Source: Ancylobacter koreensis (lineage in GTDB: Bacteria > Pseudomonadota > Alphaproteobacteria > Rhizobiales > Xanthobacteraceae). Taken from it: DNA of 64,000 nt. Of the stretch, positions 1-64,000 are shown in pieces. The notes under the pieces are model-generated. The model was not told where the DNA came from and made no database searches. It saw only the letters and a program-made list of their open reading frames with translations. The position numbers and the translations under genes were made by a program. The stretch is taken from assembly GCF_023016525.1 (NCBI RefSeq), contig NZ_JALKCG010000001.1:124001-188000 (forward strand), read 5' to 3'. Within the stretch, counting starts at the first letter, position 1. The number at the start of each line of letters is the position of its first letter.

Positions 1-721
1 GCGCCGGCGTCGCCCACACATGGTCGAGCCTCCGACCACGGTCGGAGGCGGCCCAGTCGGCCGCGCGGTAGCTCCACCAGGTGTAGAGCCTCTCCTGCGG
101 CGGGATGAAGTTGCGCATCACGTCGACCCAGCGCCCCGCCGCCTGCAACCTCGCCAGCTTCTCCACCTCGATCGGCGTATGGCTCACCACGTCGAGAAGC
201 TGCTTGTGGCTCCACACGTCGGTTTCCAGCGGGGCGATGTTGAGATCGCCCACCAGCACCGAGCGCGCCGCCGGGTCCTGCGGGTGCAGCGTCTCCCAGG
301 CGGTCGCCTCGTCGAGGAAGGCCAGCTTGTGGCGGAACTTCTCGTTCACCGCCGGGTCGGGAATGTCGCCGCCCGCCGGGATGTAGAAATTATGAATGGT
401 CAGCGGCGCCGCGAGCCCCGCCTCGCGGCCGAGCACCACCGAGATGTGGCGCGCATCGCCCATGTCGCAGAAGCCCTGCCGGCTCACCTCCTCGAACGGC
501 CGCTTCGAGAGGATGGCGACGCCGTGATAGCCCTTCTGGCCGTGGATCGCGGCGTGGGGATAGCCGAACCTGGCGGCGTCCTTCAGCGGGAAGGCGTCGT
601 CCGGCGTCTTCGTCTCCTGCAGGCAGATGACGTCCGGCTGCTGCTCGGCGGCGAGCTTGGCGACGAGACCGATGCGCAGGCGCACCGAATTGATGTTCCA
701 GGTGGCGATGGAAAGCGGCAA
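1..721 (-). CDS. xthA: Exodeoxyribonuclease III, C-terminus cut by window edge
   Basis: AP endonuclease / 3'-5' exonuclease of base excision repair (EEP superfamily). The reading frame runs from 721 off the left edge, so about 240 residues are present and perhaps 20-30 C-terminal residues are missing. Visible family motifs are the N-terminal ATWNINSVRLR, the metal-binding LQETK, the YHGVAIL stretch, the catalytic VGDLNIAP, and RRLDHVWAT close to the edge. No ATG fits. A TTG at 721 gives MPLSIATWNINS, which matches the usual family start; a second TTG at 730 is possible. It lies head-on upstream of lolA on the same strand, a neighbourhood common in Hyphomicrobiales. Family assignment is firm; the start is inferred. 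Confidence 0.9.
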   Translation of the reverse strand, partial: MPLSIATWNINSVRLRIGLVAKLAAEQQPDVICLQETKTPDDAFPLKDAARFGYPHAAIHGQKGYHGVAILSKRPFEEVSRQGFCDMGDARHISVVLGREAGLAAPLTIHNFYIPAGGDIPDPAVNEKFRHKLAFLDEATAWETLHPQDPAARSVLVGDLNIAPLETDVWSHKQLLDVVSHTPIEVEKLARLQAAGRWVDVMRNFIPPQERLYTWWSYRAADWAASDRGRRLDHVWATPA

Positions 722-855
722 GGCGGGCAAACCTGTCGAGGGCGGGATTCGGCCGCGACACTAGAGCATGTTCCGCCGAAGGTGAACGCGCCAGTCTGGT
801 GTCCCGGTCGCCTACGGGCATCGGCCGGAGGCGCTTTCTCGCAGTGGCCTCGCCC

Positions 856-1653
856 TCAGTTCCGGTTGATCACGAACAGCGCCGGGTCCGGCCGGTCGGC
901 GGTGTTGAGGTTGGAGACCGCGACCGTGGTGTCGTAGCCCTGCGGGTCCGTCACCGTCCACTGTTTGAGCTGCATGGTGTTGGCGTCGAACATGATCATC
1001 AGCCGGTAGGTGCCGACCATCGGCTGCTTCTCTTCCAGCACCACGGTGGCGAAGATGTCGTCCTGGTAGACGCCGGTGACGTTGGTGTTGCGGGCGAGGT
1101 CGAAATCCTCCGACAGCAGGAAGCGCAGCGGCGTCGCCGAGAGCGGGGAGATGTCCTGCGTCTTCAGCCGCTTGTCGCGCACCGCGACGGAACGCCCGTC
1201 GGCCACCAGCTCGATCGGGCTGGGAGGGGCATATTCGAACAGCACGCGGCCGGGCTTGAGGATGTAGAACTCGCCCTGCCGGCGCGTGCCGTCGGGATCG
1301 ACCTGCACGAAGTCGCCGGTCATGGTCTTGAAGCTGTTGAAATAATCGCTGATGCGCTGGACCGTGTCGGCCGCCGCACGGCGGTTGGAGGCCGCCGCCA
1401 TCTGGATGGTCGGATCGGCCTGCGCGCCGGCCGCCGCCGGCTTGGCCGCCACGGGCTTGGCCGCTGCCGGGCGGGCGGCGGGGGGCGCCACGGCGGCGGG
1501 GCTGGCCTGCGCCGTGCGGGTCATCGTGGCCTGTGCGGGCTTTTTCGGCGGCAGCGGCGCGGCGAAGGGAGGCGGAGGTACCTGCGCGAGCGCGGCGCCG
1601 GGCGGCAGCATCAGCAGGGCGGAAGCGGCGCAGGCGCGGATCAGATGGCGCAT
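856..1653 (-). CDS. lolA: Outer-membrane lipoprotein carrier protein LolA family
   Basis: Periplasmic carrier expected to shuttle lipoproteins from the LolCDE complex to the outer membrane. The 265-residue product has a signal peptide (residues 1-24, ending AALAQ), then an unusually long Ala/Pro-rich linker to about residue 85. The LolA fold follows: QRISDYFNSFKTMTGDFVQ, the GEFYILKPGRVLFEY strand and FLLSEDF. The start at 1653 is preferred over an ATG 21 bases upstream because GGAG sits 8 bases before it. It lies between ftsK and xthA on the same strand, a conserved neighbourhood. The linker is longer than in enterobacterial LolA. Confidence 0.88.
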   Translation of the reverse strand: MRHLIRACAASALLMLPPGAALAQVPPPPFAAPLPPKKPAQATMTRTAQASPAAVAPPAARPAAAKPVAAKPAAAGAQADPTIQMAAASNRRAAADTVQRISDYFNSFKTMTGDFVQVDPDGTRRQGEFYILKPGRVLFEYAPPSPIELVADGRSVAVRDKRLKTQDISPLSATPLRFLLSEDFDLARNTNVTGVYQDDIFATVVLEEKQPMVGTYRLMIMFDANTMQLKQWTVTDPQGYDTTVAVSNLNTADRPDPALFVINRN

Positions 1654-1824
1654 GGGCGCATCTCCATGGGGCACGTCGATGAGGCGCGACGCCGATTAGG
1701 CCGGCGCGGCGCGGAAATCCGTTCGGGCGACGCGGTTAGCGCGCCGCTGTGGCGATCCTGTGGCCCGGACGCTGGGGAAGGCGAAGCGCCCGCCCGGCGC
1801 CGGCGCATGTCGCCCCTCATCGGC

Positions 1825-4572
1825 TCAATACCCTTCCGCACCGGCGGATTCGGCGAGAATCTCGCGCTTGCCGGCATGGTTGGCCGGACCCACCAGTCCC
1901 TCGCGTTCCATGCGCTCGACCAGCGAGGCGGCGCGGTTGTAGCCGATCTGCAGCCGGCGCTGGATGTAGGAGGTGGAGCACTTCTTGTCCCGCAGCACCA
2001 CGGCCACCGCCTGGCTGTAGAGGTCGCCGCCCTCCTCGCCGCCCATGGCCGACTTGTCGAAGACGGCGCCGTCCTCGCCCTCCTCGTCGATATCGGTCGT
2101 CACGGCGTCGAGATAGTCGGGCGCGCCCTGCGCCTTCAGGTGCTCGACGACGCGCTCGACCTCCTGATCGGAGACGAAGGGGCCGTGCACGCGCGAGATG
2201 CGCCCGCCGCCCGCCATGTAGAGCATGTCGCCCTGGCCGAGGAGCTGTTCGGCGCCCATCTCGCCGAGGATGGTCCGCGAGTCGATTTTGCTCGTCACCT
2301 GGAAGGAGATGCGGGTCGGGAAGTTGGCCTTGATGGTGCCGGTGATGACGTCGACCGACGGGCGCTGCGTCGCCATGATGAGGTGGATGCCGGCGGCGCG
2401 CGCCATCTGGGCGAGGCGCTGGATGGCCCCCTCGATGTCCTTGCCGGCGACCATCATCAGGTCGGCCATCTCGTCCACCACGATGACGATGTAGGGGATC
2501 GGCGAGAGGTCCATCTCCTCGCGCTCGTAGATCGCCTCGCCGGTCTCCTTGTCGAAGCCGGTCTGCACGGTGCGCACGATCTGCTCGCCTTTGGCCTGCG
2601 CCTCGGCGATGCGGGCGTTGAAGCCGTCAATGTTGCGCACGCCGACCTTCGACATCTTGCGGTAGCGCTCCTCCATCTCGCGCACCGCCCATTTCAGGGC
2701 CACCACGGCCTTCTTGGGGTCGGTGACGACCGGGGAGAGCAGATGGGGGATCCCGTCATAGACCGAGAGCTCCAGCATCTTGGGGTCGATCATGATGAGC
2801 CGGCAGTTCTCCGGCCGGTGCCGGTAAAGCAGGCTCAGGATCATCGTGTTGATGGCGACCGACTTGCCCGAGCCTGTGGTGCCGGCGACGAGCAGGTGCG
2901 GCATGCGGGCCAGGTCGACAATCACCGGCTCGCCGCCGATGGTCTTGCCCAGCGCGATGGCGAGCTTGTGCGCCGCCTCGCCGAAATCGCGGGCGGCCAG
3001 TATCTCGCGCAGCAGCACCTTGTCGCGCTTGGGGTTGGGCAGCTCGATGCCGATGGCGTTCTTGCCCGGGATCACCGCGACGCGGGCCGAGATCGCGCTC
3101 ATCGAGCGGGCGATGTCGTCGGCGAGGCCGATGACGCGGCTCGACTTGATGCCCGGCGCCGGCTCCAGCTCATAGAGCGTCACGACAGGACCGGGGCGCG
3201 CATTGACGATGGCGCCGCGCACGCCGAAATCGTCCAGCACGCCTTCCAGCAGCCGGGCGTTCTCGTCCAGCGCCTCGCGCGGCAGGGCGGGACCGCTGCG
3301 CGGGGGCGGCGGCGTCAGCAGGTCGAGGCCGGGCATCATGTAGCGGCGGCGCTGCTCCTCCAGCGCGGCGCGCCCGCCACGGATCGAGCGCAGCGGCGGC
3401 GGGCGGCGATTGGGGGAAGCCGGAGGCGCGGGCGGGGCTTCCGGAGCGATGCGGTCGAGGTCGCCCGCCACGGCGTCATCGTCCTCCGCCTCGAAGCCGG
3501 CCGATTCGAAGCCGGCCACATCATCCTCGGGGTCGAAATCGTCACGCCCGTGAAAACTCGGCTCGTGGCGCGAGCCGCGCGCCGGCGGCAGGTCGTCTTC
3601 CTCGTCCATGCCGAAGGCACCGCGCAGCCGCTCGCCCAGAGGGCGCCGTTCGCGCACCGGACGGCGCGGCGTGTCCGAGCCGAAACGCGCCTTCGCCGAC
3701 AGGACGGCGTGCGTCGCCATGCCGAGCACGAAGGCGAGCCGGCCCGGCTCGTCATCCTCGTAGCCCGCCTCCTCGTCCTCGTCCTCCGCCGGCGCCTCGC
3801 CGCCGCGCAGCCCGCCGCCGACGGCGATGGGCAGGGCAATGCCGGCGCCGAGCAGGCAGACCGCGCCGATCACCGCATAGTCGAGCGTACCGAGCCAGGC
3901 GGCGCGGAAGGCGGCCGGCACCGCCAGCACGCCCTCGCCCAGCACGCCGCCGAGCCCGCTCGGCAGCGGCCAGGTGCCGAAGCGCGGCAGGCAGGCGGCG
4001 AAGCCCGCGGCGAACACGACCCCAAGAACCAGCGCAATGGCACGCGCGCGCGGCCGGCGCGGGCGCCGATGCGTGAGGACCAGCCAGCCCCAGACGCCGA
4101 GCGGCAGCACCACCGCGAGCGCGGCGACGCCGAAAAGCTGCATGAGAAGGTCGGCGAACATCGCGCCGGGAAGGCCGAGGAAGTTCGACGGCGCCGCCGC
4201 GCTGGAGCGGCTGAGGCTGGGGTCGTCTGCCGACCAGCTCGCCAGCGCGAGGAGCATGAGGGCGCTCAGCGCCAGCAAAGCGAGGCCGACCAGTTCCGCC
4301 GCGCGACGACCGAGCAGGCCCTTAATCTCCTCGGGAAGGAAGCCGCCCTGCGTGCTCTTGCGGCGCCCGCCCTTGGCGCGCACCACCGGCCGGCCGGCCG
4401 TCTTGGCGGCCAGCTTGGCGCCCGCCTTGCCGGTTGGCGCCGTGTTGGGCGGACGTCCCGCGCGGCCGCCGCTGCGCGCCGGCAGGGCCTCCGACAGGTC
4501 CCGCGCCGCGCGCGGCGCCGACGGCGAAAGGCGTCCCATCTGCCCCATGTCGCGTCCCGTTTCCCGGCCCAT
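1825..4572 (-). CDS. ftsK: DNA translocase FtsK
   Basis: Septum-anchored DNA pump that segregates chromosome termini and activates XerCD recombination at dif. The 915-residue product has a basic N-terminus, four membrane helices (about residues 93-113, 143-168, 177-195, 231-251) and an acidic, Pro-rich linker (about 260-430). The RecA-like motor has Walker A GTTGSGKS (564-571) and Walker [11 protein letters not shown] (about 695-704). A C-terminal winged-helix gamma domain (from about 850) contains [16 protein letters not shown], the part that reads KOPS. The frame stays open upstream into the aminotransferase gene. The ATG at 4572 follows that gene's stop by 20 bases; ATGs at 4548 or 4539 are alternatives. 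Confidence 0.96.
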
Positions 4573-4592
4573 GCCCGCCCGCCCCCTGCGCT

Positions 4593-5846
4593 TCAGGACA
4601 GGCCGGCCAGCAGGCGCGGCAGCGCCGCCTGCGTGGTGGCGAGGTCCTGCACCAGCGCGATGCGCAGATAGTCGGCGCCCGGATTGCGCCCATCGGCCCC
4701 CGTGCGGCAGAGATAGCCGCCGGGCACGGTGCGCAGCCCCTCCCGCTGCCACAGCCGGCGGGCCGCCGCCTCGCCGCCGCCCACGGAAGCGACGTTCAGC
4801 CAGAGGAAGAAGCCGCCATCCGGCCGCTCATAGTCGAAATGGCCGGCCAGCACGCGGTCGGCGAGGTCGAACTTGGCGCGGTAGAGATCGCGGCTCGCCG
4901 CCACATGCGCCTCGTCGGCCAGCGCCGCGACGCCCACCCATTGCAGCGGCTCGGGCACCTGCGGCGCGGCAACGTTGCGGAAATCGGCGAAGGCCTCGAT
5001 GAAGCGCGCGTCGCCGGCGCAGAAACCGCAGCGCAGGCCCGGCAGGCTGGAGCGCTTGGACAGCGAGTTGAAGGCCACGACGCCGGCGAAATCGGCACCC
5101 GCGACCTCAAGAATGCCGGTCGGCGGCGCGTCCCCCAGCCAGATCTCGGAATAGCACTCGTCCGCAAAGACCATCACCTCATGGGCGCGGCAGAGCGCGA
5201 CGAGCCGCTCCAGATAGGCGCGCGGAGCGATGGTGCCCTGCGGGTTGGCGGGAGAGGCGAAATAGAGCGCGACGGCGCGGTCGAGCAGGTCCGGGGTCAG
5301 CGCATCGAGGTCCGGCAGCCAGCCCCCGCCCGGCGGCAGCGGCAGGTCGACGCTCGCGCAGCCGGCGGCCTCCGCCCCCGCGCCATAGGCGGCGTAGAAC
5401 GGGTTGGGCAGCAGCACCACCGGCGCACTGTTGCCGAGCAGCACGTGCTTGCGTGGCGAGAGCAGGCGGCGGGCCATCAGCGCGGCGAAGAACAGCCCCT
5501 CGCGCGAACCGTTGAGCACCAGCACCTCGCGCTCGGCGTCCGGCGCGCGGGCGAGCGCATAGCGGCGGGCGAACCAGTCGGAGGCGGCGCGGCGGAACTC
5601 GGGCAGACCCTTGCCGGCGGGGTAGCGGCCGAAGCCGTCGAGATGGGTCGCCAGCACCTCGCCGACGAAATCCGGCATGGCGTGGCGCGGCTCGCCGACG
5701 GCGAGGCTCAGCGCCGGCTTGCCGGGCGCGATGTCGGCCAGGAGTTCGGTGAGGCGCACGAAGGGCGAGCGGGCCGCCGGCCCGGGATCGGGAACCGGGA
5801 GCGCCGCCGAATCGCTCGCCACGCCTTGGAAAACGGGATCGGACAC
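4593..5846 (-). CDS. PLP-dependent class I/II aminotransferase
   Basis: Fold-type I aminotransferase of 417 residues, of the kind often annotated as N-succinyldiaminopimelate or aspartate aminotransferase. It shows the substrate-loop region [16 protein letters not shown], the cofactor-ring stretch [24 protein letters not shown], the PLP-contacting ADECYSEI, and the Schiff-base lysine in [13 protein letters not shown] (K264). It lies directly upstream of ftsK on the same strand with a 20-base gap, so the two are probably co-transcribed. Amino-donor and acceptor specificity cannot be read from the sequence. A role in lysine/diaminopimelate synthesis is a family-level guess. Confidence 0.85.
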
Positions 5847-5969
5847 CGGGAAAACGTCTCGCCTCGCGCCACGGGAATGCGGCGTCTCGCACCAGAATAG
5901 GCCGGCGCGGTAAAGGCGTTCTTAACCATGGAAGGCGGCGGCAGGCTCGCGGTGAAAAGCCCTCCAATG

Positions 5970-5999
5970 AAAAAGACCCCGGCACGAGGGCCGGGGTCC
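5970..5999 (-). terminator. Rho-independent terminator of glnK-amtB
   Basis: A perfect 9-bp GC-rich stem (5975-5983 with 5990-5998, GACCCCGGC/GCCGGGGTC) and 6-base loop are followed, on the minus strand, by a run of five T (complement of 5970-5974). It lies about 70 bases after the amtB stop, so it fits as the end of the glnK-amtB transcript. Confidence 0.85.
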
Positions 6000-6069
6000 C
6001 AGAGGCAGCGGGAGGCTGCGGGTAGGGAAGCGCCGGCGCGGGGAAGGGCCCGCCGCGCCGGGAAGCCGA

Positions 6070-7434
6070 TCAGCTGTGGTAGGCGCGCTCGCCGTGCTCG
6101 ACGATGTCGAGACCCTCGCGCTCCTTCTCCACCGACGGACGCAGGCCGACGATGATGTTGACGATGTAGTAGAGGATCGCCGAGACGACGCCGCACCACA
6201 CGATGGTCATGCCGACCGCCTGGATCTGCACCCACACCTGGTGGCCCATCTCGTAGTCGGCGATGCCCGGGCCGCCGAGCGCCGGAGCGACGACGATGCC
6301 GGTGCCGATGGCGCCGACGATGCCGCCCACGCCATGGACGCCGAACACGTCGAGGCTGTCGTCATAGCCGAGCGCGTTCTTGATGGTGGTGCAGAAGAAG
6401 AAGCAGACGATCGAGGCGACGAAGCCGAGGACGATCGCGCCCAGCGGGCCCGACAGGCCGGCCGCCGGGGTGATGGCGACGAGGCCCGCCACCATGCCGG
6501 AGATCGCGCCGAGCATGGAGGGCTTGCCCTTGGCCAGCCACTCGATGAGGGTCCAGCCCACGATCGCGCCGGCGGTGGCGACGAAGGTGTTGATCACGGC
6601 GAGCGTGGTGCCGGCATTGGCCTCCAGGTTGGAGCCGGCGTTGAAGCCGAACCAGCCGACCCACAGGACGCTGGCGCCGACCATCGCGAAGGGCAGCGAG
6701 TGGGGAGGCATCAGTTCCTTGCCGAAGCCGGTGCGCTTGCCGATGATGATGCAGCCCACGAGGCCCGCGATACCGGCATTGATGTGCACCACGGTGCCGC
6801 CGGCGAAGTCCAGGGCGCCCATGGCGAACAGGTAGCCTTCCGAGAACCACACCATGTGGGCGATCGGGAAGTATACGAACGTCACCCAGAGGATGCAGAA
6901 CAGCACGATCGCCGAGAACTTCATGCGCTCGGCGAAGGCGCCGATGATCAGCGCGGGGGTGATGGCCGAGAAGGTCATCTGGAAGACGATGAAGATGTAT
7001 TCGGGGATCTTCACATTGGCCGAGAAGGTGTCGGCCAGGCTCTCCGTCGTGACGCCCGCGAGGAAGGCCTTCTCGAAGCCGCCGATGAAGGCGTTGCCCG
7101 AGGTGAAGGCGAGCGAGTAGCCATAGGCGACCCAGATGAGCATCATCACCGCGGCGATGACGGTGACCTGCATCAGCACGGACAGCATGTTCTTGGCGCG
7201 CACGAGGCCGCCATAGAACAGGGCGAGGCCCGGCACGGTCATGAACAGCACGAGGATGGACGAGATCATCATCCAGGTGATGTCGCCCTTGTCCACGGTG
7301 GCGACCGCGGCAGCGGCCTCGGCGGTGGCTTCCGCGCCGGTGGCCGGGTTGTCCTGGGCGAACGCGGCGGCGGCGAACAGCGCCGTGGCCGCCAGCGCGG
7401 GAATTCCCGCCCGTATCCAGTTCTTCGTCGTCAT
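6070..7434 (-). CDS. amtB: Ammonium transporter Amt
   Basis: Inner-membrane ammonium channel of 454 residues. It has a cleavable signal sequence (to about residue 25, AAAAFAQ), an Ala-rich periplasmic stretch, then eleven expected helices. Family marks are VPGLALFYGGLVRAKNMLS, the first pore histidine in IAHMVWFSEGYL, HINAGIAGLVG, and the second pore histidine in DVFGVHGVGGIVGAIGTG. The start at 7434 has GGAG 10 bases upstream and leaves the signal peptide intact; an upstream ATG would add seven residues. It follows glnK by about 50 bases. GlnK normally blocks this channel when nitrogen is plentiful. Confidence 0.95.
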   Translation of the reverse strand: MTTKNWIRAGIPALAATALFAAAAFAQDNPATGAEATAEAAAAVATVDKGDITWMMISSILVLFMTVPGLALFYGGLVRAKNMLSVLMQVTVIAAVMMLIWVAYGYSLAFTSGNAFIGGFEKAFLAGVTTESLADTFSANVKIPEYIFIVFQMTFSAITPALIIGAFAERMKFSAIVLFCILWVTFVYFPIAHMVWFSEGYLFAMGALDFAGGTVVHINAGIAGLVGCIIIGKRTGFGKELMPPHSLPFAMVGASVLWVGWFGFNAGSNLEANAGTTLAVINTFVATAGAIVGWTLIEWLAKGKPSMLGAISGMVAGLVAITPAAGLSGPLGAIVLGFVASIVCFFFCTTIKNALGYDDSLDVFGVHGVGGIVGAIGTGIVVAPALGGPGIADYEMGHQVWVQIQAVGMTIVWCGVVSAILYYIVNIIVGLRPSVEKEREGLDIVEHGERAYHS

Positions 7435-7485
7435 GGGTTCAATGCTCCGTCGCAATCGGAAAATGTCGGGATGAGTGACGCGGGC

Positions 7486-7824
7486 TCAGAGCGCGTCGGC
7501 GTCGGTCTCGCCGGTGCGGATGCGCACGGCCTGGTCGATCGCATAGACGAAGATCTTGCCGTCGCCGATCTGGCCGGTCTTGGCCGAAGTGGTGATGGCG
7601 TCGATGACCTTGGAAACCTGATCGGAAGGCACGGCCACCTCGATCTTGAGCTTCGGCAGGAAGCTCACCGCGTATTCCGCGCCGCGATAGATCTCGGTGT
7701 GGCCCTTCTGACGGCCGTATCCCTTGACCTCCGTGACGGTCAGTCCGTGCACACCGATCCCAGTGAGCGCATCCCGGACCTCCTCAAGCTTGAAAGGCTT
7801 GATGATAGCCATGACGATCTTCAT
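7486..7824 (-). CDS. glnK: P-II family nitrogen regulator GlnK
   Basis: Trimeric 2-oxoglutarate/ATP sensor of 112 residues, the standard P-II length. The T-loop carries the uridylylation tyrosine Y51 in RGAEYAVSFLPK, and the C-terminal signature region reads KTGQIGDGKIFVYAIDQAVRIRTGE. The partner is AmtB, encoded immediately downstream. Position before amtB argues for GlnK rather than GlnB. Expression is probably nitrogen-controlled, given the sigma-54-like promoter 110-127 bases ahead of its start. Confidence 0.96.
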   Translation of the reverse strand: MKIVMAIIKPFKLEEVRDALTGIGVHGLTVTEVKGYGRQKGHTEIYRGAEYAVSFLPKLKIEVAVPSDQVSKVIDAITTSAKTGQIGDGKIFVYAIDQAVRIRTGETDADAL

Positions 7825-7934
7825 GGTTCCTGTCCCCGCTTGGCCCCGAACCGCTTTTGCAGGTTTCCGGGCGTTTCATGTCGGACTCGGCCAGGCGGAT
7901 TACACTCAAATCCTCGGTCAAGCCGACGACAGGG

Positions 7935-7951
7935 AATCAATTCGCGTGCCA
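7935..7951 (-). promoter_or_regulatory. Sigma-54-like promoter of glnK-amtB
   Basis: On the minus strand the sequence reads TGGCACGCGAATTGATT. Compared with TGGCACG-N4-TTGCW, the -24 half is perfect and the spacing is right, but the -12 GC is GA, a weak point. It is the only promoter-like site I find in the 320-base gap between tesB and glnK (7825-8144). No convincing NtrC palindrome was found there. The rest of the gap holds short GC-rich repeats near 8040-8065. Confidence 0.45.
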
Positions 7952-8144
7952 ACCGTGTGCGGCAAACGGTTTGTGTTCATTCGAACGGTGGTACGCGACA
8001 TTGATGGCCGTCGCGGAATCGTGAGTCGGCGGCATTTTGGGGCGGGGCCGGCGGGGCCGGCACAATGGCCGCTGCTCATTTCTTGATCGACGCGGCGTGC
8101 CACGATCGGAACCCGCCCCACAATTGCCACAAGCTGATTAATAT

Positions 8145-9020
8145 TCAGGCAGATGCATCGCTCTTAGGCGTCACCGGGCGAATCAGCCCCTCTTGCGCCA
8201 CCGAGGCGACCAGCCGGCCGGCACGGTTATAGACCAGTCCCCGCGCAAGGCCGCGCGCGCCGGAGGCGCTCGGGCTGTCCTGCATGTAGAGCAGCCAGTC
8301 GTCGGCGCGGAACGGGCGATGCAGCCACAGCGCATGGTCGAGGCTGGCCGCCTGGATGTTCTGACCGAGCACGCTGGCGCCGTGCACCAGCGTCGTCGAT
8401 TCGAGCAGCGTCATGTCGCTGGCATAGGCGAGCACGGCACGGTGCAGGCCGGCATCGTCCGGCAGGGCGCCGGCGGCGCGGAACCACACGGCCCGGCACG
8501 GCGCCGTGCGCGGCTCGCCGAGCCCCACCGGCTTCAGCTCGATCGGGCGGGGGCGCATCCAGTAGTCCAGAACCGGCTGCGGCAGCCGCGCGCGCGCATC
8601 GTCAGGCAGATCGCCGATGCCCGGCACTTCCTCCGGCGAGGGCACCGCCATGTCGAGGTCGAGCTGGTGCTCCAGCCCCGGCTCCTCGCGGTGGAACGAC
8701 ACCGACATGATGAAGATCGGCCGGCCGTGCTGAATGGCGACGGTGCGCCGCGTGGCGAAGCTGCGCCCGTCCCGCACCCGCTCCACCTCGTAGACGATGG
8801 GCACGGCAGGATCGCCGCCGAGCAGGAAATAGGCGTGCATGGAATGGGCGGCGAGCCCGACCGTACGCTGCGCCGCCACCAGCGCCTGCGCCAGCACCTG
8901 CCCGCCGAACACGCGGGTACGGAACGGCCAGCTCTCCGGCGGGTTGGAGCCGCGGAACAGGTTCTCCTCCAGCGGTTCCAGATCGAGCAGGCCGACGAGC
9001 TCGGCAACGTTGTTCGACAT
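8145..9020 (-). CDS. tesB: Acyl-CoA thioesterase II
   Basis: Double-hotdog thioesterase of 291 residues that hydrolyses medium/long acyl-CoA to free fatty acid and CoA. Both hotdog halves are visible: N-terminal FGGQVLAQALVAAQRTV with HSMHAYFLLGGD and GRSFATRRTVAIQHG, and C-terminal YASDMTLLES, ASLDHALWLHRPF and LVASVAQEGLIR. The catalytic Asp, Thr/Ser and Gln of the family are expected in those last three blocks. It is transcribed away from the ubiquinone-type hydroxylase gene, the conserved arrangement in this order. Confidence 0.94.
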   Translation of the reverse strand: MSNNVAELVGLLDLEPLEENLFRGSNPPESWPFRTRVFGGQVLAQALVAAQRTVGLAAHSMHAYFLLGGDPAVPIVYEVERVRDGRSFATRRTVAIQHGRPIFIMSVSFHREEPGLEHQLDLDMAVPSPEEVPGIGDLPDDARARLPQPVLDYWMRPRPIELKPVGLGEPRTAPCRAVWFRAAGALPDDAGLHRAVLAYASDMTLLESTTLVHGASVLGQNIQAASLDHALWLHRPFRADDWLLYMQDSPSASGARGLARGLVYNRAGRLVASVAQEGLIRPVTPKSDASA

Positions 9021-9146
9021 TGGAGGCGGCTCTCCTGCGTGCGGCGCGCGGCTTTGACCGGGCGCATTGTTCGAGGCGGGTAGCTAAGGCATATGATGCC
9101 CGGCGCACAATCCGGGCGTTGGGCGAAGAAGACGGGAGCGAGGGCG

Positions 9147-10379
9147 ATGGAACGGCGGCAGACCTATGACGCGGTGATCGCCGGCGGTGGCCTGGCCGGT
9201 CTCTCCCTTGCGCTGGCGCTGCGGCAGGGGCTGGGCGCCGGCGCCCGGCTCGCCGTCGCCGACCCCGCCTTTGCCGCCGCGCGCCCGGCGAGCACGGACC
9301 TACGCGCCTCCGCCATCGCCGCCGGCGCCCGCCGGCTGTTCGAGGCGCTCGGCGTGTGGGAGGCGGTCGCGGCCGAGGCGGAACCCATCCTCGCCATGGA
9401 GATCACCGATTCGAAGCTGGGCGACGCCGCGCGGCCCATCTTCCTGTCCTTCGACGGCGAGGTCGAGCCGGGCGAGCCCTTCGCTCATATGGTGCCGAAT
9501 GCCCGGCTGCAGGACGCGATGACCGAGCTTGCGCGCGCGCGCGGCATCGATCTGTTGCCGACCACCGTCTCGGGCTTCGCCGCCGGCCCGACACACACCG
9601 CCCTCACCTTCGCGGACGGCAGCGCGGCGAATGCCGCCCTGCTCGCCGCCTGCGACGGCGCCCGCTCGAAGCTGCGCGCGCTGGCCGGCATCGGCGTCAC
9701 CGGCTGGCCCTATGGCCAGTCCGCCCTCGTCATGACGGTCGGCCACGAGCGCCCGCATGGCGGCAAGGCGATCGAGCATTTCCTGCCCGCCGGCCCCTTC
9801 GCCATGCTGCCGCTGACCGGCAATCGCTGCTCCATCGTCTGGACCGAGGCGACCGACACCGCCGCCCGCCTGCTCGCCCTGCCGCGTGTGCTTCTGAAGG
9901 ACGAGCTGGAGCGCCGCTTCGGGCTGGAGCTGGGCGAGATCGAGATTCTCGACGAGCCGAAGGCGTTCCCGCTCGGCTTCCAGATGGCGCGTGCCTTTAT
10001 CGGCGAGCGGCTGGCGCTGGTGGGCGATGCCGCGCACACCATCCATCCCATCGCCGGACAGGGCATCAATATGGGCCTGCGCGACGTCGCGGCGCTGGCG
10101 GAAGCCGTCACCGACGCCGCCCGGCTCGGCCTCGATATCGGCGGGCCGGACGTGCTGGAACGCTACCAGCGCTGGCGCCGCTTCGACACGCTGGCCATGG
10201 GCATGGCGACGGACGGGCTGAACCGGCTGTTCGGCATCCGCTCGGACGCGGTGCGCCTGGTACGCGACGTCGGCCTTGGCCTTGTCGAGCGTCTGCCGGC
10301 GCTGAAGTCCTTCTTCATCCGCGATGCCGCCGGCATCGGCGGCAAGGCGCCCAGGCTCCTGCGCGGCGAGGCGCTCTGA
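9147..10379 (+). CDS. UbiH/UbiF/VisC-family FAD-dependent hydroxylase
   Basis: Class A flavin monooxygenase of 410 residues, probably hydroxylating the ubiquinone ring. The N-terminal dinucleotide fold reads YDAVIAGGGLAGLSLALAL, the middle motif is CDGARSKLRALAG, and the FAD ribityl site is LVGDAAHTIHPIAGQGINMGLRDV. The ATG at 9147 begins MERRQTYD just before the Rossmann fold; an upstream start would add 18 residues without known function. Which ring position it hydroxylates cannot be decided from sequence, because alphaproteobacterial enzymes of this group vary in regiospecificity. Confidence 0.88.
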   Translation: MERRQTYDAVIAGGGLAGLSLALALRQGLGAGARLAVADPAFAAARPASTDLRASAIAAGARRLFEALGVWEAVAAEAEPILAMEITDSKLGDAARPIFLSFDGEVEPGEPFAHMVPNARLQDAMTELARARGIDLLPTTVSGFAAGPTHTALTFADGSAANAALLAACDGARSKLRALAGIGVTGWPYGQSALVMTVGHERPHGGKAIEHFLPAGPFAMLPLTGNRCSIVWTEATDTAARLLALPRVLLKDELERRFGLELGEIEILDEPKAFPLGFQMARAFIGERLALVGDAAHTIHPIAGQGINMGLRDVAALAEAVTDAARLGLDIGGPDVLERYQRWRRFDTLAMGMATDGLNRLFGIRSDAVRLVRDVGLGLVERLPALKSFFIRDAAGIGGKAPRLLRGEAL

Positions 10380-10385
10380 AGCGTC

Positions 10386-10613
10386 CTAGCGTGCCACCTC
10401 TTCCTCGGTGAGCGTGCGCGCCTCGTCGGCCAGCATGATCGGGATGCCGTCGCGGATCGGATAGGCGAGCCGGGCGGCGCGTGAGACCAGCTCGCGGGCC
10501 TCGCGGTCATAGTCGAGCGGGCCCTTCGTCACCGGGCACACCAGCAGTTCGAGCAGCTTCGGGTCGATCTCGTAGCCGGAACGGGCGGCGGGCTTGTCGG
10601 CATTCACGGTCAT
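10386..10613 (-). CDS. Trm112-like small protein
   Basis: A 75-residue protein of the Trm112/YcaR family, with [40 protein letters not shown] and a charged tail. Trm112 proteins elsewhere activate methyltransferases and bind zinc through four cysteines. Here only one cysteine remains, as in many bacterial members, so zinc binding is unlikely. The ATG at 10613 is preferred; the frame continues upstream with an Arg-rich stretch that looks non-coding. It converges with the hydroxylase gene, leaving 6 bases between stops. Confidence 0.8.
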
Positions 10614-10723
10614 GGGCGCGGCCTTCTCGATGTCGGCGACGGCAGGTCGGCGACGGCGACGGATTCCCGCTATATAGCGCAGCAAGCTGACATTCTCACG
10701 TCGGCACCGCACGACATGGACCG

Positions 10724-11398
10724 ATGGACGCACAGGCCCTCGACCTCTCCCTCGAACCGCGCCTCGACGGCGAGACCCTGCAGCAATGGGTTTTCCGCCG
10801 GCTGCGGCGCTCGGTCATGGCCGGCCGCTTCCCGCCGGGCAAGGCGGTGACGATACGCGGGCTCGCCGACGCGCTCGGCGTCTCCTCCATGCCGGTGCGC
10901 GAGGCGCTTGCGCGACTGGTGGCCGAGCGCGCGCTGGTCCTGCTCGACAATCGCCGCGTGCGGGTGCCGGAGATGACTGCCCGCCGCTTCGAGGAGCTGA
11001 TGGCGGCGCGCACCCTGCTGGAATGCGAGGCGGCGGCGCGCGCGCTGGCGGTGGCGGACGCGCCCTTCATCGCCCGTCTCGACGCGCTCAATCGCGAATC
11101 CGACGCGGCGGTGGCGGCCGACGACATCGAGGCGATGATCGAGACCAACCTCGCCTTCCACGCCGCGCTCTATGGCGGGCGGCCGGACAACGTGCTGCTG
11201 CCGCTGATCGAATCGGTGTGGCTGCAGATCGGCCCGTTCATGCGCCTCGCGCTGGCCGATCTGGAGCGCCACTACACGGTCGACCGCCACGCGGAGGCCC
11301 TCGCCGCGTTGCGGGCCGGCGACGCGGCAGCGCTGCGCCGCGCTATCGAGGCCGACATACGCGACGGCATCGGCCATCTGCTGGCGCAGCTCGGGTAG
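10724..11398 (+). CDS. GntR/FadR-family transcriptional regulator with FCD domain
   Basis: A 224-residue regulator. The N-terminal winged helix (about 15-85) includes [33 protein letters not shown]. The all-helical FCD ligand domain follows (about 90-220), with [27 protein letters not shown] and [21 protein letters not shown], whose acidic and histidine residues normally hold a metal and small acid ligand. It is divergent from the Trm112-like gene. A symmetric GCTATATAGC lies in the gap near 10668-10677 and could be a -10 region. The target genes and ligand are unknown. Confidence 0.87.
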
Positions 11399-11449
11399 GG
11401 ACGGGAGCGCCCGCCCAACACCCTGTATGCCCGCAGCCCCCACGACGTC

Positions 11450-11532
11450 ATGCCCGGGCTTGACCCGGGCATCCATGGCCTGAAGGATGAGCCAATGGAA
11501 AGACGCGCATCCCCGGGTCAAGCCCGGGGATG
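11450..11532. repeat. REP-like double hairpin, copy 1
   Basis: Two perfect hairpins separated by 35 bases: ATGCCCGGG/CCCGGGCAT (11450-11472, loop CTTGA) and CATCCCCGGG/CCCGGGGATG (11508-11532, loop TCAAG). The loops are reverse complements, so the second unit is an inverted copy of the first. A second element of the same architecture lies at 40211-40293. It fills most of the gap between the GntR gene and the convergent amidohydrolase gene. Confidence 0.85.
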
Positions 11533-11585
11533 GCGTTGGACAGGTGGGAGGACGCGGTGCGGGGGCGCGCGCCCCTGCGCAAATC

Positions 11586-12389
11586 TCAGCCCACGGCCTT
11601 CAGCTTCGGCTTGCGTGAGCGGGCCTCGGCGTGGAGCCGGGCCGCCGCGCCGAAGGCGGTGAACACGCCGGTGGACAGCCGGTCCTGCCAGAAGCGCCAT
11701 TCCGGGTGCCATTGGATGGCGATGTTGAAGCCCGGCGCGTCCGGCACGCGGAAGGCCTCGACCGTGCCGTCCTCGGCGCGAGCCTCGACGACAAGGCCCG
11801 GCGCCAGATTTGCCACGCCCTGACCGTGCAGCGAGTTGACCCGCCAGCGGTCCGCGCCGGCAAGGCCCGCCAACAGGCCGCCCGGCTCCAGTTCCACATC
11901 GTGCGCGGGCCCATACTGGGTGTCGATGTCGCGGGAGGAATCCTCGCGGTGGTCGAAGCGGCCGGGCTGCTCGTAGAGCTTCTGGAACAGCGTGCCGCCG
12001 ACCGCGACGTTCATCTCCTGGAAGCCGCGGCAGACGCCGAACAGCGGCACGCCGCGCTCCAGCGCCGCGCGGATCAGCGGCAGCGAGATGTCGTCCCGAT
12101 AGGGATCGGCCGGCAGCGGCGGATCGTGCGGGACGTCGCCATAATGCTGCGGGCCGACATTGGAGGGGCTGCCCGGCAGGAAGATGCCGTCGACGAGGTC
12201 GAAGATCTCGTCCATCACCACCTGCTCGGGCGCCATGTCGGCATCCACCGCCGAGATGGTGCCGGGGATGAGCACGGGCATCGCCTGCGCCCCGCGCGCG
12301 ACAGCATAGATGTACTTCTCCGTGACGCCATGGACCACATGGCCGCCGCTCGCCTTCACGTCGCTGATCACGCCGATGACTGGACGCAT
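11586..12389 (-). CDS. Gamma-glutamyl-gamma-aminobutyrate hydrolase family protein (peptidase C26)
   Basis: Class I glutamine-amidotransferase-fold hydrolase of 267 residues, related to PuuD, which releases GABA from gamma-glutamyl-GABA in putrescine degradation. The triad is visible: C120 in LFGVCRGFQEMNV, and H228/E230 in IQWHPEWR. GIFLPGSPSNVGPQHYG is the family oxyanion/turn region. No other puu gene is nearby, so the substrate is inferred from family only. It converges with the GntR gene and is divergent from the AlgI-like gene. Confidence 0.85.
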   Translation of the reverse strand: MRPVIGVISDVKASGGHVVHGVTEKYIYAVARGAQAMPVLIPGTISAVDADMAPEQVVMDEIFDLVDGIFLPGSPSNVGPQHYGDVPHDPPLPADPYRDDISLPLIRAALERGVPLFGVCRGFQEMNVAVGGTLFQKLYEQPGRFDHREDSSRDIDTQYGPAHDVELEPGGLLAGLAGADRWRVNSLHGQGVANLAPGLVVEARAEDGTVEAFRVPDAPGFNIAIQWHPEWRFWQDRLSTGVFTAFGAAARLHAEARSRKPKLKAVG

Positions 12390-12619
12390 GATGTCTCCCG
12401 CCTTCCGTGCGCCAGATGTGGGCCCGGCCCCCGGCGCCTGTCAACGCCAGCCGGGGCACGGCCGCCATGCGCGGCCACAATGCGGAACGCGGGATGCGAA
12501 GGGGCGCCGCCGGGCCGGCGTATCGCTGCGCCTTCTTTGCCGAGGGTTTCCGGTCGCCGCCCTTCGTGTAAGAAGAAGGCCGCACGCTATCGACACACGA
12601 CACCCGCCGCCGGGGCCCC

Positions 12620-14035
12620 ATGGTTTTCTCGTCCGTCTCGTTTCTCTTCTATTTCCTGCCGGCGTTCCTCATCTGCTATTTCGCGATGCCCGGCGTGCGG
12701 GCGCGCAACCTCACGCTGCTTGCCTTCTCGCTGGTGTTCTACGCCTGGGGCGGCGTCGCCAATGTCGCCGTGCTCGCCGTGTCCATCGTGGCGAACTACC
12801 TGTTCGCGCTGCTGATCGACCCGCGCTCGGAGCCGTGGCGCCTGCGCGTGCTGGCGCTCGCCGTGGCGACCAATCTCGCCGGGCTGATCGCCTTCAAATA
12901 TGCCGGCTTCCTCGCCGAGAACGTGAACCTGCTGCTGCCCGCGACGCTGCAGCTTCCCGTGGTGCACCCGGACCTGCCGCTCGGCATCTCCTTCTTCACC
13001 TTCCACGCCATCTCCTATCTCGTCGACGTCTACCGCCGGAAGGCGCGGGCGAATGGGCGCTTCGAGGAGATCGCGGTCTACATCACCATGTTCCCGCAGC
13101 TCGTCGCGGGCCCGATCGTGCGCTACTCGACCATCGCGCACCGCATCCGAACGCGGCGCACCACGCTGGGGCGCGTGTCGGCCGGGCTTCGCATCTTTGT
13201 GATCGGCCTGTCGTGGAAGGTGCTGATCGCCGATCAGGTAGCGCCCATCGTCGGGCTGGTATTCGACAAGATCGCCACGCCCAACCTCGCCGAGGCGTGG
13301 CTCGGCGTCTGCGCCTATTCGCTGCAGATCTATTTCGACTTCGGCGGCTATTCCAACATGGCCATCGGCCTCGCCCTCGCCATGGGCCTGAAGTTCCCGC
13401 GCAACTTCGACCTGCCCTACGGCGCGCAGTCGATCACCGATTTCTGGCGCCGCTGGCACATGAGCCTGTCGAGCTGGTTCCGCGACTATGTGTACATCCC
13501 GCTCGGCGGCAACCGGCGCGGTCATGTGCACACGGCGGTGAACCTGTGGACCGTGTTCCTGCTGTGCGGCATCTGGCACGGAGCGAGCTGGACCTTCGTG
13601 ATCTGGGGCATCCACCACGGCACCTTCCTGGTGCTGGAGCGCACACGCTTCGGCGCGGCGCTGCATGCCGGCCCGCGCGTGCTGCGCCACGTCTATCTGC
13701 TGGCGGTGGTGCTCACCGGCTGGGTGTGGTTCAGGGCCAACTCCCTGCAGGACGCGATAACCCTGTTCCACGGCCTCGCGGGGCTGAACGGCATAGGCAC
13801 GCTCGACGTGAACCTCATCACCGAGCTGAAGCCGATGACCATCGCGGTCATGATCCTCGCCTGGCCGCTCGCCATGTTCGGCCTGCCCGCGCCGGGCGCG
13901 AAGAAGCTGTCGCAGAAGGTGCGCTTCGCGCTCTATGGCCTCACCGACTCGGTTGTGGTCGCGCTGCTGTTCGCCCTGTGCATCCTGTCGATCGGCGCGG
14001 CGAGCTACTCGCCCTTCCTCTATTTCCGGTTCTGA
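12620..14035 (+). CDS. MBOAT-family O-acyltransferase, AlgI-like
   Basis: Polytopic membrane protein of 471 residues expected to move acetyl groups across the inner membrane for O-acetylation of a polysaccharide or other surface glycan. Family marks are LGISFFTFHAISYLVDVYR, FPQLVAGPIVRY, IYFDFGGYSNMAIGLA, FWRRWHMSLSSWFRDYVYI, and the presumed active histidine H320 in CGIWHGASWTFV. It is followed after 13 bases by an AlgX/AlgJ-like gene, so the pair forms a two-step acetylation module. No glycan synthesis genes are adjacent, so the polymer cannot be named. It is not necessarily alginate. Confidence 0.9.
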   Translation: MVFSSVSFLFYFLPAFLICYFAMPGVRARNLTLLAFSLVFYAWGGVANVAVLAVSIVANYLFALLIDPRSEPWRLRVLALAVATNLAGLIAFKYAGFLAENVNLLLPATLQLPVVHPDLPLGISFFTFHAISYLVDVYRRKARANGRFEEIAVYITMFPQLVAGPIVRYSTIAHRIRTRRTTLGRVSAGLRIFVIGLSWKVLIADQVAPIVGLVFDKIATPNLAEAWLGVCAYSLQIYFDFGGYSNMAIGLALAMGLKFPRNFDLPYGAQSITDFWRRWHMSLSSWFRDYVYIPLGGNRRGHVHTAVNLWTVFLLCGIWHGASWTFVIWGIHHGTFLVLERTRFGAALHAGPRVLRHVYLLAVVLTGWVWFRANSLQDAITLFHGLAGLNGIGTLDVNLITELKPMTIAVMILAWPLAMFGLPAPGAKKLSQKVRFALYGLTDSVVVALLFALCILSIGAASYSPFLYFRF

Positions 14036-14048
14036 GGGGAGACGCGGC

Positions 14049-15278
14049 ATGCCCTTGATCATGGCCTTCCGCCGCTGGTGGGCGATCGTCTTCGTCGCGG
14101 TGCTCACCCTGCCGACCATCGGCTTGTTCACGCCCGACATGCCCGCCCCGATGCGCACCCAGCTCGAACCGGAGGCCCGCTGGTGGGAACACGCCTCCCA
14201 GCGGCTCGACCCCTACATCAATAATTTCTTCGGCTTCCGCGGCGCGGTGCTGGCGGCGCACCGGCAGTATCTGCGCTTCATCCGCGAGCCCACCGGCGGG
14301 CGCGTGCTGGAAGGCACCGACGGCAGCCTGTTCCTGCGCAATGACGGCGCTCTCGAACAGTCCATCGGCCGGCTCGTGCGCCCGCAGGCCATCGAGCGCC
14401 TCGTCATCCTCGGCCACGAGCTGCAGGACCTCGTGGCACCGTGGGGCGGCAAGCTGATCATGACGCTGCCCCCGAACGCCCACACCGCCCGCTTCGACGT
14501 GCTGCCCGAATACGCCCGCCGCCAGCGGCTGGAGCCGAACGAGTACGACATCATCGACGGGCGCATGAAGGAGGACGGCATCACCTTCGTCGACCTGCGC
14601 CCCGTCGTCGCCGAGGTGGCCAAGACCGGCCCGGCCTATTACCGCTACGACACCCACTGGAACCAGCGCTCGGGGCTCGCCGCCTTCAACGCGGTGATGG
14701 ATGCCGCCGGACGGCCGGACCTCGACATCGCGGAGAAGGACGCGCTCGGCCCGCCCGAACGGGTCACGACGCGCGACCTGCTGCGCCTCGCCAACATCGA
14801 ATCGCGCGACCCGCCGGACGTACAGTTCGGCTGGAAGCCGCCGGTCGGCGGGCCGCACAAGCTGGAGCCGCTGAAGGGCGTCATCGACGAGGAGAAGGCC
14901 CGCAATTTCGGCTTCGACGCCTATGCGACCGGGCATGAAGGACCGCGCATCATGGTGATCGGCGATTCCTTCACCCAGAGCTTCTGGCGCAACCCGATGG
15001 CCTATCGCAGCTCCGCCTTCGTCTGGCTGCACCATCAGGGCTGCACCTTCGACCGCGGCGCCATCGAGCGCTTCAAGCCCGACATCCTGATCTACGCTCC
15101 GACCGAGCGGTTCTTGACCTGCTACGACTGGACCCGAACGCCGCTCCGCAACACCGCCGGCGAGCCGGCGCGCTCGCGCACCCGCACGCCTTCCGAGGCG
15201 CCGAGCGATCCCGCCGCCGTTCCGCAGGCACCGCCCGCCGGCGTCATGCCCGCCCCCTCCACCCGGCCGGGCGGCTGA
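14049..15278 (+). CDS. Periplasmic SGNH-type acetyltransferase, AlgX/AlgJ-like
   Basis: A 409-residue protein with one N-terminal membrane anchor (about 8-27) and an SGNH-hydrolase-like domain. Catalytic residues visible are D201 and H203 in YRYDTHWNQRSG, and S307 in VIGDSFTQSFW, as in AlgX/AlgJ/WssH-type acetyltransferases. The last 40 residues are a Pro/Thr/Ala tail with no fold. The ATG at 14049 has GAGGGGAG about 8 bases upstream. The short gap after the MBOAT gene makes translational coupling likely: AlgI-type protein exports acetyl, this protein places it on the glycan. Confidence 0.85.
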   Translation: MPLIMAFRRWWAIVFVAVLTLPTIGLFTPDMPAPMRTQLEPEARWWEHASQRLDPYINNFFGFRGAVLAAHRQYLRFIREPTGGRVLEGTDGSLFLRNDGALEQSIGRLVRPQAIERLVILGHELQDLVAPWGGKLIMTLPPNAHTARFDVLPEYARRQRLEPNEYDIIDGRMKEDGITFVDLRPVVAEVAKTGPAYYRYDTHWNQRSGLAAFNAVMDAAGRPDLDIAEKDALGPPERVTTRDLLRLANIESRDPPDVQFGWKPPVGGPHKLEPLKGVIDEEKARNFGFDAYATGHEGPRIMVIGDSFTQSFWRNPMAYRSSAFVWLHHQGCTFDRGAIERFKPDILIYAPTERFLTCYDWTRTPLRNTAGEPARSRTRTPSEAPSDPAAVPQAPPAGVMPAPSTRPGG

Positions 15279-15304
15279 GCCCCCTACCGCTGCAAGGCAC
15301 GTCC

Positions 15305-15850
15305 ATGTCTGATCCCACCCCGTCCGCCACGCCGCTTTCCTCGCAGGACCTCCTCGCCCGCCTCGCCGAGCTCGGCATCGAGACGCGCACGGTCGAGCAC
15401 CCGCCGCTGTTCACGGTGGAGGATTCGCAGGCACTGCGCGGCGACATTCCCGGCGGCCACACCAAGAACCTGTTCCTCAAGGACAAGAAGGGGAATCTGT
15501 TCCTCGTCGTGGTGGAGGAGGAGGCGCGCGTCGACCTCAAGAGCCTGCACGTGCCGCTCGGGGCGGCGAGCCGGCTCTCCTTCGGCAGCGCCGAGCTGAT
15601 GGAGGAGGTGCTTGGCGTGAAGCCCGGCGCGGTCACCGCCTTCGGCCCGGTCAACGACACCGAGGGGCGCATCACCGTGGTGCTCGACGCCGAGCTGATG
15701 GAGCATGAGGCGATCAACTGCCACCCGCTGGTGAACACCGCCACAACCACTATTGCCCGCGACGACCTGCTGCGCTTCCTGCGCGCCACCGGGCACGAGC
15801 CTCTGATCCTTGCCGTGCCGCGCCGCACGGCGGAGGCGGACGAGGCGTAA
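15305..15850 (+). CDS. YbaK/ProX-type prolyl-tRNA-synthetase-associated deacylase
   Basis: Free-standing editing domain of 181 residues that hydrolyses mischarged Ala-tRNA(Pro) (ProXp-ala class). Visible family stretches are VEHPPLFTVEDSQAL, GGHTKNLFLKDKKGNLFLVV, RLSFGSAELMEEVLGVKPGAVTAFG and NCHPLVNTATTTIA. The lysine in HTKNLFL is the one usually linked to catalysis. The length matches stand-alone PrdX proteins. It lies 26 bases after the acetyltransferase gene. Confidence 0.88.
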   Translation: MSDPTPSATPLSSQDLLARLAELGIETRTVEHPPLFTVEDSQALRGDIPGGHTKNLFLKDKKGNLFLVVVEEEARVDLKSLHVPLGAASRLSFGSAELMEEVLGVKPGAVTAFGPVNDTEGRITVVLDAELMEHEAINCHPLVNTATTTIARDDLLRFLRATGHEPLILAVPRRTAEADEA

Positions 15851-15939
15851 GCGCCCGCGCCCGTTGCATTCGCGGCACGGCGGACCATCTTAGACAGCGA
15901 AAACCATCCTCATTGCCGAGCTCATTGCGAGGACGTCCC

Positions 15940-16866
15940 ATGTTGCTCAACCAGCCCTCCTCCCCGGCCGCGAACGGTGGCGACGCACCAGCCGGCGATG
16001 GCGTCGTGATCGACGTCACGACCCGCGACTTCATGAAGGAGGTCGTTGAGGAATCGCGCAAGCGCCCGGTGCTGGTCGACTTCTGGGCGCCGTGGTGCGG
16101 CCCCTGCAAGCAGCTCACGCCGATCATCGAGAAGGTGGTCCGCGCCGCCAAGGGCAAGGTGCGCCTCGCCAAGATGAACACGGACGAGCATCCCGCCATC
16201 GCCCAGCAGCTCGGCATCCAGTCGCTGCCCACCGTCTACGCCTTCGTCAACGGCCAGCCTGTCGATGGCTTCATGGGTGCCCAGCCGGAGACGCAGGTGC
16301 AGGCGCTGGTCGACCGCCTCGCCGCCGCCTCGGGCGGGGGCGACATCGCCGAGGTGGTCGCCTCGGCCGAGGCCGCGCTCGCCGAGGGCGATCTCGTCGG
16401 CGCCGCCGAAATCTTCGCCGCCGTGCTCGGTGAGGAGCCGGCCAACCTCAAGGCGCTGGCCGGCCTCGCCCGCGCGCAGCTTCTCGCCGGCGATCTCGAA
16501 CAGGCCAAGGCGACGCTGGCGCTGGCGCCGGAGAGCGCCGCAAACGACAGCGGCCTCGCCGCCGTGCGCGCCGCCATCGAGCTGGAGGAGGCCGCGGCCG
16601 AGCTCGGCGACGTGCGCGAGCTGGAAGCTCGCGTCGCCGCCAACCCGCTCGACCATCAGGCACGCTTCGACCTTGCCCTGGCGCTCAACGCGCGCGGCAT
16701 GCGCGAGGAGGCCGCCGACCACCTGCTTTCCATCGTGCGCAAGGATCGCGCCTGGGAAGACGACGGCGCGCGCAAGCAGCTTGTGCAGTTCTTCGAGGCC
16801 TGGGGGCCGACCGACGAGCACACCGTCGCCGGCCGCCGCCGCCTCTCCTCGATCCTGTTCGCCTGA
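15940..16866 (+). CDS. cnoX: Chaperedoxin CnoX (thioredoxin plus TPR)
   Basis: A 308-residue protein with an N-terminal thioredoxin domain, active site WAPWCGPCK (C53, C56), and about 170 residues of TPR-like helices (ANLKALAGLARAQLLAGDLEQA; HQARFDLALALNARGMREEA). This architecture is that of YbbN/CnoX, a holdase that protects proteins from oxidation and passes them to GroEL. The intact CxxC suggests it also has redox activity, unlike E. coli CnoX. The ATG at 15940 follows GAGGA; an upstream TTG is less likely. It is co-oriented with the LON-domain gene 52 bases downstream, a common pairing in Hyphomicrobiales. Confidence 0.88.
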   Translation: MLLNQPSSPAANGGDAPAGDGVVIDVTTRDFMKEVVEESRKRPVLVDFWAPWCGPCKQLTPIIEKVVRAAKGKVRLAKMNTDEHPAIAQQLGIQSLPTVYAFVNGQPVDGFMGAQPETQVQALVDRLAAASGGGDIAEVVASAEAALAEGDLVGAAEIFAAVLGEEPANLKALAGLARAQLLAGDLEQAKATLALAPESAANDSGLAAVRAAIELEEAAAELGDVRELEARVAANPLDHQARFDLALALNARGMREEAADHLLSIVRKDRAWEDDGARKQLVQFFEAWGPTDEHTVAGRRRLSSILFA

Positions 16867-16918
16867 CGCACGGCGCGCCAGCCCGGAAAGCCTAGAGGCA
16901 CACGCCGCAAGGAACCCC

Positions 16919-17596
16919 ATGGCGATCAACCGTCCCTACAAGGACCCGTCCGAGCTGGCGCCGATCATCCCGCTCTTTCCGCTGGAGGGGGCACTGCTGC
17001 TGCCGCGCTGCCAGTTGCCGCTCAACATCTTCGAGCCGCGCTACGTCGCGATGATCGACGCCGTTCTCGGCAGCCATCGCCTGATCGGCATCATCCAGAC
17101 CGCCCCGGTGCAGCCCGCGCTCACCGTGCCGGGGGCGCCGGAGATCGTCGAGGTCGGCTGCGTCGGGCGCATCACGGAGATCGCCGAGAGCGGCGACGGG
17201 CGCTACCTGCTCAATCTCAGCGGCATCGCCCGTTTCCGCGTCGTGGCGGAGGTCGATTCCGGCACGCCCTTCCGGCAGGCGCGCGTCGACTATGCCCCGT
17301 TCCGCGACGACTTCACGCCCAATCTCGGCGCCGACGCGGTGGACCGGGGCACGCTGCTGCGCACGCTGGCCGCCTATCTCGACGCCAACCGGCTGGAAGC
17401 GGACTGGGAGAGCATCAAGGACGCGCCGAACGAGGCGCTGGTCAACGCGCTCGCCATGATGGCGCCCTTCGGGCCGCGCGAGAAGCAGGCGCTGCTGGAG
17501 GCCTCCAGCCTCGCCGCCCGCGCCGAGATGCTGATTGCCGTCACCCAGATGTCGATGGCCCGCACCGGCGGCGAAGGCGACGGCACGCTTCAGTAA
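16919..17596 (+). CDS. LON peptidase substrate-binding domain protein
   Basis: A 225-residue protein with only the N-terminal (PUA-like) domain of Lon proteases, without AAA+ or protease parts. Typical stretches are IPLFPLEGALLLPRCQLPLNIFEPRY, IGIIQT and GCVGRITEIAESGDGRYLLNLSGIARFRV. The start has AAGGA 5 bases upstream. The function of stand-alone members is not established; substrate recognition or adaptor work is a guess. Its position after cnoX suggests a protein-quality-control role. Confidence 0.88.
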   Translation: MAINRPYKDPSELAPIIPLFPLEGALLLPRCQLPLNIFEPRYVAMIDAVLGSHRLIGIIQTAPVQPALTVPGAPEIVEVGCVGRITEIAESGDGRYLLNLSGIARFRVVAEVDSGTPFRQARVDYAPFRDDFTPNLGADAVDRGTLLRTLAAYLDANRLEADWESIKDAPNEALVNALAMMAPFGPREKQALLEASSLAARAEMLIAVTQMSMARTGGEGDGTLQ

Positions 17597-17614
17597 ATCC
17601 CGCAGCCAGCAGAC

Positions 17615-17654
17615 GAGGGACGCGACGCCGGGGGGCGATGGCGTCGCGTCCCTC
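17615..17654. terminator. Bidirectional terminator-like hairpin
   Basis: A perfect 15-bp stem (GAGGGACGCGACGCC at 17615-17629 pairing with 17640-17654) with a 10-base loop sits between the convergent LON-domain and RND-pump genes. There is no T run on either side, so it may act as a barrier or RNA-stabilising hairpin rather than a classical intrinsic terminator. Confidence 0.7.
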
Positions 17655-17705
17655 GCGCCCCGCGCCGGCGGACCGGCGGGGATTCGAGAGCGTTCGGCGT
17701 GGCGC

Positions 17706-20700
17706 CTATTCGGCGGCCATGGGGGGTCGCGGACCGGACGCCAGGCCGGGATGCGGCATGGCGTGCACGGTGGGCAGCACCGCCGGGGTGGCGTTCTCGT
17801 CCGGCTCGTCGCGCGCGCCGATGAAGCGGCCGAACAGCCGGGCCATCAGCCGGCCGAGATCGTCCATCAGCGTGAACACCGCCGGCACGAACACCAGTGA
17901 CAGCACGGTCGAGGCGATCAGCCCGCCGATCACCGCGATGGCCATGGGCGAGCGGAAATCGCCGCCCTCGCCGAAGCCGGCGGCCGAGGGCATCATGCCC
18001 GCCGCCATGGCGATGGTGGTCATCACGATGGGCTGGGCACGCTTGCGGCCCGCCTCGATCAGCGCCGTGGTGCGGTCGACGCCGGCATGCACCGCCTCGA
18101 TGGCGAAGTCGACCAGCAGGATGGCGTTTTTCGTCACGATGCCCATGAGCATGAGGAAGCCGATCACCACCGGCAGCGTCATCGCGTTGTTGGTGAGCAG
18201 CAGCGCGATGAAGGCGCCGCCCACCGAGAGCGGCAGGGCGATGAGGATGGTGATCGGCTGCAGCACATTGGCGAACAGCAGCACCAGCACCGCCAGCACC
18301 ATCATCACGCCGGCGCCCATGGCGGTGGCGAAGCCGCCGAACACCTCGCCCATGATTTCCGCGTCGCCGGCCTCCTTCAGCACGACGCTGGCCGGCAGGT
18401 TCTTGGCCACCGGGAGCGCGTAAACCTCGGCCAGCGCTTCGCCGAGCTGGGTATTGCCGGCTAGGTCCGCCTCGATCGCCACACGCCGCGCGCGATCGTA
18501 GCGGTTGAGGCTGGAGGGGCCGGTGCCGAAGGAAAGATCGGCGACCGCCGAGAGCGGCACGGAGGCGCCGGAGGCGGTGCGCACCTTCAGCGTCTCGAAG
18601 GTGGAGAGGTCGCCGCGTGCCTCCTCGTCGAGCTGCACGCGGATCGGCACCTGCCGATCGCCGGCGGAGAATTTGGCGAGGTTCTGCGACACGTCGCCGA
18701 GCGTGGCGATACGCACGGTCTGGGCGATATCCGCCACCGAGACGCCGAGTTCGGCCGCTTCGCCGAGCTTGGGCACCACGCGCAGCTCCGGCCGCTCCAG
18801 CGCCGCCGAGGTCTGCACATTGGACAGGCCCTTCACCTTGGCGCGAATCTCGCGCTCCAGCTCCAGCGCCTTGGCCTCCACCTCGGCGCCATCCGAGCCG
18901 GAGAGGATGATGGTGAATTCGCGCCCGCCCGGGCCGGCGCCGCCCGAGGCGCCGAAATTGAAGCGCAGGTCCGGAATGCGGGCGATCTCCGTGCGCATCC
19001 GCATCTCGAACTCTTTCTGCGTCTCCTTGCGCTCGCCGCGCGGCACGAGATTGACGATGATGGTCGCCTTGCGCACCTCGCCGCCGCCACTGGCCGGCCC
19101 CTCGGTTGAGCCGGAACCGGCGGTGGCGAACACGCTGGCGACGTCGGGCTGCGCCTTCATCGTGTCGGTCACCTCGTCGACCACGCGCCGCGTGGCTTCC
19201 AGCGTGGCTCCCGGCGGCAGCTCCAGCGCCAGCACCGAGCGCGACACGTCGGAATTGGGGATGAAGCCGGAGGGCAGCAGGGTGGAGAGCCACATCGAGC
19301 CGATGAACAGCAGGATGCCCACCGTCACCGTGAGGAAGCGGTGGCGGATCGAACGGTGCAGCAGCCCGACATAGGCACGCATCAGCCAGCCATCGGGCTT
19401 TTCCCGATGACCGAGGTCGCGCATGAAATAGGCCGCCAGCATAGGCGTGAGCAGGCGCGCCACCAGCAGCGAGAACAGCACCGCCACCGCGACGGTGATG
19501 CCGAACTGGCGGAAATACTGGCCGGCGATGCCGCCCATGAAGCTCACCGGCAGGAACACCGCGACGATGGTGAGCGTGGTCGCCACCACGGCGAGGCCGA
19601 TCTCGTCGGCGGCGTCGATGGCTGCCCGATAGGCCGACTTGCCCATGCGCATGTGGCGCACGATGTTCTCGATCTCGACGATGGCGTCGTCGACGAGAAT
19701 GCCGGTCACCAGCGTGACGGCAAGCAGGCTCACCCCGTTCAGCGAGAAGCCGAGCAGGTCCATCACCCAGAAAGTGGGCAGGATGGACAGTGGAATGGCG
19801 GTCGCGGTGATGATGGTGGCGCGCCAGTCGCGCAGGAACAGCATCACCACGATCACCGCCAGCACCGCGCCCTCGATGAGCGTGTGCATGGCTGACTGGT
19901 AGTCGGCCTGCGTATACTTCACCGTGGAATCGATGAGCGTGATCGCCACATCGGGATGGCGCTTCTCCAGGTCGCGCAGCGCTGCGTCGGTGCTTTCAGC
20001 CACCACCACGTCGGAAAAGCCCTTGGCCCGGTAGACGCCGAAGGCGACCACCGGCTTGCCGTCAAGGCGGGCGAAGATACGCGGCTCGGCCGCCCCGTCG
20101 CTCACCGAGCCGAGATCGGCGAGACGGACATAGCGCGAGGCGCCTCCCCCACTCGCGGGCAGGGCGATGCGGGTCTCCGCGAGGTCGGCCACCGTGGTGG
20201 CACCGCCCAGCGTGCGCACGGACTGCTCCTGCGTGCCGATCTCGCCGCGCCCGCCGGCGAGGTCCACATTGGTGGCGGCGAGCTGGCGGTTCACATCCGC
20301 CGCCGTCACGCCGAGCGCGGCGAGCTTGTCGGGGTCGAGCGAGATGCGGATCTCGCGGTCGACGCCGCCCTCGCGCTTCACCTGCGCGACGCCGCGCACG
20401 CCCTGCAGCGCGCGCACCAGCGTGTCGTCGACGAACCACGAGAGTTCCTCCGGCGTCATAGCCGGGGCGGAGGCGGCATAGGTGACGATCGCCATGCCCT
20501 CGACATCGACGCGCTGGACCAGCGGCTCCTCGATATCCTGCGGCAAATCGGTGCGCACCTTGGTCACCGCGTCGCGCACATCGTTCACGGCCCGGTCGAC
20601 CTGCGTTTCGAGCTGGAACTCGACGACGGTGAGCGAGGTGCCCTCGGTGATGGTGGAGGAGATGTGCTTCACCCCCTGCACGCCGGCGATCGAGGTCTCG

Positions 20701-20906
20701 ACCACCTTCGTCACCTGCGTTTCGAGCTCGCTCGGCGCGGCGCCGGGCTGGGTGATGGTGACAGAGACGATGGGCACGTCGATGTTCGGCATGCGCGTGA
20801 TCGGCAGCCGGTCGAAGGTGTAAAGGCCGATCGCGGTCAGCACCACGAACAGCACGATGGACGGAACCGGCTTGCGGATCGCCCAGGCGGAGATGTTGAG
20901 AGCCAT
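17706..20906 (-). CDS. RND multidrug efflux permease (HAE1/AcrB-like)
   Basis: Inner-membrane proton-driven pump of 1066 residues, full length for the family. The N-terminus has [20 protein letters not shown], porter-domain [13 protein letters not shown], and the helix-4 proton-relay stretch [18 protein letters not shown]. The second half has [14 protein letters not shown] and [16 protein letters not shown]. Its ATG overlaps the last base of the adaptor stop (20906). It belongs to a tetR-adaptor-pump operon. No outer-membrane channel gene follows, so a TolC-like partner must be encoded elsewhere. Substrates are unknown. Confidence 0.94.
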
Positions 20907-22222
20907 TATGCGCCGCTCCCCGTCGCGGGCGCGAGCGGCACCGGCGTCACCCGGTCGCCGTCGCGCAGGAAGCCGCCGGCGCGGGCGACCACGCTGTCGC
21001 CCTCGCCGATGCCCTGCAGTATCTCGATGAAGCCCTCGCCCTTGAGGCCGATCTTCACCGCGCGGCGCTGCACGGTCTCATCCGTCACGACAAGCACGAA
21101 GGTGCCCTCGGAGCTGAACTGCACCGCCGACTGCGGCAGCGCGATGCCCTCGTGGCGGGCAATCTCGATGACGCCGCGGCCATAGGCGCCCGGCCGCAGC
21201 CGCTCGTCCTCCGGCAGCGCCACGGCGACGCGGGCGAGCCGGGTCGCCGAATCCACCTTGGCGCCGACGAGGCGCACCGAGCCGGCGAGCGGAGCGTCGA
21301 AGCCCGCCGGCGTCACCGCCACCGGCAGGCCGGGCGTGACGCGCGGCAGCGCGGATTCCGGCACTTCGGCATCGAGGTCGATGGCGCCGTCCTTCACGAT
21401 TCGGAACAGCGGCTCGGCGTGCGAGGAGAGCACGATGGCGCCGAGGCGCGCCGAACGCGCCGAGACGATGCCCGCTTCCGGCGCCTTGATATCGGTACGC
21501 GCCAGCCGCACCTCGATCTCGTCGCGATTGGCCTTGATCTGCGCGGCTTCCGCTTCGGCGGCGGTCACCATCTCCTCGGCGGCCGTCACCTGCGCCGCCG
21601 CCACCTTCACGGCGCGCTCGCGCTGGTCGAGCACCTCCTGCGAGGTGGCGCCGGTCTTGATGAGGGTACGCGCGCGCTCCACCGCCGCCTCGGCCTCGGT
21701 GCGCTGCGCCAGCATCTGCTGGAGCTGCGCCTTCTGCTGGGCGATGGCGGCCTGCGCCTTGGCGGCATTGGCGGTGTTCTGGGCGATCAGCGTCTCCAGC
21801 GTGTCGCGGGAGAGGCGCGCGAGCACCTGGCCCTTCTCCACCCGGTCGCCCTCCTCGACGAGGATGTCGACGATGCGGTAGCCGTCGATCTCCGGCCCGA
21901 CCATGATCTCCTCGCGCGCCACCAGCGTGCCGGTGACGGGCAGCGTCTCGATCACCTCGCGCCGGCCGGCCGGCACCACGGAGATGGTGATGCCCTTCAC
22001 CGCGTTGGGCGCGGGCGCGGCGACCTCGGCCTGCGCCGGCTCGGGGCTCAGCACGCCCGCGATGCGGTCGCGGAAGGCATAGCCGGCGACGCCGACCACG
22101 ATGACGGTCATGCCGAGCGCCAGCGCGACGCGGCCCCGGAACGAGGGCGAGCGGCGCGGGCCGGGCTCGGGAATCTCGGAAGAAGGGGTGCCGGAAACGG
22201 GAGTACCGGAAACGGGATTCAT
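20906..22222 (-). CDS. RND efflux periplasmic adaptor subunit
   Basis: Membrane-fusion protein of 438 residues that links the pump to an outer-membrane channel. It has a Pro/Ser-rich cytoplasmic start, one membrane anchor (about 30-52), and the lipoyl half-motifs EIMVGPEIDGYRIVDILVEEGDRVEKGQVLARL and TDIKAPEAGIVSARSARLGAIVL. A long alpha-hairpin (about 135-225; many Ala, Gln, Glu) and a beta-barrel follow. There is no lipobox cysteine, so it is anchored by its helix. Its start overlaps the tetR stop by 4 bases (ATGA) and its end overlaps the pump start, so translation of all three is coupled. Confidence 0.92.
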   Translation of the reverse strand: MNPVSGTPVSGTPSSEIPEPGPRRSPSFRGRVALALGMTVIVVGVAGYAFRDRIAGVLSPEPAQAEVAAPAPNAVKGITISVVPAGRREVIETLPVTGTLVAREEIMVGPEIDGYRIVDILVEEGDRVEKGQVLARLSRDTLETLIAQNTANAAKAQAAIAQQKAQLQQMLAQRTEAEAAVERARTLIKTGATSQEVLDQRERAVKVAAAQVTAAEEMVTAAEAEAAQIKANRDEIEVRLARTDIKAPEAGIVSARSARLGAIVLSSHAEPLFRIVKDGAIDLDAEVPESALPRVTPGLPVAVTPAGFDAPLAGSVRLVGAKVDSATRLARVAVALPEDERLRPGAYGRGVIEIARHEGIALPQSAVQFSSEGTFVLVVTDETVQRRAVKIGLKGEGFIEILQGIGEGDSVVARAGGFLRDGDRVTPVPLAPATGSGA

Positions 22223-22953
22223 GGCGTGATGTCCGAGATCGATGCAGACGCGGCAGGCGACGGAGCAGGTGAAGCGGTCGGCGCAGGGGCCGGCGCAAGC
22301 ATGCGCCCGATCAGACCGGCGAGCGCCGGCATCATCCGCTCAAGCGGCAGGTCGGGCTCGAAGCTGTTGCGCAGCACCAGCCCGTCGCCGATGGCGTTGA
22401 TCAGCAGCATGGCGGCGTCGGGGTCGATGGCGGCGTCGATCTCGCCACGCGCCTGCGCGGCGACGAAGAGCTTGCGGATAGCCGCGTTCATCTCGTCCTC
22501 GACGGCGTCGAAGGTCGGCTTCAGCGCCGGGTTGCGCGCCGCCTCGGCATAGATCTCCGGGCCAAGCGCGAGGCACACCATCGGCGTCTCGCCGGAAAAC
22601 AGCGCCTGCCCCATGCGGGCGAGGCCCTCCACGAAGGTCGGCGCGTTTTCCAGAAGCTCGAGGCAGCTCACCCGCACCGCGCGCTCCTCGTCCACGATGG
22701 CGACGATGATCGCCTCCTTGGAGGGAAAGTAGCGGTAGAGCGCGCCCGGGCTCATGCCGGCCTCAGCGCAGATCTCATGCATGGAAGAACCGTGGAAGCC
22801 GGAGCGGGTGAAGCAGACGACGGCGGCATCGAGCACGCGGCGGCGCGGATCGGGCCGGGCGACGCCGGGCGCGGACGTGCCGGCGGCGGCGCGCGCGCGG
22901 CCACTCTCCTTCTTCGGCGCGGCGGCGCGGGGACGCTTGGCGGTGGCGGTCAT
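22219..22953 (-). CDS. TetR/AcrR-family repressor of the RND operon
   Basis: A 244-residue regulator with an Ala/Lys/Arg-rich N-terminal extension (1-40), TetR helix-turn-helix (about 41-90: SSMHEICAEAGMSPGALYRYFPSKEAI), a ligand domain and a Pro/Ala/Ser-rich tail. The ATG at 22953 is chosen because the operator pair and promoter lie just upstream; a start 54 bases further up would place the operator inside the gene. It is first gene of an operon with the adaptor and pump. Autoregulation through the palindromes at 22969 and 23016 is very likely. The inducer is unknown. Confidence 0.9.
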   Translation of the reverse strand: MTATAKRPRAAAPKKESGRARAAAGTSAPGVARPDPRRRVLDAAVVCFTRSGFHGSSMHEICAEAGMSPGALYRYFPSKEAIIVAIVDEERAVRVSCLELLENAPTFVEGLARMGQALFSGETPMVCLALGPEIYAEAARNPALKPTFDAVEDEMNAAIRKLFVAAQARGEIDAAIDPDAAMLLINAIGDGLVLRNSFEPDLPLERMMPALAGLIGRMLAPAPAPTASPAPSPAASASISDITP

Positions 22954-22968
22954 GCACAATCCCGAATG

Positions 22969-22984
22969 GAGCGAACGTTCGTTC
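22969..22984. promoter_or_regulatory. TetR operator, proximal copy
   Basis: GAGCGAACGTTCGTTC, a 16-base palindrome with one mismatched pair, ends 16 bases before the tetR ATG. It differs by one base from the perfect copy at 23016-23031. It lies between the -10 element and the start codon. Confidence 0.8.
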
Positions 22985-22986
22985 GC

Positions 22987-23015
22987 ATTTACGCCGGCAC
23001 CCTGCAACGAGTCAA
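22987..23015 (-). promoter_or_regulatory. Sigma-70 promoter of the tetR-RND operon
   Basis: On the minus strand TTGACT (23010-23015) is followed after 17 bases by GTAAAT (22987-22992). The two operator palindromes abut both ends of this promoter, so a bound repressor would block it. The 311-base gap to rppH (22954-23264) holds this promoter and its operators near tetR; I see nothing else in the remaining 230 bases. Confidence 0.7.
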
Positions 23016-23031
23016 GAACGAACGTTCGTTC
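23016..23031. promoter_or_regulatory. TetR operator, distal copy (perfect palindrome)
   Basis: GAACGAACGTTCGTTC is a perfect 16-base palindrome immediately upstream of the -35 element. Its centre is 47 bases from that of the proximal copy, about 4.5 helical turns, which would put two dimers on nearly opposite faces. Confidence 0.85.
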
Positions 23032-23264
23032 GCATAATTCTCACCCGTCCGCGCGGCGTTCTCGCCACCCTTTCGAAGCGCAGGTTCCCCGCACGCTGTG
23101 GCGCGAAGGTGGCTGGCGCATGTCCTCCTTCGAGGGATATGTGCCGGGCTGTTACCGCGCACGTCTTCGCAGGAGGGATCGCGCCCACCATAGACGGGGA
23201 GGCCGAAGCCGGGACGCCGGATTGGGATTATGATTAAGGCGCCGACAGGCGAGGCGCCGCCCGC

Positions 23265-23780
23265 CTAGACCGCCTTCGCGACGACAAGGGGCAGGAACTC
23301 CGCCACCACGCGGTCATAGACCGGGCGCTTGAAGGGGATGATCAGCGCCGGCGTGTTCTCCAGCCGCTCCCAGCGCCAGCCGGTGAATTCCGGCTTGTGA
23401 TGGCCGCCGCCGGGGCGCAGCACGTCGATCTCGGCGTCCTCGCCGGTGAAGCGCAGCGCCACCCATTTCTGCTTCTGGCCGCGATAGCGGCCCTTCCACG
23501 CCTCGCGGGCGATCGGCTCGGGCAGGTCATAGGCGAACCAGTCGGAGGCCACCGCCAGCGGCTCCACGGACGACACGTTGGTCTCCTCGTGGAGCTCGCG
23601 CAGCGCCGCCTCCTCCGGGCTCTCGCCCTCGTCGATGCCGCCCTGCGGCATCTGCCAGGAATGATGCGCGTCGACATGCTCCGGCCCGCCGGTGCGCTGG
23701 CCGATGAAGACGAGCCCGTCGCGGTTGACGAGCACCACCCCGACGCAGGGGCGGTAGGGAAGCTGGTCGAAGGGGATCAT
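23265..23780 (-). CDS. rppH: RNA pyrophosphohydrolase RppH
   Basis: Nudix hydrolase of 171 residues that removes pyrophosphate from 5'-triphosphate RNA (or splits dinucleoside polyphosphates), the first step of 5'-end-dependent mRNA decay. The Nudix box is intact: [23 protein letters not shown], with the catalytic REXXEE. Family-specific parts are [29 protein letters not shown] and [15 protein letters not shown]. The ATG at 23780 is used; a TTG 18 bases upstream is possible. The neighbourhood with ctpA and murein hydrolase activator genes is typical for Hyphomicrobiales. Confidence 0.93.
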
Positions 23781-23926
23781 GGGGAAGACCGGCGACAAAA
23801 GCGGAAGGAACGGAGCGGAAGGGACGGCGACGGCGACACGCCGCGCGGGCGCTTGCCGCGATCATGATAGGCGAAGATGACGGATGCGCGTAGCTGCCGC
23901 GCGCATTCCCGGCTGCTGGAAAAGGC

Positions 23927-24394
23927 TCAGCGGGCCAGCGGCACGGGCTCGCTCCCGGAAAGGGAGGTGGCGTCCGCCGTATCGAGCTCGTCCGGCCCGC
24001 CGACGATCTCGCGGCGTCCGGTCGCCCCGTCGAAGACGGCGATCCCGTCGCGGCCTTCCCCCCCAAAGCCGGGACGCAGCATCGGCGCATCCGCCGCCAC
24101 GCCGATGGCCAGAAGATTGCCGTCGTCGGCGCCGAAAAGCTGCTCGGCCACCGGCGGCGCGTCGACCGGGCGGAACGCGTAGGCGCCGACCCCGACGCCG
24201 ACGATGGCAAGCGCCGCAACGGCTACGATGCCCACTGCCGCGTAGTGCCGCGCGCTGTCCTTGCCGTCATCATGGCCGGGAAGCGCCGGACTGGCAGCCA
24301 TCGTCCGGACCGATCCCGTGGGGGACGCCTTCGGACGGGAAGCCGGCCGGGAGACCGAGGGGGATGCGGCGCGAGGCGAGGTCGAGCGATTCAT
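23927..24394 (-). CDS. Small single-pass membrane protein of unknown function
   Basis: A 155-residue protein I do not recognise. It has a Ser/Pro/Arg-rich cytoplasmic start (1-50), one hydrophobic segment (about 52-72, YAAVGIVAVAALAIVGVGVGAYAF) and an acidic periplasmic part of about 80 residues with DGIAVFDGATGRREIVGGPDELDT. AAAGG lies 5 bases before the ATG at 24394. It sits between rppH and ctpA, after the ctpA terminator, so it has its own promoter or none. Codon use looks native, but the call depends on an open frame and composition only. Confidence 0.6.
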   Translation of the reverse strand: MNRSTSPRAASPSVSRPASRPKASPTGSVRTMAASPALPGHDDGKDSARHYAAVGIVAVAALAIVGVGVGAYAFRPVDAPPVAEQLFGADDGNLLAIGVAADAPMLRPGFGGEGRDGIAVFDGATGRREIVGGPDELDTADATSLSGSEPVPLAR

Positions 24395-24483
24395 GAATGC
24401 CTTTCTCGTCGCCGACCAAGGCGGCATCGGGGCAGAATCGCGCGAATGCCGCGGCAGCGTCGAAAACAGACCCGTTCTCACGC

Positions 24484-24518
24484 AAAAACAAACCCCGCCC
24501 TCGTGAAAGAGCGGGGTT
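24484..24518 (-). terminator. Rho-independent terminator of the murein-activator/ctpA operon
   Basis: On the minus strand an 8-bp stem (AACCCCGC at 24491-24498 with GCGGGGTT at 24511-24518) is followed by TTTGTTTTTG. It lies 40 bases beyond the ctpA stop and ends that transcript. Confidence 0.8.
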
Positions 24519-24557
24519 CGTTGCGTCGACATCGCCCGGCCGAAGCCGGTGGGAACA

Positions 24558-25907
24558 TCAGTTCGGCACGGCCGCCTTCGGATCGGCGGGATAGGCGGCG
24601 TTCTTCTGCACGCCCTGGATCAGGTCGATGGCCAGCTTGAGCTGGGTGTCGTCCTTCGGATCCGGCGGCACATAGGCGGGCGAACCGGTCTGCTCGTCCT
24701 CGCCGTTCTTCAGGTGTCCCTTGAGCGAGGCCTCGCCGCGCGTCGTCTCGACGCCCGCCGCCTCGGCCTTCTCCTTCACATCCTGCGGCACGTCCTGCAC
24801 CAACTCGATGTCGGGCTCGATGCCCTTGGCCTGGATGGAGCGGCCCGACGGCGTGTAGTAGCGCGCCGTGGTCAGTTTGATCGCCGCGTTACCGGAGACC
24901 GGGATCACGGTCTGCACCGAGCCCTTGCCGAAGGAGAGCGAGCCCAGGATGGTGGCGCGCTTGTGGTCCTGCAGCGCGCCGGCGACGATCTCGGAAGCCG
25001 AGGCCGAGCCGCCGTTCACCAGCACGATCACCGGCTTGCCCTTGGCGAGGTCGCCGGGGCGCGCATTGCGGCGCTCGGTTTCCTCGGCGTTGCGCCCGCG
25101 CGTCGAGACGATCTCGCCGCGGTCGAGGAAGGCATCGGAGACGTCGATCGCCTGATCGAGCAGGCCGCCCGGATTGTTGCGCAGGTCGACGATGAAGCCC
25201 TTGAGCTTGTCCTCGCCGATCTGCTTGGTCAGGTCGGCGATGGCCTTCTTCAGGTTGTCGCCGGTCTGCTCGCTGAACGAGGTGATGCGGATATAGCCGA
25301 TGTCGTCCGCCTCGACGCGCGAGCGCACCGACTTGATGTTGATGATGTCGCGCGTGAGCGTGAGTTCGAGCGGCTTGTCCTGGCCCTTGCGGATGATGGT
25401 CAGCTTGATCGGGGTGGCCACCGCGCCGCGCATCTTGTCGACGGCCTGGTTCAGGGTCAGGCCCTTCACTTCCTCGCCGTCGAGCTTGGCGATGAGGTCG
25501 CCCGCCTGCACGCCCGCCTTGGCGGCCGGGGTGTCGTCGATCGGGGCGACGACCTTCACGAGGCCGTCTTCCATCGTCACCTCGATGCCGAGGCCGCCGA
25601 ACTGGCCGCGCGTCTGCACCTGCATGTCGCGGAAGTCCTTCGCGTCCATGTAGGTCGAGTGCGGGTCGAGCGAGGAGAGCATGCCGTTGATGGCCGCCTC
25701 GACCAGCTTGGCGTCGTCCGGCTTCTCGACATAGTCGGCGCGCACGCGCTCGAAAACGTCGCCGAACAGGTTCAGCTGACGATACGTATCCGAGGCGGCC
25801 GCAACCGCCTGGCTGGGCTGAAGCAGCAGCCGCGGCTGGGTGGCGCCGACCGCGATCAGGGCGCCGGCCGCCGCACCGAAAAGAAATACTGACGTCCTAC
25901 GCATCAT
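24558..25907 (-). CDS. ctpA: Carboxyl-terminal processing peptidase (S41)
   Basis: Periplasmic serine protease of 449 residues. It has an N-terminal signal/anchor (to about 28), a helical cap, a PDZ domain (about 80-165, GLGIEVTMEDGLVKVVAPIDDTPAAKAGVQAGD) and a protease core. The Ser/Lys dyad is visible in NGGSASASEIVAGALQDHK (nucleophile in GSASA) and LSFGKGSVQT (base Lys). The C-terminal tail is charged. The ATG at 25907 overlaps the stop of the EnvC-like gene (ATGA), so the two are translationally coupled, a conserved pairing of activator and processing protease in cell-wall turnover. The substrate is not known. Confidence 0.94.
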   Translation of the reverse strand: MMRRTSVFLFGAAAGALIAVGATQPRLLLQPSQAVAAASDTYRQLNLFGDVFERVRADYVEKPDDAKLVEAAINGMLSSLDPHSTYMDAKDFRDMQVQTRGQFGGLGIEVTMEDGLVKVVAPIDDTPAAKAGVQAGDLIAKLDGEEVKGLTLNQAVDKMRGAVATPIKLTIIRKGQDKPLELTLTRDIINIKSVRSRVEADDIGYIRITSFSEQTGDNLKKAIADLTKQIGEDKLKGFIVDLRNNPGGLLDQAIDVSDAFLDRGEIVSTRGRNAEETERRNARPGDLAKGKPVIVLVNGGSASASEIVAGALQDHKRATILGSLSFGKGSVQTVIPVSGNAAIKLTTARYYTPSGRSIQAKGIEPDIELVQDVPQDVKEKAEAAGVETTRGEASLKGHLKNGEDEQTGSPAYVPPDPKDDTQLKLAIDLIQGVQKNAAYPADPKAAVPN

Positions 25908-27238
25908 CCGCGTACCTTCTCGCTTTCGCTCGTCGCCCACCATGGCGCTGGATCGATCGAGTTTCCATCCTTGCGGAACTCGACGTAAAGAATGGGTTGG
26001 GCAGTTCCAAGGCTGGCCGACGAAACAAGCTGCGGTCCGCGCCCCATGACCGCCACCGGCTCGCCCGACAGCACGAACTGACCCAGTTCGACCGTTATCT
26101 TATCCATACCCGCCAGCAGAATATGGTATCCGCCGCCGGCATTGATGATCAATAGTTGTCCATAGGAGCGGAACGGGCCGGCATAGACCACCCAGCCATC
26201 GCTCGGCGAGGCCACCTGCGCCTCCATCCGCGTGGCGAAGGACACGCCCTTTTCCTGCCCGCCATAGCCGTCCTCGGTACCGAACGCCTTCAGCACCGCG
26301 CCGCCGACGGGCAGCGGAAGCACCCCTTTCGCCTCCTCGAACGGCATGCCCGGCGAGAGCCGGCCGGGGTTCTGCAGGGCCGCCAGTTTGGCAGCGGAGC
26401 CTTGATCGGCCGGCATTTTCGCGGCTTCCTGCGCCGCCTTGCGGGTGGCCTCGATCTCGGTCTCCATGCGCTGCATCAGCTCGCGCACATTGCCCGCCTC
26501 GGCGGCCAGCGCGGCGGCGCGGGTCTTCTCGCCGGCGAGCGCCGCCTCGCCCTGGTCGAGCGACTTCTTCTTCTCCTCGACGAGGGCCGTGGTGCGCCGG
26601 CGCTCGTCGGCGAGGGAGACCTTCAAATCTGCGAGAGCGTCGCGTTCGCGGGCGGTTTCCTGCCGCACGCGCTCCTGCGCGGCGAGCTCGCTGGCCAGAA
26701 GATCGGTTTCCGCCTTCAGTTCCGGCAGCACCGCGCCGAGCAGCATGGCCGAGCGCACCGATTGCAGCGCGTCGTCCGGGCGCACCATCAGCGCCGGCGG
26801 CGGGCGGCGGCCGAGCCGCACCAGACCGCCCAGCACCTCGGCCAGCACCTTGCGGCGGGACTCCAGCGAGTCGCGGATATCCGCCTCCTCGCGGCCGAGC
26901 TGCAGCAGGCGCTGCTCGCTGGCGTCGAGCTTGCCCTCCGTCTCGCGCACGCGGATGGCGGTCTCCAGCAGAGCGGCGTTGAGCTTGGCGCGGTCGCCCT
27001 TCAGGCCTTCGATCTCGCGCACCAGCTGCTGCTGGGCGGCGGTGGAATCGCGCAGCTCCGCGTCGATGCGCTCGATGCGCTGCTTCTGGGTGGCGCGGTC
27101 ATTGCCCGCCGGCGCGGGCGCGTTCTGCGCCAGCGCTGTCCCTCCGGCCAGCGCGGCCGCGAGCGCGAAGACGCCAAGGCGAAGCATCCCGCGGACGGCC
27201 GGGCGGTGGACGGGCGATGAGGGGCTTCGGCGGGGCAT
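25904..27238 (-). CDS. Murein hydrolase activator, EnvC-like (coiled coil plus M23/LytM)
   Basis: Periplasmic protein of 444 residues. It has a signal peptide (ending near GGTALAQ), long coiled coils (about 45-150 and 165-270, rich in Glu, Arg, Ala, Leu) and a C-terminal LytM domain (about 320-435). The LytM domain keeps the fold but shows a degenerate metal site: no HxH pair is evident in QLLIINAGGGYHILLAGMDKI, as expected of EnvC-type activators that switch on AmiA/AmiC amidases rather than cutting murein. The start is uncertain (ATG at 27238 or GTG at 27244). It is the first gene of the operon with ctpA. Confidence 0.87.
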   Translation of the reverse strand: MPRRSPSSPVHRPAVRGMLRLGVFALAAALAGGTALAQNAPAPAGNDRATQKQRIERIDAELRDSTAAQQQLVREIEGLKGDRAKLNAALLETAIRVRETEGKLDASEQRLLQLGREEADIRDSLESRRKVLAEVLGGLVRLGRRPPPALMVRPDDALQSVRSAMLLGAVLPELKAETDLLASELAAQERVRQETARERDALADLKVSLADERRRTTALVEEKKKSLDQGEAALAGEKTRAAALAAEAGNVRELMQRMETEIEATRKAAQEAAKMPADQGSAAKLAALQNPGRLSPGMPFEEAKGVLPLPVGGAVLKAFGTEDGYGGQEKGVSFATRMEAQVASPSDGWVVYAGPFRSYGQLLIINAGGGYHILLAGMDKITVELGQFVLSGEPVAVMGRGPQLVSSASLGTAQPILYVEFRKDGNSIDPAPWWATSESEKVRG

Positions 27239-27320
27239 CGGCACAGGAGATGGGGAACGGGGTTAAGCTTGCGTTAGCGTCGCGCGGCGGCATCTCTCGG
27301 GCAACGCGCCTGCCCCCCCC

Positions 27321-27803
27321 TCACGCCTTGTGATAGGGGTGGCCGGCGAGGATGGTCGTTACGCGGTAGACCTGCTCGGCCATCATGACGCGGACGAGCT
27401 GATGGGGAAAGGTCGCCCGCCCGAAGGCAAGCAGGCGGTCGGCCCGGCCGCGCGCGGCGTCGCTCAGCCCGTCGGCGCCGCCGATCAGGAAGCTCAGCGC
27501 CCGCACCCCGCGGTCGCGCAGCGCGGCGATCTCGGCGGCGAGTTCCTCGCTCGACATTTCCCGCCCGCGCGGGTCGAGCGCGATCACCGCCCCCGCCTCG
27601 GGCAGCGCGCCGATCAGCCCGCCGCCTTCCTCGCTCATGCGGTCTTCCGGCCGGCGCGCGGCGCTTTCGGAAATCTCGATCACGTCGGGGCCGGAGAGGC
27701 CGAGGGCCCGCCCTCCCTTGCCCGCGCGGTCGAGATAGCGCGCGCAAAGCTCCCGCTCGGGCCCGGCCTTCAGCCGGCCCACGGCAGCGATCACCAGCCT
27801 CAA
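27321..27803 (-). CDS. rlmH: 23S rRNA pseudouridine-1915 N3-methyltransferase RlmH
   Basis: SPOUT methyltransferase of 160 residues that methylates pseudouridine 1915 in helix 69 of 23S rRNA on assembled ribosomes. The SAM-binding knot is visible in [30 protein letters not shown] and [26 protein letters not shown], the last a near-invariant C-terminus. The start is TTG at 27803: AGGAG lies 5 bases upstream, there is no ATG in range, and the length then matches the family. It follows rsfS with 8 bases between stop and start. Confidence 0.93.
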
Positions 27804-27811
27804 GGCGGCTC

Positions 27812-28225
27812 CTAGCCGCGCGTCAGCTTCGCCGGACCGCCGGGAACGGCGGCCGACCACATCTTCTCGATATTGTAGAACCCGCGCACTTCCGGCTGGA
27901 AGACGTGGACGATGACGTCGCTGGCATCGATCAGCACCCAGTCGCAGGCCGGCTGGCCCTCGACGCGCACGCCCTTGACGCCACGCGCCTTGAGCCCCTC
28001 GACGAGGTGGTCGGCGATGGCGCCGACATGGCGCTGGGAGCGGCCGGAGGCGACGACCATGTAATCGGCGATGGTCGTCTTGCCGCGCAGTTCGATGGAA
28101 ACGACGTCCTCGGCCTTGTCGTCGTCGAGACGGGCGAGAACGAGGGCAAGAATCTCCTCGGCGTCGAACGACGTCTCGGAGACAGGCGCAGTCGCCGGGC
28201 TGGAGGCGGCTGCTGCAAGCGCCAT
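27812..28225 (-). CDS. rsfS: Ribosome silencing factor RsfS
   Basis: RsfS/Iojap protein of about 137 residues that binds L14 on the large subunit and blocks subunit joining when nutrients are short. The domain (about 25-130) contains [48 protein letters not shown] and [12 protein letters not shown]. The ATG at 28225 is used; a GTG at 28285 would add 20 residues with no family match. In related genomes nadD lies just upstream; here a 2-kb low-GC segment separates them. Confidence 0.93.
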
Positions 28226-28331
28226 GCTGGACAGGGGTCCGGATCCTCTCGTCTTGACCGCAAGGCACGGACGGACCTTCCGCACCGTGCCTGCCCCTTA
28301 AGGATAATGCGGATGGGGGCGTTCTTCAACC

Positions 28332-28359
28332 GGGGGGTGGGGAGGGGGGTGGTGGGGGG
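28332..28359 (+). repeat. G-run tract, G-quadruplex-capable
   Basis: Four runs of four to six G separated by one to four bases on the plus strand. It marks the left edge of the low-GC insert. A C-run tract (G-runs on the minus strand) at 30328-30347 lies at the right edge, overlapping the nadD stop. Confidence 0.6.
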
Positions 28360-28587
28360 CGCTAGACGGCCCCTCACCGAGGCGACAAGCAGAATCTGCT
28401 TTGGGGTGGGTTGCGCACGGTCTGCTTTAACATGGAAAACTAGGAAAACAGACATCTGCTGATGAGGAGTCTGGACCGATAGCAGCGTGTCGCAGTTTAA
28501 CGATAACTCAGCGAGGCCTGTCGTTTCACTACGCGTAGAGACCGAACCGATCAATAAGTCTATCAGTGGATAATTTAATCACACTCA

Positions 28588-28616
28588 TTGACATGAAAGC
28601 TCACCGTCAGTCAAAC
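28588..28616 (+). promoter_or_regulatory. Possible promoter of the insert gene
   Basis: TTGACA (28588-28593) followed after 17 bases by TCAAAC (28611-28616). The -35 is perfect but the -10 matches at only three positions. It lies 92 bases before the start codon at 28708 and is the best candidate in the leader. Confidence 0.35.
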
Positions 28617-28707
28617 TTTTGGCGGATAGCATATTGTCTGTACCTTACGCCATCGCCAGCTAGATGATAGAAATTTGGCGCCGCGCATGGGTCAAAGGGG
28701 GCGTCAA

Positions 28708-30132
28708 ATGCCAAGGTTTTCGGAATATTTTGGCTTAGGAAAAACCCAGCATGAACTAGATTTCGTCGACGTTAGCAATACCTACGATCTCCCCGTTTAT
28801 GTTGACCCATACGCGATCGAAATACAGGATGATACTTGGGCTAAAGAAGCCGCCGAACAAATCAGCCTTTTCTTTAGCGAAGTTCTCGCCGCGCTCCGAG
28901 ATGCAGACGATCACCGCGCTGAAGGCCTCATGTCACATCTCCGTGAACCCAAGGAGACCTTCTTGGGAGTTTCGAGCGAGGCTCCAAAAGGACGCGGTGT
29001 GGGCCGCCATCAAGCCTCGCAATTGATAAGCGCGATCAAGAAGAGCAGGGCCTTTCAAACAGGCTTGCTTAATGATTTTTCTGAGATGTCGCTCTACGTC
29101 GAGGGCATCGATCGGGACAAGATGTCCGATCTAACTACCAACATAATTCGCGGACTTCTCGTCGATTACACGCAAGAACAATGCGAATTACACGAGATCG
29201 AGACGCTTGAATATAATGGCCCCTCCCTATGGGACGGTGATCGCGGCAATTGGGTCGGTCGGAGTGTCAGGTTGCCATATATTGATGCCGACCCAATCCT
29301 GCTTGTTCCTAAGTATATTGTCCGCCGAAAGCTTTCACTGGACAGTCAGGAGTTCTACAACAAGCAAATCACGGATTTCTTGGTTGCCGAGAATTTGCGC
29401 GTCAATAGCTCTCTGGTCCAAACGATCAAGGGAAGAAGAAAGGTACGCAAGGGCGACGTTCGCGACAAGAATCCAAAATCCAAACCATTCATCGCGGACA
29501 TGGTTCGCGATCATCCAGAGCTTCTGGACCTCTACAAGGAGATCGCCGCGAAACAAAGTGCGATGCTAAATTTTGGCGACGAAAACCCAACTATCACGGC
29601 CGTATGTCAGGCGCTTGCTGATCGGCTGCCGAACATCCCAACTGGCGCCAAGCACGCGAATGAATACCACTCGCTCATCACGGGCGCCTTGACCGCGCTG
29701 TTCTATCCATCGCTGATTCTCCCACAAAAGGAATGGGAGATAAATCAGGGTCGCAAGCGCGTGGATATCGTTTACACGAACGCTGCCGAGACAGGCTTCT
29801 TCTCTCAGCGGCGAGGAGATCCACGTGTTAACGCAAATATAGTGATCGTCGAGTGCAAGAACTACAGTGACGACATCGCCAACAATGAACTGGATCAGTT
29901 GCTTGGCCGCTTCGACAATGATCGTGGTCGACTGGGTATCTTGACATGTAGAGAGGTTGACAACCCGCAAAGATTGTTGGATCGGTGCAAGGACGCCGCT
30001 GTACGCAACACTGGGTATGTCATCGTTCTGAAGGATGTGGAACTCCAAGCCATGCTTCAAGCGAAGGCTCGGCTCAACGACCATGTTGTGGAGGCCACCT
30101 TGCACGCCAAATTCAGGGAATTACTGGCGTAA
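28708..30132 (+). CDS. Uncharacterised protein with C-terminal PD-(D/E)XK nuclease signature
   Basis: A 474-residue soluble protein I cannot assign to a named family. The N-terminal part opens MPRFSEYFGLGKTQHELDFV, then DLPVYVDPYAIE; a mostly helical middle follows. The last 170 residues carry a restriction-endonuclease-like core: E320 in ANEYHSLITGAL, D353 in GRKRVDIVYTN, and E382-C-K384 in IVIVECKNYSDD, followed by NNELDQLLGRF and GRLGILTCREV. That order (E, D, then E-x-K) fits PD-(D/E)XK nucleases. AAAGGGGG lies 7 bases before the ATG at 28708. Composition is far lower in G+C than all neighbours, and it splits the rsfS-nadD cluster, both signs of transfer. A single-gene defence nuclease is a reasonable inference, not shown. 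No methyltransferase or helicase partner is present. Confidence 0.7.
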   Translation: MPRFSEYFGLGKTQHELDFVDVSNTYDLPVYVDPYAIEIQDDTWAKEAAEQISLFFSEVLAALRDADDHRAEGLMSHLREPKETFLGVSSEAPKGRGVGRHQASQLISAIKKSRAFQTGLLNDFSEMSLYVEGIDRDKMSDLTTNIIRGLLVDYTQEQCELHEIETLEYNGPSLWDGDRGNWVGRSVRLPYIDADPILLVPKYIVRRKLSLDSQEFYNKQITDFLVAENLRVNSSLVQTIKGRRKVRKGDVRDKNPKSKPFIADMVRDHPELLDLYKEIAAKQSAMLNFGDENPTITAVCQALADRLPNIPTGAKHANEYHSLITGALTALFYPSLILPQKEWEINQGRKRVDIVYTNAAETGFFSQRRGDPRVNANIVIVECKNYSDDIANNELDQLLGRFDNDRGRLGILTCREVDNPQRLLDRCKDAAVRNTGYVIVLKDVELQAMLQAKARLNDHVVEATLHAKFRELLA

Positions 30133-30333
30133 CAAGAAAGAAAACCAGGGACGCGGACGGCCCACGCTTTCATCATGAGATCTGGGGCGGCGGGTCTGCG
30201 AAAAACAAGGATGCCAATTCGACCAAATATCCGCTTTTGAGAACTAGCCATCGAAGTCTGTGCGTCTGGAATGGGGTCGCCCCCGGCCATAATGAGGAAA
30301 GGCGCCCCGCCCCTTGCCGACGGCACGCCCCCC
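30133..30333. other. Non-coding right junction of the insert
   Basis: About 200 bases with no supportable gene. The AT-rich composition continues to about 30240, then grades into native GC-rich DNA before the nadD stop. I see no clear intrinsic terminator for the insert gene. Confidence 0.6.
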
Positions 30334-30945
30334 TCACCCCTCCCCCCTGATCCGTGTCGACGACAGCGGCGACTTCAGGCCGTGCAGGAACACCCAGGCC
30401 GGCGGGCGCTGGGTCGCGAGGGCGGGGGCTTCGCTTTCGGGGCGGCGCCAGCGGGCGAGGGCGTGGGCGGCGGGGGAAGCCATGGCCGGCAGGGTGCAGC
30501 CGGGGCGGTCTACCACCGCCATCGGCACCAGCCCGGCAATGGCCTGCCAGTGCTGCCAGCGGTGGAAGGAGGCGAGGTTGTCCGCCCCCATGATCCAGAC
30601 GAAATGCACGGCGGGGAAGCGGCGCACCAGCGCCGCCACCGTGTCGTAGCTGTAGCGCGTGCCGAGCCCCGCCTCCAGCCCGGTCGGCACCAGCGCGGGA
30701 TGGTTCGCCACCGCGCGCGCCTGCTCCAGTCGCGTCGCCAGCGGGGGCAGGCGGCCATTGTCCTTCAGCGGATTGCCGGGCGTCACCAGCCACCACACGC
30801 GGTCGAGCTTCAGGCGTTTCAGCGCCAGCAGGCTCGCCGCGCGATGGGCAGCGTGGGCCGGGTTGAAGCTGCCGCCATAGAGCCCGACGCGCAGCCCCGG
30901 CGCCAGCGGCGGCAGGCGCCATTCCGCCGGCTGCGCCTCGGTCAC
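30334..30945 (-). CDS. nadD: Nicotinate-nucleotide adenylyltransferase NadD
   Basis: Adenylates nicotinate mononucleotide to deamido-NAD in NAD synthesis. The 203-residue product has the nucleotidyltransferase motif [23 protein letters not shown], the [12 protein letters not shown] loop, [15 protein letters not shown], and the C-terminal LSSTRIR. The second histidine pair is HAAH rather than the usual HxGH, a mild change. The GTG start at 30945 overlaps the proA stop (GTGA), implying coupling. The stop is embedded in a run of G/C tracts at the edge of the low-GC insert. Confidence 0.92.
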
Positions 30946-32282
30946 GGCCGGATCTGGCCGGTGCCGCGCACCCGGTACTTGAAGGAGGTGAGTTGCTCGG
31001 CGCCCACCGGCCCGCGCGCGTGCATGCGCCCGGTGGCGATGCCGATCTCGCCGCCGAAGCCGAACTCGCCGCCATCGGCGAACTGCGTCGAGGCGTTGTG
31101 CACGACGATGGCGGAATCGACCTCGTTCAGGAAGGTTTCGGCCACCGCCGCGTCCTCGGTGAGGATGGCGTCGGTGTGGTGCGAGCCATAGGTCTCGATA
31201 TGGTCGATGGCGGCCTTCACGCCGTCGACCAGCTTCACCGAGATCACCGCGTCGAGATATTCGGTGCGCCAGTCTTCCTCGCTCGCCGGCTTCACGCGCG
31301 GATCGACCGCCTGCGCCGCTGCGTCGCCGCGCACCTCGCAGCCCTCGCCGATCAGCATGGAGACGAGCGGGGCGAGCAGGCGGGCGGCATCGGCGGAATC
31401 GACCAGCAGCGTCTCGGCCGCCCCGCACACGCTCGTGCGGCGCAGCTTGGCGTTCTTCACGATGGTCAGCGCCTTGTCGAGGTCGGCGCCCCTGTCGACA
31501 TAGACGTGCACGAGGCCTTCCAGATGCGCGAAGACCGGCACGCGCGCCTCGCTCTGCACGCGGGCGACGAGGCTCTTGCCGCCGCGCGGCACGATGACGT
31601 CCACATTGCCGCCGAGGCCGGCGAGCATCTCGCCCACAGCCGCGCGGTCGCGGGTCGGCACGAGCTGGACGGCGTCCTGTGGCAGGCCGGCGCTCGCCAG
31701 TCCCTCCACCATCGCGGCGTGGATGGCGCGCGAGGAATTGAAGCTGTCCGAGCCGCCGCGCAGGATCACCGCATTGCCGGCCTTCAGGCACAGGCTGCCG
31801 GCGTCCGCCGTCACATTGGGCCGGCTCTCATAGATGACGCCGACGACGCCGAGCGGGGTGCGCACACGCTCCAGCCGCAGGCCGTTCGGCCGCTCCCAGC
31901 TCTCCGTCACCGTGCCGACCGGGTCGGGCAATTCGGCGATCTCCTCGACGCCGCGCGCGGTGGCTTCCAGCCGCGCCGCGTTCAGCGTCAGCCGGTCGAG
32001 CATGGAGGCGTTCATGCCGGCGGCCTTCGCGGCCTCCACGTCCAGCGCATTGGCGGCGAGTATGTCGCCGGCATGGGCGCGGATGGCGGCGGCGGCGGCC
32101 TTCAGCCCGGCGCTCTTGGTCGCGGCGGGGGCCAGCGCCAGCGCGCGGGCGGCGGCGCGGGCGCTAGCGCCGATCGCCAGCATCAGCGCGGCGACGTCCT
32201 CACCCTGCGGGCCGCGCGGGGCCGGCGCGCCGGGAAGGTTCCCGGTGGCGGGGGCGGCGCGCAGGGCAGAGGTGGCGGACAT
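30942..32282 (-). CDS. proA: Glutamate-5-semialdehyde dehydrogenase (gamma-glutamyl phosphate reductase)
   Basis: Second enzyme of proline synthesis: reduces gamma-glutamyl phosphate with NADPH. The 446-residue product shows [22 protein letters not shown], the cofactor loop [12 protein letters not shown], the active cysteine C286 in [29 protein letters not shown], and the C-terminal [23 protein letters not shown]. It is about 25 residues longer at the N-terminus than E. coli ProA. proB and obgE, often next to it, are absent here; the gene upstream is the divergent yihY-type gene. Confidence 0.95.
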
Positions 32283-32501
32283 GGCTTCACTCGCTGGTCA
32301 CGAAAGGGGGTCATCAAAAGCGGGCGACCTATCTACCACAGGCCGGCCGCTTCGCGCCAAAACGAATTGGGTTCGCCCGCGCTCCGCGACGCCGGCGCTT
32401 TACCAAAGCGGCGGGAAGGACTTGCCATTTGGCGCCCGACGTCCGATGTCACGGCGACACCTGCCCGCCGCCGGGATGCCGCCACGAGGAGAGCCGAACT
32501 C

Positions 32502-33335
32502 TTGTTGCGCGCCTTCGACATCGCCTGGGACGCCTTCTGGCGCTTCGTCGAGGACGACGGATGGGCGATCTCCAGCCATATCGCGCTCTCCGCGCTGATG
32601 TCGCTGTTCCCCTTCCTCATCTTCGTCACCGCGCTGGCGGCGTTCTTCGATTTCAAGAACCTCGCCGACGAGACGGTGCAGCTCATGCTGGAGGCGTGGC
32701 CGGCGCAGGTGGCCGAGCCGATCGGCCGCGAGATCCGCAACGTGCTCACCCAGGTGCGCACCGACGTGCTGACCATCGGCGTGGTGCTGGCCATCTACTT
32801 CTCGTCCAACGGCATAGAGAGCCTGCGCATCGGGCTGAACCGCGCCTATGGCGTGCGCGAGGGCCGCTCCTGGTACTGGCTGCGCCTCGAATCCATCGGC
32901 TATGTCGTGGTCGGCGCGGCGGGCCTGCTGGCGCTGTCCTTCCTCGTCGTGCTCGGCCCGGTGCTGTGGCTGGCGGCGGTGCGCTGGGTGCCGGCGCTCC
33001 AGCCCTTCGGCTGGGTCATCACTTTCCTGCGCTATGCCGCGACCTCGGCCATCCTCATCGTCGCGCTGGTGGTGGCGCATATGTGGCTACCCTCGGGCCG
33101 GCGCACGCTGGCGGAGGTGGCGCCCGGCATCCTGGTGACGCTGGGCCTGTGGCTGGCCGCCGGCGCCGCCTTCGGGCGCTATCTCGCCGAATTCGCCAAC
33201 AATTACGTCACCACCTATGCCGGCCTCGCCTCGGTGATGGTGGCGCTGGTCTTCCTCTACACCACCGCCTCGATCTTCGTGTATGGCGGCGAGCTCAACG
33301 CCGCGATCCGCCGCGCCCGCGAGAACCGCTACTAG
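32502..33335 (+). CDS. YihY/BrkB-family inner-membrane protein
   Basis: A 277-residue protein with six expected membrane helices, of the family once mislabelled RNase BN. Marks are WAISSHIALSALMSLFPFLIFVTALAAF, GLNRAYGVREGRSWYWLRLESI, LPSGRRTLAEVAPGILVTLGLWL and the conserved end TTYAGLASVMVALVFLYTTASIFVYGGELNA. There is no ATG in range; TTG at 32502 follows GAGGAG by 10 bases and gives the family length. The function of the family is not established; transport is only a guess. Confidence 0.85.
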   Translation: MLRAFDIAWDAFWRFVEDDGWAISSHIALSALMSLFPFLIFVTALAAFFDFKNLADETVQLMLEAWPAQVAEPIGREIRNVLTQVRTDVLTIGVVLAIYFSSNGIESLRIGLNRAYGVREGRSWYWLRLESIGYVVVGAAGLLALSFLVVLGPVLWLAAVRWVPALQPFGWVITFLRYAATSAILIVALVVAHMWLPSGRRTLAEVAPGILVTLGLWLAAGAAFGRYLAEFANNYVTTYAGLASVMVALVFLYTTASIFVYGGELNAAIRRARENRY

Positions 33336-33381
33336 CCGCGCCCCGGCCCGCATCCTCGGAACCCCTCGCCGCCGGCCGGGC

Positions 33382-33395
33382 TTGACCCTCGTCAA
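33382..33395. promoter_or_regulatory. FNR/FixK-type box upstream of the host-attachment gene
   Basis: TTGACCCTCGTCAA is a perfect match to TTGA-N6-TCAA and its arms are symmetric (TTGAC/GTCAA). A -10-like TGCAAT lies at 33418-33423. A transcript starting 7 bases after it, near 33430, would place the box centre at -41.5, the class II activator position. An inverted repeat GGCGGAC/GTCCGCC (33396-33414) lies between the two. Confidence 0.6.
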
Positions 33396-33462
33396 GGCGG
33401 ACGCGCCGTCCGCCCTGTGCAATGGCGACAACGCCGGAGACTGCCGGCGAGGAGGTGCCTGA

Positions 33463-33918
33463 ATGACCAGCTACAGCAAGCTCAAGATCGAAGCCGGGGC
33501 CTGGGTCGTGGTGTGCGACGGGCGCAAGGCTCTCGTGCTGTGCAACGAGGGCGACGCGATGTTCCCCAACCTGCGCACCCGCGAGGTCCACGAGCAGGAG
33601 AACCCGCCCACCCGCGAGCAAGGCACGGACGCGCCGGGCCGGGTGCACCAGTCCGTCGGCTCGGCGCGCTCCTCGGTGGAGCCGACCGACTGGCAGGAGG
33701 AGGGCGAGCGCGCCTTCATGCGTCAGATCGCCGGACGGCTCGACGCGGCCGCGACGGCGGGCGAGGTAACGTCGCTGGTGATCGTCGCCGCCCCGCGCGC
33801 GCTCGGCGCACTGCGCACGCATCTGTCCAAGAGCGTGCACGACATTCTGGCCGGCGAGGTCGACCGCGACCTCGTGAAGATGCCGGTTCACGAGATCGAG
33901 AAGCTGCTCGCCGCCTGA
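33463..33918 (+). CDS. Host attachment family protein
   Basis: A 151-residue soluble protein of the AtsE/host-attachment family, related to the archaeal release-factor-like baeRF fold. Visible family stretches are WVVVCDGRKALVLCNEGD, NLRTREVHEQENPPTREQGTD, GRVHQSVGSARSSVEPTDWQEEGERAFMRQIAGRL and LVIVAAPRALGALRTHLS. The family name comes from attachment phenotypes in plant-associated bacteria; the biochemical role is unclear and ribosome-related work is possible. GGAGGTG lies just before the ATG. A strong terminator follows, so it is a single-gene transcript probably induced at low oxygen through the FNR/FixK box. Confidence 0.85.
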   Translation: MTSYSKLKIEAGAWVVVCDGRKALVLCNEGDAMFPNLRTREVHEQENPPTREQGTDAPGRVHQSVGSARSSVEPTDWQEEGERAFMRQIAGRLDAAATAGEVTSLVIVAAPRALGALRTHLSKSVHDILAGEVDRDLVKMPVHEIEKLLAA

Positions 33919-33985
33919 CGGCACGCCTCGCGCACCGCCAACGTCGCGGACGAATTTCCAAGCCCGCGAAACCGTTCTACGCTTC

Positions 33986-34023
33986 GCCCCGTCCCGGCCG
34001 CTGCCGGGGCGGGGCTTTGCTTT
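33986..34023 (+). terminator. Rho-independent terminator of the host-attachment gene
   Basis: A 12-bp stem with one G-T wobble (GCCCCGTCCCGG at 33986-33997 with 34004-34015) and 6-base loop is followed by TTTGCTTT. It lies 68 bases past the stop. Confidence 0.85.
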
Positions 34024-34036
34024 GGGGGGCGGGGTC

Positions 34037-35020
34037 ATGTGGGATTTCTCGATCGGTACGACGATCGCTCTGGTGCTGCGCACCTGGCCCTTCGTGCTGC
34101 TGCGCCTCGTCGTCTATGTCGGCATCGCCTTCGGCTTCGTGGCCGGGATCGGGGTCGGCGCGGGGATCGGCTGGGCCGTCGGCCTCGCCTTCGGCGGCGA
34201 CGCCGAGATCACCGGCGCGCTGATCGGCGCGCTCGCCGGCTTCGGGCTGGTCGCCGGCGTGCTGTGGTGGGTGCGCCAGTATCTCGTCTATCTCGTCAAG
34301 GCCGGCCATGTGGCGGCGCTCGACGCGCTGCTGCGCGGCGGCGAGATTCCCGGCGGGCAGGACCAGATCGCCTATGCCGTCGCCATGGTGAAGGCGCGCT
34401 TCCTCGAAGTGAACATCCTGTTCGGCATCGACATCCTCATCCGCGGCGTGGTGCGCGCGCTGGTCGGTATCCTCAACCTGCTGACCGGCTGGATACCCGG
34501 ATTCAAGACGCTGAACGATTTCGTCAGCGCCGTGCTGAAGATCGCCCTCGGCCTCGTCGACGAGGTGATCCTCGCCTACATCATCCGCCGCGAGGACGCG
34601 GCGCCCGCGCAGGCCGCGCGCGACGGGCTGGTGCTCTACGCGCAGAACGCAGGCGCGCTGGTGCGCAACGCGGTGTGGATCGCGCTGTTCGAATATGCGG
34701 CGACGGCGCTGATCTTCCTCTTCCTGCTCGGCCCCGCCATCGGGCTCGCCTATGCGCTGCCGGGCGGGCTCACCGGCTTCGGCGTGGTCTTCGCCGGTAT
34801 TCTCGCCTGGGCGCTGAAGGCGGCGCTGATCGAGCCGCTGTCCATCGCCTCGCTGCTGCAGGCCTATGATATCGCCATACGCGGCCAGACCCCGAACCCG
34901 GACTGGACCGCGCGGCTGGACAGCGCCTCCTCGGCCTTCCGCGACCTCGCCGCCCGCATGCCGCCGGGCGGGCGGGCGCCCTGGGGCGCCGGGCCGACGA
35001 CGCCCGCCACCCCGGTGTGA
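34037..35020 (+). CDS. Polytopic membrane protein of unknown function
   Basis: A 327-residue integral membrane protein with about six hydrophobic segments. It includes Gly-rich helices (VYVGIAFGFVAGIGVGAGIGWAVGLAFGG and LIGALAGFGLVAGVLWWV), a cytoplasmic loop near ALDALLRGGEIPGGQDQ, and a hydrophilic C-terminus of about 45 residues. The ATG at 34037 is preceded by a G-rich ribosome-binding region. I do not recognise a named family or catalytic residues. Its start lies 13 bases after the preceding terminator, so its promoter must overlap that terminator or it relies on read-through. Confidence 0.75.
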   Translation: MWDFSIGTTIALVLRTWPFVLLRLVVYVGIAFGFVAGIGVGAGIGWAVGLAFGGDAEITGALIGALAGFGLVAGVLWWVRQYLVYLVKAGHVAALDALLRGGEIPGGQDQIAYAVAMVKARFLEVNILFGIDILIRGVVRALVGILNLLTGWIPGFKTLNDFVSAVLKIALGLVDEVILAYIIRREDAAPAQAARDGLVLYAQNAGALVRNAVWIALFEYAATALIFLFLLGPAIGLAYALPGGLTGFGVVFAGILAWALKAALIEPLSIASLLQAYDIAIRGQTPNPDWTARLDSASSAFRDLAARMPPGGRAPWGAGPTTPATPV

Positions 35021-35083
35021 ACCATCCTGCCGGCAGCGCGTATAAGCTGGCCGGATGCGGCGATTCCCGGCCGGAGGAACCCG

Positions 35084-35560
35084 ATGAAGACACTCTCCTT
35101 CTTCCGCCTCGTGCTCGCGGTCGGCCTGTGCCTCGCCGTCGGCGCGGTCGGCTCGCTCGCCACCACGCCGAAGATCCCGACCTGGTATGCCGGCCTTGCC
35201 AAGCCGTCCTGGACGCCGCCCGACGCGGTGTTCCCGATCGCCTGGACGACGCTCTACGTGCTGATGGCGGTGGCGCTGTGGCGGCTCTGGCAGCTCCATG
35301 CACCCTCCCCGGAGCGGCGCCGGGCGGTCTCGCTCTGGTTCCTCCAGCTCGTGCTGAACGCGCTGTGGTCGCCGGTGTTCTTCGGCATGGAAGCCCCGCG
35401 CGCCGCGCTGGCGGTGGTCCTCGCGCTCTGGCTCGCCATCGCCGCGACGATCTGGGCGAGCGCGCGCATCGACCGCATGGCGGCCTGGCTGCTCGCCCCC
35501 TATCTGGCATGGGTATCCTTTGCGACGGCGCTCAATGCTGCCATTGTCGCCCTGAACTAG
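35084..35560 (+). CDS. TspO/MBR family tryptophan-rich protein
   Basis: A 158-residue, five-helix membrane protein of the TspO family, which binds porphyrins and, in Rhodobacter, affects photosynthesis-gene control in response to oxygen. Typical residues are TPKIPTWYAGLAKPSWTPPDAVFPIAWTTLY, VLNALWSPVFFGMEAP and the C-terminal LAPYLAWVSFATALNAAI. It is followed by the HIG1-like and B12-adenosyltransferase genes on the same strand with short gaps, so they may be one transcript. The link to tetrapyrroles is family-based. Confidence 0.92.
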   Translation: MKTLSFFRLVLAVGLCLAVGAVGSLATTPKIPTWYAGLAKPSWTPPDAVFPIAWTTLYVLMAVALWRLWQLHAPSPERRRAVSLWFLQLVLNALWSPVFFGMEAPRAALAVVLALWLAIAATIWASARIDRMAAWLLAPYLAWVSFATALNAAIVALN

Positions 35561-35593
35561 AGAGCGGTCCTGCGGGACCGCGGGAGCTTCCCG

Positions 35594-35797
35594 ATGGACG
35601 CCGTCACCATCGCCAAATTCGTCGTGCTGCCGGTGGCGCTGGGCTCGGTCGCCCTCGTGCTGGTGCTGGGCCTCGCCAACATGGCGCGCGGCGGCTCGCC
35701 CCTGCGCTCGCAGAAGCTCATGCAGTGGCGCGTGCTGCTTCAGGCGGTGGCGCTGTGCTTCGTGCTCGCGACCATCATCCTGATGAATCGCGGCTGA
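35594..35797 (+). CDS. Twin-transmembrane HIG1-like small protein
   Basis: A 67-residue protein with two hydrophobic helices (about 8-29 and 47-63) joined by the charged loop ARGGSPLRSQKLMQWRVLLQ, whose QKLMQWRVLLQ stretch is typical of HIG1/twin-transmembrane proteins. Mitochondrial HIG1 members act on cytochrome oxidase assembly under hypoxia; whether bacterial ones do is not known. The gene commonly precedes a PduO-type adenosyltransferase in Hyphomicrobiales, as here (34 bases apart). Confidence 0.82.
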   Translation: MDAVTIAKFVVLPVALGSVALVLVLGLANMARGGSPLRSQKLMQWRVLLQAVALCFVLATIILMNRG

Positions 35798-35831
35798 GCC
35801 GCGAAAGGACCCATCGAGGGACGCATCCACC

Positions 35832-36437
35832 ATGGTCGTGCTGAACCGCATCTACACCCGCACCGGCGACGACGGCACCACGGCGCTGAGCAGCGGAGAG
35901 CGGCGGGCCAAGCACGATTTGCGCGTCAACGCCTATGGTACGGTGGACGAGACCAACGCCGCCATCGGCGTGGCGCGGCTGCACACGGGGGCGGATACGG
36001 GCCTCGCCGACATCGACGCCATGCTGGCGCGTATCCAGAACGACCTGTTCGACCTCGGCGCCGACTTCGCCACCCCCGACACCGGCGAGCCGCTCGGCTA
36101 CGAGCCGCTGCGCATCGTGCCCTCGCAGGTCGACCGGCTGGAGCGCGACATCGACGCGCTCAACGGCGCGCTCAAGCCGCTGCGCTCCTTCGTGCTGCCG
36201 GCCGGCACACCGGCGGCGGCGCATCTGCATGTCGCGCGCACCGTCTGCCGGCGCGCCGAGCGCCTCGCGGTCGAGCTGTCGCGCGCGCCGGGCGAGATCG
36301 TCTCGCCGGCGGCGGTGAAGTACCTCAACCGCCTCTCGGACCTTCTCTTCGTCATGAGCCGCGCCGCCAATGCCCGCGCCGGCGGCCCCGAGGGCGGCGA
36401 CGTCCTGTGGGTGCCGGCGGCGGGGCGCGGCGACTGA
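35832..36437 (+). CDS. Cob(I)alamin adenosyltransferase, PduO/MMAB type
   Basis: Transfers adenosyl from ATP to cob(I)alamin to make coenzyme B12. The 201-residue product has the ATP-binding N-terminal motif IYTRTGDDGTTALSSGER, VNAYGTVDETNAAIGVAR, and the helix-bundle signature CRRAERLAVELSR with YLNRLSDLLFVMSRAAN. A role with methylmalonyl-CoA mutase is the usual reason for this enzyme in such bacteria; the mutase is not in this window, although mmsA (valine catabolism) is. Confidence 0.93.
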   Translation: MVVLNRIYTRTGDDGTTALSSGERRAKHDLRVNAYGTVDETNAAIGVARLHTGADTGLADIDAMLARIQNDLFDLGADFATPDTGEPLGYEPLRIVPSQVDRLERDIDALNGALKPLRSFVLPAGTPAAAHLHVARTVCRRAERLAVELSRAPGEIVSPAAVKYLNRLSDLLFVMSRAANARAGGPEGGDVLWVPAAGRGD

Positions 36438-36464
36438 CGCCCACGGCGGACGGCGCGGCGCGCG

Positions 36465-37184
36465 ATGCTCATCCCCTTCAACGACGACAATCCGCTGGAA
36501 GGGATCACCCACGCCTATGTCACCTGGGCGCTGATCGCGCTCAACGTGCTGATCTTCGTCTTCGTCCAGCACGGCTACCGGCCGGAGATCGACGTCGCCT
36601 CGGCCTTCGGCTACGGCGCCATTCCCGCCGTGGTGACGCATGCCGCCGTGCTGCCGGCCGAATATGTGCGGCTGCCTTCGGAGCTGACCCTCGTCAGCTA
36701 CATGTTCCTGCACGGCGGCTGGCTGCACCTCGCCGGCAACATGGCCTTCCTGTGGGTGTTCGGCGACAATGTGGAGGACGCGCTCGGCCATCTGCGCTTC
36801 CTCGTCTTCTATCTCCTGTGCGGCATCGCCGGCGGCCTCGCCCACGCGCTGGCCATGCCCGATTCGGCCTCGCCGCTTGTCGGCGCCTCGGCGGGAATCT
36901 CCGGCCTGGTCGGCGCCTATCTCATGCTGCATCCCAATGTGCGCATCTGGGTGCTGATGTTCCTGCGCGTGCCGCTGCGCATTCCCGCCATCTGGCCGCT
37001 CGGCGCGTGGATCGGCTTCCAGGTCTGGAGCCTCCTCGCCTCGGGCGAGCAGGACACCGCCTGGTGGGCGCATATAGGCGGGCTCGTCACCGGCGCGGTG
37101 CTGGTCGTGTTCCTGCGCCGGCGCGGCGTGCCGCTCTGGGTGATGACACGCGACGGCACGCCGGACGGGCGCCCGCCGGTCTGA
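36465..37184 (+). CDS. Rhomboid-family intramembrane serine protease
   Basis: A 239-residue, six-helix protease. The catalytic pair is visible: S142 in VGASAGISGLVG (GxSG) and H203 in WWAHIGGLVTG. HGGWLHLAGNMAFLWVFGDNVED holds the conserved HxxxN region. The N-terminus begins MLIPFNDDNP as in the alphaproteobacterial subfamily. It lies 27 bases after the adenosyltransferase gene. The substrate is unknown. Confidence 0.93.
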   Translation: MLIPFNDDNPLEGITHAYVTWALIALNVLIFVFVQHGYRPEIDVASAFGYGAIPAVVTHAAVLPAEYVRLPSELTLVSYMFLHGGWLHLAGNMAFLWVFGDNVEDALGHLRFLVFYLLCGIAGGLAHALAMPDSASPLVGASAGISGLVGAYLMLHPNVRIWVLMFLRVPLRIPAIWPLGAWIGFQVWSLLASGEQDTAWWAHIGGLVTGAVLVVFLRRRGVPLWVMTRDGTPDGRPPV

Positions 37185-37239
37185 ACGGGTCTGTGCCAGA
37201 CATGCCGCCGCAGGCGGGGCGGAGCGGCTCCCGACAGCG

Positions 37240-37268
37240 TTGACAGCCCTCGGGGCGAACCATAGTTT
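37240..37268 (+). promoter_or_regulatory. Sigma-70 promoter of etfB-etfA-hbd
   Basis: TTGACA (37240-37245), 17-base spacer, TAGTTT (37263-37268). It stands in the gap after the rhomboid gene and gives a leader of about 140 bases before etfB. Confidence 0.65.
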
Positions 37269-37416
37269 GCCGCGGTTTTCCGCAGGCTGACGCCGCTTCG
37301 CACCATCGCCACCGGGCGCCCCAATCGGTTCCTCGCCTGGCCCGCTGGCGGCTTCGCCTTCCCCGAATGCGGCTGCCAGGGGCCGGCCTCGCGCCGCGCC
37401 CGACGGGAGATGTGTG

Positions 37417-38166
37417 ATGAAGATCCTGGTGCCCGTGAAGCGGGTCGTCGACGCCAACGTCAAGATCCGCGTCAGGCCGGACGGCTCGGGCGTCGAGCTC
37501 GCCAACGTCAAGATGGCGATGAACCCCTTCGACGAGATCGCCGTCGAGGAGGCGCTGCGGCTGAAGGAAGCCGGCAAGGCGAGCGAGGTCGTCGCCGTCT
37601 CCATCGGGCCGGTGAAGACCGACGAGACCATCCGCACCGCGCTCGCCATGGGTGCCGACCGCGGCATCTGGGTGAAGACCGACGAAGCCGGCATCGAGCC
37701 CCTCACCGTCGCCAAGCTCCTGAAGAAGATCGTCGAGGCGGAAGGCCCCGGCCTCGTCATCCTCGGCAAGCAGGCCATCGACGACGACTGCAACCAGACC
37801 GGCCAGATGCTCGCCGCCCTGCTCGGCTGGCCGCAGGCCACCTTCGCCTCGAAGGTCGAGATCGGCGAGAAGACCATCGCCGTCACCCGCGAGATCGATG
37901 GCGGCCTGCAGACGCTCGACCTCGACCTGCCGGCGGTGCTGACCACGGACCTGCGCCTCAACGAGCCGCGCTACGCCTCGCTGCCCAACATCATGAAGGC
38001 CAAGAAGAAGCCCATCGAGGAGAAGCCGGCCGCCGAGCTTGGCGTCGACCTCGCCCCGCGCCTTCAGCTGCTCTCCACCACCGAGCCGGCGGGCCGCACG
38101 GCGGGCATCAAGGTCGGCTCGCCGGCCGAACTCGTCGATCATCTCAAGAAGGCGGGAGTGCTCTGA
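37417..38166 (+). CDS. etfB: Electron transfer flavoprotein, beta subunit
   Basis: Subunit of the soluble flavoprotein that collects electrons from acyl-CoA dehydrogenases and passes them to ETF:ubiquinone oxidoreductase. The 249-residue product shows [37 protein letters not shown] and the signature [32 protein letters not shown]. The C-terminal recognition arm follows [19 protein letters not shown]. The ATG at 37417 follows GGGAGA. etfA starts 2 bases after the stop, so the subunits are made together. Confidence 0.96.
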
Positions 38167-38168
38167 CC

Positions 38169-39125
38169 ATGGCCGACCATCTGCCCACCCTGCTGTTCGC
38201 CGAGCATGACGATGCCAGCCTCAACCCCGTCACTGCCCGCGCGCTGACCGCCGCGCTGGCCCTCGGCGCCCCGGTGCATGTGCTCGTCGTCGGCGAGAAT
38301 GCACGGCCCGCCGCCGAGGCCGCCGCCAAGCTCGCCGGCGTCGCGCAGGTGCTGCTCGCCGACGGCCCGGCCTATGCCCACCGCCGCGCCGAGCCGGTCG
38401 CCGCGCTCGGCGTCGCGCTGGCGGGCCAGTATGGGGCCATCGCCGCGCCCTCCACCGCCTTCGGCAAGAGCGTGCTGCCGCGCATCGCCGCGCTCATCGA
38501 CGTGATGCAGGTCTCCGACGTCGTCGCCGTGATCGCGCCCGACACCTTCGAGCGGCCGACCTATGCCGGCAACGCGATCCAGCGCGTGCGCGCCACCGAC
38601 GCCACCAAGGTGCTCACCATCCGCACCGCCGGCTTCGCGCCCGCCACCGAGGGTGGCAGCGCGCCGATCCAGCCGGTGGACGAGGCCGGCGCCTTCGCCG
38701 GCTCGCGCTTCGTCGGCGAAGAGATCGCCACCAGCGCGCGGCCCGAGCTCACCGCCGCCCGCATCATCGTCTCGGGCGGGCGCGCCATCGGCTCGGCGGA
38801 GAACTTCCATTCCGTGGTCGAGCCGCTCGCCGACGCGCTGGGCGCGGCGGTCGGCGCCTCGCGCGCAGCGGTCGACGCCGGCTACGCGCCGAACGACTGG
38901 CAGGTCGGCCAGACCGGCAAGGTGGTGGCTCCCGACCTCTATGTCGCGCTCGGCATCTCCGGCGCCATCCAGCACCTTGCCGGCATGAAGGACTCGAAGG
39001 TCATCGTGGCGGTCAACAAGGACGAGGAGGCGCCGATCTTCCAGGTCGCCGATTTCGGCCTGGTGGGCGACCTGTTCCAGATCGTGCCGGAGCTCACCGC
39101 CGAAATAGCTAAGGCAAAAGGCTGA
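38169..39125 (+). CDS. etfA: Electron transfer flavoprotein, alpha subunit
   Basis: FAD-binding subunit of ETF, 318 residues. The FAD domain in the C-terminal half is clear: [73 protein letters not shown], then [25 protein letters not shown]. The start is fixed by the 2-base gap after etfB. With hbd downstream it forms a fatty/branched-acid oxidation unit. Confidence 0.96.
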
Positions 39126-39217
39126 CGCCGCTCTATACTGGAATTGTCGTCGGCAAAGCACGCCGGGCAGTGTACTCGGGAAGGCGGCGCAACGCCGACA
39201 GAGGACGGACGCAGGCC

Positions 39218-40099
39218 ATGGGTTTCGAGATCAAGCGCGTCGGCATCATCGGCGCGGGCCAGATGGGCAACGGCATCGCGCATGTGTGCGCGCTGGCGGG
39301 CTACGACGTCGTGCTGAACGACCTTGAGGCCGACCGCCTCAAGTCGAGCCTCGCCACCATCAACGGCAACATGGCGCGCCAGGTCTCCAAGGGCGCCTAT
39401 AGCGAGGCCGAGAAGCAGGCCGCGCTCGGGCGCATCCACGGCACCGACCAGACCGCCGATCTCGCCGAGGTCGACCTCGTGATCGAGGCGGCGGTGGAGA
39501 AGGAGGAGATCAAGCGCAAGATCTTCTCGACCGTCTGCCCCTTCCTGAAGCCCGAGGCGATCCTCGCCACCAACACCTCCTCCATCTCGATCACCCGGCT
39601 CGCCGCCTCCACCGACCGGCCCGAGCGCTTCATCGGCATCCACTTCATGAACCCGGTGCCGCTGATGCAGCTCGTCGAGCTGGTGCGCGGCATCGCCACC
39701 GAGGACGAGACCTTCGAGCTGTCCAAGGCCTTCGTCACCCGTCTCGGCAAGACCTATGCGGTGTCGGAAGACTTCCCGGCCTTCATGGTCAACCGCATCC
39801 TGCTGCCGATGATCAACGAGGCGATCTACACGCTCTATGAGGGCGTGGGCTCGGTCGACGCCATCGACACCGCCATGCGGCTGGGCGCCAACCACCCGAT
39901 GGGCCCGCTCCAGCTTGCCGATTTCATCGGGCTGGATACCTGCCTTTCCATCATGCAGGTGCTGCACGAGGGGCTGGCCGACAGCAAGTACCGCCCCTGC
40001 CCGCTGCTGGTGAAATATGTCGAGGCCGGCTGGCTCGGGCGCAAGACTCAGCGCGGCTTCTACGACTATCGTGGCGAGAAGCCCGTCCCGACCCGCTAG
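39218..40099 (+). CDS. hbd: 3-Hydroxybutyryl-CoA dehydrogenase
   Basis: NAD(P)-dependent dehydrogenase of 293 residues that interconverts 3-hydroxybutyryl-CoA and acetoacetyl-CoA. The N-terminal Rossmann motif is [24 protein letters not shown]; the catalytic region has [11 protein letters not shown] and [20 protein letters not shown]. The helical C-terminal domain includes [25 protein letters not shown] and [21 protein letters not shown]. The ATG at 39218 has a purine-rich stretch upstream and starts just before the Rossmann strand. It lies 92 bases after etfA, probably in the same operon. Confidence 0.94.
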
Positions 40100-40210
40100 A
40101 GGCGGGGCACGCCGGCATACTGAAACACTGAAAGTCCGTCATCCCGGCCGCCCCGCACGGCGTAATGGCCGAGACGCATGATGGCGGCCGTCTCCGCCCC
40201 ATAAACCGTC

Positions 40211-40293
40211 ATGGCCGGGCTTGACTCGGCCATCCACGCCTTCGTTCCGACAGCGCGCTTCAAGAGTTGGATCCCCGGGTCAAGCCCGGGGAT
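40211..40293. repeat. REP-like double hairpin, copy 2
   Basis: Same architecture as the element at 11450-11532: ATGGCCGGG/CTCGGCCAT (40211-40233, one mismatch, loop CTTGA) and ATCCCCGGG/CCCGGGGAT (40271-40293, perfect, loop TCAAG), total length 83 bases. It fills the gap between hbd and the convergent DMT-exporter gene. A short GTCATCCCGGCC fragment at 40138-40149 may be a decayed unit of the 43.6-kb repeat. Confidence 0.85.
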
Positions 40294-40315
40294 GACGGCC
40301 GAGTCACGAAGGCCT

Positions 40316-41251
40316 CTACCCCACCTTTCCCCTCACCCACCGCCACGGGCGGCCGTCGATCGCCGCCAGTCCCAGCGCGATGATGGCGAAGCCGACGAAT
40401 TCGCGCGGCTCCATCTCCTCGCCCAGCACCAGCGCCCCGAGCAGGATCGCGCTCACCGGCACCAGGAAGGTCACCAGCGAGATGTTGGTCGCCCCGTTCC
40501 GCGCCAATATGCGGAAGTACAGGATGTAGGCGATGCCGGTGGAGAGCATGCCGAGCCCCGCCAGCGCGCCCAGAACATGCGGCGAGGGCATTCCCAGCGT
40601 CCACGGACGGTCGATGGCCAGCGCCAGCGGCGCCAGCAGCACGCTTGCCGCCGCGAGCTGCGCCAGCGCCACGCCGAGCGGCGGCAGGTGCTTGAAGCGG
40701 CGGGCATAGACGGCGGCGAATCCGTAGGAGACCGTGGCGCCGATGGCGGCGAGCTGGGCCGGCAGATGATGCCCGCCGAGCTGGCCGATCAGCGCCGGCC
40801 CCATCATCACCGCGACTCCGGCAAAGCCCAGCAGCACGCCGGTGAGCTTGCCGGCGGTGAACTTCTCATCCTTGGTGAAGGCCTGCGCCACCAGCACGGT
40901 GAACAGCGGCGTGGCGGCGTTGAGGATGGACGACAGGCCGCTGGGAATATGCTGTTGCGACCAGGCGATCAGCCCGAAGGGAATGATATTGGCGATGATC
41001 GCCAGCACGACGAACTCCGCGAGAAGCCGCCGGCCGAGCGGCAGCCGCACGCCGCGCGCCCGCGCGATGACCCAGAGCGTCAGCGCGCCGACGGAGAGCC
41101 GCACCAGCACCATGGTCAGCGGCGGCACTTCCTGAATGGCCACCCGGCCGAAGAAGAAGGAGCCGCCCCAGATCAGCGAGAGCAGGGCCAGCGTCGCCCA
41201 GTCGCCCGCGGCCATCGGCTGCGGGCCGTGACGGGCGGGGGCGTCGGGCAT
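40316..41251 (-). CDS. DMT-family exporter (EamA)
   Basis: A 311-residue inner-membrane protein with two EamA repeats, ten expected helices. First repeat: ALLSLIWGGSFFFGRVAI, and PLFTVLVAQAFTKDEKFTAGKLTGVLLGFAGVAVMMGP. Second: YGFAAVYARRFKHLPPLGVALAQL and FLVPVSAILLGALVLGEEMEPREFVGFAIIALGLA. These proteins export metabolites or amino acids; the substrate here is unknown. It is transcribed alone, towards hbd. Confidence 0.9.
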   Translation of the reverse strand: MPDAPARHGPQPMAAGDWATLALLSLIWGGSFFFGRVAIQEVPPLTMVLVRLSVGALTLWVIARARGVRLPLGRRLLAEFVVLAIIANIIPFGLIAWSQQHIPSGLSSILNAATPLFTVLVAQAFTKDEKFTAGKLTGVLLGFAGVAVMMGPALIGQLGGHHLPAQLAAIGATVSYGFAAVYARRFKHLPPLGVALAQLAAASVLLAPLALAIDRPWTLGMPSPHVLGALAGLGMLSTGIAYILYFRILARNGATNISLVTFLVPVSAILLGALVLGEEMEPREFVGFAIIALGLAAIDGRPWRWVRGKVG

Positions 41252-41364
41252 GGGGCACTCCGGGAAGGCGACCGACGGCGGGCAGGCGCCGTGCGCGGCT
41301 CACATAGCCGCTGGCGGCCCGCCGCGCCACCCGTTTCGGACGGGACGGTCCATGGATCGCGCCG

Positions 41365-42168
41365 TCAGGGCGCCGCCGTCGCCTTGGCGCCCGGCCCGGC
41401 CGCCGCCAGCGCCGCCTCGATCAGCGCCACCGCGTCCCCGCTCGCCCATTCCGCCGGGCCGGCGATATGGCCGATCTCGCAGCCCTTCGCGTCGATCAGC
41501 ATGGTGGTCGGCAGGCCGAAGCCGCGCCCCACCGCCCGCAAGTCCTGGAAGGCCTGCGCCTTCGGATCGGCATAGAGCGCGAGGTGCTTGATGTCGATCT
41601 CGTCGAAGAAGGTCTTCGGCTTGGCCGGATCGCGCGTGTCGATGTTGAGCGCCACCACCTCGAAGCCGGGCATGTCGCCGCCGCCCTTGCGGCCGAGCTT
41701 CGCCTGCAATTCGTCGAGCGCGGGCATTTCCTTGCGGCACGGCACGCACCACGTCGCCCAGACGTTGACGAGCTTCAGCCCGTCGCCGCCGACCTGCGAG
41801 AGCTTCGCCGGCGTGCCGTCCGGGCCGAGGAAGGCGAGGTCCGGTATGCGGGTGGGCTTCAGCGTCGGGGCGAAGGCGGCGAGTTCGCCGCGCGCCAGAT
41901 CGGCAATCTTGCCGGCCGTCTCGCTCGCCGCGCCGCAGGACGCATCCTCGCCCGCAGGAGCGGAGCTCGCCGAGGCGCTCGTAGTAGGCGCGGAAGCCGG
42001 CGGCGTGGCATCGGCGTTGCGCCCCAGCCCCCCGATCCCGTATACGCCTGCCAGCCCGGCGAGGACGCCGAGGAGCAGGGCGGCGAGGATGATCAGGGCG
42101 AACCGGCCGCGCGGCCGCGCCTGACCCGCCGTCCCGGTCCCCGTCGCGTCCTCAGGTCGTTCGGTCAT
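41365..42168 (-). CDS. TlpA-like membrane-anchored thiol:disulfide protein
   Basis: A 267-residue protein with one N-terminal membrane helix (about 22-45), a Ser/Ala/Thr-rich linker, and a periplasmic thioredoxin-like domain with [13 protein letters not shown] (C141, C144) and the cis-proline region [24 protein letters not shown]. An extra cysteine pair member C78 lies before the domain. TlpA proteins reduce cytochrome oxidase copper-site or cytochrome c maturation partners. It is divergent from argH with only 26 bases between starts, an arrangement conserved in Hyphomicrobiales. Confidence 0.9.
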
Positions 42169-42194
42169 CGCCGTCCTCGCGGAGAAAAGTGAGC

Positions 42195-43577
42195 ATGAGC
42201 AACAAGATGTGGGGCGGCCGGTTCGAGACCGGCCCCGATGCCATCATGGAGGAGATAAACGCCTCCATCGGTTTCGACCAGCGGCTATACGCGCAGGACA
42301 TTGCGGGGTCGAAGGCGCATGCCTCGATGCTGGCGGCCCAGGGGATCATCGACAGGGCTGATGCCGAAAAGATCGTCGCCGGTCTAGACACGATCCTGTC
42401 AGAGATCGATTCCGGCGATTTCACCTTCCAGCGCGCGCTGGAAGACATCCACATGAACGTGGAATCGCGCCTCGCCACGCTGCTCGGCCCCTCCGCCGGG
42501 CGTCTGCACACGGCGCGCTCGCGCAATGACCAGGTGGCGACCGATTTCCGGCTCTATGTGCGCGACACAATCGACACGCTCGACACCCAGCTCAAGGAAC
42601 TGCAGACGGCGCTGGCCGAGAAGGCGCTGATCCATTCCGGCACGGTCATGCCCGGCTTCACGCATCTCCAGACCGCGCAGCCCGTCACCTTCGGCCATCA
42701 CCTGCTCGCCTATGTCGAGATGCTCGGGCGCGACCGCGGACGTCTCGCGGACGCGCGCAAGCGGCTGAACGAATGTCCGCTCGGCGCCGCCGCGCTGGCC
42801 GGCACCTCCTTCCCGATCGACCGTTTTGCCACGGCGAGCACGCTCGGCTTCGATCGGCCGACGGCGAACTCGCTCGATTCGGTGTCCGACCGCGACTTCG
42901 TGCTGGAGACGCTGGCGGCCGCCGCGATCTGCGCCATGCACCTCTCCCGCTTCGCCGAGGAGATCGTGATCTGGACCTCGCCGCTCACCGGACTGCTCAA
43001 GCTTTCCGACCGCTTCACCACCGGCTCGTCGATCATGCCGCAGAAGCGCAACCCGGACGCCGCCGAGCTGGTGCGCGCCAAGATCGGCCGCATCGCCGGC
43101 GCCTTCACCGGCCTGCTCATGGTGATGAAGGGCCTGGCGCTGGCCTATGCCAAGGACATGCAGGAGGACAAGGAAGGCGCCTTCGACGCGCTCTCCACCC
43201 TCTCGCTGATGATCGCCGCGACCTCCGGCATGGTGCGCGACATGGTGCCGGACGAGAAGCGCATGAAGGCCGCCGCCGGCGCAGGCTACTCCACCGCGAC
43301 GGATCTGGCGGACTGGCTGGTGCGCATGCTCGGCCTGCCCTTCCGCGAGGCGCACCACGTCACCGGCCGCATCGTCGCGCTGGCCTCGGCCAAGGACGCG
43401 CCGCTGCACAAGCTCTCGCTCGCCGAGATGCAGTCGGTCGAGCCGCGCATCACGGCAGAGGTGTTCGGCGTGCTCTCGGTGTCGAAGTCGGTGGCGAGCC
43501 GCGTCTCCTATGGCGGCACCGCGCCGAAGAACGTGCGCACCCAGGCCAAGCGCTGGCTGAAGCTGCTGGCGAAGTAG
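42195..43577 (+). CDS. argH: Argininosuccinate lyase
   Basis: Last step of arginine synthesis: splits argininosuccinate into arginine and fumarate. The 460-residue product has [25 protein letters not shown], the conserved [27 protein letters not shown], and the fumarase/lyase signature [20 protein letters not shown] that holds the catalytic serine loop. The ATG at 42195 is used (GGAG 10 bases upstream); a GTG 6 bases earlier is possible. Confidence 0.97.
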
Positions 43578-43594
43578 GCGCCGGACGCGGGACC

Positions 43595-43689
43595 GTCATC
43601 CCGGCCGAGCGGAGCGAGAGCCGGGATCGCGTGCCGTTCTCTTCTCGGCAGCCGATCCCGGATATGGCCTGCGGCCATTCCGGGATGAC
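43595..43689. repeat. REP-like palindromic element, second type
   Basis: Ends are inverted repeats GTCATCCCGG (43595-43604) and CCGGGATGAC (43680-43689). Inside are a short hairpin (CCCGG...CCGGG, 43600-43625) and a longer one, ATCCCGG with ATGGCC/GGCCAT inner arms (about 43655-43686). It lies between the argH stop and the convergent P-type ATPase stop. Confidence 0.75.
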
Positions 43690-43724
43690 GGCCAACCAAT
43701 TACTGCGCTCCGCCTGCTGGGGCG

Positions 43725-46079
43725 CTACCCTTGCTTGCGCCCCAGCAGCCGCAGCGCGTTGGCCGTTACCAGCACCGTCGCGCCGGTGTCGGCGAGGATC
43801 GCCGGCCAAAGGCCGGTGATGCCGGCGATGGTGGTGACGAGGAACACCGCCTTCAACCCCAGCGCCAGCGTGATGTTCTGGTGGATGTTGCGCATGGTGG
43901 CGCGCGACAGGTCGATCATCGCCGCCACGTCGCCGACCCGCCCGTGCAGCACGGCGGCGTCCGCCGTCTCCAGCGCGACGTCGGTGCCCCCGCCCATGGC
44001 GATGCCGACATCGGCGGCCGCCAGCGCCGGGGCGTCGTTGATGCCGTCGCCGACCTTGGCGACGACGAGCCCCTGCGCCTTCAGCTCGCCGACGATGCGC
44101 TGCTTGTCCGCCGGCATCAGCCCGGCGCGCACCTCGATGCCGAGATCGGCGCCGATGGCCTTCGCCGTGCGCTCATTGTCGCCGGTCAGCATCACCGTGC
44201 GGATGCCGGCCGCGCTCAGCGCGGCGAGTCCCGACGCCGCGTCCGGGCGCGGCTCGTCGCGCATGGCGATGAGGCCGGCGGCGCGCCCGTCCGCCAGCAG
44301 GACGGCGACCGTCTTGCCGGCATCGTTCAGCGCGTGGATGGCGCTTTCCTGCCCGGCCGCCAGCGGCGCGCGGCTGCCGGCTGCCTTGGGCGAGCCCAGG
44401 AACAACGCCACGCCGGCCACCGTGCCGCTCACCCCCTCGCCGCCCAGCGCACCGGCCGCGCTCACCGGCGGCACGTCGAGCCCGCGCGCGGCGGCCTCGT
44501 TCAGGATCGCGCTCGCCAGCGGATGGGTGGAGCCGGCCTCCAGCGCCGCCGCGCGGGCCAGCAGGGTCGCCTCGTCGCCGTCGAAGGCAATGAGGTCCGT
44601 CACCTTCGGCTTGCCCTCGGTGAGTGTGCCGGTCTTGTCGAGCGCCACCGCGTTCACCGTGCGCAGCACCTCCAGCACCGCGCCGCCCTTGATCAGCAGG
44701 CCGCGCCGCGCACCGGAGGCCAGCCCCGCCGCGATGGCGGCCGGCGTCGAGATGACCAGCGCGCAGGGGCAGCCGATCAGCAGCAGGGCGAGGCCCTTGT
44801 AGATCCACTCGTCCCATGCCGCGCCGAAGAGGAGCGGCGGCACCACCGCCACAAGCGCGCCGAGCAGGACGACGAAGGGCGTGTACCAGCGGGCGAAGCG
44901 GTCGATGAAACGCTCGGTCGGCGCCTTGCTCTCCTGCGCCTCCTCCACGAGGCGCACCACGCGGGCGATGGTGTTGTCGGACGGCTCGGTGGTGGTGCGC
45001 ACGGTCAGCACCGCCTCGGCATTAACCGTGCCGGCGAAGACCGGATCGCCTGGCGCCTTGGCGACCGGCACGCTCTCGCCGGTCAGCGGCGCCTCGTTCA
45101 CCGAGCCGGCGCCCTCCAGCACCTCGCCGTCGGCGGGTATGCGCTCGCCGGGCCGCACGAGGATGACGTCGCCGACGTTCAGGCTGTCAGCCGGCACCTC
45201 GCGGGTGAAAGCGCCCTGGATAAGGCGAGCCGTCTTCGGCACGAGGTCGGTGAGCGCGCGGATCGACTCGCGCGCCCGCCCGGCGGCGACGCCTTCCAGC
45301 AGTTCGCCGACGAGGAACAGGAACACCACGGCGGCCGCCTCTTCCGACGCGCCGATGATCACCGCGCCGACGGCGGCGATGGTCATCAGCGTCTCGATGG
45401 AAAAGGGCGTGCCGGACAGCGCCGCCATCAGCGCGCGGCGGGCGATCGGCACCAGACCGATGGAGAGCGCGGCGATGAAGATCCACGGGTCGAGGCCGGG
45501 GAAGAAATGGCCGAGCCCGTAGGCGCCCGCCAGCGCGGCGCCGCAGACAAGGGTCAGGCGCGCCTTGCCGGTCCTCCACCACGGCACATCGCCCGGCAGG
45601 TGGCTGTGGCCGCTCTCGCGCGCGGCCCGCGCCGGCGCAGCAGAATCCACGCCAGAATCCCGGCCGCGCTCATGCTCGTGTTCCGCATGGTCGTGTTCCG
45701 CATGATCATGCCCATGGGCGTGGCCGCCACAGCATGAGTCGTGCGCGCCATGGTTGTGGGCACCGCAGCCGTCGCCATGCGCGTGATCGTGGCCGTGGGA
45801 GTGACCGTGCTCATGGTCGTGACTGTGAGCCCCGTGCGGCGCCAGCGGCGCCGCGCCGGCGGCGACGGTGAGCCGGAAGATGCCGTAGCCGAGCCCGGTC
45901 ACGCGCTTTTCCAGCAGGCCGAGATCGGCGTCCTCATGCGCGACGGTGAGCGTACCGGCGGTCACCGATACCGACACCTCCTCCACGCCCTTCACCCGCC
46001 GCACGGCCGTGTCGATCTTCGTCGCGCAGGAGGCGCAATCCATTCCCTCGATGCGGTAGCGGGTCTTCACGGCGGACAT
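43725..46079 (-). CDS. Heavy-metal P1B-type ATPase, Zn/Cd/Pb-type
   Basis: Metal-exporting ATPase of 784 residues. It has one HMA domain with GMDCASC (C15, C18), then a linker with 21 histidines between residues 82 and 136 plus Cys105, 116 and 117. Eight membrane helices are expected. The phosphatase loop TGES is at 333-336, the metal-site CPC at 437-439 in IGCPCALVISTPAAI, and the phosphorylation site DKTGT at 481-485. GDGINDAPALAAADVGIAMG lies near the C-terminus. CPC with this context fits Zn/Cd export rather than copper. AGGAG lies 7 bases before the ATG at 46079. It is divergent from a MerR regulator with a matching operator between them. Confidence 0.93.
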   Translation of the reverse strand: MSAVKTRYRIEGMDCASCATKIDTAVRRVKGVEEVSVSVTAGTLTVAHEDADLGLLEKRVTGLGYGIFRLTVAAGAAPLAPHGAHSHDHEHGHSHGHDHAHGDGCGAHNHGAHDSCCGGHAHGHDHAEHDHAEHEHERGRDSGVDSAAPARAARESGHSHLPGDVPWWRTGKARLTLVCGAALAGAYGLGHFFPGLDPWIFIAALSIGLVPIARRALMAALSGTPFSIETLMTIAAVGAVIIGASEEAAAVVFLFLVGELLEGVAAGRARESIRALTDLVPKTARLIQGAFTREVPADSLNVGDVILVRPGERIPADGEVLEGAGSVNEAPLTGESVPVAKAPGDPVFAGTVNAEAVLTVRTTTEPSDNTIARVVRLVEEAQESKAPTERFIDRFARWYTPFVVLLGALVAVVPPLLFGAAWDEWIYKGLALLLIGCPCALVISTPAAIAAGLASGARRGLLIKGGAVLEVLRTVNAVALDKTGTLTEGKPKVTDLIAFDGDEATLLARAAALEAGSTHPLASAILNEAAARGLDVPPVSAAGALGGEGVSGTVAGVALFLGSPKAAGSRAPLAAGQESAIHALNDAGKTVAVLLADGRAAGLIAMRDEPRPDAASGLAALSAAGIRTVMLTGDNERTAKAIGADLGIEVRAGLMPADKQRIVGELKAQGLVVAKVGDGINDAPALAAADVGIAMGGGTDVALETADAAVLHGRVGDVAAMIDLSRATMRNIHQNITLALGLKAVFLVTTIAGITGLWPAILADTGATVLVTANALRLLGRKQG

Positions 46080-46139
46080 GATGCGGCTCCTGTGCGGACC
46101 GGGCGTCGTCGCGGACACCCTTGTCAGGTCGTGGCGAGG

Positions 46140-46170
46140 AGCCTAATTCCTCCAGCGACTAGAGGAGCAA
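46140..46170 (-). promoter_or_regulatory. MerR-type promoter/operator of the metal ATPase gene
   Basis: On the minus strand TTGCTC (46165-46170), a 19-base spacer and TAGGCT (46140-46145). A 19-base dyad (46148-46166, arms TCCTCTAG and CTGGAGGA, 7 of 8 pairs, 3-base centre) fills the spacer. The overlong spacer with a central dyad is the hallmark of MerR-activated promoters. It also overlaps the leader of the merR gene, so that gene may be autoregulated. Confidence 0.75.
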
Positions 46171-46178
46171 GAGCGGAT

Positions 46179-46640
46179 ATGACGGCGGCGGCGGGACAGT
46201 TCACCATCGGCGAGGCGGCCCGCGCGAGCGGCGTCAAGGTGCCGACCATCCGCTACTATGAGGAGATCGGCCTGCTGCCGAGCCCGCCGCGTACGGAAGG
46301 CGGACGCCGCTCCTATGGCGGGGAGGATCTGCGCCGCCTCGCCTTCATCCGCCATGCCCGCGAACTCGGCTTCGAGATCGAGGCGATCCGTACCCTGCTG
46401 CGCCTGCAGGACGAGCCGGACCAGTCCTGCGCGGCGGCGGACGCCATCGCCCGCGATCACCTCGTCGCGGTGGAGCGGCGCATCGCCAGCCTCACCGCGC
46501 TGCGGGCCGAGCTCGCGCGCATGGTGGAAGGGTGCTCGCATGGCCATGTCTCGGAGTGCCGGGTGATCGAGATTCTCGCCGATCACGGCGAGTGCCGGCA
46601 CCATCACGGGGGGCGGTTGGACGCGGCAGGCGGATTGTAG
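46179..46640 (+). CDS. MerR-family metal-responsive regulator (ZntR-like)
   Basis: A 153-residue activator. The MerR helix-turn-helix (about 7-75) has FTIGEAARASGVKVPTIRYYEEIGLL and RRSYGGEDLRRLAFIRHARELGF; a dimer helix follows. Metal ligands are C84 (QSCAAAD), C119 and H121/H123 (GCSHGHVSEC) and C127, the spacing of E. coli ZntR (C79, C114, H119, C124). A terminal ECRHHHGG adds C139 and three His. This supports zinc/cadmium sensing. It is divergent from the metal ATPase gene, its obvious target. Confidence 0.9.
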   Translation: MTAAAGQFTIGEAARASGVKVPTIRYYEEIGLLPSPPRTEGGRRSYGGEDLRRLAFIRHARELGFEIEAIRTLLRLQDEPDQSCAAADAIARDHLVAVERRIASLTALRAELARMVEGCSHGHVSECRVIEILADHGECRHHHGGRLDAAGGL

Positions 46641-46838
46641 TGACACGCCCGGCGAACGCGGCGTCAATAACGGTATAAAACTACCCTACATGCACGGAGA
46701 ACGTGTTTCTCCGGTAACACTTTCGTCACATCGACGTCGATTGCCGCATGGTCACTTCCGCAGCGGCGCCTGAGCAACTATGCCGACATTCAAACTAACT
46801 TCGACACAATTGCGCACTCTGGCCGCCCAGCGAGTTTC

Positions 46839-47813
46839 ATGCACCGCCGTCGCTTCATCGCCGGTCTTGCCGCGAGCAGTCTTGGCCTGTCGATGGCACG
46901 CGCCTCGACGGACCAGGGTGCGCCGGCGGCGGAGTCGGCCGGCGTACCTTTGACGATCCTGCTGCCGGTGCCGGACGGCGGCGGGCTCGGCCGGCTTGGC
47001 CACCGGCTGGCCGACTGCCTCGGCAACACGGAGGTCGCCTCCCTCGTCACCGAGGGGCAGCCCAGCGCGCCCCACGCGATCACCCGCTTCATCGACGATT
47101 TTTCCCGGCGCGGCGACGTCGTGCTGCTCGCCGGCGCCAGCCTGATCGGCGCCGCCATCGCCGTACGGCAGGCCACCAGCCTCGCCGATCTCACGCCGGT
47201 GGCCCGGCTGACCACGGAATATATCGGCTGCGCCGTACGGCCGGATTCCCCCTTCGCCACCCTCGCCGACCTCGTCGCCGCCATGCGCGAGACGCCGGAC
47301 CGCGTGTCGTTCTGCGGCGGCTCGCGCGGCAGCTTCGACTACATCCTCGCCGCCATGATCAACCGCCATGCCGGCCTGCCGGCGCGCCAGCTGCGCTACC
47401 GCTCCTTCATCGGCGGTGTCGGCACGATCGACGCGGTGCTCGCCGGCACGCAGAGCTGTGCGTGCGGGGGGGTCGGCGAATTGCAGGACCATCTGGCGGC
47501 GGGCCGGATCAGGCTGCTCGGCCTTGCCGCGCCGCAGCGCCTGCCGGGACTGCCGGCGGCGACGCTGATCGAGCAGGGCCTCGATATCTCCCTGGCCAAC
47601 TGGCGCGGCGTCTTCGCCCCGCCGGGCATCGCCGGGCCGGCGCTCGACCGGCTGATCGCCCGCATGGACGCGACGGTCGGCGGCGGCGACTGGCGGGCGA
47701 CGCTGTACCGCTACAACTGGACCGGCGACTATCTCGCGGGCGAGGCCTTCGGCGCCTTCGTGCGCGAGGACACGCAACGCCTGCGGGCGCTGCTGTCGCA
47801 GTTCGGTCTTTAG
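46839..47813 (+). CDS. Bug/TctC-family periplasmic substrate-binding protein, orphan
   Basis: A 324-residue secreted protein with a twin-arginine-like N-terminus (MHRRRFIAGLAASSLGLSMARA) and the Bug fold: VPDGGGLGRLGHRLADCLG, TPVARLTTEYIGCAVRPDSPFATLADLVAAMRE, GSRGSFDYILAAMINRHAGLPARQLRYRSFIGG and WRGVFAPPGIAGPALDRLI. Bug proteins bind organic acids for TctAB transporters. No tctA/tctB is adjacent, so it is an orphan, which is common. The 198-base gap before it holds a TATAAA at about 46674 and a 7-bp hairpin (46695-46713). Ligand unknown. Confidence 0.86.
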   Translation: MHRRRFIAGLAASSLGLSMARASTDQGAPAAESAGVPLTILLPVPDGGGLGRLGHRLADCLGNTEVASLVTEGQPSAPHAITRFIDDFSRRGDVVLLAGASLIGAAIAVRQATSLADLTPVARLTTEYIGCAVRPDSPFATLADLVAAMRETPDRVSFCGGSRGSFDYILAAMINRHAGLPARQLRYRSFIGGVGTIDAVLAGTQSCACGGVGELQDHLAAGRIRLLGLAAPQRLPGLPAATLIEQGLDISLANWRGVFAPPGIAGPALDRLIARMDATVGGGDWRATLYRYNWTGDYLAGEAFGAFVREDTQRLRALLSQFGL

Positions 47814-47819
47814 CCCGCC

Positions 47820-48734
47820 TCAGGCGGCAGCCGGTTCGGGCGCGCGCGGCTCGGCGACGAAGCAGGCCCGCTCCTCGCGCACCTCGCCCGCGATGAAATC
47901 CTCCACCTCGCGGACGCGCCTGAGGTCGCGAATGTCGGCATGGGTCACCAGCCAGTAGGACCGGCGGAACGCCATCTCCGGCAGCAGCCGCACCAGCTCG
48001 GGATGCGCCCGCGCCGCATAGTCGTGCAGGATACCGATGCCCGCGCCCGCGCGTACCGCCTCCATCTGGCCCACCACGCTGGCGCATTCCAGTCGCCGTG
48101 CCTCGATCTCGCGGAACGCCTCGAAATAGTCGAGCGCCGGCGAATAGACGAGATCGGCGACATAGGTCACGAGAAGCCGCCCGGCGACGTCGGCGAGCGT
48201 CTCCACCGGGCCGGTGCGTTCCAGATAGCGGCGCGCGGCATAGACGCCGAGCGTGTAGTCGGTGAGCTTGCGCGCCACCAGCCGCCCTTCCGCCGGCCGC
48301 TGCAGCGTCACCGCGATGTCCACCTCCCGCTTGGGCAGCGAGAAGCTGCGCGGCAGTGGCGCGAGCTGGATTGCGAGGCTCGGGTGCTCTTCCGCCAGCC
48401 GCCCGAGGCGCGGGGCGAGGAAATAGGTGCCGAAGCCGTCCGGCGCGCCGATGCGCACCGTGCCGGCCAGCGCAAGGTCGACATTGCCGAGCGTCGACTG
48501 CGCCTGCAGCATCTCGGTCTCCACCCGCTCGGCATGGGCGAGCAGGCGCTCGCCGGCGGCGGTCAACTCGCTGCCGGTGGTGCGCCGCTCGAACAGCTTG
48601 GTGCCGAGGCTCGCCTCCAGCGCCCCGAGCCGGCGGCCCACCGTGGCATGGTCGAGCCCGAGCTGGCGGCCGGCCGCCAGCATCTGCCCCGCCCGCGCGA
48701 CGGCGAGGAAGATGCGCAGGTGATCCCAGTCCAT
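47820..48734 (-). CDS. LysR-family regulator divergent from mmsA
   Basis: A 304-residue regulator with N-terminal winged helix (MDWDHLRIFLAVARAGQMLAAGRQLGLDHATVGRRLGALE) and a substrate-binding domain with GTVRIGAPDGFGTYFLAPRL, the region where coinducer binds. The ATG at 48734 has GGGGAG upstream; an open frame continues further but reads across the shared promoter. It converges with the Bug gene (6 bases apart). The divergent arrangement with mmsA suggests it controls valine/inositol-type semialdehyde oxidation; this is inference. Confidence 0.9.
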   Translation of the reverse strand: MDWDHLRIFLAVARAGQMLAAGRQLGLDHATVGRRLGALEASLGTKLFERRTTGSELTAAGERLLAHAERVETEMLQAQSTLGNVDLALAGTVRIGAPDGFGTYFLAPRLGRLAEEHPSLAIQLAPLPRSFSLPKREVDIAVTLQRPAEGRLVARKLTDYTLGVYAARRYLERTGPVETLADVAGRLLVTYVADLVYSPALDYFEAFREIEARRLECASVVGQMEAVRAGAGIGILHDYAARAHPELVRLLPEMAFRRSYWLVTHADIRDLRRVREVEDFIAGEVREERACFVAEPRAPEPAAA

Positions 48735-48760
48735 GACGTCTCCCCTTGGCGGACGGGCTC

Positions 48761-48779
48761 TTGTCGAAATCCCGCACAA
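48761..48779. promoter_or_regulatory. LysR-type box between lysR and mmsA
   Basis: TTGT-N11-ACAA, the T-N11-A dyad bound by LysR regulators, 27 bases ahead of the lysR start and 89 ahead of mmsA. The 9-base word CTTGTCGAA overlapping it (48760-48768) recurs inverted at 48814-48822, possibly a second contact site. Confidence 0.5.
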
Positions 48780-48867
48780 CGGTTTGGGAAACATGGTCGT
48801 TGAAGTGCAGCCATTCGACAAGCACAACGTTGGCATCGGCTCAAGGGCGAGCAAGGAGACAAAGCTC

Positions 48868-50358
<1,491 letters not shown>

Positions 50359-50413
50359 CACGACGACCAGCTATGGCCTGCGCCGCGCGGCGTCCGTCGC
50401 GCGGCGCAGGCTG

Positions 50414-50430
50414 CTGCCATTATCCGGCAG
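50414..50430. promoter_or_regulatory. Candidate WYL-regulator operator 1
   Basis: CTGCCATTATCCGGCAG, a 17-base inverted repeat, 26 bases before the regulator start. It matches the site at 51160-51176 in the pattern CTGMCA-N5-YGGCAG. Confidence 0.55.
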
Positions 50431-50455
50431 TGGCGGATGCGAGTAGGATCGCCGC

Positions 50456-51163
50456 ATGTCCCGCTCCGAGCGCCTTTTCGACCTGTTGCAGCTCCTGCGC
50501 CGCCACCGCCATCCGGTGAGCGGGCGGGTGCTCGCGGACGAGATCGGGGTGAGCCTGCGCACCCTCTACCGCGACATCGCCGCCTTGCAGGCGCAGGGCG
50601 CGACCATCGAGGGTGAGGCCGGTGCCGGCTATGTGCTGCGGCCCGGCTTCCTGCTGCCGCCGCTGATGTTTCCGCCCGAGGAGATCGAGGCGCTTGTGCT
50701 CGGCTCGCGCTGGGTGGCCGGGCGCGCGGACGGCCGGCTTGCCGAGGCGGCGCTGTCCGCCCTCGCCCGCATCGGCGCCGTGCTGCCGGTGGAACTGCGG
50801 GCCGAAATGGAAGCTTCCGCGCTGTTCGTCGCGCCCGGCGCGCCCATTCCCGCCGATTCCATCGACCCGGCCCTGCTTCGCAAGGCGATCCGCACCGAGC
50901 GCAAGCTGACCCTCGCCTATCGGGACGCCGGCGGCGTGGCGAGCGAGCGCGTCGTCTGGCCCTTCGCGCTGGCCTTCTTCGACCAGGTGCGGCTGCTGAT
51001 CGGCTGGTGCGAGCTGCGCGGCGACTTCCGCAGCTTCCGCACCGACCGCATCGCGAAGGCGCTGCTGATGGAAGCGCGTTACCCCGCGCGGCGGGCGGAG
51101 CTGATCCAGCGATGGAAGCAGGCGAAGCACGCGGCCGAGGCGCAGAAGCTCGACGCATGCTGA
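50456..51163 (+). CDS. HTH-WYL (YafY-family) transcriptional regulator
   Basis: A 235-residue regulator with an N-terminal HTH_11-type helix-turn-helix (SRSERLFDLLQLLRRHRHPVSGRVLADEIGVSLRTLYRDIAALQAQGATI) and a WYL domain (about 140-210: KLTLAYRDAGG, VWPFALAFFDQVRLLIGWCELRGDFRSFRTDRI). WYL domains sense small ligands or nucleic acids. AGGAT lies 5 bases before the ATG. It is followed by a VOC protein gene, a pair seen in many genomes. Both genes carry the same 17-base operator-like repeat upstream. Confidence 0.88.
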   Translation: MSRSERLFDLLQLLRRHRHPVSGRVLADEIGVSLRTLYRDIAALQAQGATIEGEAGAGYVLRPGFLLPPLMFPPEEIEALVLGSRWVAGRADGRLAEAALSALARIGAVLPVELRAEMEASALFVAPGAPIPADSIDPALLRKAIRTERKLTLAYRDAGGVASERVVWPFALAFFDQVRLLIGWCELRGDFRSFRTDRIAKALLMEARYPARRAELIQRWKQAKHAAEAQKLDAC

Positions 51164-51176
51164 CATAAATTGGCAG
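51160..51176. promoter_or_regulatory. Candidate WYL-regulator operator 2
   Basis: CTGACATAAATTGGCAG overlaps the regulator stop codon and lies 46 bases before the VOC gene. It is nested in a larger perfect inverted repeat (GCATGCTG at 51155-51162 with CAGCATGC at 51174-51181). Confidence 0.55.
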
Positions 51177-51221
51177 CATGCCCGCCTAGGGTGCCGCCTC
51201 GATCCATCGATGGGGGCCACC

Positions 51222-51596
51222 ATGACCGATGCCAGCAACATACTTCTCTATGTGAACGACGCGCCGGCGAGCGCCCGCTTCTATGGCGCGCTACTGGAGC
51301 GCGAGCCGGTTGAACAGAGCGCGACCTTCGCCCTGCTGCCGCTGGCGCCGGGCATGATGCTCGGCCTGTGGCAGCGCGACGGGGTGACGCCGAGGCCGCA
51401 TCTGCGCGCCGGCGGCAACGAGATCGGCTTCAAGGTCGCCGATCCCGCTGCGGTCGACGCGGCCTACGAAGACTGGGCGACGAAGGGGGTGCCGATCGCC
51501 CTGCCGCCGACCGACCTCCCCTTCGGCCGCAGCTTCGTCGCGCTCGATCCCGACGGCCATCGCCTGCGCGTCTATGCGCGGAACGGGGTGCGCTAG
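51222..51596 (+). CDS. VOC (glyoxalase/bleomycin-resistance fold) protein
   Basis: A 124-residue protein with two beta-alpha-beta-beta-beta units: ILLYVNDAPASARFYGALLEREPVEQS and GGNEIGFKVADPAAVDAAYEDWATKGVPIA, ending RSFVALDPDGHRLRVYARNG. The usual metal-binding His/Glu set is not complete, so it may bind rather than convert its ligand. The ATG at 51222 has GGGGG upstream; an in-frame ATG at 51210 is less likely. It is probably regulated with and by the preceding WYL regulator. Confidence 0.87.
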   Translation: MTDASNILLYVNDAPASARFYGALLEREPVEQSATFALLPLAPGMMLGLWQRDGVTPRPHLRAGGNEIGFKVADPAAVDAAYEDWATKGVPIALPPTDLPFGRSFVALDPDGHRLRVYARNGVR

Positions 51597-51615
51597 GCGC
51601 GGGAGGCGCCGCGCC

Positions 51616-52551
51616 TCAATCGTGCGTGCGGCCGAAGTCGGGCGCGGCGGTCTCCTGGCCGATCTCGATGATCGAGCGGCGGATGGCGCGGGTGCGGGTG
51701 AACAGGTCGAACAGCTTGTCACCCTCGGCCCAGCGTATCGCCCGTTGCAGCGCGATCAGGTCCTCGGTGAAGCGGCCGAGCACCTCGATCACCGCCTCGC
51801 GGTTGTTGAGGAACACGTCGCGCCACATGGTCGGGTCGGAGGCGGCGATGCGGGTGAAGTCGCGGAAACCGCCCGCCGAGTACTTGATGACCTCGGACTG
51901 CGTGACCGCTTCGAGATCCGCCGCCGTGCCGACGATGTTGTAGGCGATCAGGTGCGGCACATGCGAGGTGATGGCGAGCACCAGGTCGTGGTGCTCGGGC
52001 GTCATGGTCTCGACATTGGCGCCCATCGCCGTCCACAGGGCGGCAAGGCGCTGCACCGCCGCCGGGTCCGTGCCTTCCGGCGGCGTGAGGATCGACCAGC
52101 GGTTCTTGAACAGCGCTGCAAAGCCCGCATCCGGCCCCGAATATTCCGTGCCCGCCACCGGATGCCCGGGGACGATGTGCACGTTAGCCGGCAAATGGGC
52201 GCGCAGTGCGCTGACCACCGCCCCCTTCACCGAGCCGACATCGGAGACGATGGCGTCCGGCTTCAGATGCGGCGCGATGGCGGCCGCCACCGCCCCCATG
52301 GCGCCGACCGGCACGCACAGGATCACGATATCGGCGTCGCGCACCGCCCGCTCCGGCGTCGCCGCGACGAGATCGGCGAGGCCGAGCGCCAGCGCGCGGT
52401 CGCGCACGGCCTCCGCGCCGTCATAGGCGACCAGCGTGCCGGCCAGCCCCCGCGCCTTCGCCGCGCGCAGGATGGACGAGCCGATCAGCCCGACGCCGAT
52501 AATGGTGAGCCGGCCAATGATCGGAGCCGACAGCGGCGGATCAAGCACCAT
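51616..52551 (-). CDS. tyrC: Prephenate/arogenate dehydrogenase
   Basis: NAD(P)-dependent dehydrogenase of 311 residues on the tyrosine branch. The N-terminal Rossmann motif is [21 protein letters not shown], then [23 protein letters not shown] and the substrate-site [21 protein letters not shown] in PGHPVAG is the catalytic base region. The helical domain has [18 protein letters not shown]. The start at 52551 overlaps the end of hisC by 11 bases. Prephenate versus arogenate preference cannot be told; TyrC-type enzymes accept both. Confidence 0.92.
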
Positions 52552-53668
52552 CGCCGGCTCCCACCTTGCCGAGGAACTCCGCCAGCACCTCGACCAGCAG
52601 GCGGTTCGCCTCCTCGGTGCCGATGGTGAGGCGCAGCGCGCCCGGCAGACCATAGGAATCCACCCGCCGCAGGATCAGCCCGCGCGCGGAAAGAAAGGCG
52701 TCGGCGTCCTTCGCGGTGCGGCCTTCCACATCGGGGAAATGCACCAGCAGGAAGTTCGTCACGCTCGGCGTCACGGTGAGGCCGAGCGCGGTGAGCTTCT
52801 CGGTCAGCCACGGCAGCCAGGTTTCGTTATGCGCGATCGCGGCCTCGACATGGGCGGTGTCCTCCACCGCCGCGGCGGCCGCGGCAAGGCCGGGCGCGGA
52901 GACGTTGAAGGCGCCCCGGATGCGGTTGATCGCGTCCACCACCTCGGCCGGCCCGTAGAGCCAGCCCACGCGCAGCGCCGCCAGGCCGTAGATCTTCGAG
53001 AAGGTGCGCAGCATGACGACGTTGGAGCAGGTCGCCACCAGTTCGATGCCGGCCTCGTAGTCGTTGCGGCGGACATATTCGGCATAGGCGGCGTCGAGCG
53101 CCAGCAGCACGTTCGGCGGCAGGCCGCGCTGGAGGCGGCGCACCTCGTCAAAGGGAATGTAGGTTCCGGTGGGGTTGTTGGGGTTGGCGAGGAACACGAC
53201 GCGCGTACGCTCCGTCACCGCCGCCAGGAGCGCGTCGACATCGGTGCGGTAGTCCTTCTCCGGCGCCACCACCGGCGTCGCCCCCGCCGCCAGCGCGGCG
53301 ATGCGGTAGACGAGGAAGCCGTGCTGCGAGAACAGCACCTCGTCACCCGGCCCGGCAAAGGCGCTCGCCGTCAGCATCAGCAGCTCGTCCGAGCCGGTGC
53401 CGCAGACGATGCGCGCCGGATCGAGCCCATAGGCGCCGGCGATGGTCTCGCGCAGCTTCAACGACGAGCCGTCGGGATAGAGCTCCAGCGCGTTCGCCGA
53501 CTGGAACGCCGCCACCGCCTTCGGGCTCGGCCCGAGCGGGGTCTCGTTGGCGGAGAGCTTGTGCACCTTCACGCCCGCGCCACCCTGCGACTTGCCGGGC
53601 ACATAGGCCTCGATGTCCAGCACGCCGGGACGCGGGACGGGACGATTGGGAAGCGGGGCGGACGACAT
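52541..53668 (-). CDS. hisC: Histidinol-phosphate aminotransferase
   Basis: PLP aminotransferase of 375 residues that acts in histidine synthesis and, in many alphaproteobacteria, also on aromatic keto acids. It shows [61 protein letters not shown] and the PLP lysine K225 in [21 protein letters not shown] lies 7 bases before the ATG at 53668. Its place between chorismate mutase and tyrC suggests aromatic transamination as its main local job (inference). Confidence 0.94.
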
Positions 53669-53715
53669 GACGGAACTCCGGCAGGCGCTGTCGAGGCGGG
53701 AGGATTGGGAGGCGA

Positions 53716-54618
53716 TCAGCCTTGCGGCGTGTGGGTATAGCGGCTCGCATGGCTGCCGACGAGAGCCGCCGCGCGCACCGAGACCCCGCTGGCGCGCAGG
53801 GCCGCCAGCACCGTGTCGAGGCTGGCCTCGGCATCGAGCGGGATGGAGGCGAGCAGTGCCGCGCCGTCGAGCCCGCGATCGGGCACCGCGACGATCTCGG
53901 CGAGCGGGGCGAGGGCGCGCGCCGCCTGCCCGTTCCAGCCGGAGACGTGCAGGCTCCACACCTCGACTTCCGTCACCGCGCCGTCCGTCACCGGATGGGC
54001 GATGCAGAACACCGGCAGCCCGGCGGGGTGGTCGGCCCGCTCGACGAAGGGCAGGCGGGCGATGATCTTGGGCGCGTGCTCGCCTTCCAGCGCCGTCCAC
54101 CAAGCCCCCGCGCCGGGCGCGGCGAAAGCCGGCACCAGACCGAGATCGCCGCGCGAGCGCGCCACCGCCGAAACGACGCCGCCCGCCCCCATATGGCCGA
54201 TGAAGGGCACGGTGAAGCCGAAATGGAAGCGTGAGGTGTCGCGCATCGCCGGCTCGCCCGAGGCGAGATCGGCATGCACGGCATAGGGCGCCTGCACATA
54301 GGTGAAGGTGGAGATGATGACGCGCCAGATGCCCTCCACCGTGTCGAGCGGCAGGATGCCCCTGTGCCGGTCGACGATGCGCCGCATCATCGACGCCTCG
54401 CGCGCCGGGCGGAAGGCGGAGCCCGACTCGGCGCCGCGCGCCCGCTTCACCGCCACCAGCCGGTCGATGATCTGGCTGCGCTCGATCAAAAGCGCGTGCA
54501 TCGCCGCGTCGATCCGGTCGATCTCCTCGCGCAGCACGCCGAGATCGGCCACCGCATCGGCGGGGGCCGGGGAAATCGCGCCGGACGGCGCCGCGGGAGC
54601 ATTGGCGATCTTGTCCAT
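53716..54618 (-). CDS. AroQ chorismate mutase with prephenate-dehydratase-like C-terminal domain
   Basis: A 300-residue protein. Residues about 25-110 form an AroQ helical mutase ([37 protein letters not shown], then [18 protein letters not shown]), which converts chorismate to prephenate. The remaining 190 residues resemble a periplasmic-binding-like dehydratase fold ([34 protein letters not shown]) and an ACT-like tail. I do not see a clear prephenate-dehydratase TRF motif, so it may be only regulatory. First gene of a run with hisC and tyrC, and divergent from metX. Confidence 0.82.
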
Positions 54619-54732
54619 CGGCGGATGTCCTAGAGCATTTCAGGCCCCGGTGGAATTGCCCGATGACGCCGCGCCGCCGGCAAAATCGGCGCATGGCCGA
54701 TATTGACAAGAGGCCCCTGTAGGATCATCGCA

Positions 54733-54764
54733 TCGTCCGGTAAAAAGAACTCTTCGTCCGGTAA
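54733..54764. repeat. 11-base direct repeat upstream of metX
   Basis: TCGTCCGGTAA occurs at 54733-54743 and again at 54754-54764, a period of 21 bases (two helical turns), ending 10 bases before the metX start. A TTGACA lies at 54703. The repeat could be a tandem regulator site for metX. Confidence 0.5.
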
Positions 54765-54774
54765 GACGGTTGCA

Positions 54775-55992
54775 ATGTCCGATACCACGGTGACACCAGA
54801 GATTTCGGCCCCCGATGCCGCGCTCGACAGCTCCCGGCTGGTCGAGGCGGCGCGCGGCGAGGCGGACCATCCCCATTCAGCGCTGGTGCGCTTCGGCGCG
54901 GAGCGGCCGCTCACGCTCGATTCCGGCGCCGTGCTCACCCCCTTCCAGATCGGCTACCAGACCTATGGCACGCTGAACGCGGCGCGCTCCAACGCCATTC
55001 TGGTCTGCCACGCGCTGTCGGGCGACCAGCACGCGGCGAATGTGCATCCCGTCACCGGCAAGCCCGGCTGGTGGGAAACGCTGGTCGGCCCCGGAAAGCC
55101 GGTCGATACGGATCGGTTCTTCGTCATCTCGTCCAACGTCATCGGCGGCTGCCTCGGCAGCACCGGGCCCTCCTCCACCAATCCGGCGACCGGCCAGCCC
55201 TACGGGCTCGACTTCCCCGTGCTCACCATCGCCGACATGGTGCGCGCGCAGGCCATGCTGGTGGACCATCTCGGCATAGACCGGCTGCTCGCCGTGGTCG
55301 GCGGCTCCATGGGCGGCATGCAGGTGCTGCAATGGACGGTGAGCTATCCCGAGCGCGTGGTCGCCGCGATGCCCATCGCCACGGCGGCCCGCCACTCGGC
55401 GCAGAACATCGCCTTCCACGAGGTCGGCCGGCAGGCGGTGATGGCCGACCCGGACTGGCGGGCCGGGCGCTATCTCGCGGAGGGCACCAGCCCGCGCCGG
55501 GGCCTCGCGGTCGCGCGCATGGCCGCGCACATCACCTACATGTCGGACTCATCGCTGCACCGTAAGTTCGGCCGCAACCTGCAGGACCGCGCGGGGCGCA
55601 CCTTCTCCTTCGACGCGGACTTCCAGGTGGAGAGCTATCTGCGCCACCAGGGCGAGGCGTTCGTCGACCGCTTCGACGCCAACTCCTATCTCTACGTGAC
55701 GCGGGCGATGGATTATTTCGACCTGGCGTCGGACTATGGCGGCGTGCTGGCCAACGCGTTCAAGGGAACGAAGACGCGCTTCTGCCTCGTCTCCTTCACC
55801 TCGGACTGGCTGTTTACCACCGCCGATTCGCGCGCCGTGGTGCACGCGCTCAACGCCGCCGGCGCGCCGGTCTCCTTCGCCGAGATCGAGAGCGACAAGG
55901 GCCACGACGCCTTCCTGCTCGACGAGCCGGAATTCTTCGCCATCGCGCGCGGCTTCATCGATTCCGCCGCTCGCACCATCGGGGTGAACTGA
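54775..55992 (+). CDS. metX: Homoserine O-acetyltransferase MetX
   Basis: Alpha/beta-hydrolase enzyme that acylates homoserine at the start of methionine synthesis. The 405-residue product has [38 protein letters not shown], the nucleophile S178 in [14 protein letters not shown], and Asp/His in [16 protein letters not shown] and [12 protein letters not shown]. The ATG at 54775 follows a direct repeat region. Its stop codon overlaps metW. I looked for a SAM-II type leader and did not find one. Confidence 0.95.
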
Positions 55993-56675
55993 TGTCGCCG
56001 CCCGACCAGCCCTCCCCGGCCGCCACGGGGCGCGACCTCACCATGCGCGAGACGGTGCGCGCCCCCTCCGGCACGCGCGTCGACCTGCTGCTGATCGCCG
56101 AGATGGTGCGGCCGGGCTCGCGCGTGCTCGACGTCGGCTCGGGCGACGGTGAGCTACTGGAACTGCTCGCTACCACGCGCGGCTGCGACGCGCGCGGCAT
56201 CGAACTGTCGCGCGAGGGCGTCAATGCCGGCGTGGCGCGCGGCCTCGCCATCATCCAGGGCGACGCCGACATCGACCTCGCCGACTACCCCGACAATTCC
56301 TTCGACTATGTGATCCTGTCGCAGACCATACAGGCGACGCGCCGGCCGAAATGGGTGCTGGAGCAGATGCTGCGCGTGGGCACGCGGGCCATCGTCTCCT
56401 TCCCCAATTTCGGCTTCTGGCGCATGCGGCTGGACCTTCTCGTCAACGGCAAGATGCCGAGCACCGAGAACCTGCCCTATCGCTGGCACGACACGCCGAA
56501 CATCCATTTCTGCACCATCCGCGATTTCGTGGATCTGGTGGCGGAAGTCGACGCGCGCATCGACCGCGCCATCGCGCTGGACGCCTCCGGCCATCCCGTG
56601 CGGTTCAACCTGCCCTGGGCCGTGTGGAACCTGCTCGGCGAGCAGGCGGTGTTCCTGCTGTCGCGGGGGAAGTAG
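55992..56675 (+). CDS. metW: Methionine biosynthesis protein MetW
   Basis: A 227-residue Rossmann methyltransferase-fold protein that is the usual partner of MetX; MetX activity in many proteobacteria depends on it. Motifs are RVLDVGSGDGELLELLA, NSFDYVILSQTIQATRRPKWVLEQMLRVG and IVSFPNFGFWRMRLDLLVNGKMP with LPYRWHDTPNIHFCTIRDF. Its ATG overlaps the metX stop (ATGA-type overlap at 55992), so the two are translationally coupled. Confidence 0.94.
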   Translation: MSPPDQPSPAATGRDLTMRETVRAPSGTRVDLLLIAEMVRPGSRVLDVGSGDGELLELLATTRGCDARGIELSREGVNAGVARGLAIIQGDADIDLADYPDNSFDYVILSQTIQATRRPKWVLEQMLRVGTRAIVSFPNFGFWRMRLDLLVNGKMPSTENLPYRWHDTPNIHFCTIRDFVDLVAEVDARIDRAIALDASGHPVRFNLPWAVWNLLGEQAVFLLSRGK

Positions 56676-56702
56676 GGCCAACAGCGCCGCCGAGGCGCGG
56701 CC

Positions 56703-57431
56703 TCACCCTCCTACCGGGCTGGGGACCAGCACCGGCTGCAGCACGCGCAGGCGCGAGCGGCGCTTGGTCGCCACCGGCTTGTAGACCTGCTTGGTCGCCT
56801 CGACGATGTGCACGCCGGCGAAGGGAAGCGAGGCCGTCGCGCCGACCCGCTCCCACGCCACCGCCGAGCGCAGGAACCAGTGCCGCGCAACGGGGGGCAT
56901 ATAGAGCGCCTCGCCCCAGCTCACCGGTGTGAACAGCGCCCCGCGCAGCAGGTCGGTGATCTGCGTGCGCGAGAACGGGCGGCCATGGCCGAACGGGTTG
57001 TTCTCGGTGCGCGCCCACACGCCGCGCCGGCTCGGCACCACGCAGAGCAGCCGCCCACCCGGCGCCAGCACGCGCCACACCTCGCGCAGCACCTCCTGCG
57101 CGTCGGGCGTCATCTCCAGCAGATGCACCGCGATCACCCGGTCGATCATGCCGTCGCGCAGCGGCAGCTCGCTCTCGTCGACCAGCGCGGCGAGCGTCGG
57201 CGCGGCGGAAGGCCAGCGCGTCACCCCCTGCGCGCCCGGCATGAAGGCGAGCGCGCGCTCGCACTCCTCGCGGAACACGCCGAGATAGGGCGTGGCATAG
57301 CCCATGCCGAGCACGGAGAGGCCGCGCACATTGTCGAAGCGCGCGCGGATGGCGCGCCCGACGAGGCGGCGCGTCACCACGCCGAGCGGCTGGGCATAGA
57401 AGCTGCGGAGACCGACGACATCGGGATACAT
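56703..57431 (-). CDS. Class I SAM-dependent methyltransferase-like protein
   Basis: A 242-residue protein with a methyltransferase-like core: GLSVLGMGYATPYLGVFREECERALAF in place of the usual glycine loop, DRVIAVHLLEMTPDAQEVLREVWRVLAPGGRLLCVVPSRRG, and FSRTQITDLLRGALFTPVSW. The altered first motif (VLGMGYATPY) is characteristic of an alphaproteobacterial group often next to gloB, which is not present here. The substrate is unknown. A TATAAG box (minus strand, 57440-57445) lies only 8 bases ahead of the ATG, so a nearly leaderless transcript is possible. Confidence 0.83.
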   Translation of the reverse strand: MYPDVVGLRSFYAQPLGVVTRRLVGRAIRARFDNVRGLSVLGMGYATPYLGVFREECERALAFMPGAQGVTRWPSAAPTLAALVDESELPLRDGMIDRVIAVHLLEMTPDAQEVLREVWRVLAPGGRLLCVVPSRRGVWARTENNPFGHGRPFSRTQITDLLRGALFTPVSWGEALYMPPVARHWFLRSAVAWERVGATASLPFAGVHIVEATKQVYKPVATKRRSRLRVLQPVLVPSPVGG

Positions 57432-57500
57432 GGATCAATCTTATAGCCGCATACGAAGACGCCTTGAAATCACCACCCTTTTAGGCCACATAGGCGGCGC

Positions 57501-57520
57501 ATACGGAAACGTGTCCGTAT
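57501..57520. promoter_or_regulatory. 20-base palindrome in the methyltransferase/helicase gap
   Basis: ATACGGAAACGTGTCCGTAT pairs at 9 of 10 positions about its centre, the size and form of a dimeric-repressor operator. It lies 70 bases upstream of the methyltransferase start and 179 bases before the helicase start. No regulator gene is adjacent. Confidence 0.5.
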
Positions 57521-57698
57521 TCGGGGCCGCGTCGCTCGATGTCCGCTTCGGCTTGGTGAGGAATTCCTCGCTCCGTTGGCCGCAGCTGTCTTCAGCCCCT
57601 GATCATCCGACAACGCCGACGTCCCAGGCTACGCGGGGTGTCTCACCGCCCCCGTGATTTGCGGTTCGCGCCCGAAGTGCGCGCGGACGCGATCGCCC

Positions 57699-59291
<1,593 letters not shown>

Positions 59292-59302
59292 ATGAAGACC
59301 CG

Positions 59303-59328
59303 ACCGCGCGCCGGCAACGGCGCGCGGT
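59303..59328 (+). terminator. Terminator-like hairpin after the DEAD-box gene
   Basis: A perfect 11-bp stem (ACCGCGCGCCG with CGGCGCGCGGT) and GCAA tetraloop starts 12 bases after the stop; only TTG-TT-rich sequence follows, not a clean T run. Confidence 0.65.
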
Positions 59329-59460
59329 TGTTCGCGTTGTACTGGCGGGTTGTGGCCCGCTGCGTTATCTGAGCAAGACAAAAGCGGCCCGCCGGGGTAT
59401 TGGCCTGTCAGCGAAGCGTGACGGCACTACTGGCGGCAGCCTGTACGAGGAGAGCCATTA

Positions 59461-59742
59461 ATGGCGAAAGAGGAACTGCTCGAGTTCGACGGCACCGTGA
59501 CGGAAGTTCTGCCCGACGGCAACTTCCGCGTCGTGCTCGACAATGAACACGAGATTCTCGCCTATGCGGCGGGCAAGATGAAGAAGAACCGCATCCGCAC
59601 CATCGTCGGCGACCGCGTCGTCGTCGAGATGTCGCCTTACGACCTCGAGCGTGGACGCATCAATTTCCGCCACAAGACCGGTGGCCCGACCCCGCCGATC
59701 GGCAGCGGCCAGCGTCGCCCGCCCCCGGGCCGTCGCCGCTGA
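59461..59742 (+). CDS. infA: Translation initiation factor IF-1
   Basis: S1-fold initiation factor of 93 residues. The OB domain is complete: [69 protein letters not shown]. After residue 72 a 20-residue Pro/Arg/Gly tail (ending RRPPPGRRR) extends beyond the usual length. GAGGAG lies 7 bases before the ATG. It is monocistronic between the helicase and a convergent regulator. Whether another infA exists in the genome cannot be seen. Confidence 0.93.
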
Positions 59743-59808
59743 TTCGCACCCTATCTCTGCGCACGCCTACCTCCGCGCACGCCACTCCGTTCGCCTGCCG
59801 GACCCGCC

Positions 59809-60561
59809 TCAGCGGGCCGGCCGTGCGCGCGGGGTGAAGCCGAGCGCCTGCGCCAGTCCTTCGGCCGGACCTGCCGGCTCGCTCAGTTCGAGATCTGCCG
59901 CCACATGGGCGATGTGCTCGCGCATCAGCCGCGCGGCCGCCTCCGGCTCGCCGCGCCCGATGGCGGCGACGATGGCGCCATGGTCGCCGCGCGGGCAGGC
60001 GGTGCGCCCGCCCTGCGCGTAGAGCAGGATCGAGAGCGAGCTCAGCGCCTGCAATTCGGTGAGCAGGCGCACGAAGACCGGGTTTCCCGCCACCTCCGCC
60101 AGCATCACATGGAACTCGCCGGTGAGCCGCACGAGGCTCGCGCGGTCGTCCGCCGCGCGCACCTCGTCCTCGCGGGCGATGTGACGGCGCAGCCTTTCCA
60201 GCCCATGCGCGTCGCAGCCGCAGGCGGCCGCCTGCGCCACTTCCGGCTCCACCACGGCCCGCGCTTCCATCACATGGCGCGCATCGGTGCGGCTGGGCGC
60301 GGCGACGAAAGCCCCGCGATTGGGATGCAGCTCGACAATGCCGTCCTGCGCCAGCCGCGCCAGCGCCTGCCGCACCACCGTGCGGCTCACCCCGAACAGT
60401 TCGGCGAGCCGGTCTTCGGTCAGCTTCTCGCCCGGCGTGAGGCGGCGCTCGAAGATCGCCTCGAGGATACGCGCGCGGATCACCTGCTCGGAGCGCCCCC
60501 GCGCGGTGGCGGGCGGCTCGGCGCCCGGAACCGGGCTGGATAGCGGAATGGGGCTGCTCAT
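59809..60561 (-). CDS. GntR/FadR-family regulator with FCD domain
   Basis: A 250-residue regulator with the GntR winged helix (about 20-90: LTPGEKLTEDRLAELFGVSRTVVRQALARLAQDGIVELHPNRGAFVAAP) and FCD ligand domain (about 95-230: ARAVVEPEVAQAAACG; GEFHVMLAEVAGNPVFVRLL; DHGAIVAAIGRGEPEAAARLMREHI) with the acidic/His metal ligands. The start is uncertain between 60561 and 60588. It lies 82 bases downstream of tenA on the same strand, so it may regulate or be co-transcribed with it. Confidence 0.88.
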   Translation of the reverse strand: MSSPIPLSSPVPGAEPPATARGRSEQVIRARILEAIFERRLTPGEKLTEDRLAELFGVSRTVVRQALARLAQDGIVELHPNRGAFVAAPSRTDARHVMEARAVVEPEVAQAAACGCDAHGLERLRRHIAREDEVRAADDRASLVRLTGEFHVMLAEVAGNPVFVRLLTELQALSSLSILLYAQGGRTACPRGDHGAIVAAIGRGEPEAAARLMREHIAHVAADLELSEPAGPAEGLAQALGFTPRARPAR

Positions 60562-60643
60562 GGGTCCGTCGGCAAACAGGCCCGCCATTCATGCACGATT
60601 CCGGCCATCACGCCACGAGGACACCTCCGGTCGGCCGGCGCAC

Positions 60644-61333
60644 TCAGACCGGCCAGTCGGCCAGCCGCCAGGCGGAATCCCAGAACATCCATTCGAGCTG
60701 GGTGGCGTGCCGGTAGGCGGCGTGCATGCGGGTGAGCTCGCCCGGCGAGGCGGCCGCCGCCGCCCTGTCGGTGGTGGCGATCACGGCCCGCACCGCCTCG
60801 TGGAACTCCTCGCCGGCATAGGTGTCGATCCACGCATCGTATGGATTGGGCCGCACCGCCCGGCCGAGAATGTCGCGGCCGATCTCGGCATAGATCCAGA
60901 AGCAGGGCAGCAGCGCCGCCAACGCCACCGGATAGGGTTCGGCATGGGCGGTGGCGATCAGGAAGCTCGAATAATGGTGGCACACCGGCGACATCGGGGT
61001 GCGGGCGAACTCGTCGCCGCTGACGCCGAAGCTCTCGAAGAAGTCCGCGTGCAGCGAGCGCTCGACGACCACGGCGACCTTGGCGGCCTCGGCGAACTGC
61101 ACCAGCCCGTCCGGGTCGTCCGCCTTGCCGGCGGCGATAGCCAGCGCGCGGCCGAAGGCGATCAGGTAATGCGCGTCCTGGATCATGTAGTGCCGGAACT
61201 GCTCCGGCGACAGCGTGCCCGCCGCCAGCGCGTCGTTGAACGGCATGGTGCGGATCGCCTCGTAGGTCGGCAGGTTGCGGCCCCAGGCATGCGCGCTGAA
61301 GGAATGCGCGCTGAAGGTCGATCCGTCGCTCAT
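60644..61333 (-). CDS. tenA: Thiaminase II / aminopyrimidine aminohydrolase TenA
   Basis: Salvages the pyrimidine part of degraded thiamin by hydrolysing aminomethyl-pyrimidine. The 229-residue helical protein has YMIQDAHYLIAFGRALA, the catalytic C144 in ALLPCFWIYAEIG, TYAGEEFHEAV and the C-terminal E213 in TQLEWMFWDSAW, matching Cys135 and Glu205 of Bacillus TenA. GGAG lies 6 bases before the ATG. It starts 20 bases after the ATP-synthase terminator, so its transcription may depend on read-through. No thi genes are adjacent. Confidence 0.92.
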   Translation of the reverse strand: MSDGSTFSAHSFSAHAWGRNLPTYEAIRTMPFNDALAAGTLSPEQFRHYMIQDAHYLIAFGRALAIAAGKADDPDGLVQFAEAAKVAVVVERSLHADFFESFGVSGDEFARTPMSPVCHHYSSFLIATAHAEPYPVALAALLPCFWIYAEIGRDILGRAVRPNPYDAWIDTYAGEEFHEAVRAVIATTDRAAAAASPGELTRMHAAYRHATQLEWMFWDSAWRLADWPV

Positions 61334-61353
61334 CGGTGTCTCCTGCGGAAATG

Positions 61354-61379
61354 AAAAGGGCCGCTGCTGACAGCGGCCC
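61354..61379 (-). terminator. Rho-independent terminator of the ATP synthase operon
   Basis: A perfect 9-bp stem (GGGCCGCTG at 61358-61366 with CAGCGGCCC at 61371-61379) and 4-base loop, followed on the minus strand by TTTTCATTT. It lies 33 bases after the atpC stop and only about 10 bases before the tenA ribosome-binding site. Confidence 0.85.
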
Positions 61380-61411
61380 GGATCATAAGGCTCTCACGCG
61401 CCGACGGAAGC

Positions 61412-61828
61412 TCAATGCGAGGTGCGCGAATCCGCCTCTATGGCCGCGGCCGCCGACTTGAGCTGCTCAAGGAAGAGCTGGCGGCTGGCCCTGGTGGCCT
61501 CGTCGCGCGCGTCCTCGACGTCTTCCTGCGCGTCCTTGATCATCTGCGCGAGGTTCTCGGCGCGGATCTCGGCGAGCGGGATGGCGGTCTCGGCGAGCAC
61601 GGTCAGACCGGCCGGGTTCGCTTCGGCGAAGCCGCCGCGCACGAACAGCTTGCGGGGGGCGCCGTCGCCCTTGATGGTCAGCACGCCGGGCTTCAGCGTC
61701 GACACGAAGGGCGAATGGCCGGCGAGGATGCCGAACTCGCCCTCGGTGCCCGGAACGATGACCTCGGTCACCGAGCCGGAATAGACCAGACGCTCGGGGG
61801 AGACGAGTTCGAACGGGAAGGTGGCCAT
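61412..61828 (-). CDS. atpC: ATP synthase epsilon subunit
   Basis: Central-stalk subunit of F1, 138 residues. The N-terminal beta-sandwich reads FPFELVSPERLVYSGSVTEVIVPGTEGEFGILAGHSPFVSTLKPGVL; the C-terminal two-helix part (about 90-138) normally restrains ATP hydrolysis. AGGACC lies before the ATG. Last gene of the atp operon (...G-D-C order). Confidence 0.96.
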   Translation of the reverse strand: MATFPFELVSPERLVYSGSVTEVIVPGTEGEFGILAGHSPFVSTLKPGVLTIKGDGAPRKLFVRGGFAEANPAGLTVLAETAIPLAEIRAENLAQMIKDAQEDVEDARDEATRASRQLFLEQLKSAAAAIEADSRTSH

Positions 61829-61897
61829 GGGTCCTCCAGGGGATGCGTCAGCGTCAGGGATCGACGCCCCGGGCCGTCACCGGCCGGGGCGCGCGGA

Positions 61898-64000
<2,103 letters not shown>

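Follow-up and report, generated by a model that had tools for sequence, protein, structure and literature searches.

Shedu SduA consists of one polypeptide, in which a variable N-terminal part is followed by a C-terminal PD-(D/E)XK nuclease domain of the DUF4263 type, and has no partner. PD-T4-6 is a tested defence system. The interval between the replication protein and the portal is a defence hotspot in P2-like phages, according to PMC9122126 and PMC9519451. In a stretch of 64,000 nt from Ancylobacter koreensis (the window, i.e., the whole stretch of DNA that was analysed), we analysed a 474-aa gene located between rsfS and nadD. This gene is rather likely to be a horizontally acquired, self-contained, one-polypeptide anti-phage or anti-plasmid gene that combines a C-terminal PD-(D/E)XK nuclease with an undescribed N-terminal domain (N-domain). 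That it is a defence gene is probable but not provable; the case is built on genomic contexts and the label of a PADLOC candidate, and the one controlled test of context did not support it.

The minus strand of the window encodes proA, nadD, rsfS, and rlmH (Pfam Aldedh, CTP_transf_like, RsfS, and SPOUT_MTase). An earlier note, made from the letters alone, had described a low-GC insert with a single gene between rsfS and nadD, and the composition bears this out. When the window was divided into 44 non-overlapping blocks of 1,425 nt, the block over the 474-aa gene had the lowest GC content (0.504); the mean was 0.695 (sd 0.035) and the second lowest value was 0.655. The GC content of 500-nt segments fell below 0.56 only at 28201-30350, and the GC3 was 0.58 in the 474-aa gene versus 0.85-0.93 in five host genes. 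All other ORFs of at least 80 aa in 28286-30333 overlap either this gene or the flanks, i.e., no second gene was found in the insert. Among the ORFs of the insert, no methyltransferase gene lies beside the 474-aa gene, and the claim that it is accompanied by no methyltransferase, ATPase, or antitoxin holds at the window locus, where the insert contains no partner gene. The features are listed in Table 1.

Table 1. Features of the rsfS-nadD interval, given as positions in the window.
Feature	Position	Strand	Basis or remark
rsfS, left flank	27812..28285	-	Pfam RsfS, E 3.4e-32
Conserved block 5' of rsfS, which forms the left edge of the cargo slot; putative promoter by eye	28223..28334	.	Nine within-group comparisons
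Insert, bounded by the conserved 5' block of rsfS and the conserved side of nadD	28335..30323	.	Edges from comparison with congener G020 (L059)
Alternative TTG start of the 474-aa gene	28675		
474-aa gene	28708..30132	+	ATG 28708, stop 30130-30132; relatives align from this ATG
N-terminal domain, residues 1-285, undescribed family	28708..29562	+	Models, conserved residues, no PDB fold match
C-terminal PD-(D/E)XK nuclease region (predicted), residues 296-474	29593..30129	+	AlphaFold2 model, Foldseek; module also behind other N-termini
D353 codon, predicted metal ligand	29764..29766	+	Identical in 9/9 aligned nuclease modules
E382-C383-K384 codons, predicted ExK catalytic motif	29851..29859	+	ExK identical in 9/9 modules
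nadD, right flank	30334..30945	-	Pfam CTP_transf_like, E 7.3e-16

The 474-aa gene is present as a single copy in its genome, and this copy is intact and lies outside any recognised mobile element. No tRNA was found in the window, no Rfam match on 27800-31000, and no sigma-70-like promoter in the insert. An integrated element with its own integrase was rejected, the insert having no integrase gene. An 18-nt inverted match near the insert edges (83%, G/C-rich; 28339-28356 and 30328-30345) was not taken as terminal repeats because short G/C-rich matches are easily found.

The gene was not found in any of 29 other genomes of the genus. At an E-value of 1e-3, searches with the single protein matched 5 of 149 sampled genomes of the family and 16 of 397 of the order, and a search with alignment A3, from which the partial relatives L005 and L006 were left out, matched 10 of 385 sampled genomes of the class; these counts include the window's genome, the three samples overlap, and most of the matches cover the N-terminal part only. 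The absence from the congeners, together with the foreign composition, upholds the proposal that the gene arrived by transfer, and no vertical inheritance at this locus with native composition was seen.

Five loci carry relatives with 61-72% identity: two in Bradyrhizobium and the others in Thalassospira, Aurantimonas, and a Hyphomicrobiales MAG. Only two of these (L002 and L003) are intact and full length. The copy in L004 (10001-11433) is apparently frameshifted and the one in L005 (10001-11092) lacks the N-terminus, i.e., some copies decay; the copy in L006 stops at the contig edge. In both Bradyrhizobium loci, a second copy of the same nuclease module follows the relative (L002:11465-12526 and L004:11457-12530), and in the L002 gene it is preceded by a Mrr_cat domain (Pfam). 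We regard these second genes as partner-like. Using alignment A3, relatives were detected in nine viral contigs, of which one is a fragment; no viral contig matched when the single sequence was used, and none of 50,697 phage records matched at E 1e-3. Of 72,556 plasmid records, 95 matched, three of them over at least 80% of the protein.

The AlphaFold2 model of the full protein, calculated from 12 sequences, had a pLDDT of 87.4 and a pTM of 0.88. In this model, residues 314-414 follow the PD-(D/E)XK core order alpha-beta-beta-beta-alpha-beta (helix 314-332; strands 336-342, 353-358, and 378-384; helix 392-399; strand 409-414), with an extra helix at 363-369. D353 is located at the start of the second core strand, and E382-x-K384 at the end of the third. 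These three residues and N385 are identical in all nine aligned nuclease modules, among them that of a Paenibacillus plasmid protein whose N-terminus is unrelated and those of the second genes in both Bradyrhizobium loci. The nuclease motif read earlier from the sequence is retained for D353, E382, and K384, but not for E320: residue 320 is a tyrosine, and the nearby E319 in alpha-1 is not conserved.

In a Foldseek search of the PDB with the full model, the top seven rows were restriction or nicking endonucleases. EcoT38I was the best (E 9.5e-3, probability 0.99), and MspJI, FokI, and the BspD6I nickase were among the seven; the query TM-score was at most 0.27 for these rows, and no row reached E 1e-3. 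Three of the seven best rows from the viral library were named restriction endonuclease, none at E 1e-3. PDB sequence and profile searches returned nothing meaningful, Pfam gave no family for the 474-aa protein up to E 10, and NCBIfam gave one chance match only, far below its cut-off. The REase-like fold expected at the C-terminus was recovered in both the AlphaFold2 model and the Foldseek search. The C-terminal region is likely a PD-(D/E)XK nuclease, a predicted DNA-cutting enzyme. In type II relatives (L009, L080, and L081), both domains are under strong purifying selection, with dN/dS values of 0.03-0.09; for the window protein, dS was saturated.

Residues 1-290, modelled alone, had a pLDDT of 88.7 and a pTM of 0.87. 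A Foldseek search with this N-domain yielded no PDB match (best row E 1.8, no row above a probability of 0.06), and the domain matched no Pfam family. We aligned 20 hand-chosen N-domain proteins from Pseudomonadota, Cyanobacteriota, Actinomycetota, and Bacillota; a Staphylococcus locus (L136) was excluded, its gene being shorter than the match. D27, P34, E80, G87, G95, D137, S140, D141, T155, and P201 are identical in all 20 proteins, and D33 in 19. The low-confidence loop of the model, residues 87-93, falls in a conserved Gly-rich stretch, which suggests a putative ligand site around this loop.

Fourteen of the 20 proteins have a long C-terminal region. By eye, this region is PD-(D/E)XK-like in most of the fourteen, and it comes in at least two kinds (ECKN/EMKN and GPVDFK...EMK). 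The other six stand alone with 283-315 aa, all on plasmids, in Acinetobacter, Bacillus, Rhodococcus, Pseudarthrobacter, Micrococcus, and Lacticaseibacillus. The Lacticaseibacillus gene (L133:942-1793) is located on a plasmid of 6.8 kb with four listed genes. On the Rhodococcus and Micrococcus plasmids, similar small genes without a Pfam or PADLOC family lie upstream of the stand-alone gene (L130:2879-3295, 138 aa, and L132:2898-3296, 132 aa). Because the N-domain exists without the nuclease, the nuclease is not essential to all members of the family. The conserved N-terminal block, which the earlier note had assigned to sensing or self-control, is not a mere appendage of the nuclease but a widespread domain that also occurs alone.

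The two-domain layout, the MspJI and FokI matches in the Foldseek search with the full model, the lack of an adjoining methyltransferase, and the Mrr_cat gene beside the relative in L002 would also fit a restriction-like enzyme that cuts DNA entering the cell. The N-domain would then be a DNA reader as in MspJI, which recognises a base modification or a DNA structure directly and responds to no other cue. We consider this unlikely: no solved DNA-binding fold was matched by the N-domain on its own, the residues that are invariant in it are acidic or glycine rather than basic, and it is also found without the nuclease. Another reading takes the N-domain as the principal enzyme, which might, for instance, synthesise or degrade a nucleotide signal, and the nuclease as an accessory output. 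The invariant D, E, S, and Gly-loop residues in the 20 chosen proteins, the stand-alone forms of 283-315 aa, and the lack of a known fold are compatible with it; however, no catalytic motif of a known enzyme was recognised, and we give this reading very little weight.

The N-domain is the newest element of the locus: it is widespread, it can stand alone, and the libraries searched contain neither a Pfam family nor a solved fold that matches it. We tentatively raise the possibility that it founds a new class, with an unsolved fold and an invariant site of acidic residues, serine, and a Gly loop. Members of such a class would act by themselves on small plasmids or as fusions to PD-(D/E)XK nucleases that can be interchanged. 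They might be general modules for sensing invaders or processing ligands, present in at least four phyla, and one form would be kept in this genus in the swappable slot for single genes upstream of rsfS.

In the P2-like viral contigs L076, L077, and L078 (the latter two encode the same protein), the relative directly follows the portal gene, which itself follows a gpP-type terminase gene. The portal was called through Pfam Phage_portal on L076 and the terminase through Pfam on L077, the other calls being made by similarity; the other border of the hotspot, the replication gene gpA, was not identified in these three contigs. An integrase adjoins the relative in L097 and is close by in L071, and an AIPR gene lies beside the relative in L098. 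A few ORFs from the relative, we found a MmeI-type restriction-modification gene (L077), DUF4062 and DUF4145 (L096), and TIR_2 (L099). The ten named neighbour proteins were picked by eye and are uncontrolled. None of the neighbours examined for a defence role came from the full-length loci L003, L073-L075, and L100.

The earlier note had suggested a survey for an enrichment of homologues near defence genes. A matched PADLOC survey of 13 locus pairs from the same genomes was flat in this respect; 11 of these loci harbour distant relatives, and full-length relatives are found only at L096 and L097. At E 1e-15, the 102 neighbour proteins gave matches to eight families and the 100 control proteins to 14, with at most two members per family around the relatives and one each in the controls; these are counts of members per family and not of distinct proteins. 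Two of the eight families are M36B, the partner in the candidate PDC-M36 system of that relative.

The finding of relatives in viral contigs and on plasmids, including the one of 6.8 kb, agrees with the suggestion that the gene is kept as cargo. These relatives, and the frameshifted (L004) and truncated (L005) copies, would also be explained if the gene helped a phage or plasmid against other phages or plasmids, through superinfection exclusion or plasmid competition, and had no lasting use in this chromosome. However, the window copy is intact and outside recognised mobile elements, and the relatives are under purifying selection; we regard this explanation as quite improbable. It differs from the anti-phage or anti-plasmid reading in the beneficiary, whereas the chemistry is the same.

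RsfS was found in all 30 genomes of the genus. In 18 of these, the end of nadD is 157-355 bp from rsfS (measured between alignment ends), and in the window and 11 congeners the gap is 2.0-6.5 kb. The splitting of rsfS from nadD is no peculiarity of this gene, as 11 of the 29 congeners also have 2.0-6.5 kb there. In eight of these 12 genomes (the window, G010, G012, G013, G024, G002, G016, and G018), a gene with a GC content below 0.6 (0.43-0.57) lies beside rsfS. The eight slot genes are mutually unrelated (BLASTP, E 1e-3), although a 50% relative of the G002 gene occurs at another place in the G018 gap. G010 and G024 match at 93% over a backbone of 4.3 kb, yet the former has a 226-aa gene and the latter a PD-T4-6-type protein kinase gene (L063:788-2107, plus strand; PADLOC E 1.9e-121). 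A search of PMC9519451 for the name PD-T4-6 gave no occurrence. G012 and G013 match at 94% and 93% over two stretches and have slot genes of 510 aa versus 257 aa, and G027, 87% like both, has no slot gene. G016 has a 220-aa slot gene and G029, with a backbone much alike, has none. Six of the seven other slot genes were scanned (the one of G002 was left out); one matched PADLOC and two matched Pfam. The 510-aa gene (L061:15618-17150, minus strand) has no Pfam or PADLOC family and contains GWDYVVEL...AFVQVKS, which by eye is PD-(D/E)XK-like.

In nine of nine within-group comparisons, the conserved block 5' of rsfS stops between +111 and +129 relative to the rsfS start used (about position 28334 of the window). 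Its last letters are TTCAAC in each of the 13 genomes, and CGGGG comes next in 11 of these. Judged by eye, this block appears to hold the rsfS promoter, and the edge of the slot may for this reason be set by selection on the promoter rather than by a recombinase. Clear truncated copies of the 3' half of nadD were found inside the gap in G012, G013, and G027 (L061 2400-2740, L062 1690-1965, and L064 3942-4168; rsfS on the minus strand, at the left); G029 has a weak match of 94 nt. The truncated copies are within about 160 bp of the slot gene in two of the three loci. We interpret the truncated copies as traces of recombination in the gap. The rsfS-nadD gap (L059-L069 and the insert of the window) is a recurrent single-gene cargo slot, in which much of the backbone is common to close species and one low-GC gene differs.

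A solo, partnerless nuclease gene of foreign composition in a recombining region, where three congeners have truncated nadD copies, might alternatively encode a nuclease that is selfish or rearranges genomes and that cuts to promote its own spread in a homing-like manner. This is hardly credible, as the relatives are located at different places and not at one site, and unrelated non-nuclease genes also occupy the slot; because of the latter, the slot does not depend on the 474-aa gene. A homing endonuclease was rejected, since the insertion sites of the relatives differ.

We infer DNA as the substrate, gating of the nuclease by the N-domain, and defence as the benefit. The N-domain would recognise a cue of the invading phage or plasmid. 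This cue, a small ligand or a feature of nucleic acid, would be bound by the conserved residues D27, D33, E80, D137, S140, and D141 and by the Gly-rich loop. The cue-bound N-domain would place or release the nuclease, which would cut DNA using a divalent metal held by D353 and E382, with K384 taking part in catalysis. Phages and plasmids would spread such genes as solo cargo, and in this genus the gene would have lodged in a permissive slot upstream of rsfS. The predicted nuclease fold and the conserved motif, the absence from 29 congeners and the foreign composition, the viral contigs with the position after the P2-type portal, the integrase, AIPR, DUF4062, TIR_2, and MmeI neighbours, the PDC-M36A match, the PD-T4-6-type slot gene of G024 (with another gene on the shared backbone in G010), and the purifying selection in type II relatives argue for this reading; the flat PADLOC survey, the single PADLOC match among six scanned slot genes, the existence of the N-domain without a nuclease, the lack of a Foldseek row at E 1e-3, and the non-conserved Glu of alpha-1 argue against it. 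If the defence reading is right, the gene adds a nuclease defence made up of one gene, whose sensing or enzymatic domain is undescribed and widespread, fits on tiny plasmids, and is easily tested. The rsfS slot would then offer a way to find more solo defence genes by position and not by defence islands, because close species share the surroundings of the slot and differ in one low-GC gene, one of these being of the PD-T4-6 type.

We compared the protein to described families and systems. In the literature searched, preprints being outside its scope, no paper naming PDC-M36 was found; searches by title or the start of the abstract found no paper on the 474-aa protein family, those on a rsfS/nadD hotspot gave only unrelated papers, and a search on Shedu led to a survey of defence in Leptospira. 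The window N-domain matches PDC-M36A of the PADLOC-DB 2.0.0 candidate PDC-M36 (PDLC04597; residues 2-222, E 2.4e-41). The true M36A in L013 scores E 1.7e-228 over its full length, whereas the window protein matches on its N-terminal half and is about 21% identical to the M36A-type proteins of L013 and L028. A D...ExKN motif is common to the window nuclease region and three M36A-type proteins (L013, L028, and L134). Two small M36B genes follow M36A in L028 and L134, but none is present in the window insert; because M36B is absent, the window gene is not a member of PDC-M36 as defined. The PHROGs v4 family phrog_27295 is matched almost end to end (window residues 3-472 on profile positions 2-468 of 469, E 1.9e-96); it is a phage family without known function, whereas the window copy is chromosomal and outside a recognised phage.

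EcoT38I, MspJI, FokI, and Nt.BspD6I share with the window model a nuclease core of the same kind (Foldseek, E 9.5e-3 or worse), but the window N-domain alone matches none of them. The Mrr_cat domain of Mrr-type enzymes (type IV restriction) is absent from the window protein and present in the neighbouring gene in L002. The layout of the window protein resembles that of Shedu SduA by analogy; however, it has no DUF4263-type domain (no Pfam match, and PDC-M36A as the only PADLOC match). Compared to the cargo of the P2/P4 defence hotspots, as described in PMC9122126 and PMC9519451, the relatives in L076, L077, and L078 follow the portal, whereas the window gene occupies a chromosomal slot on the side of rsfS.
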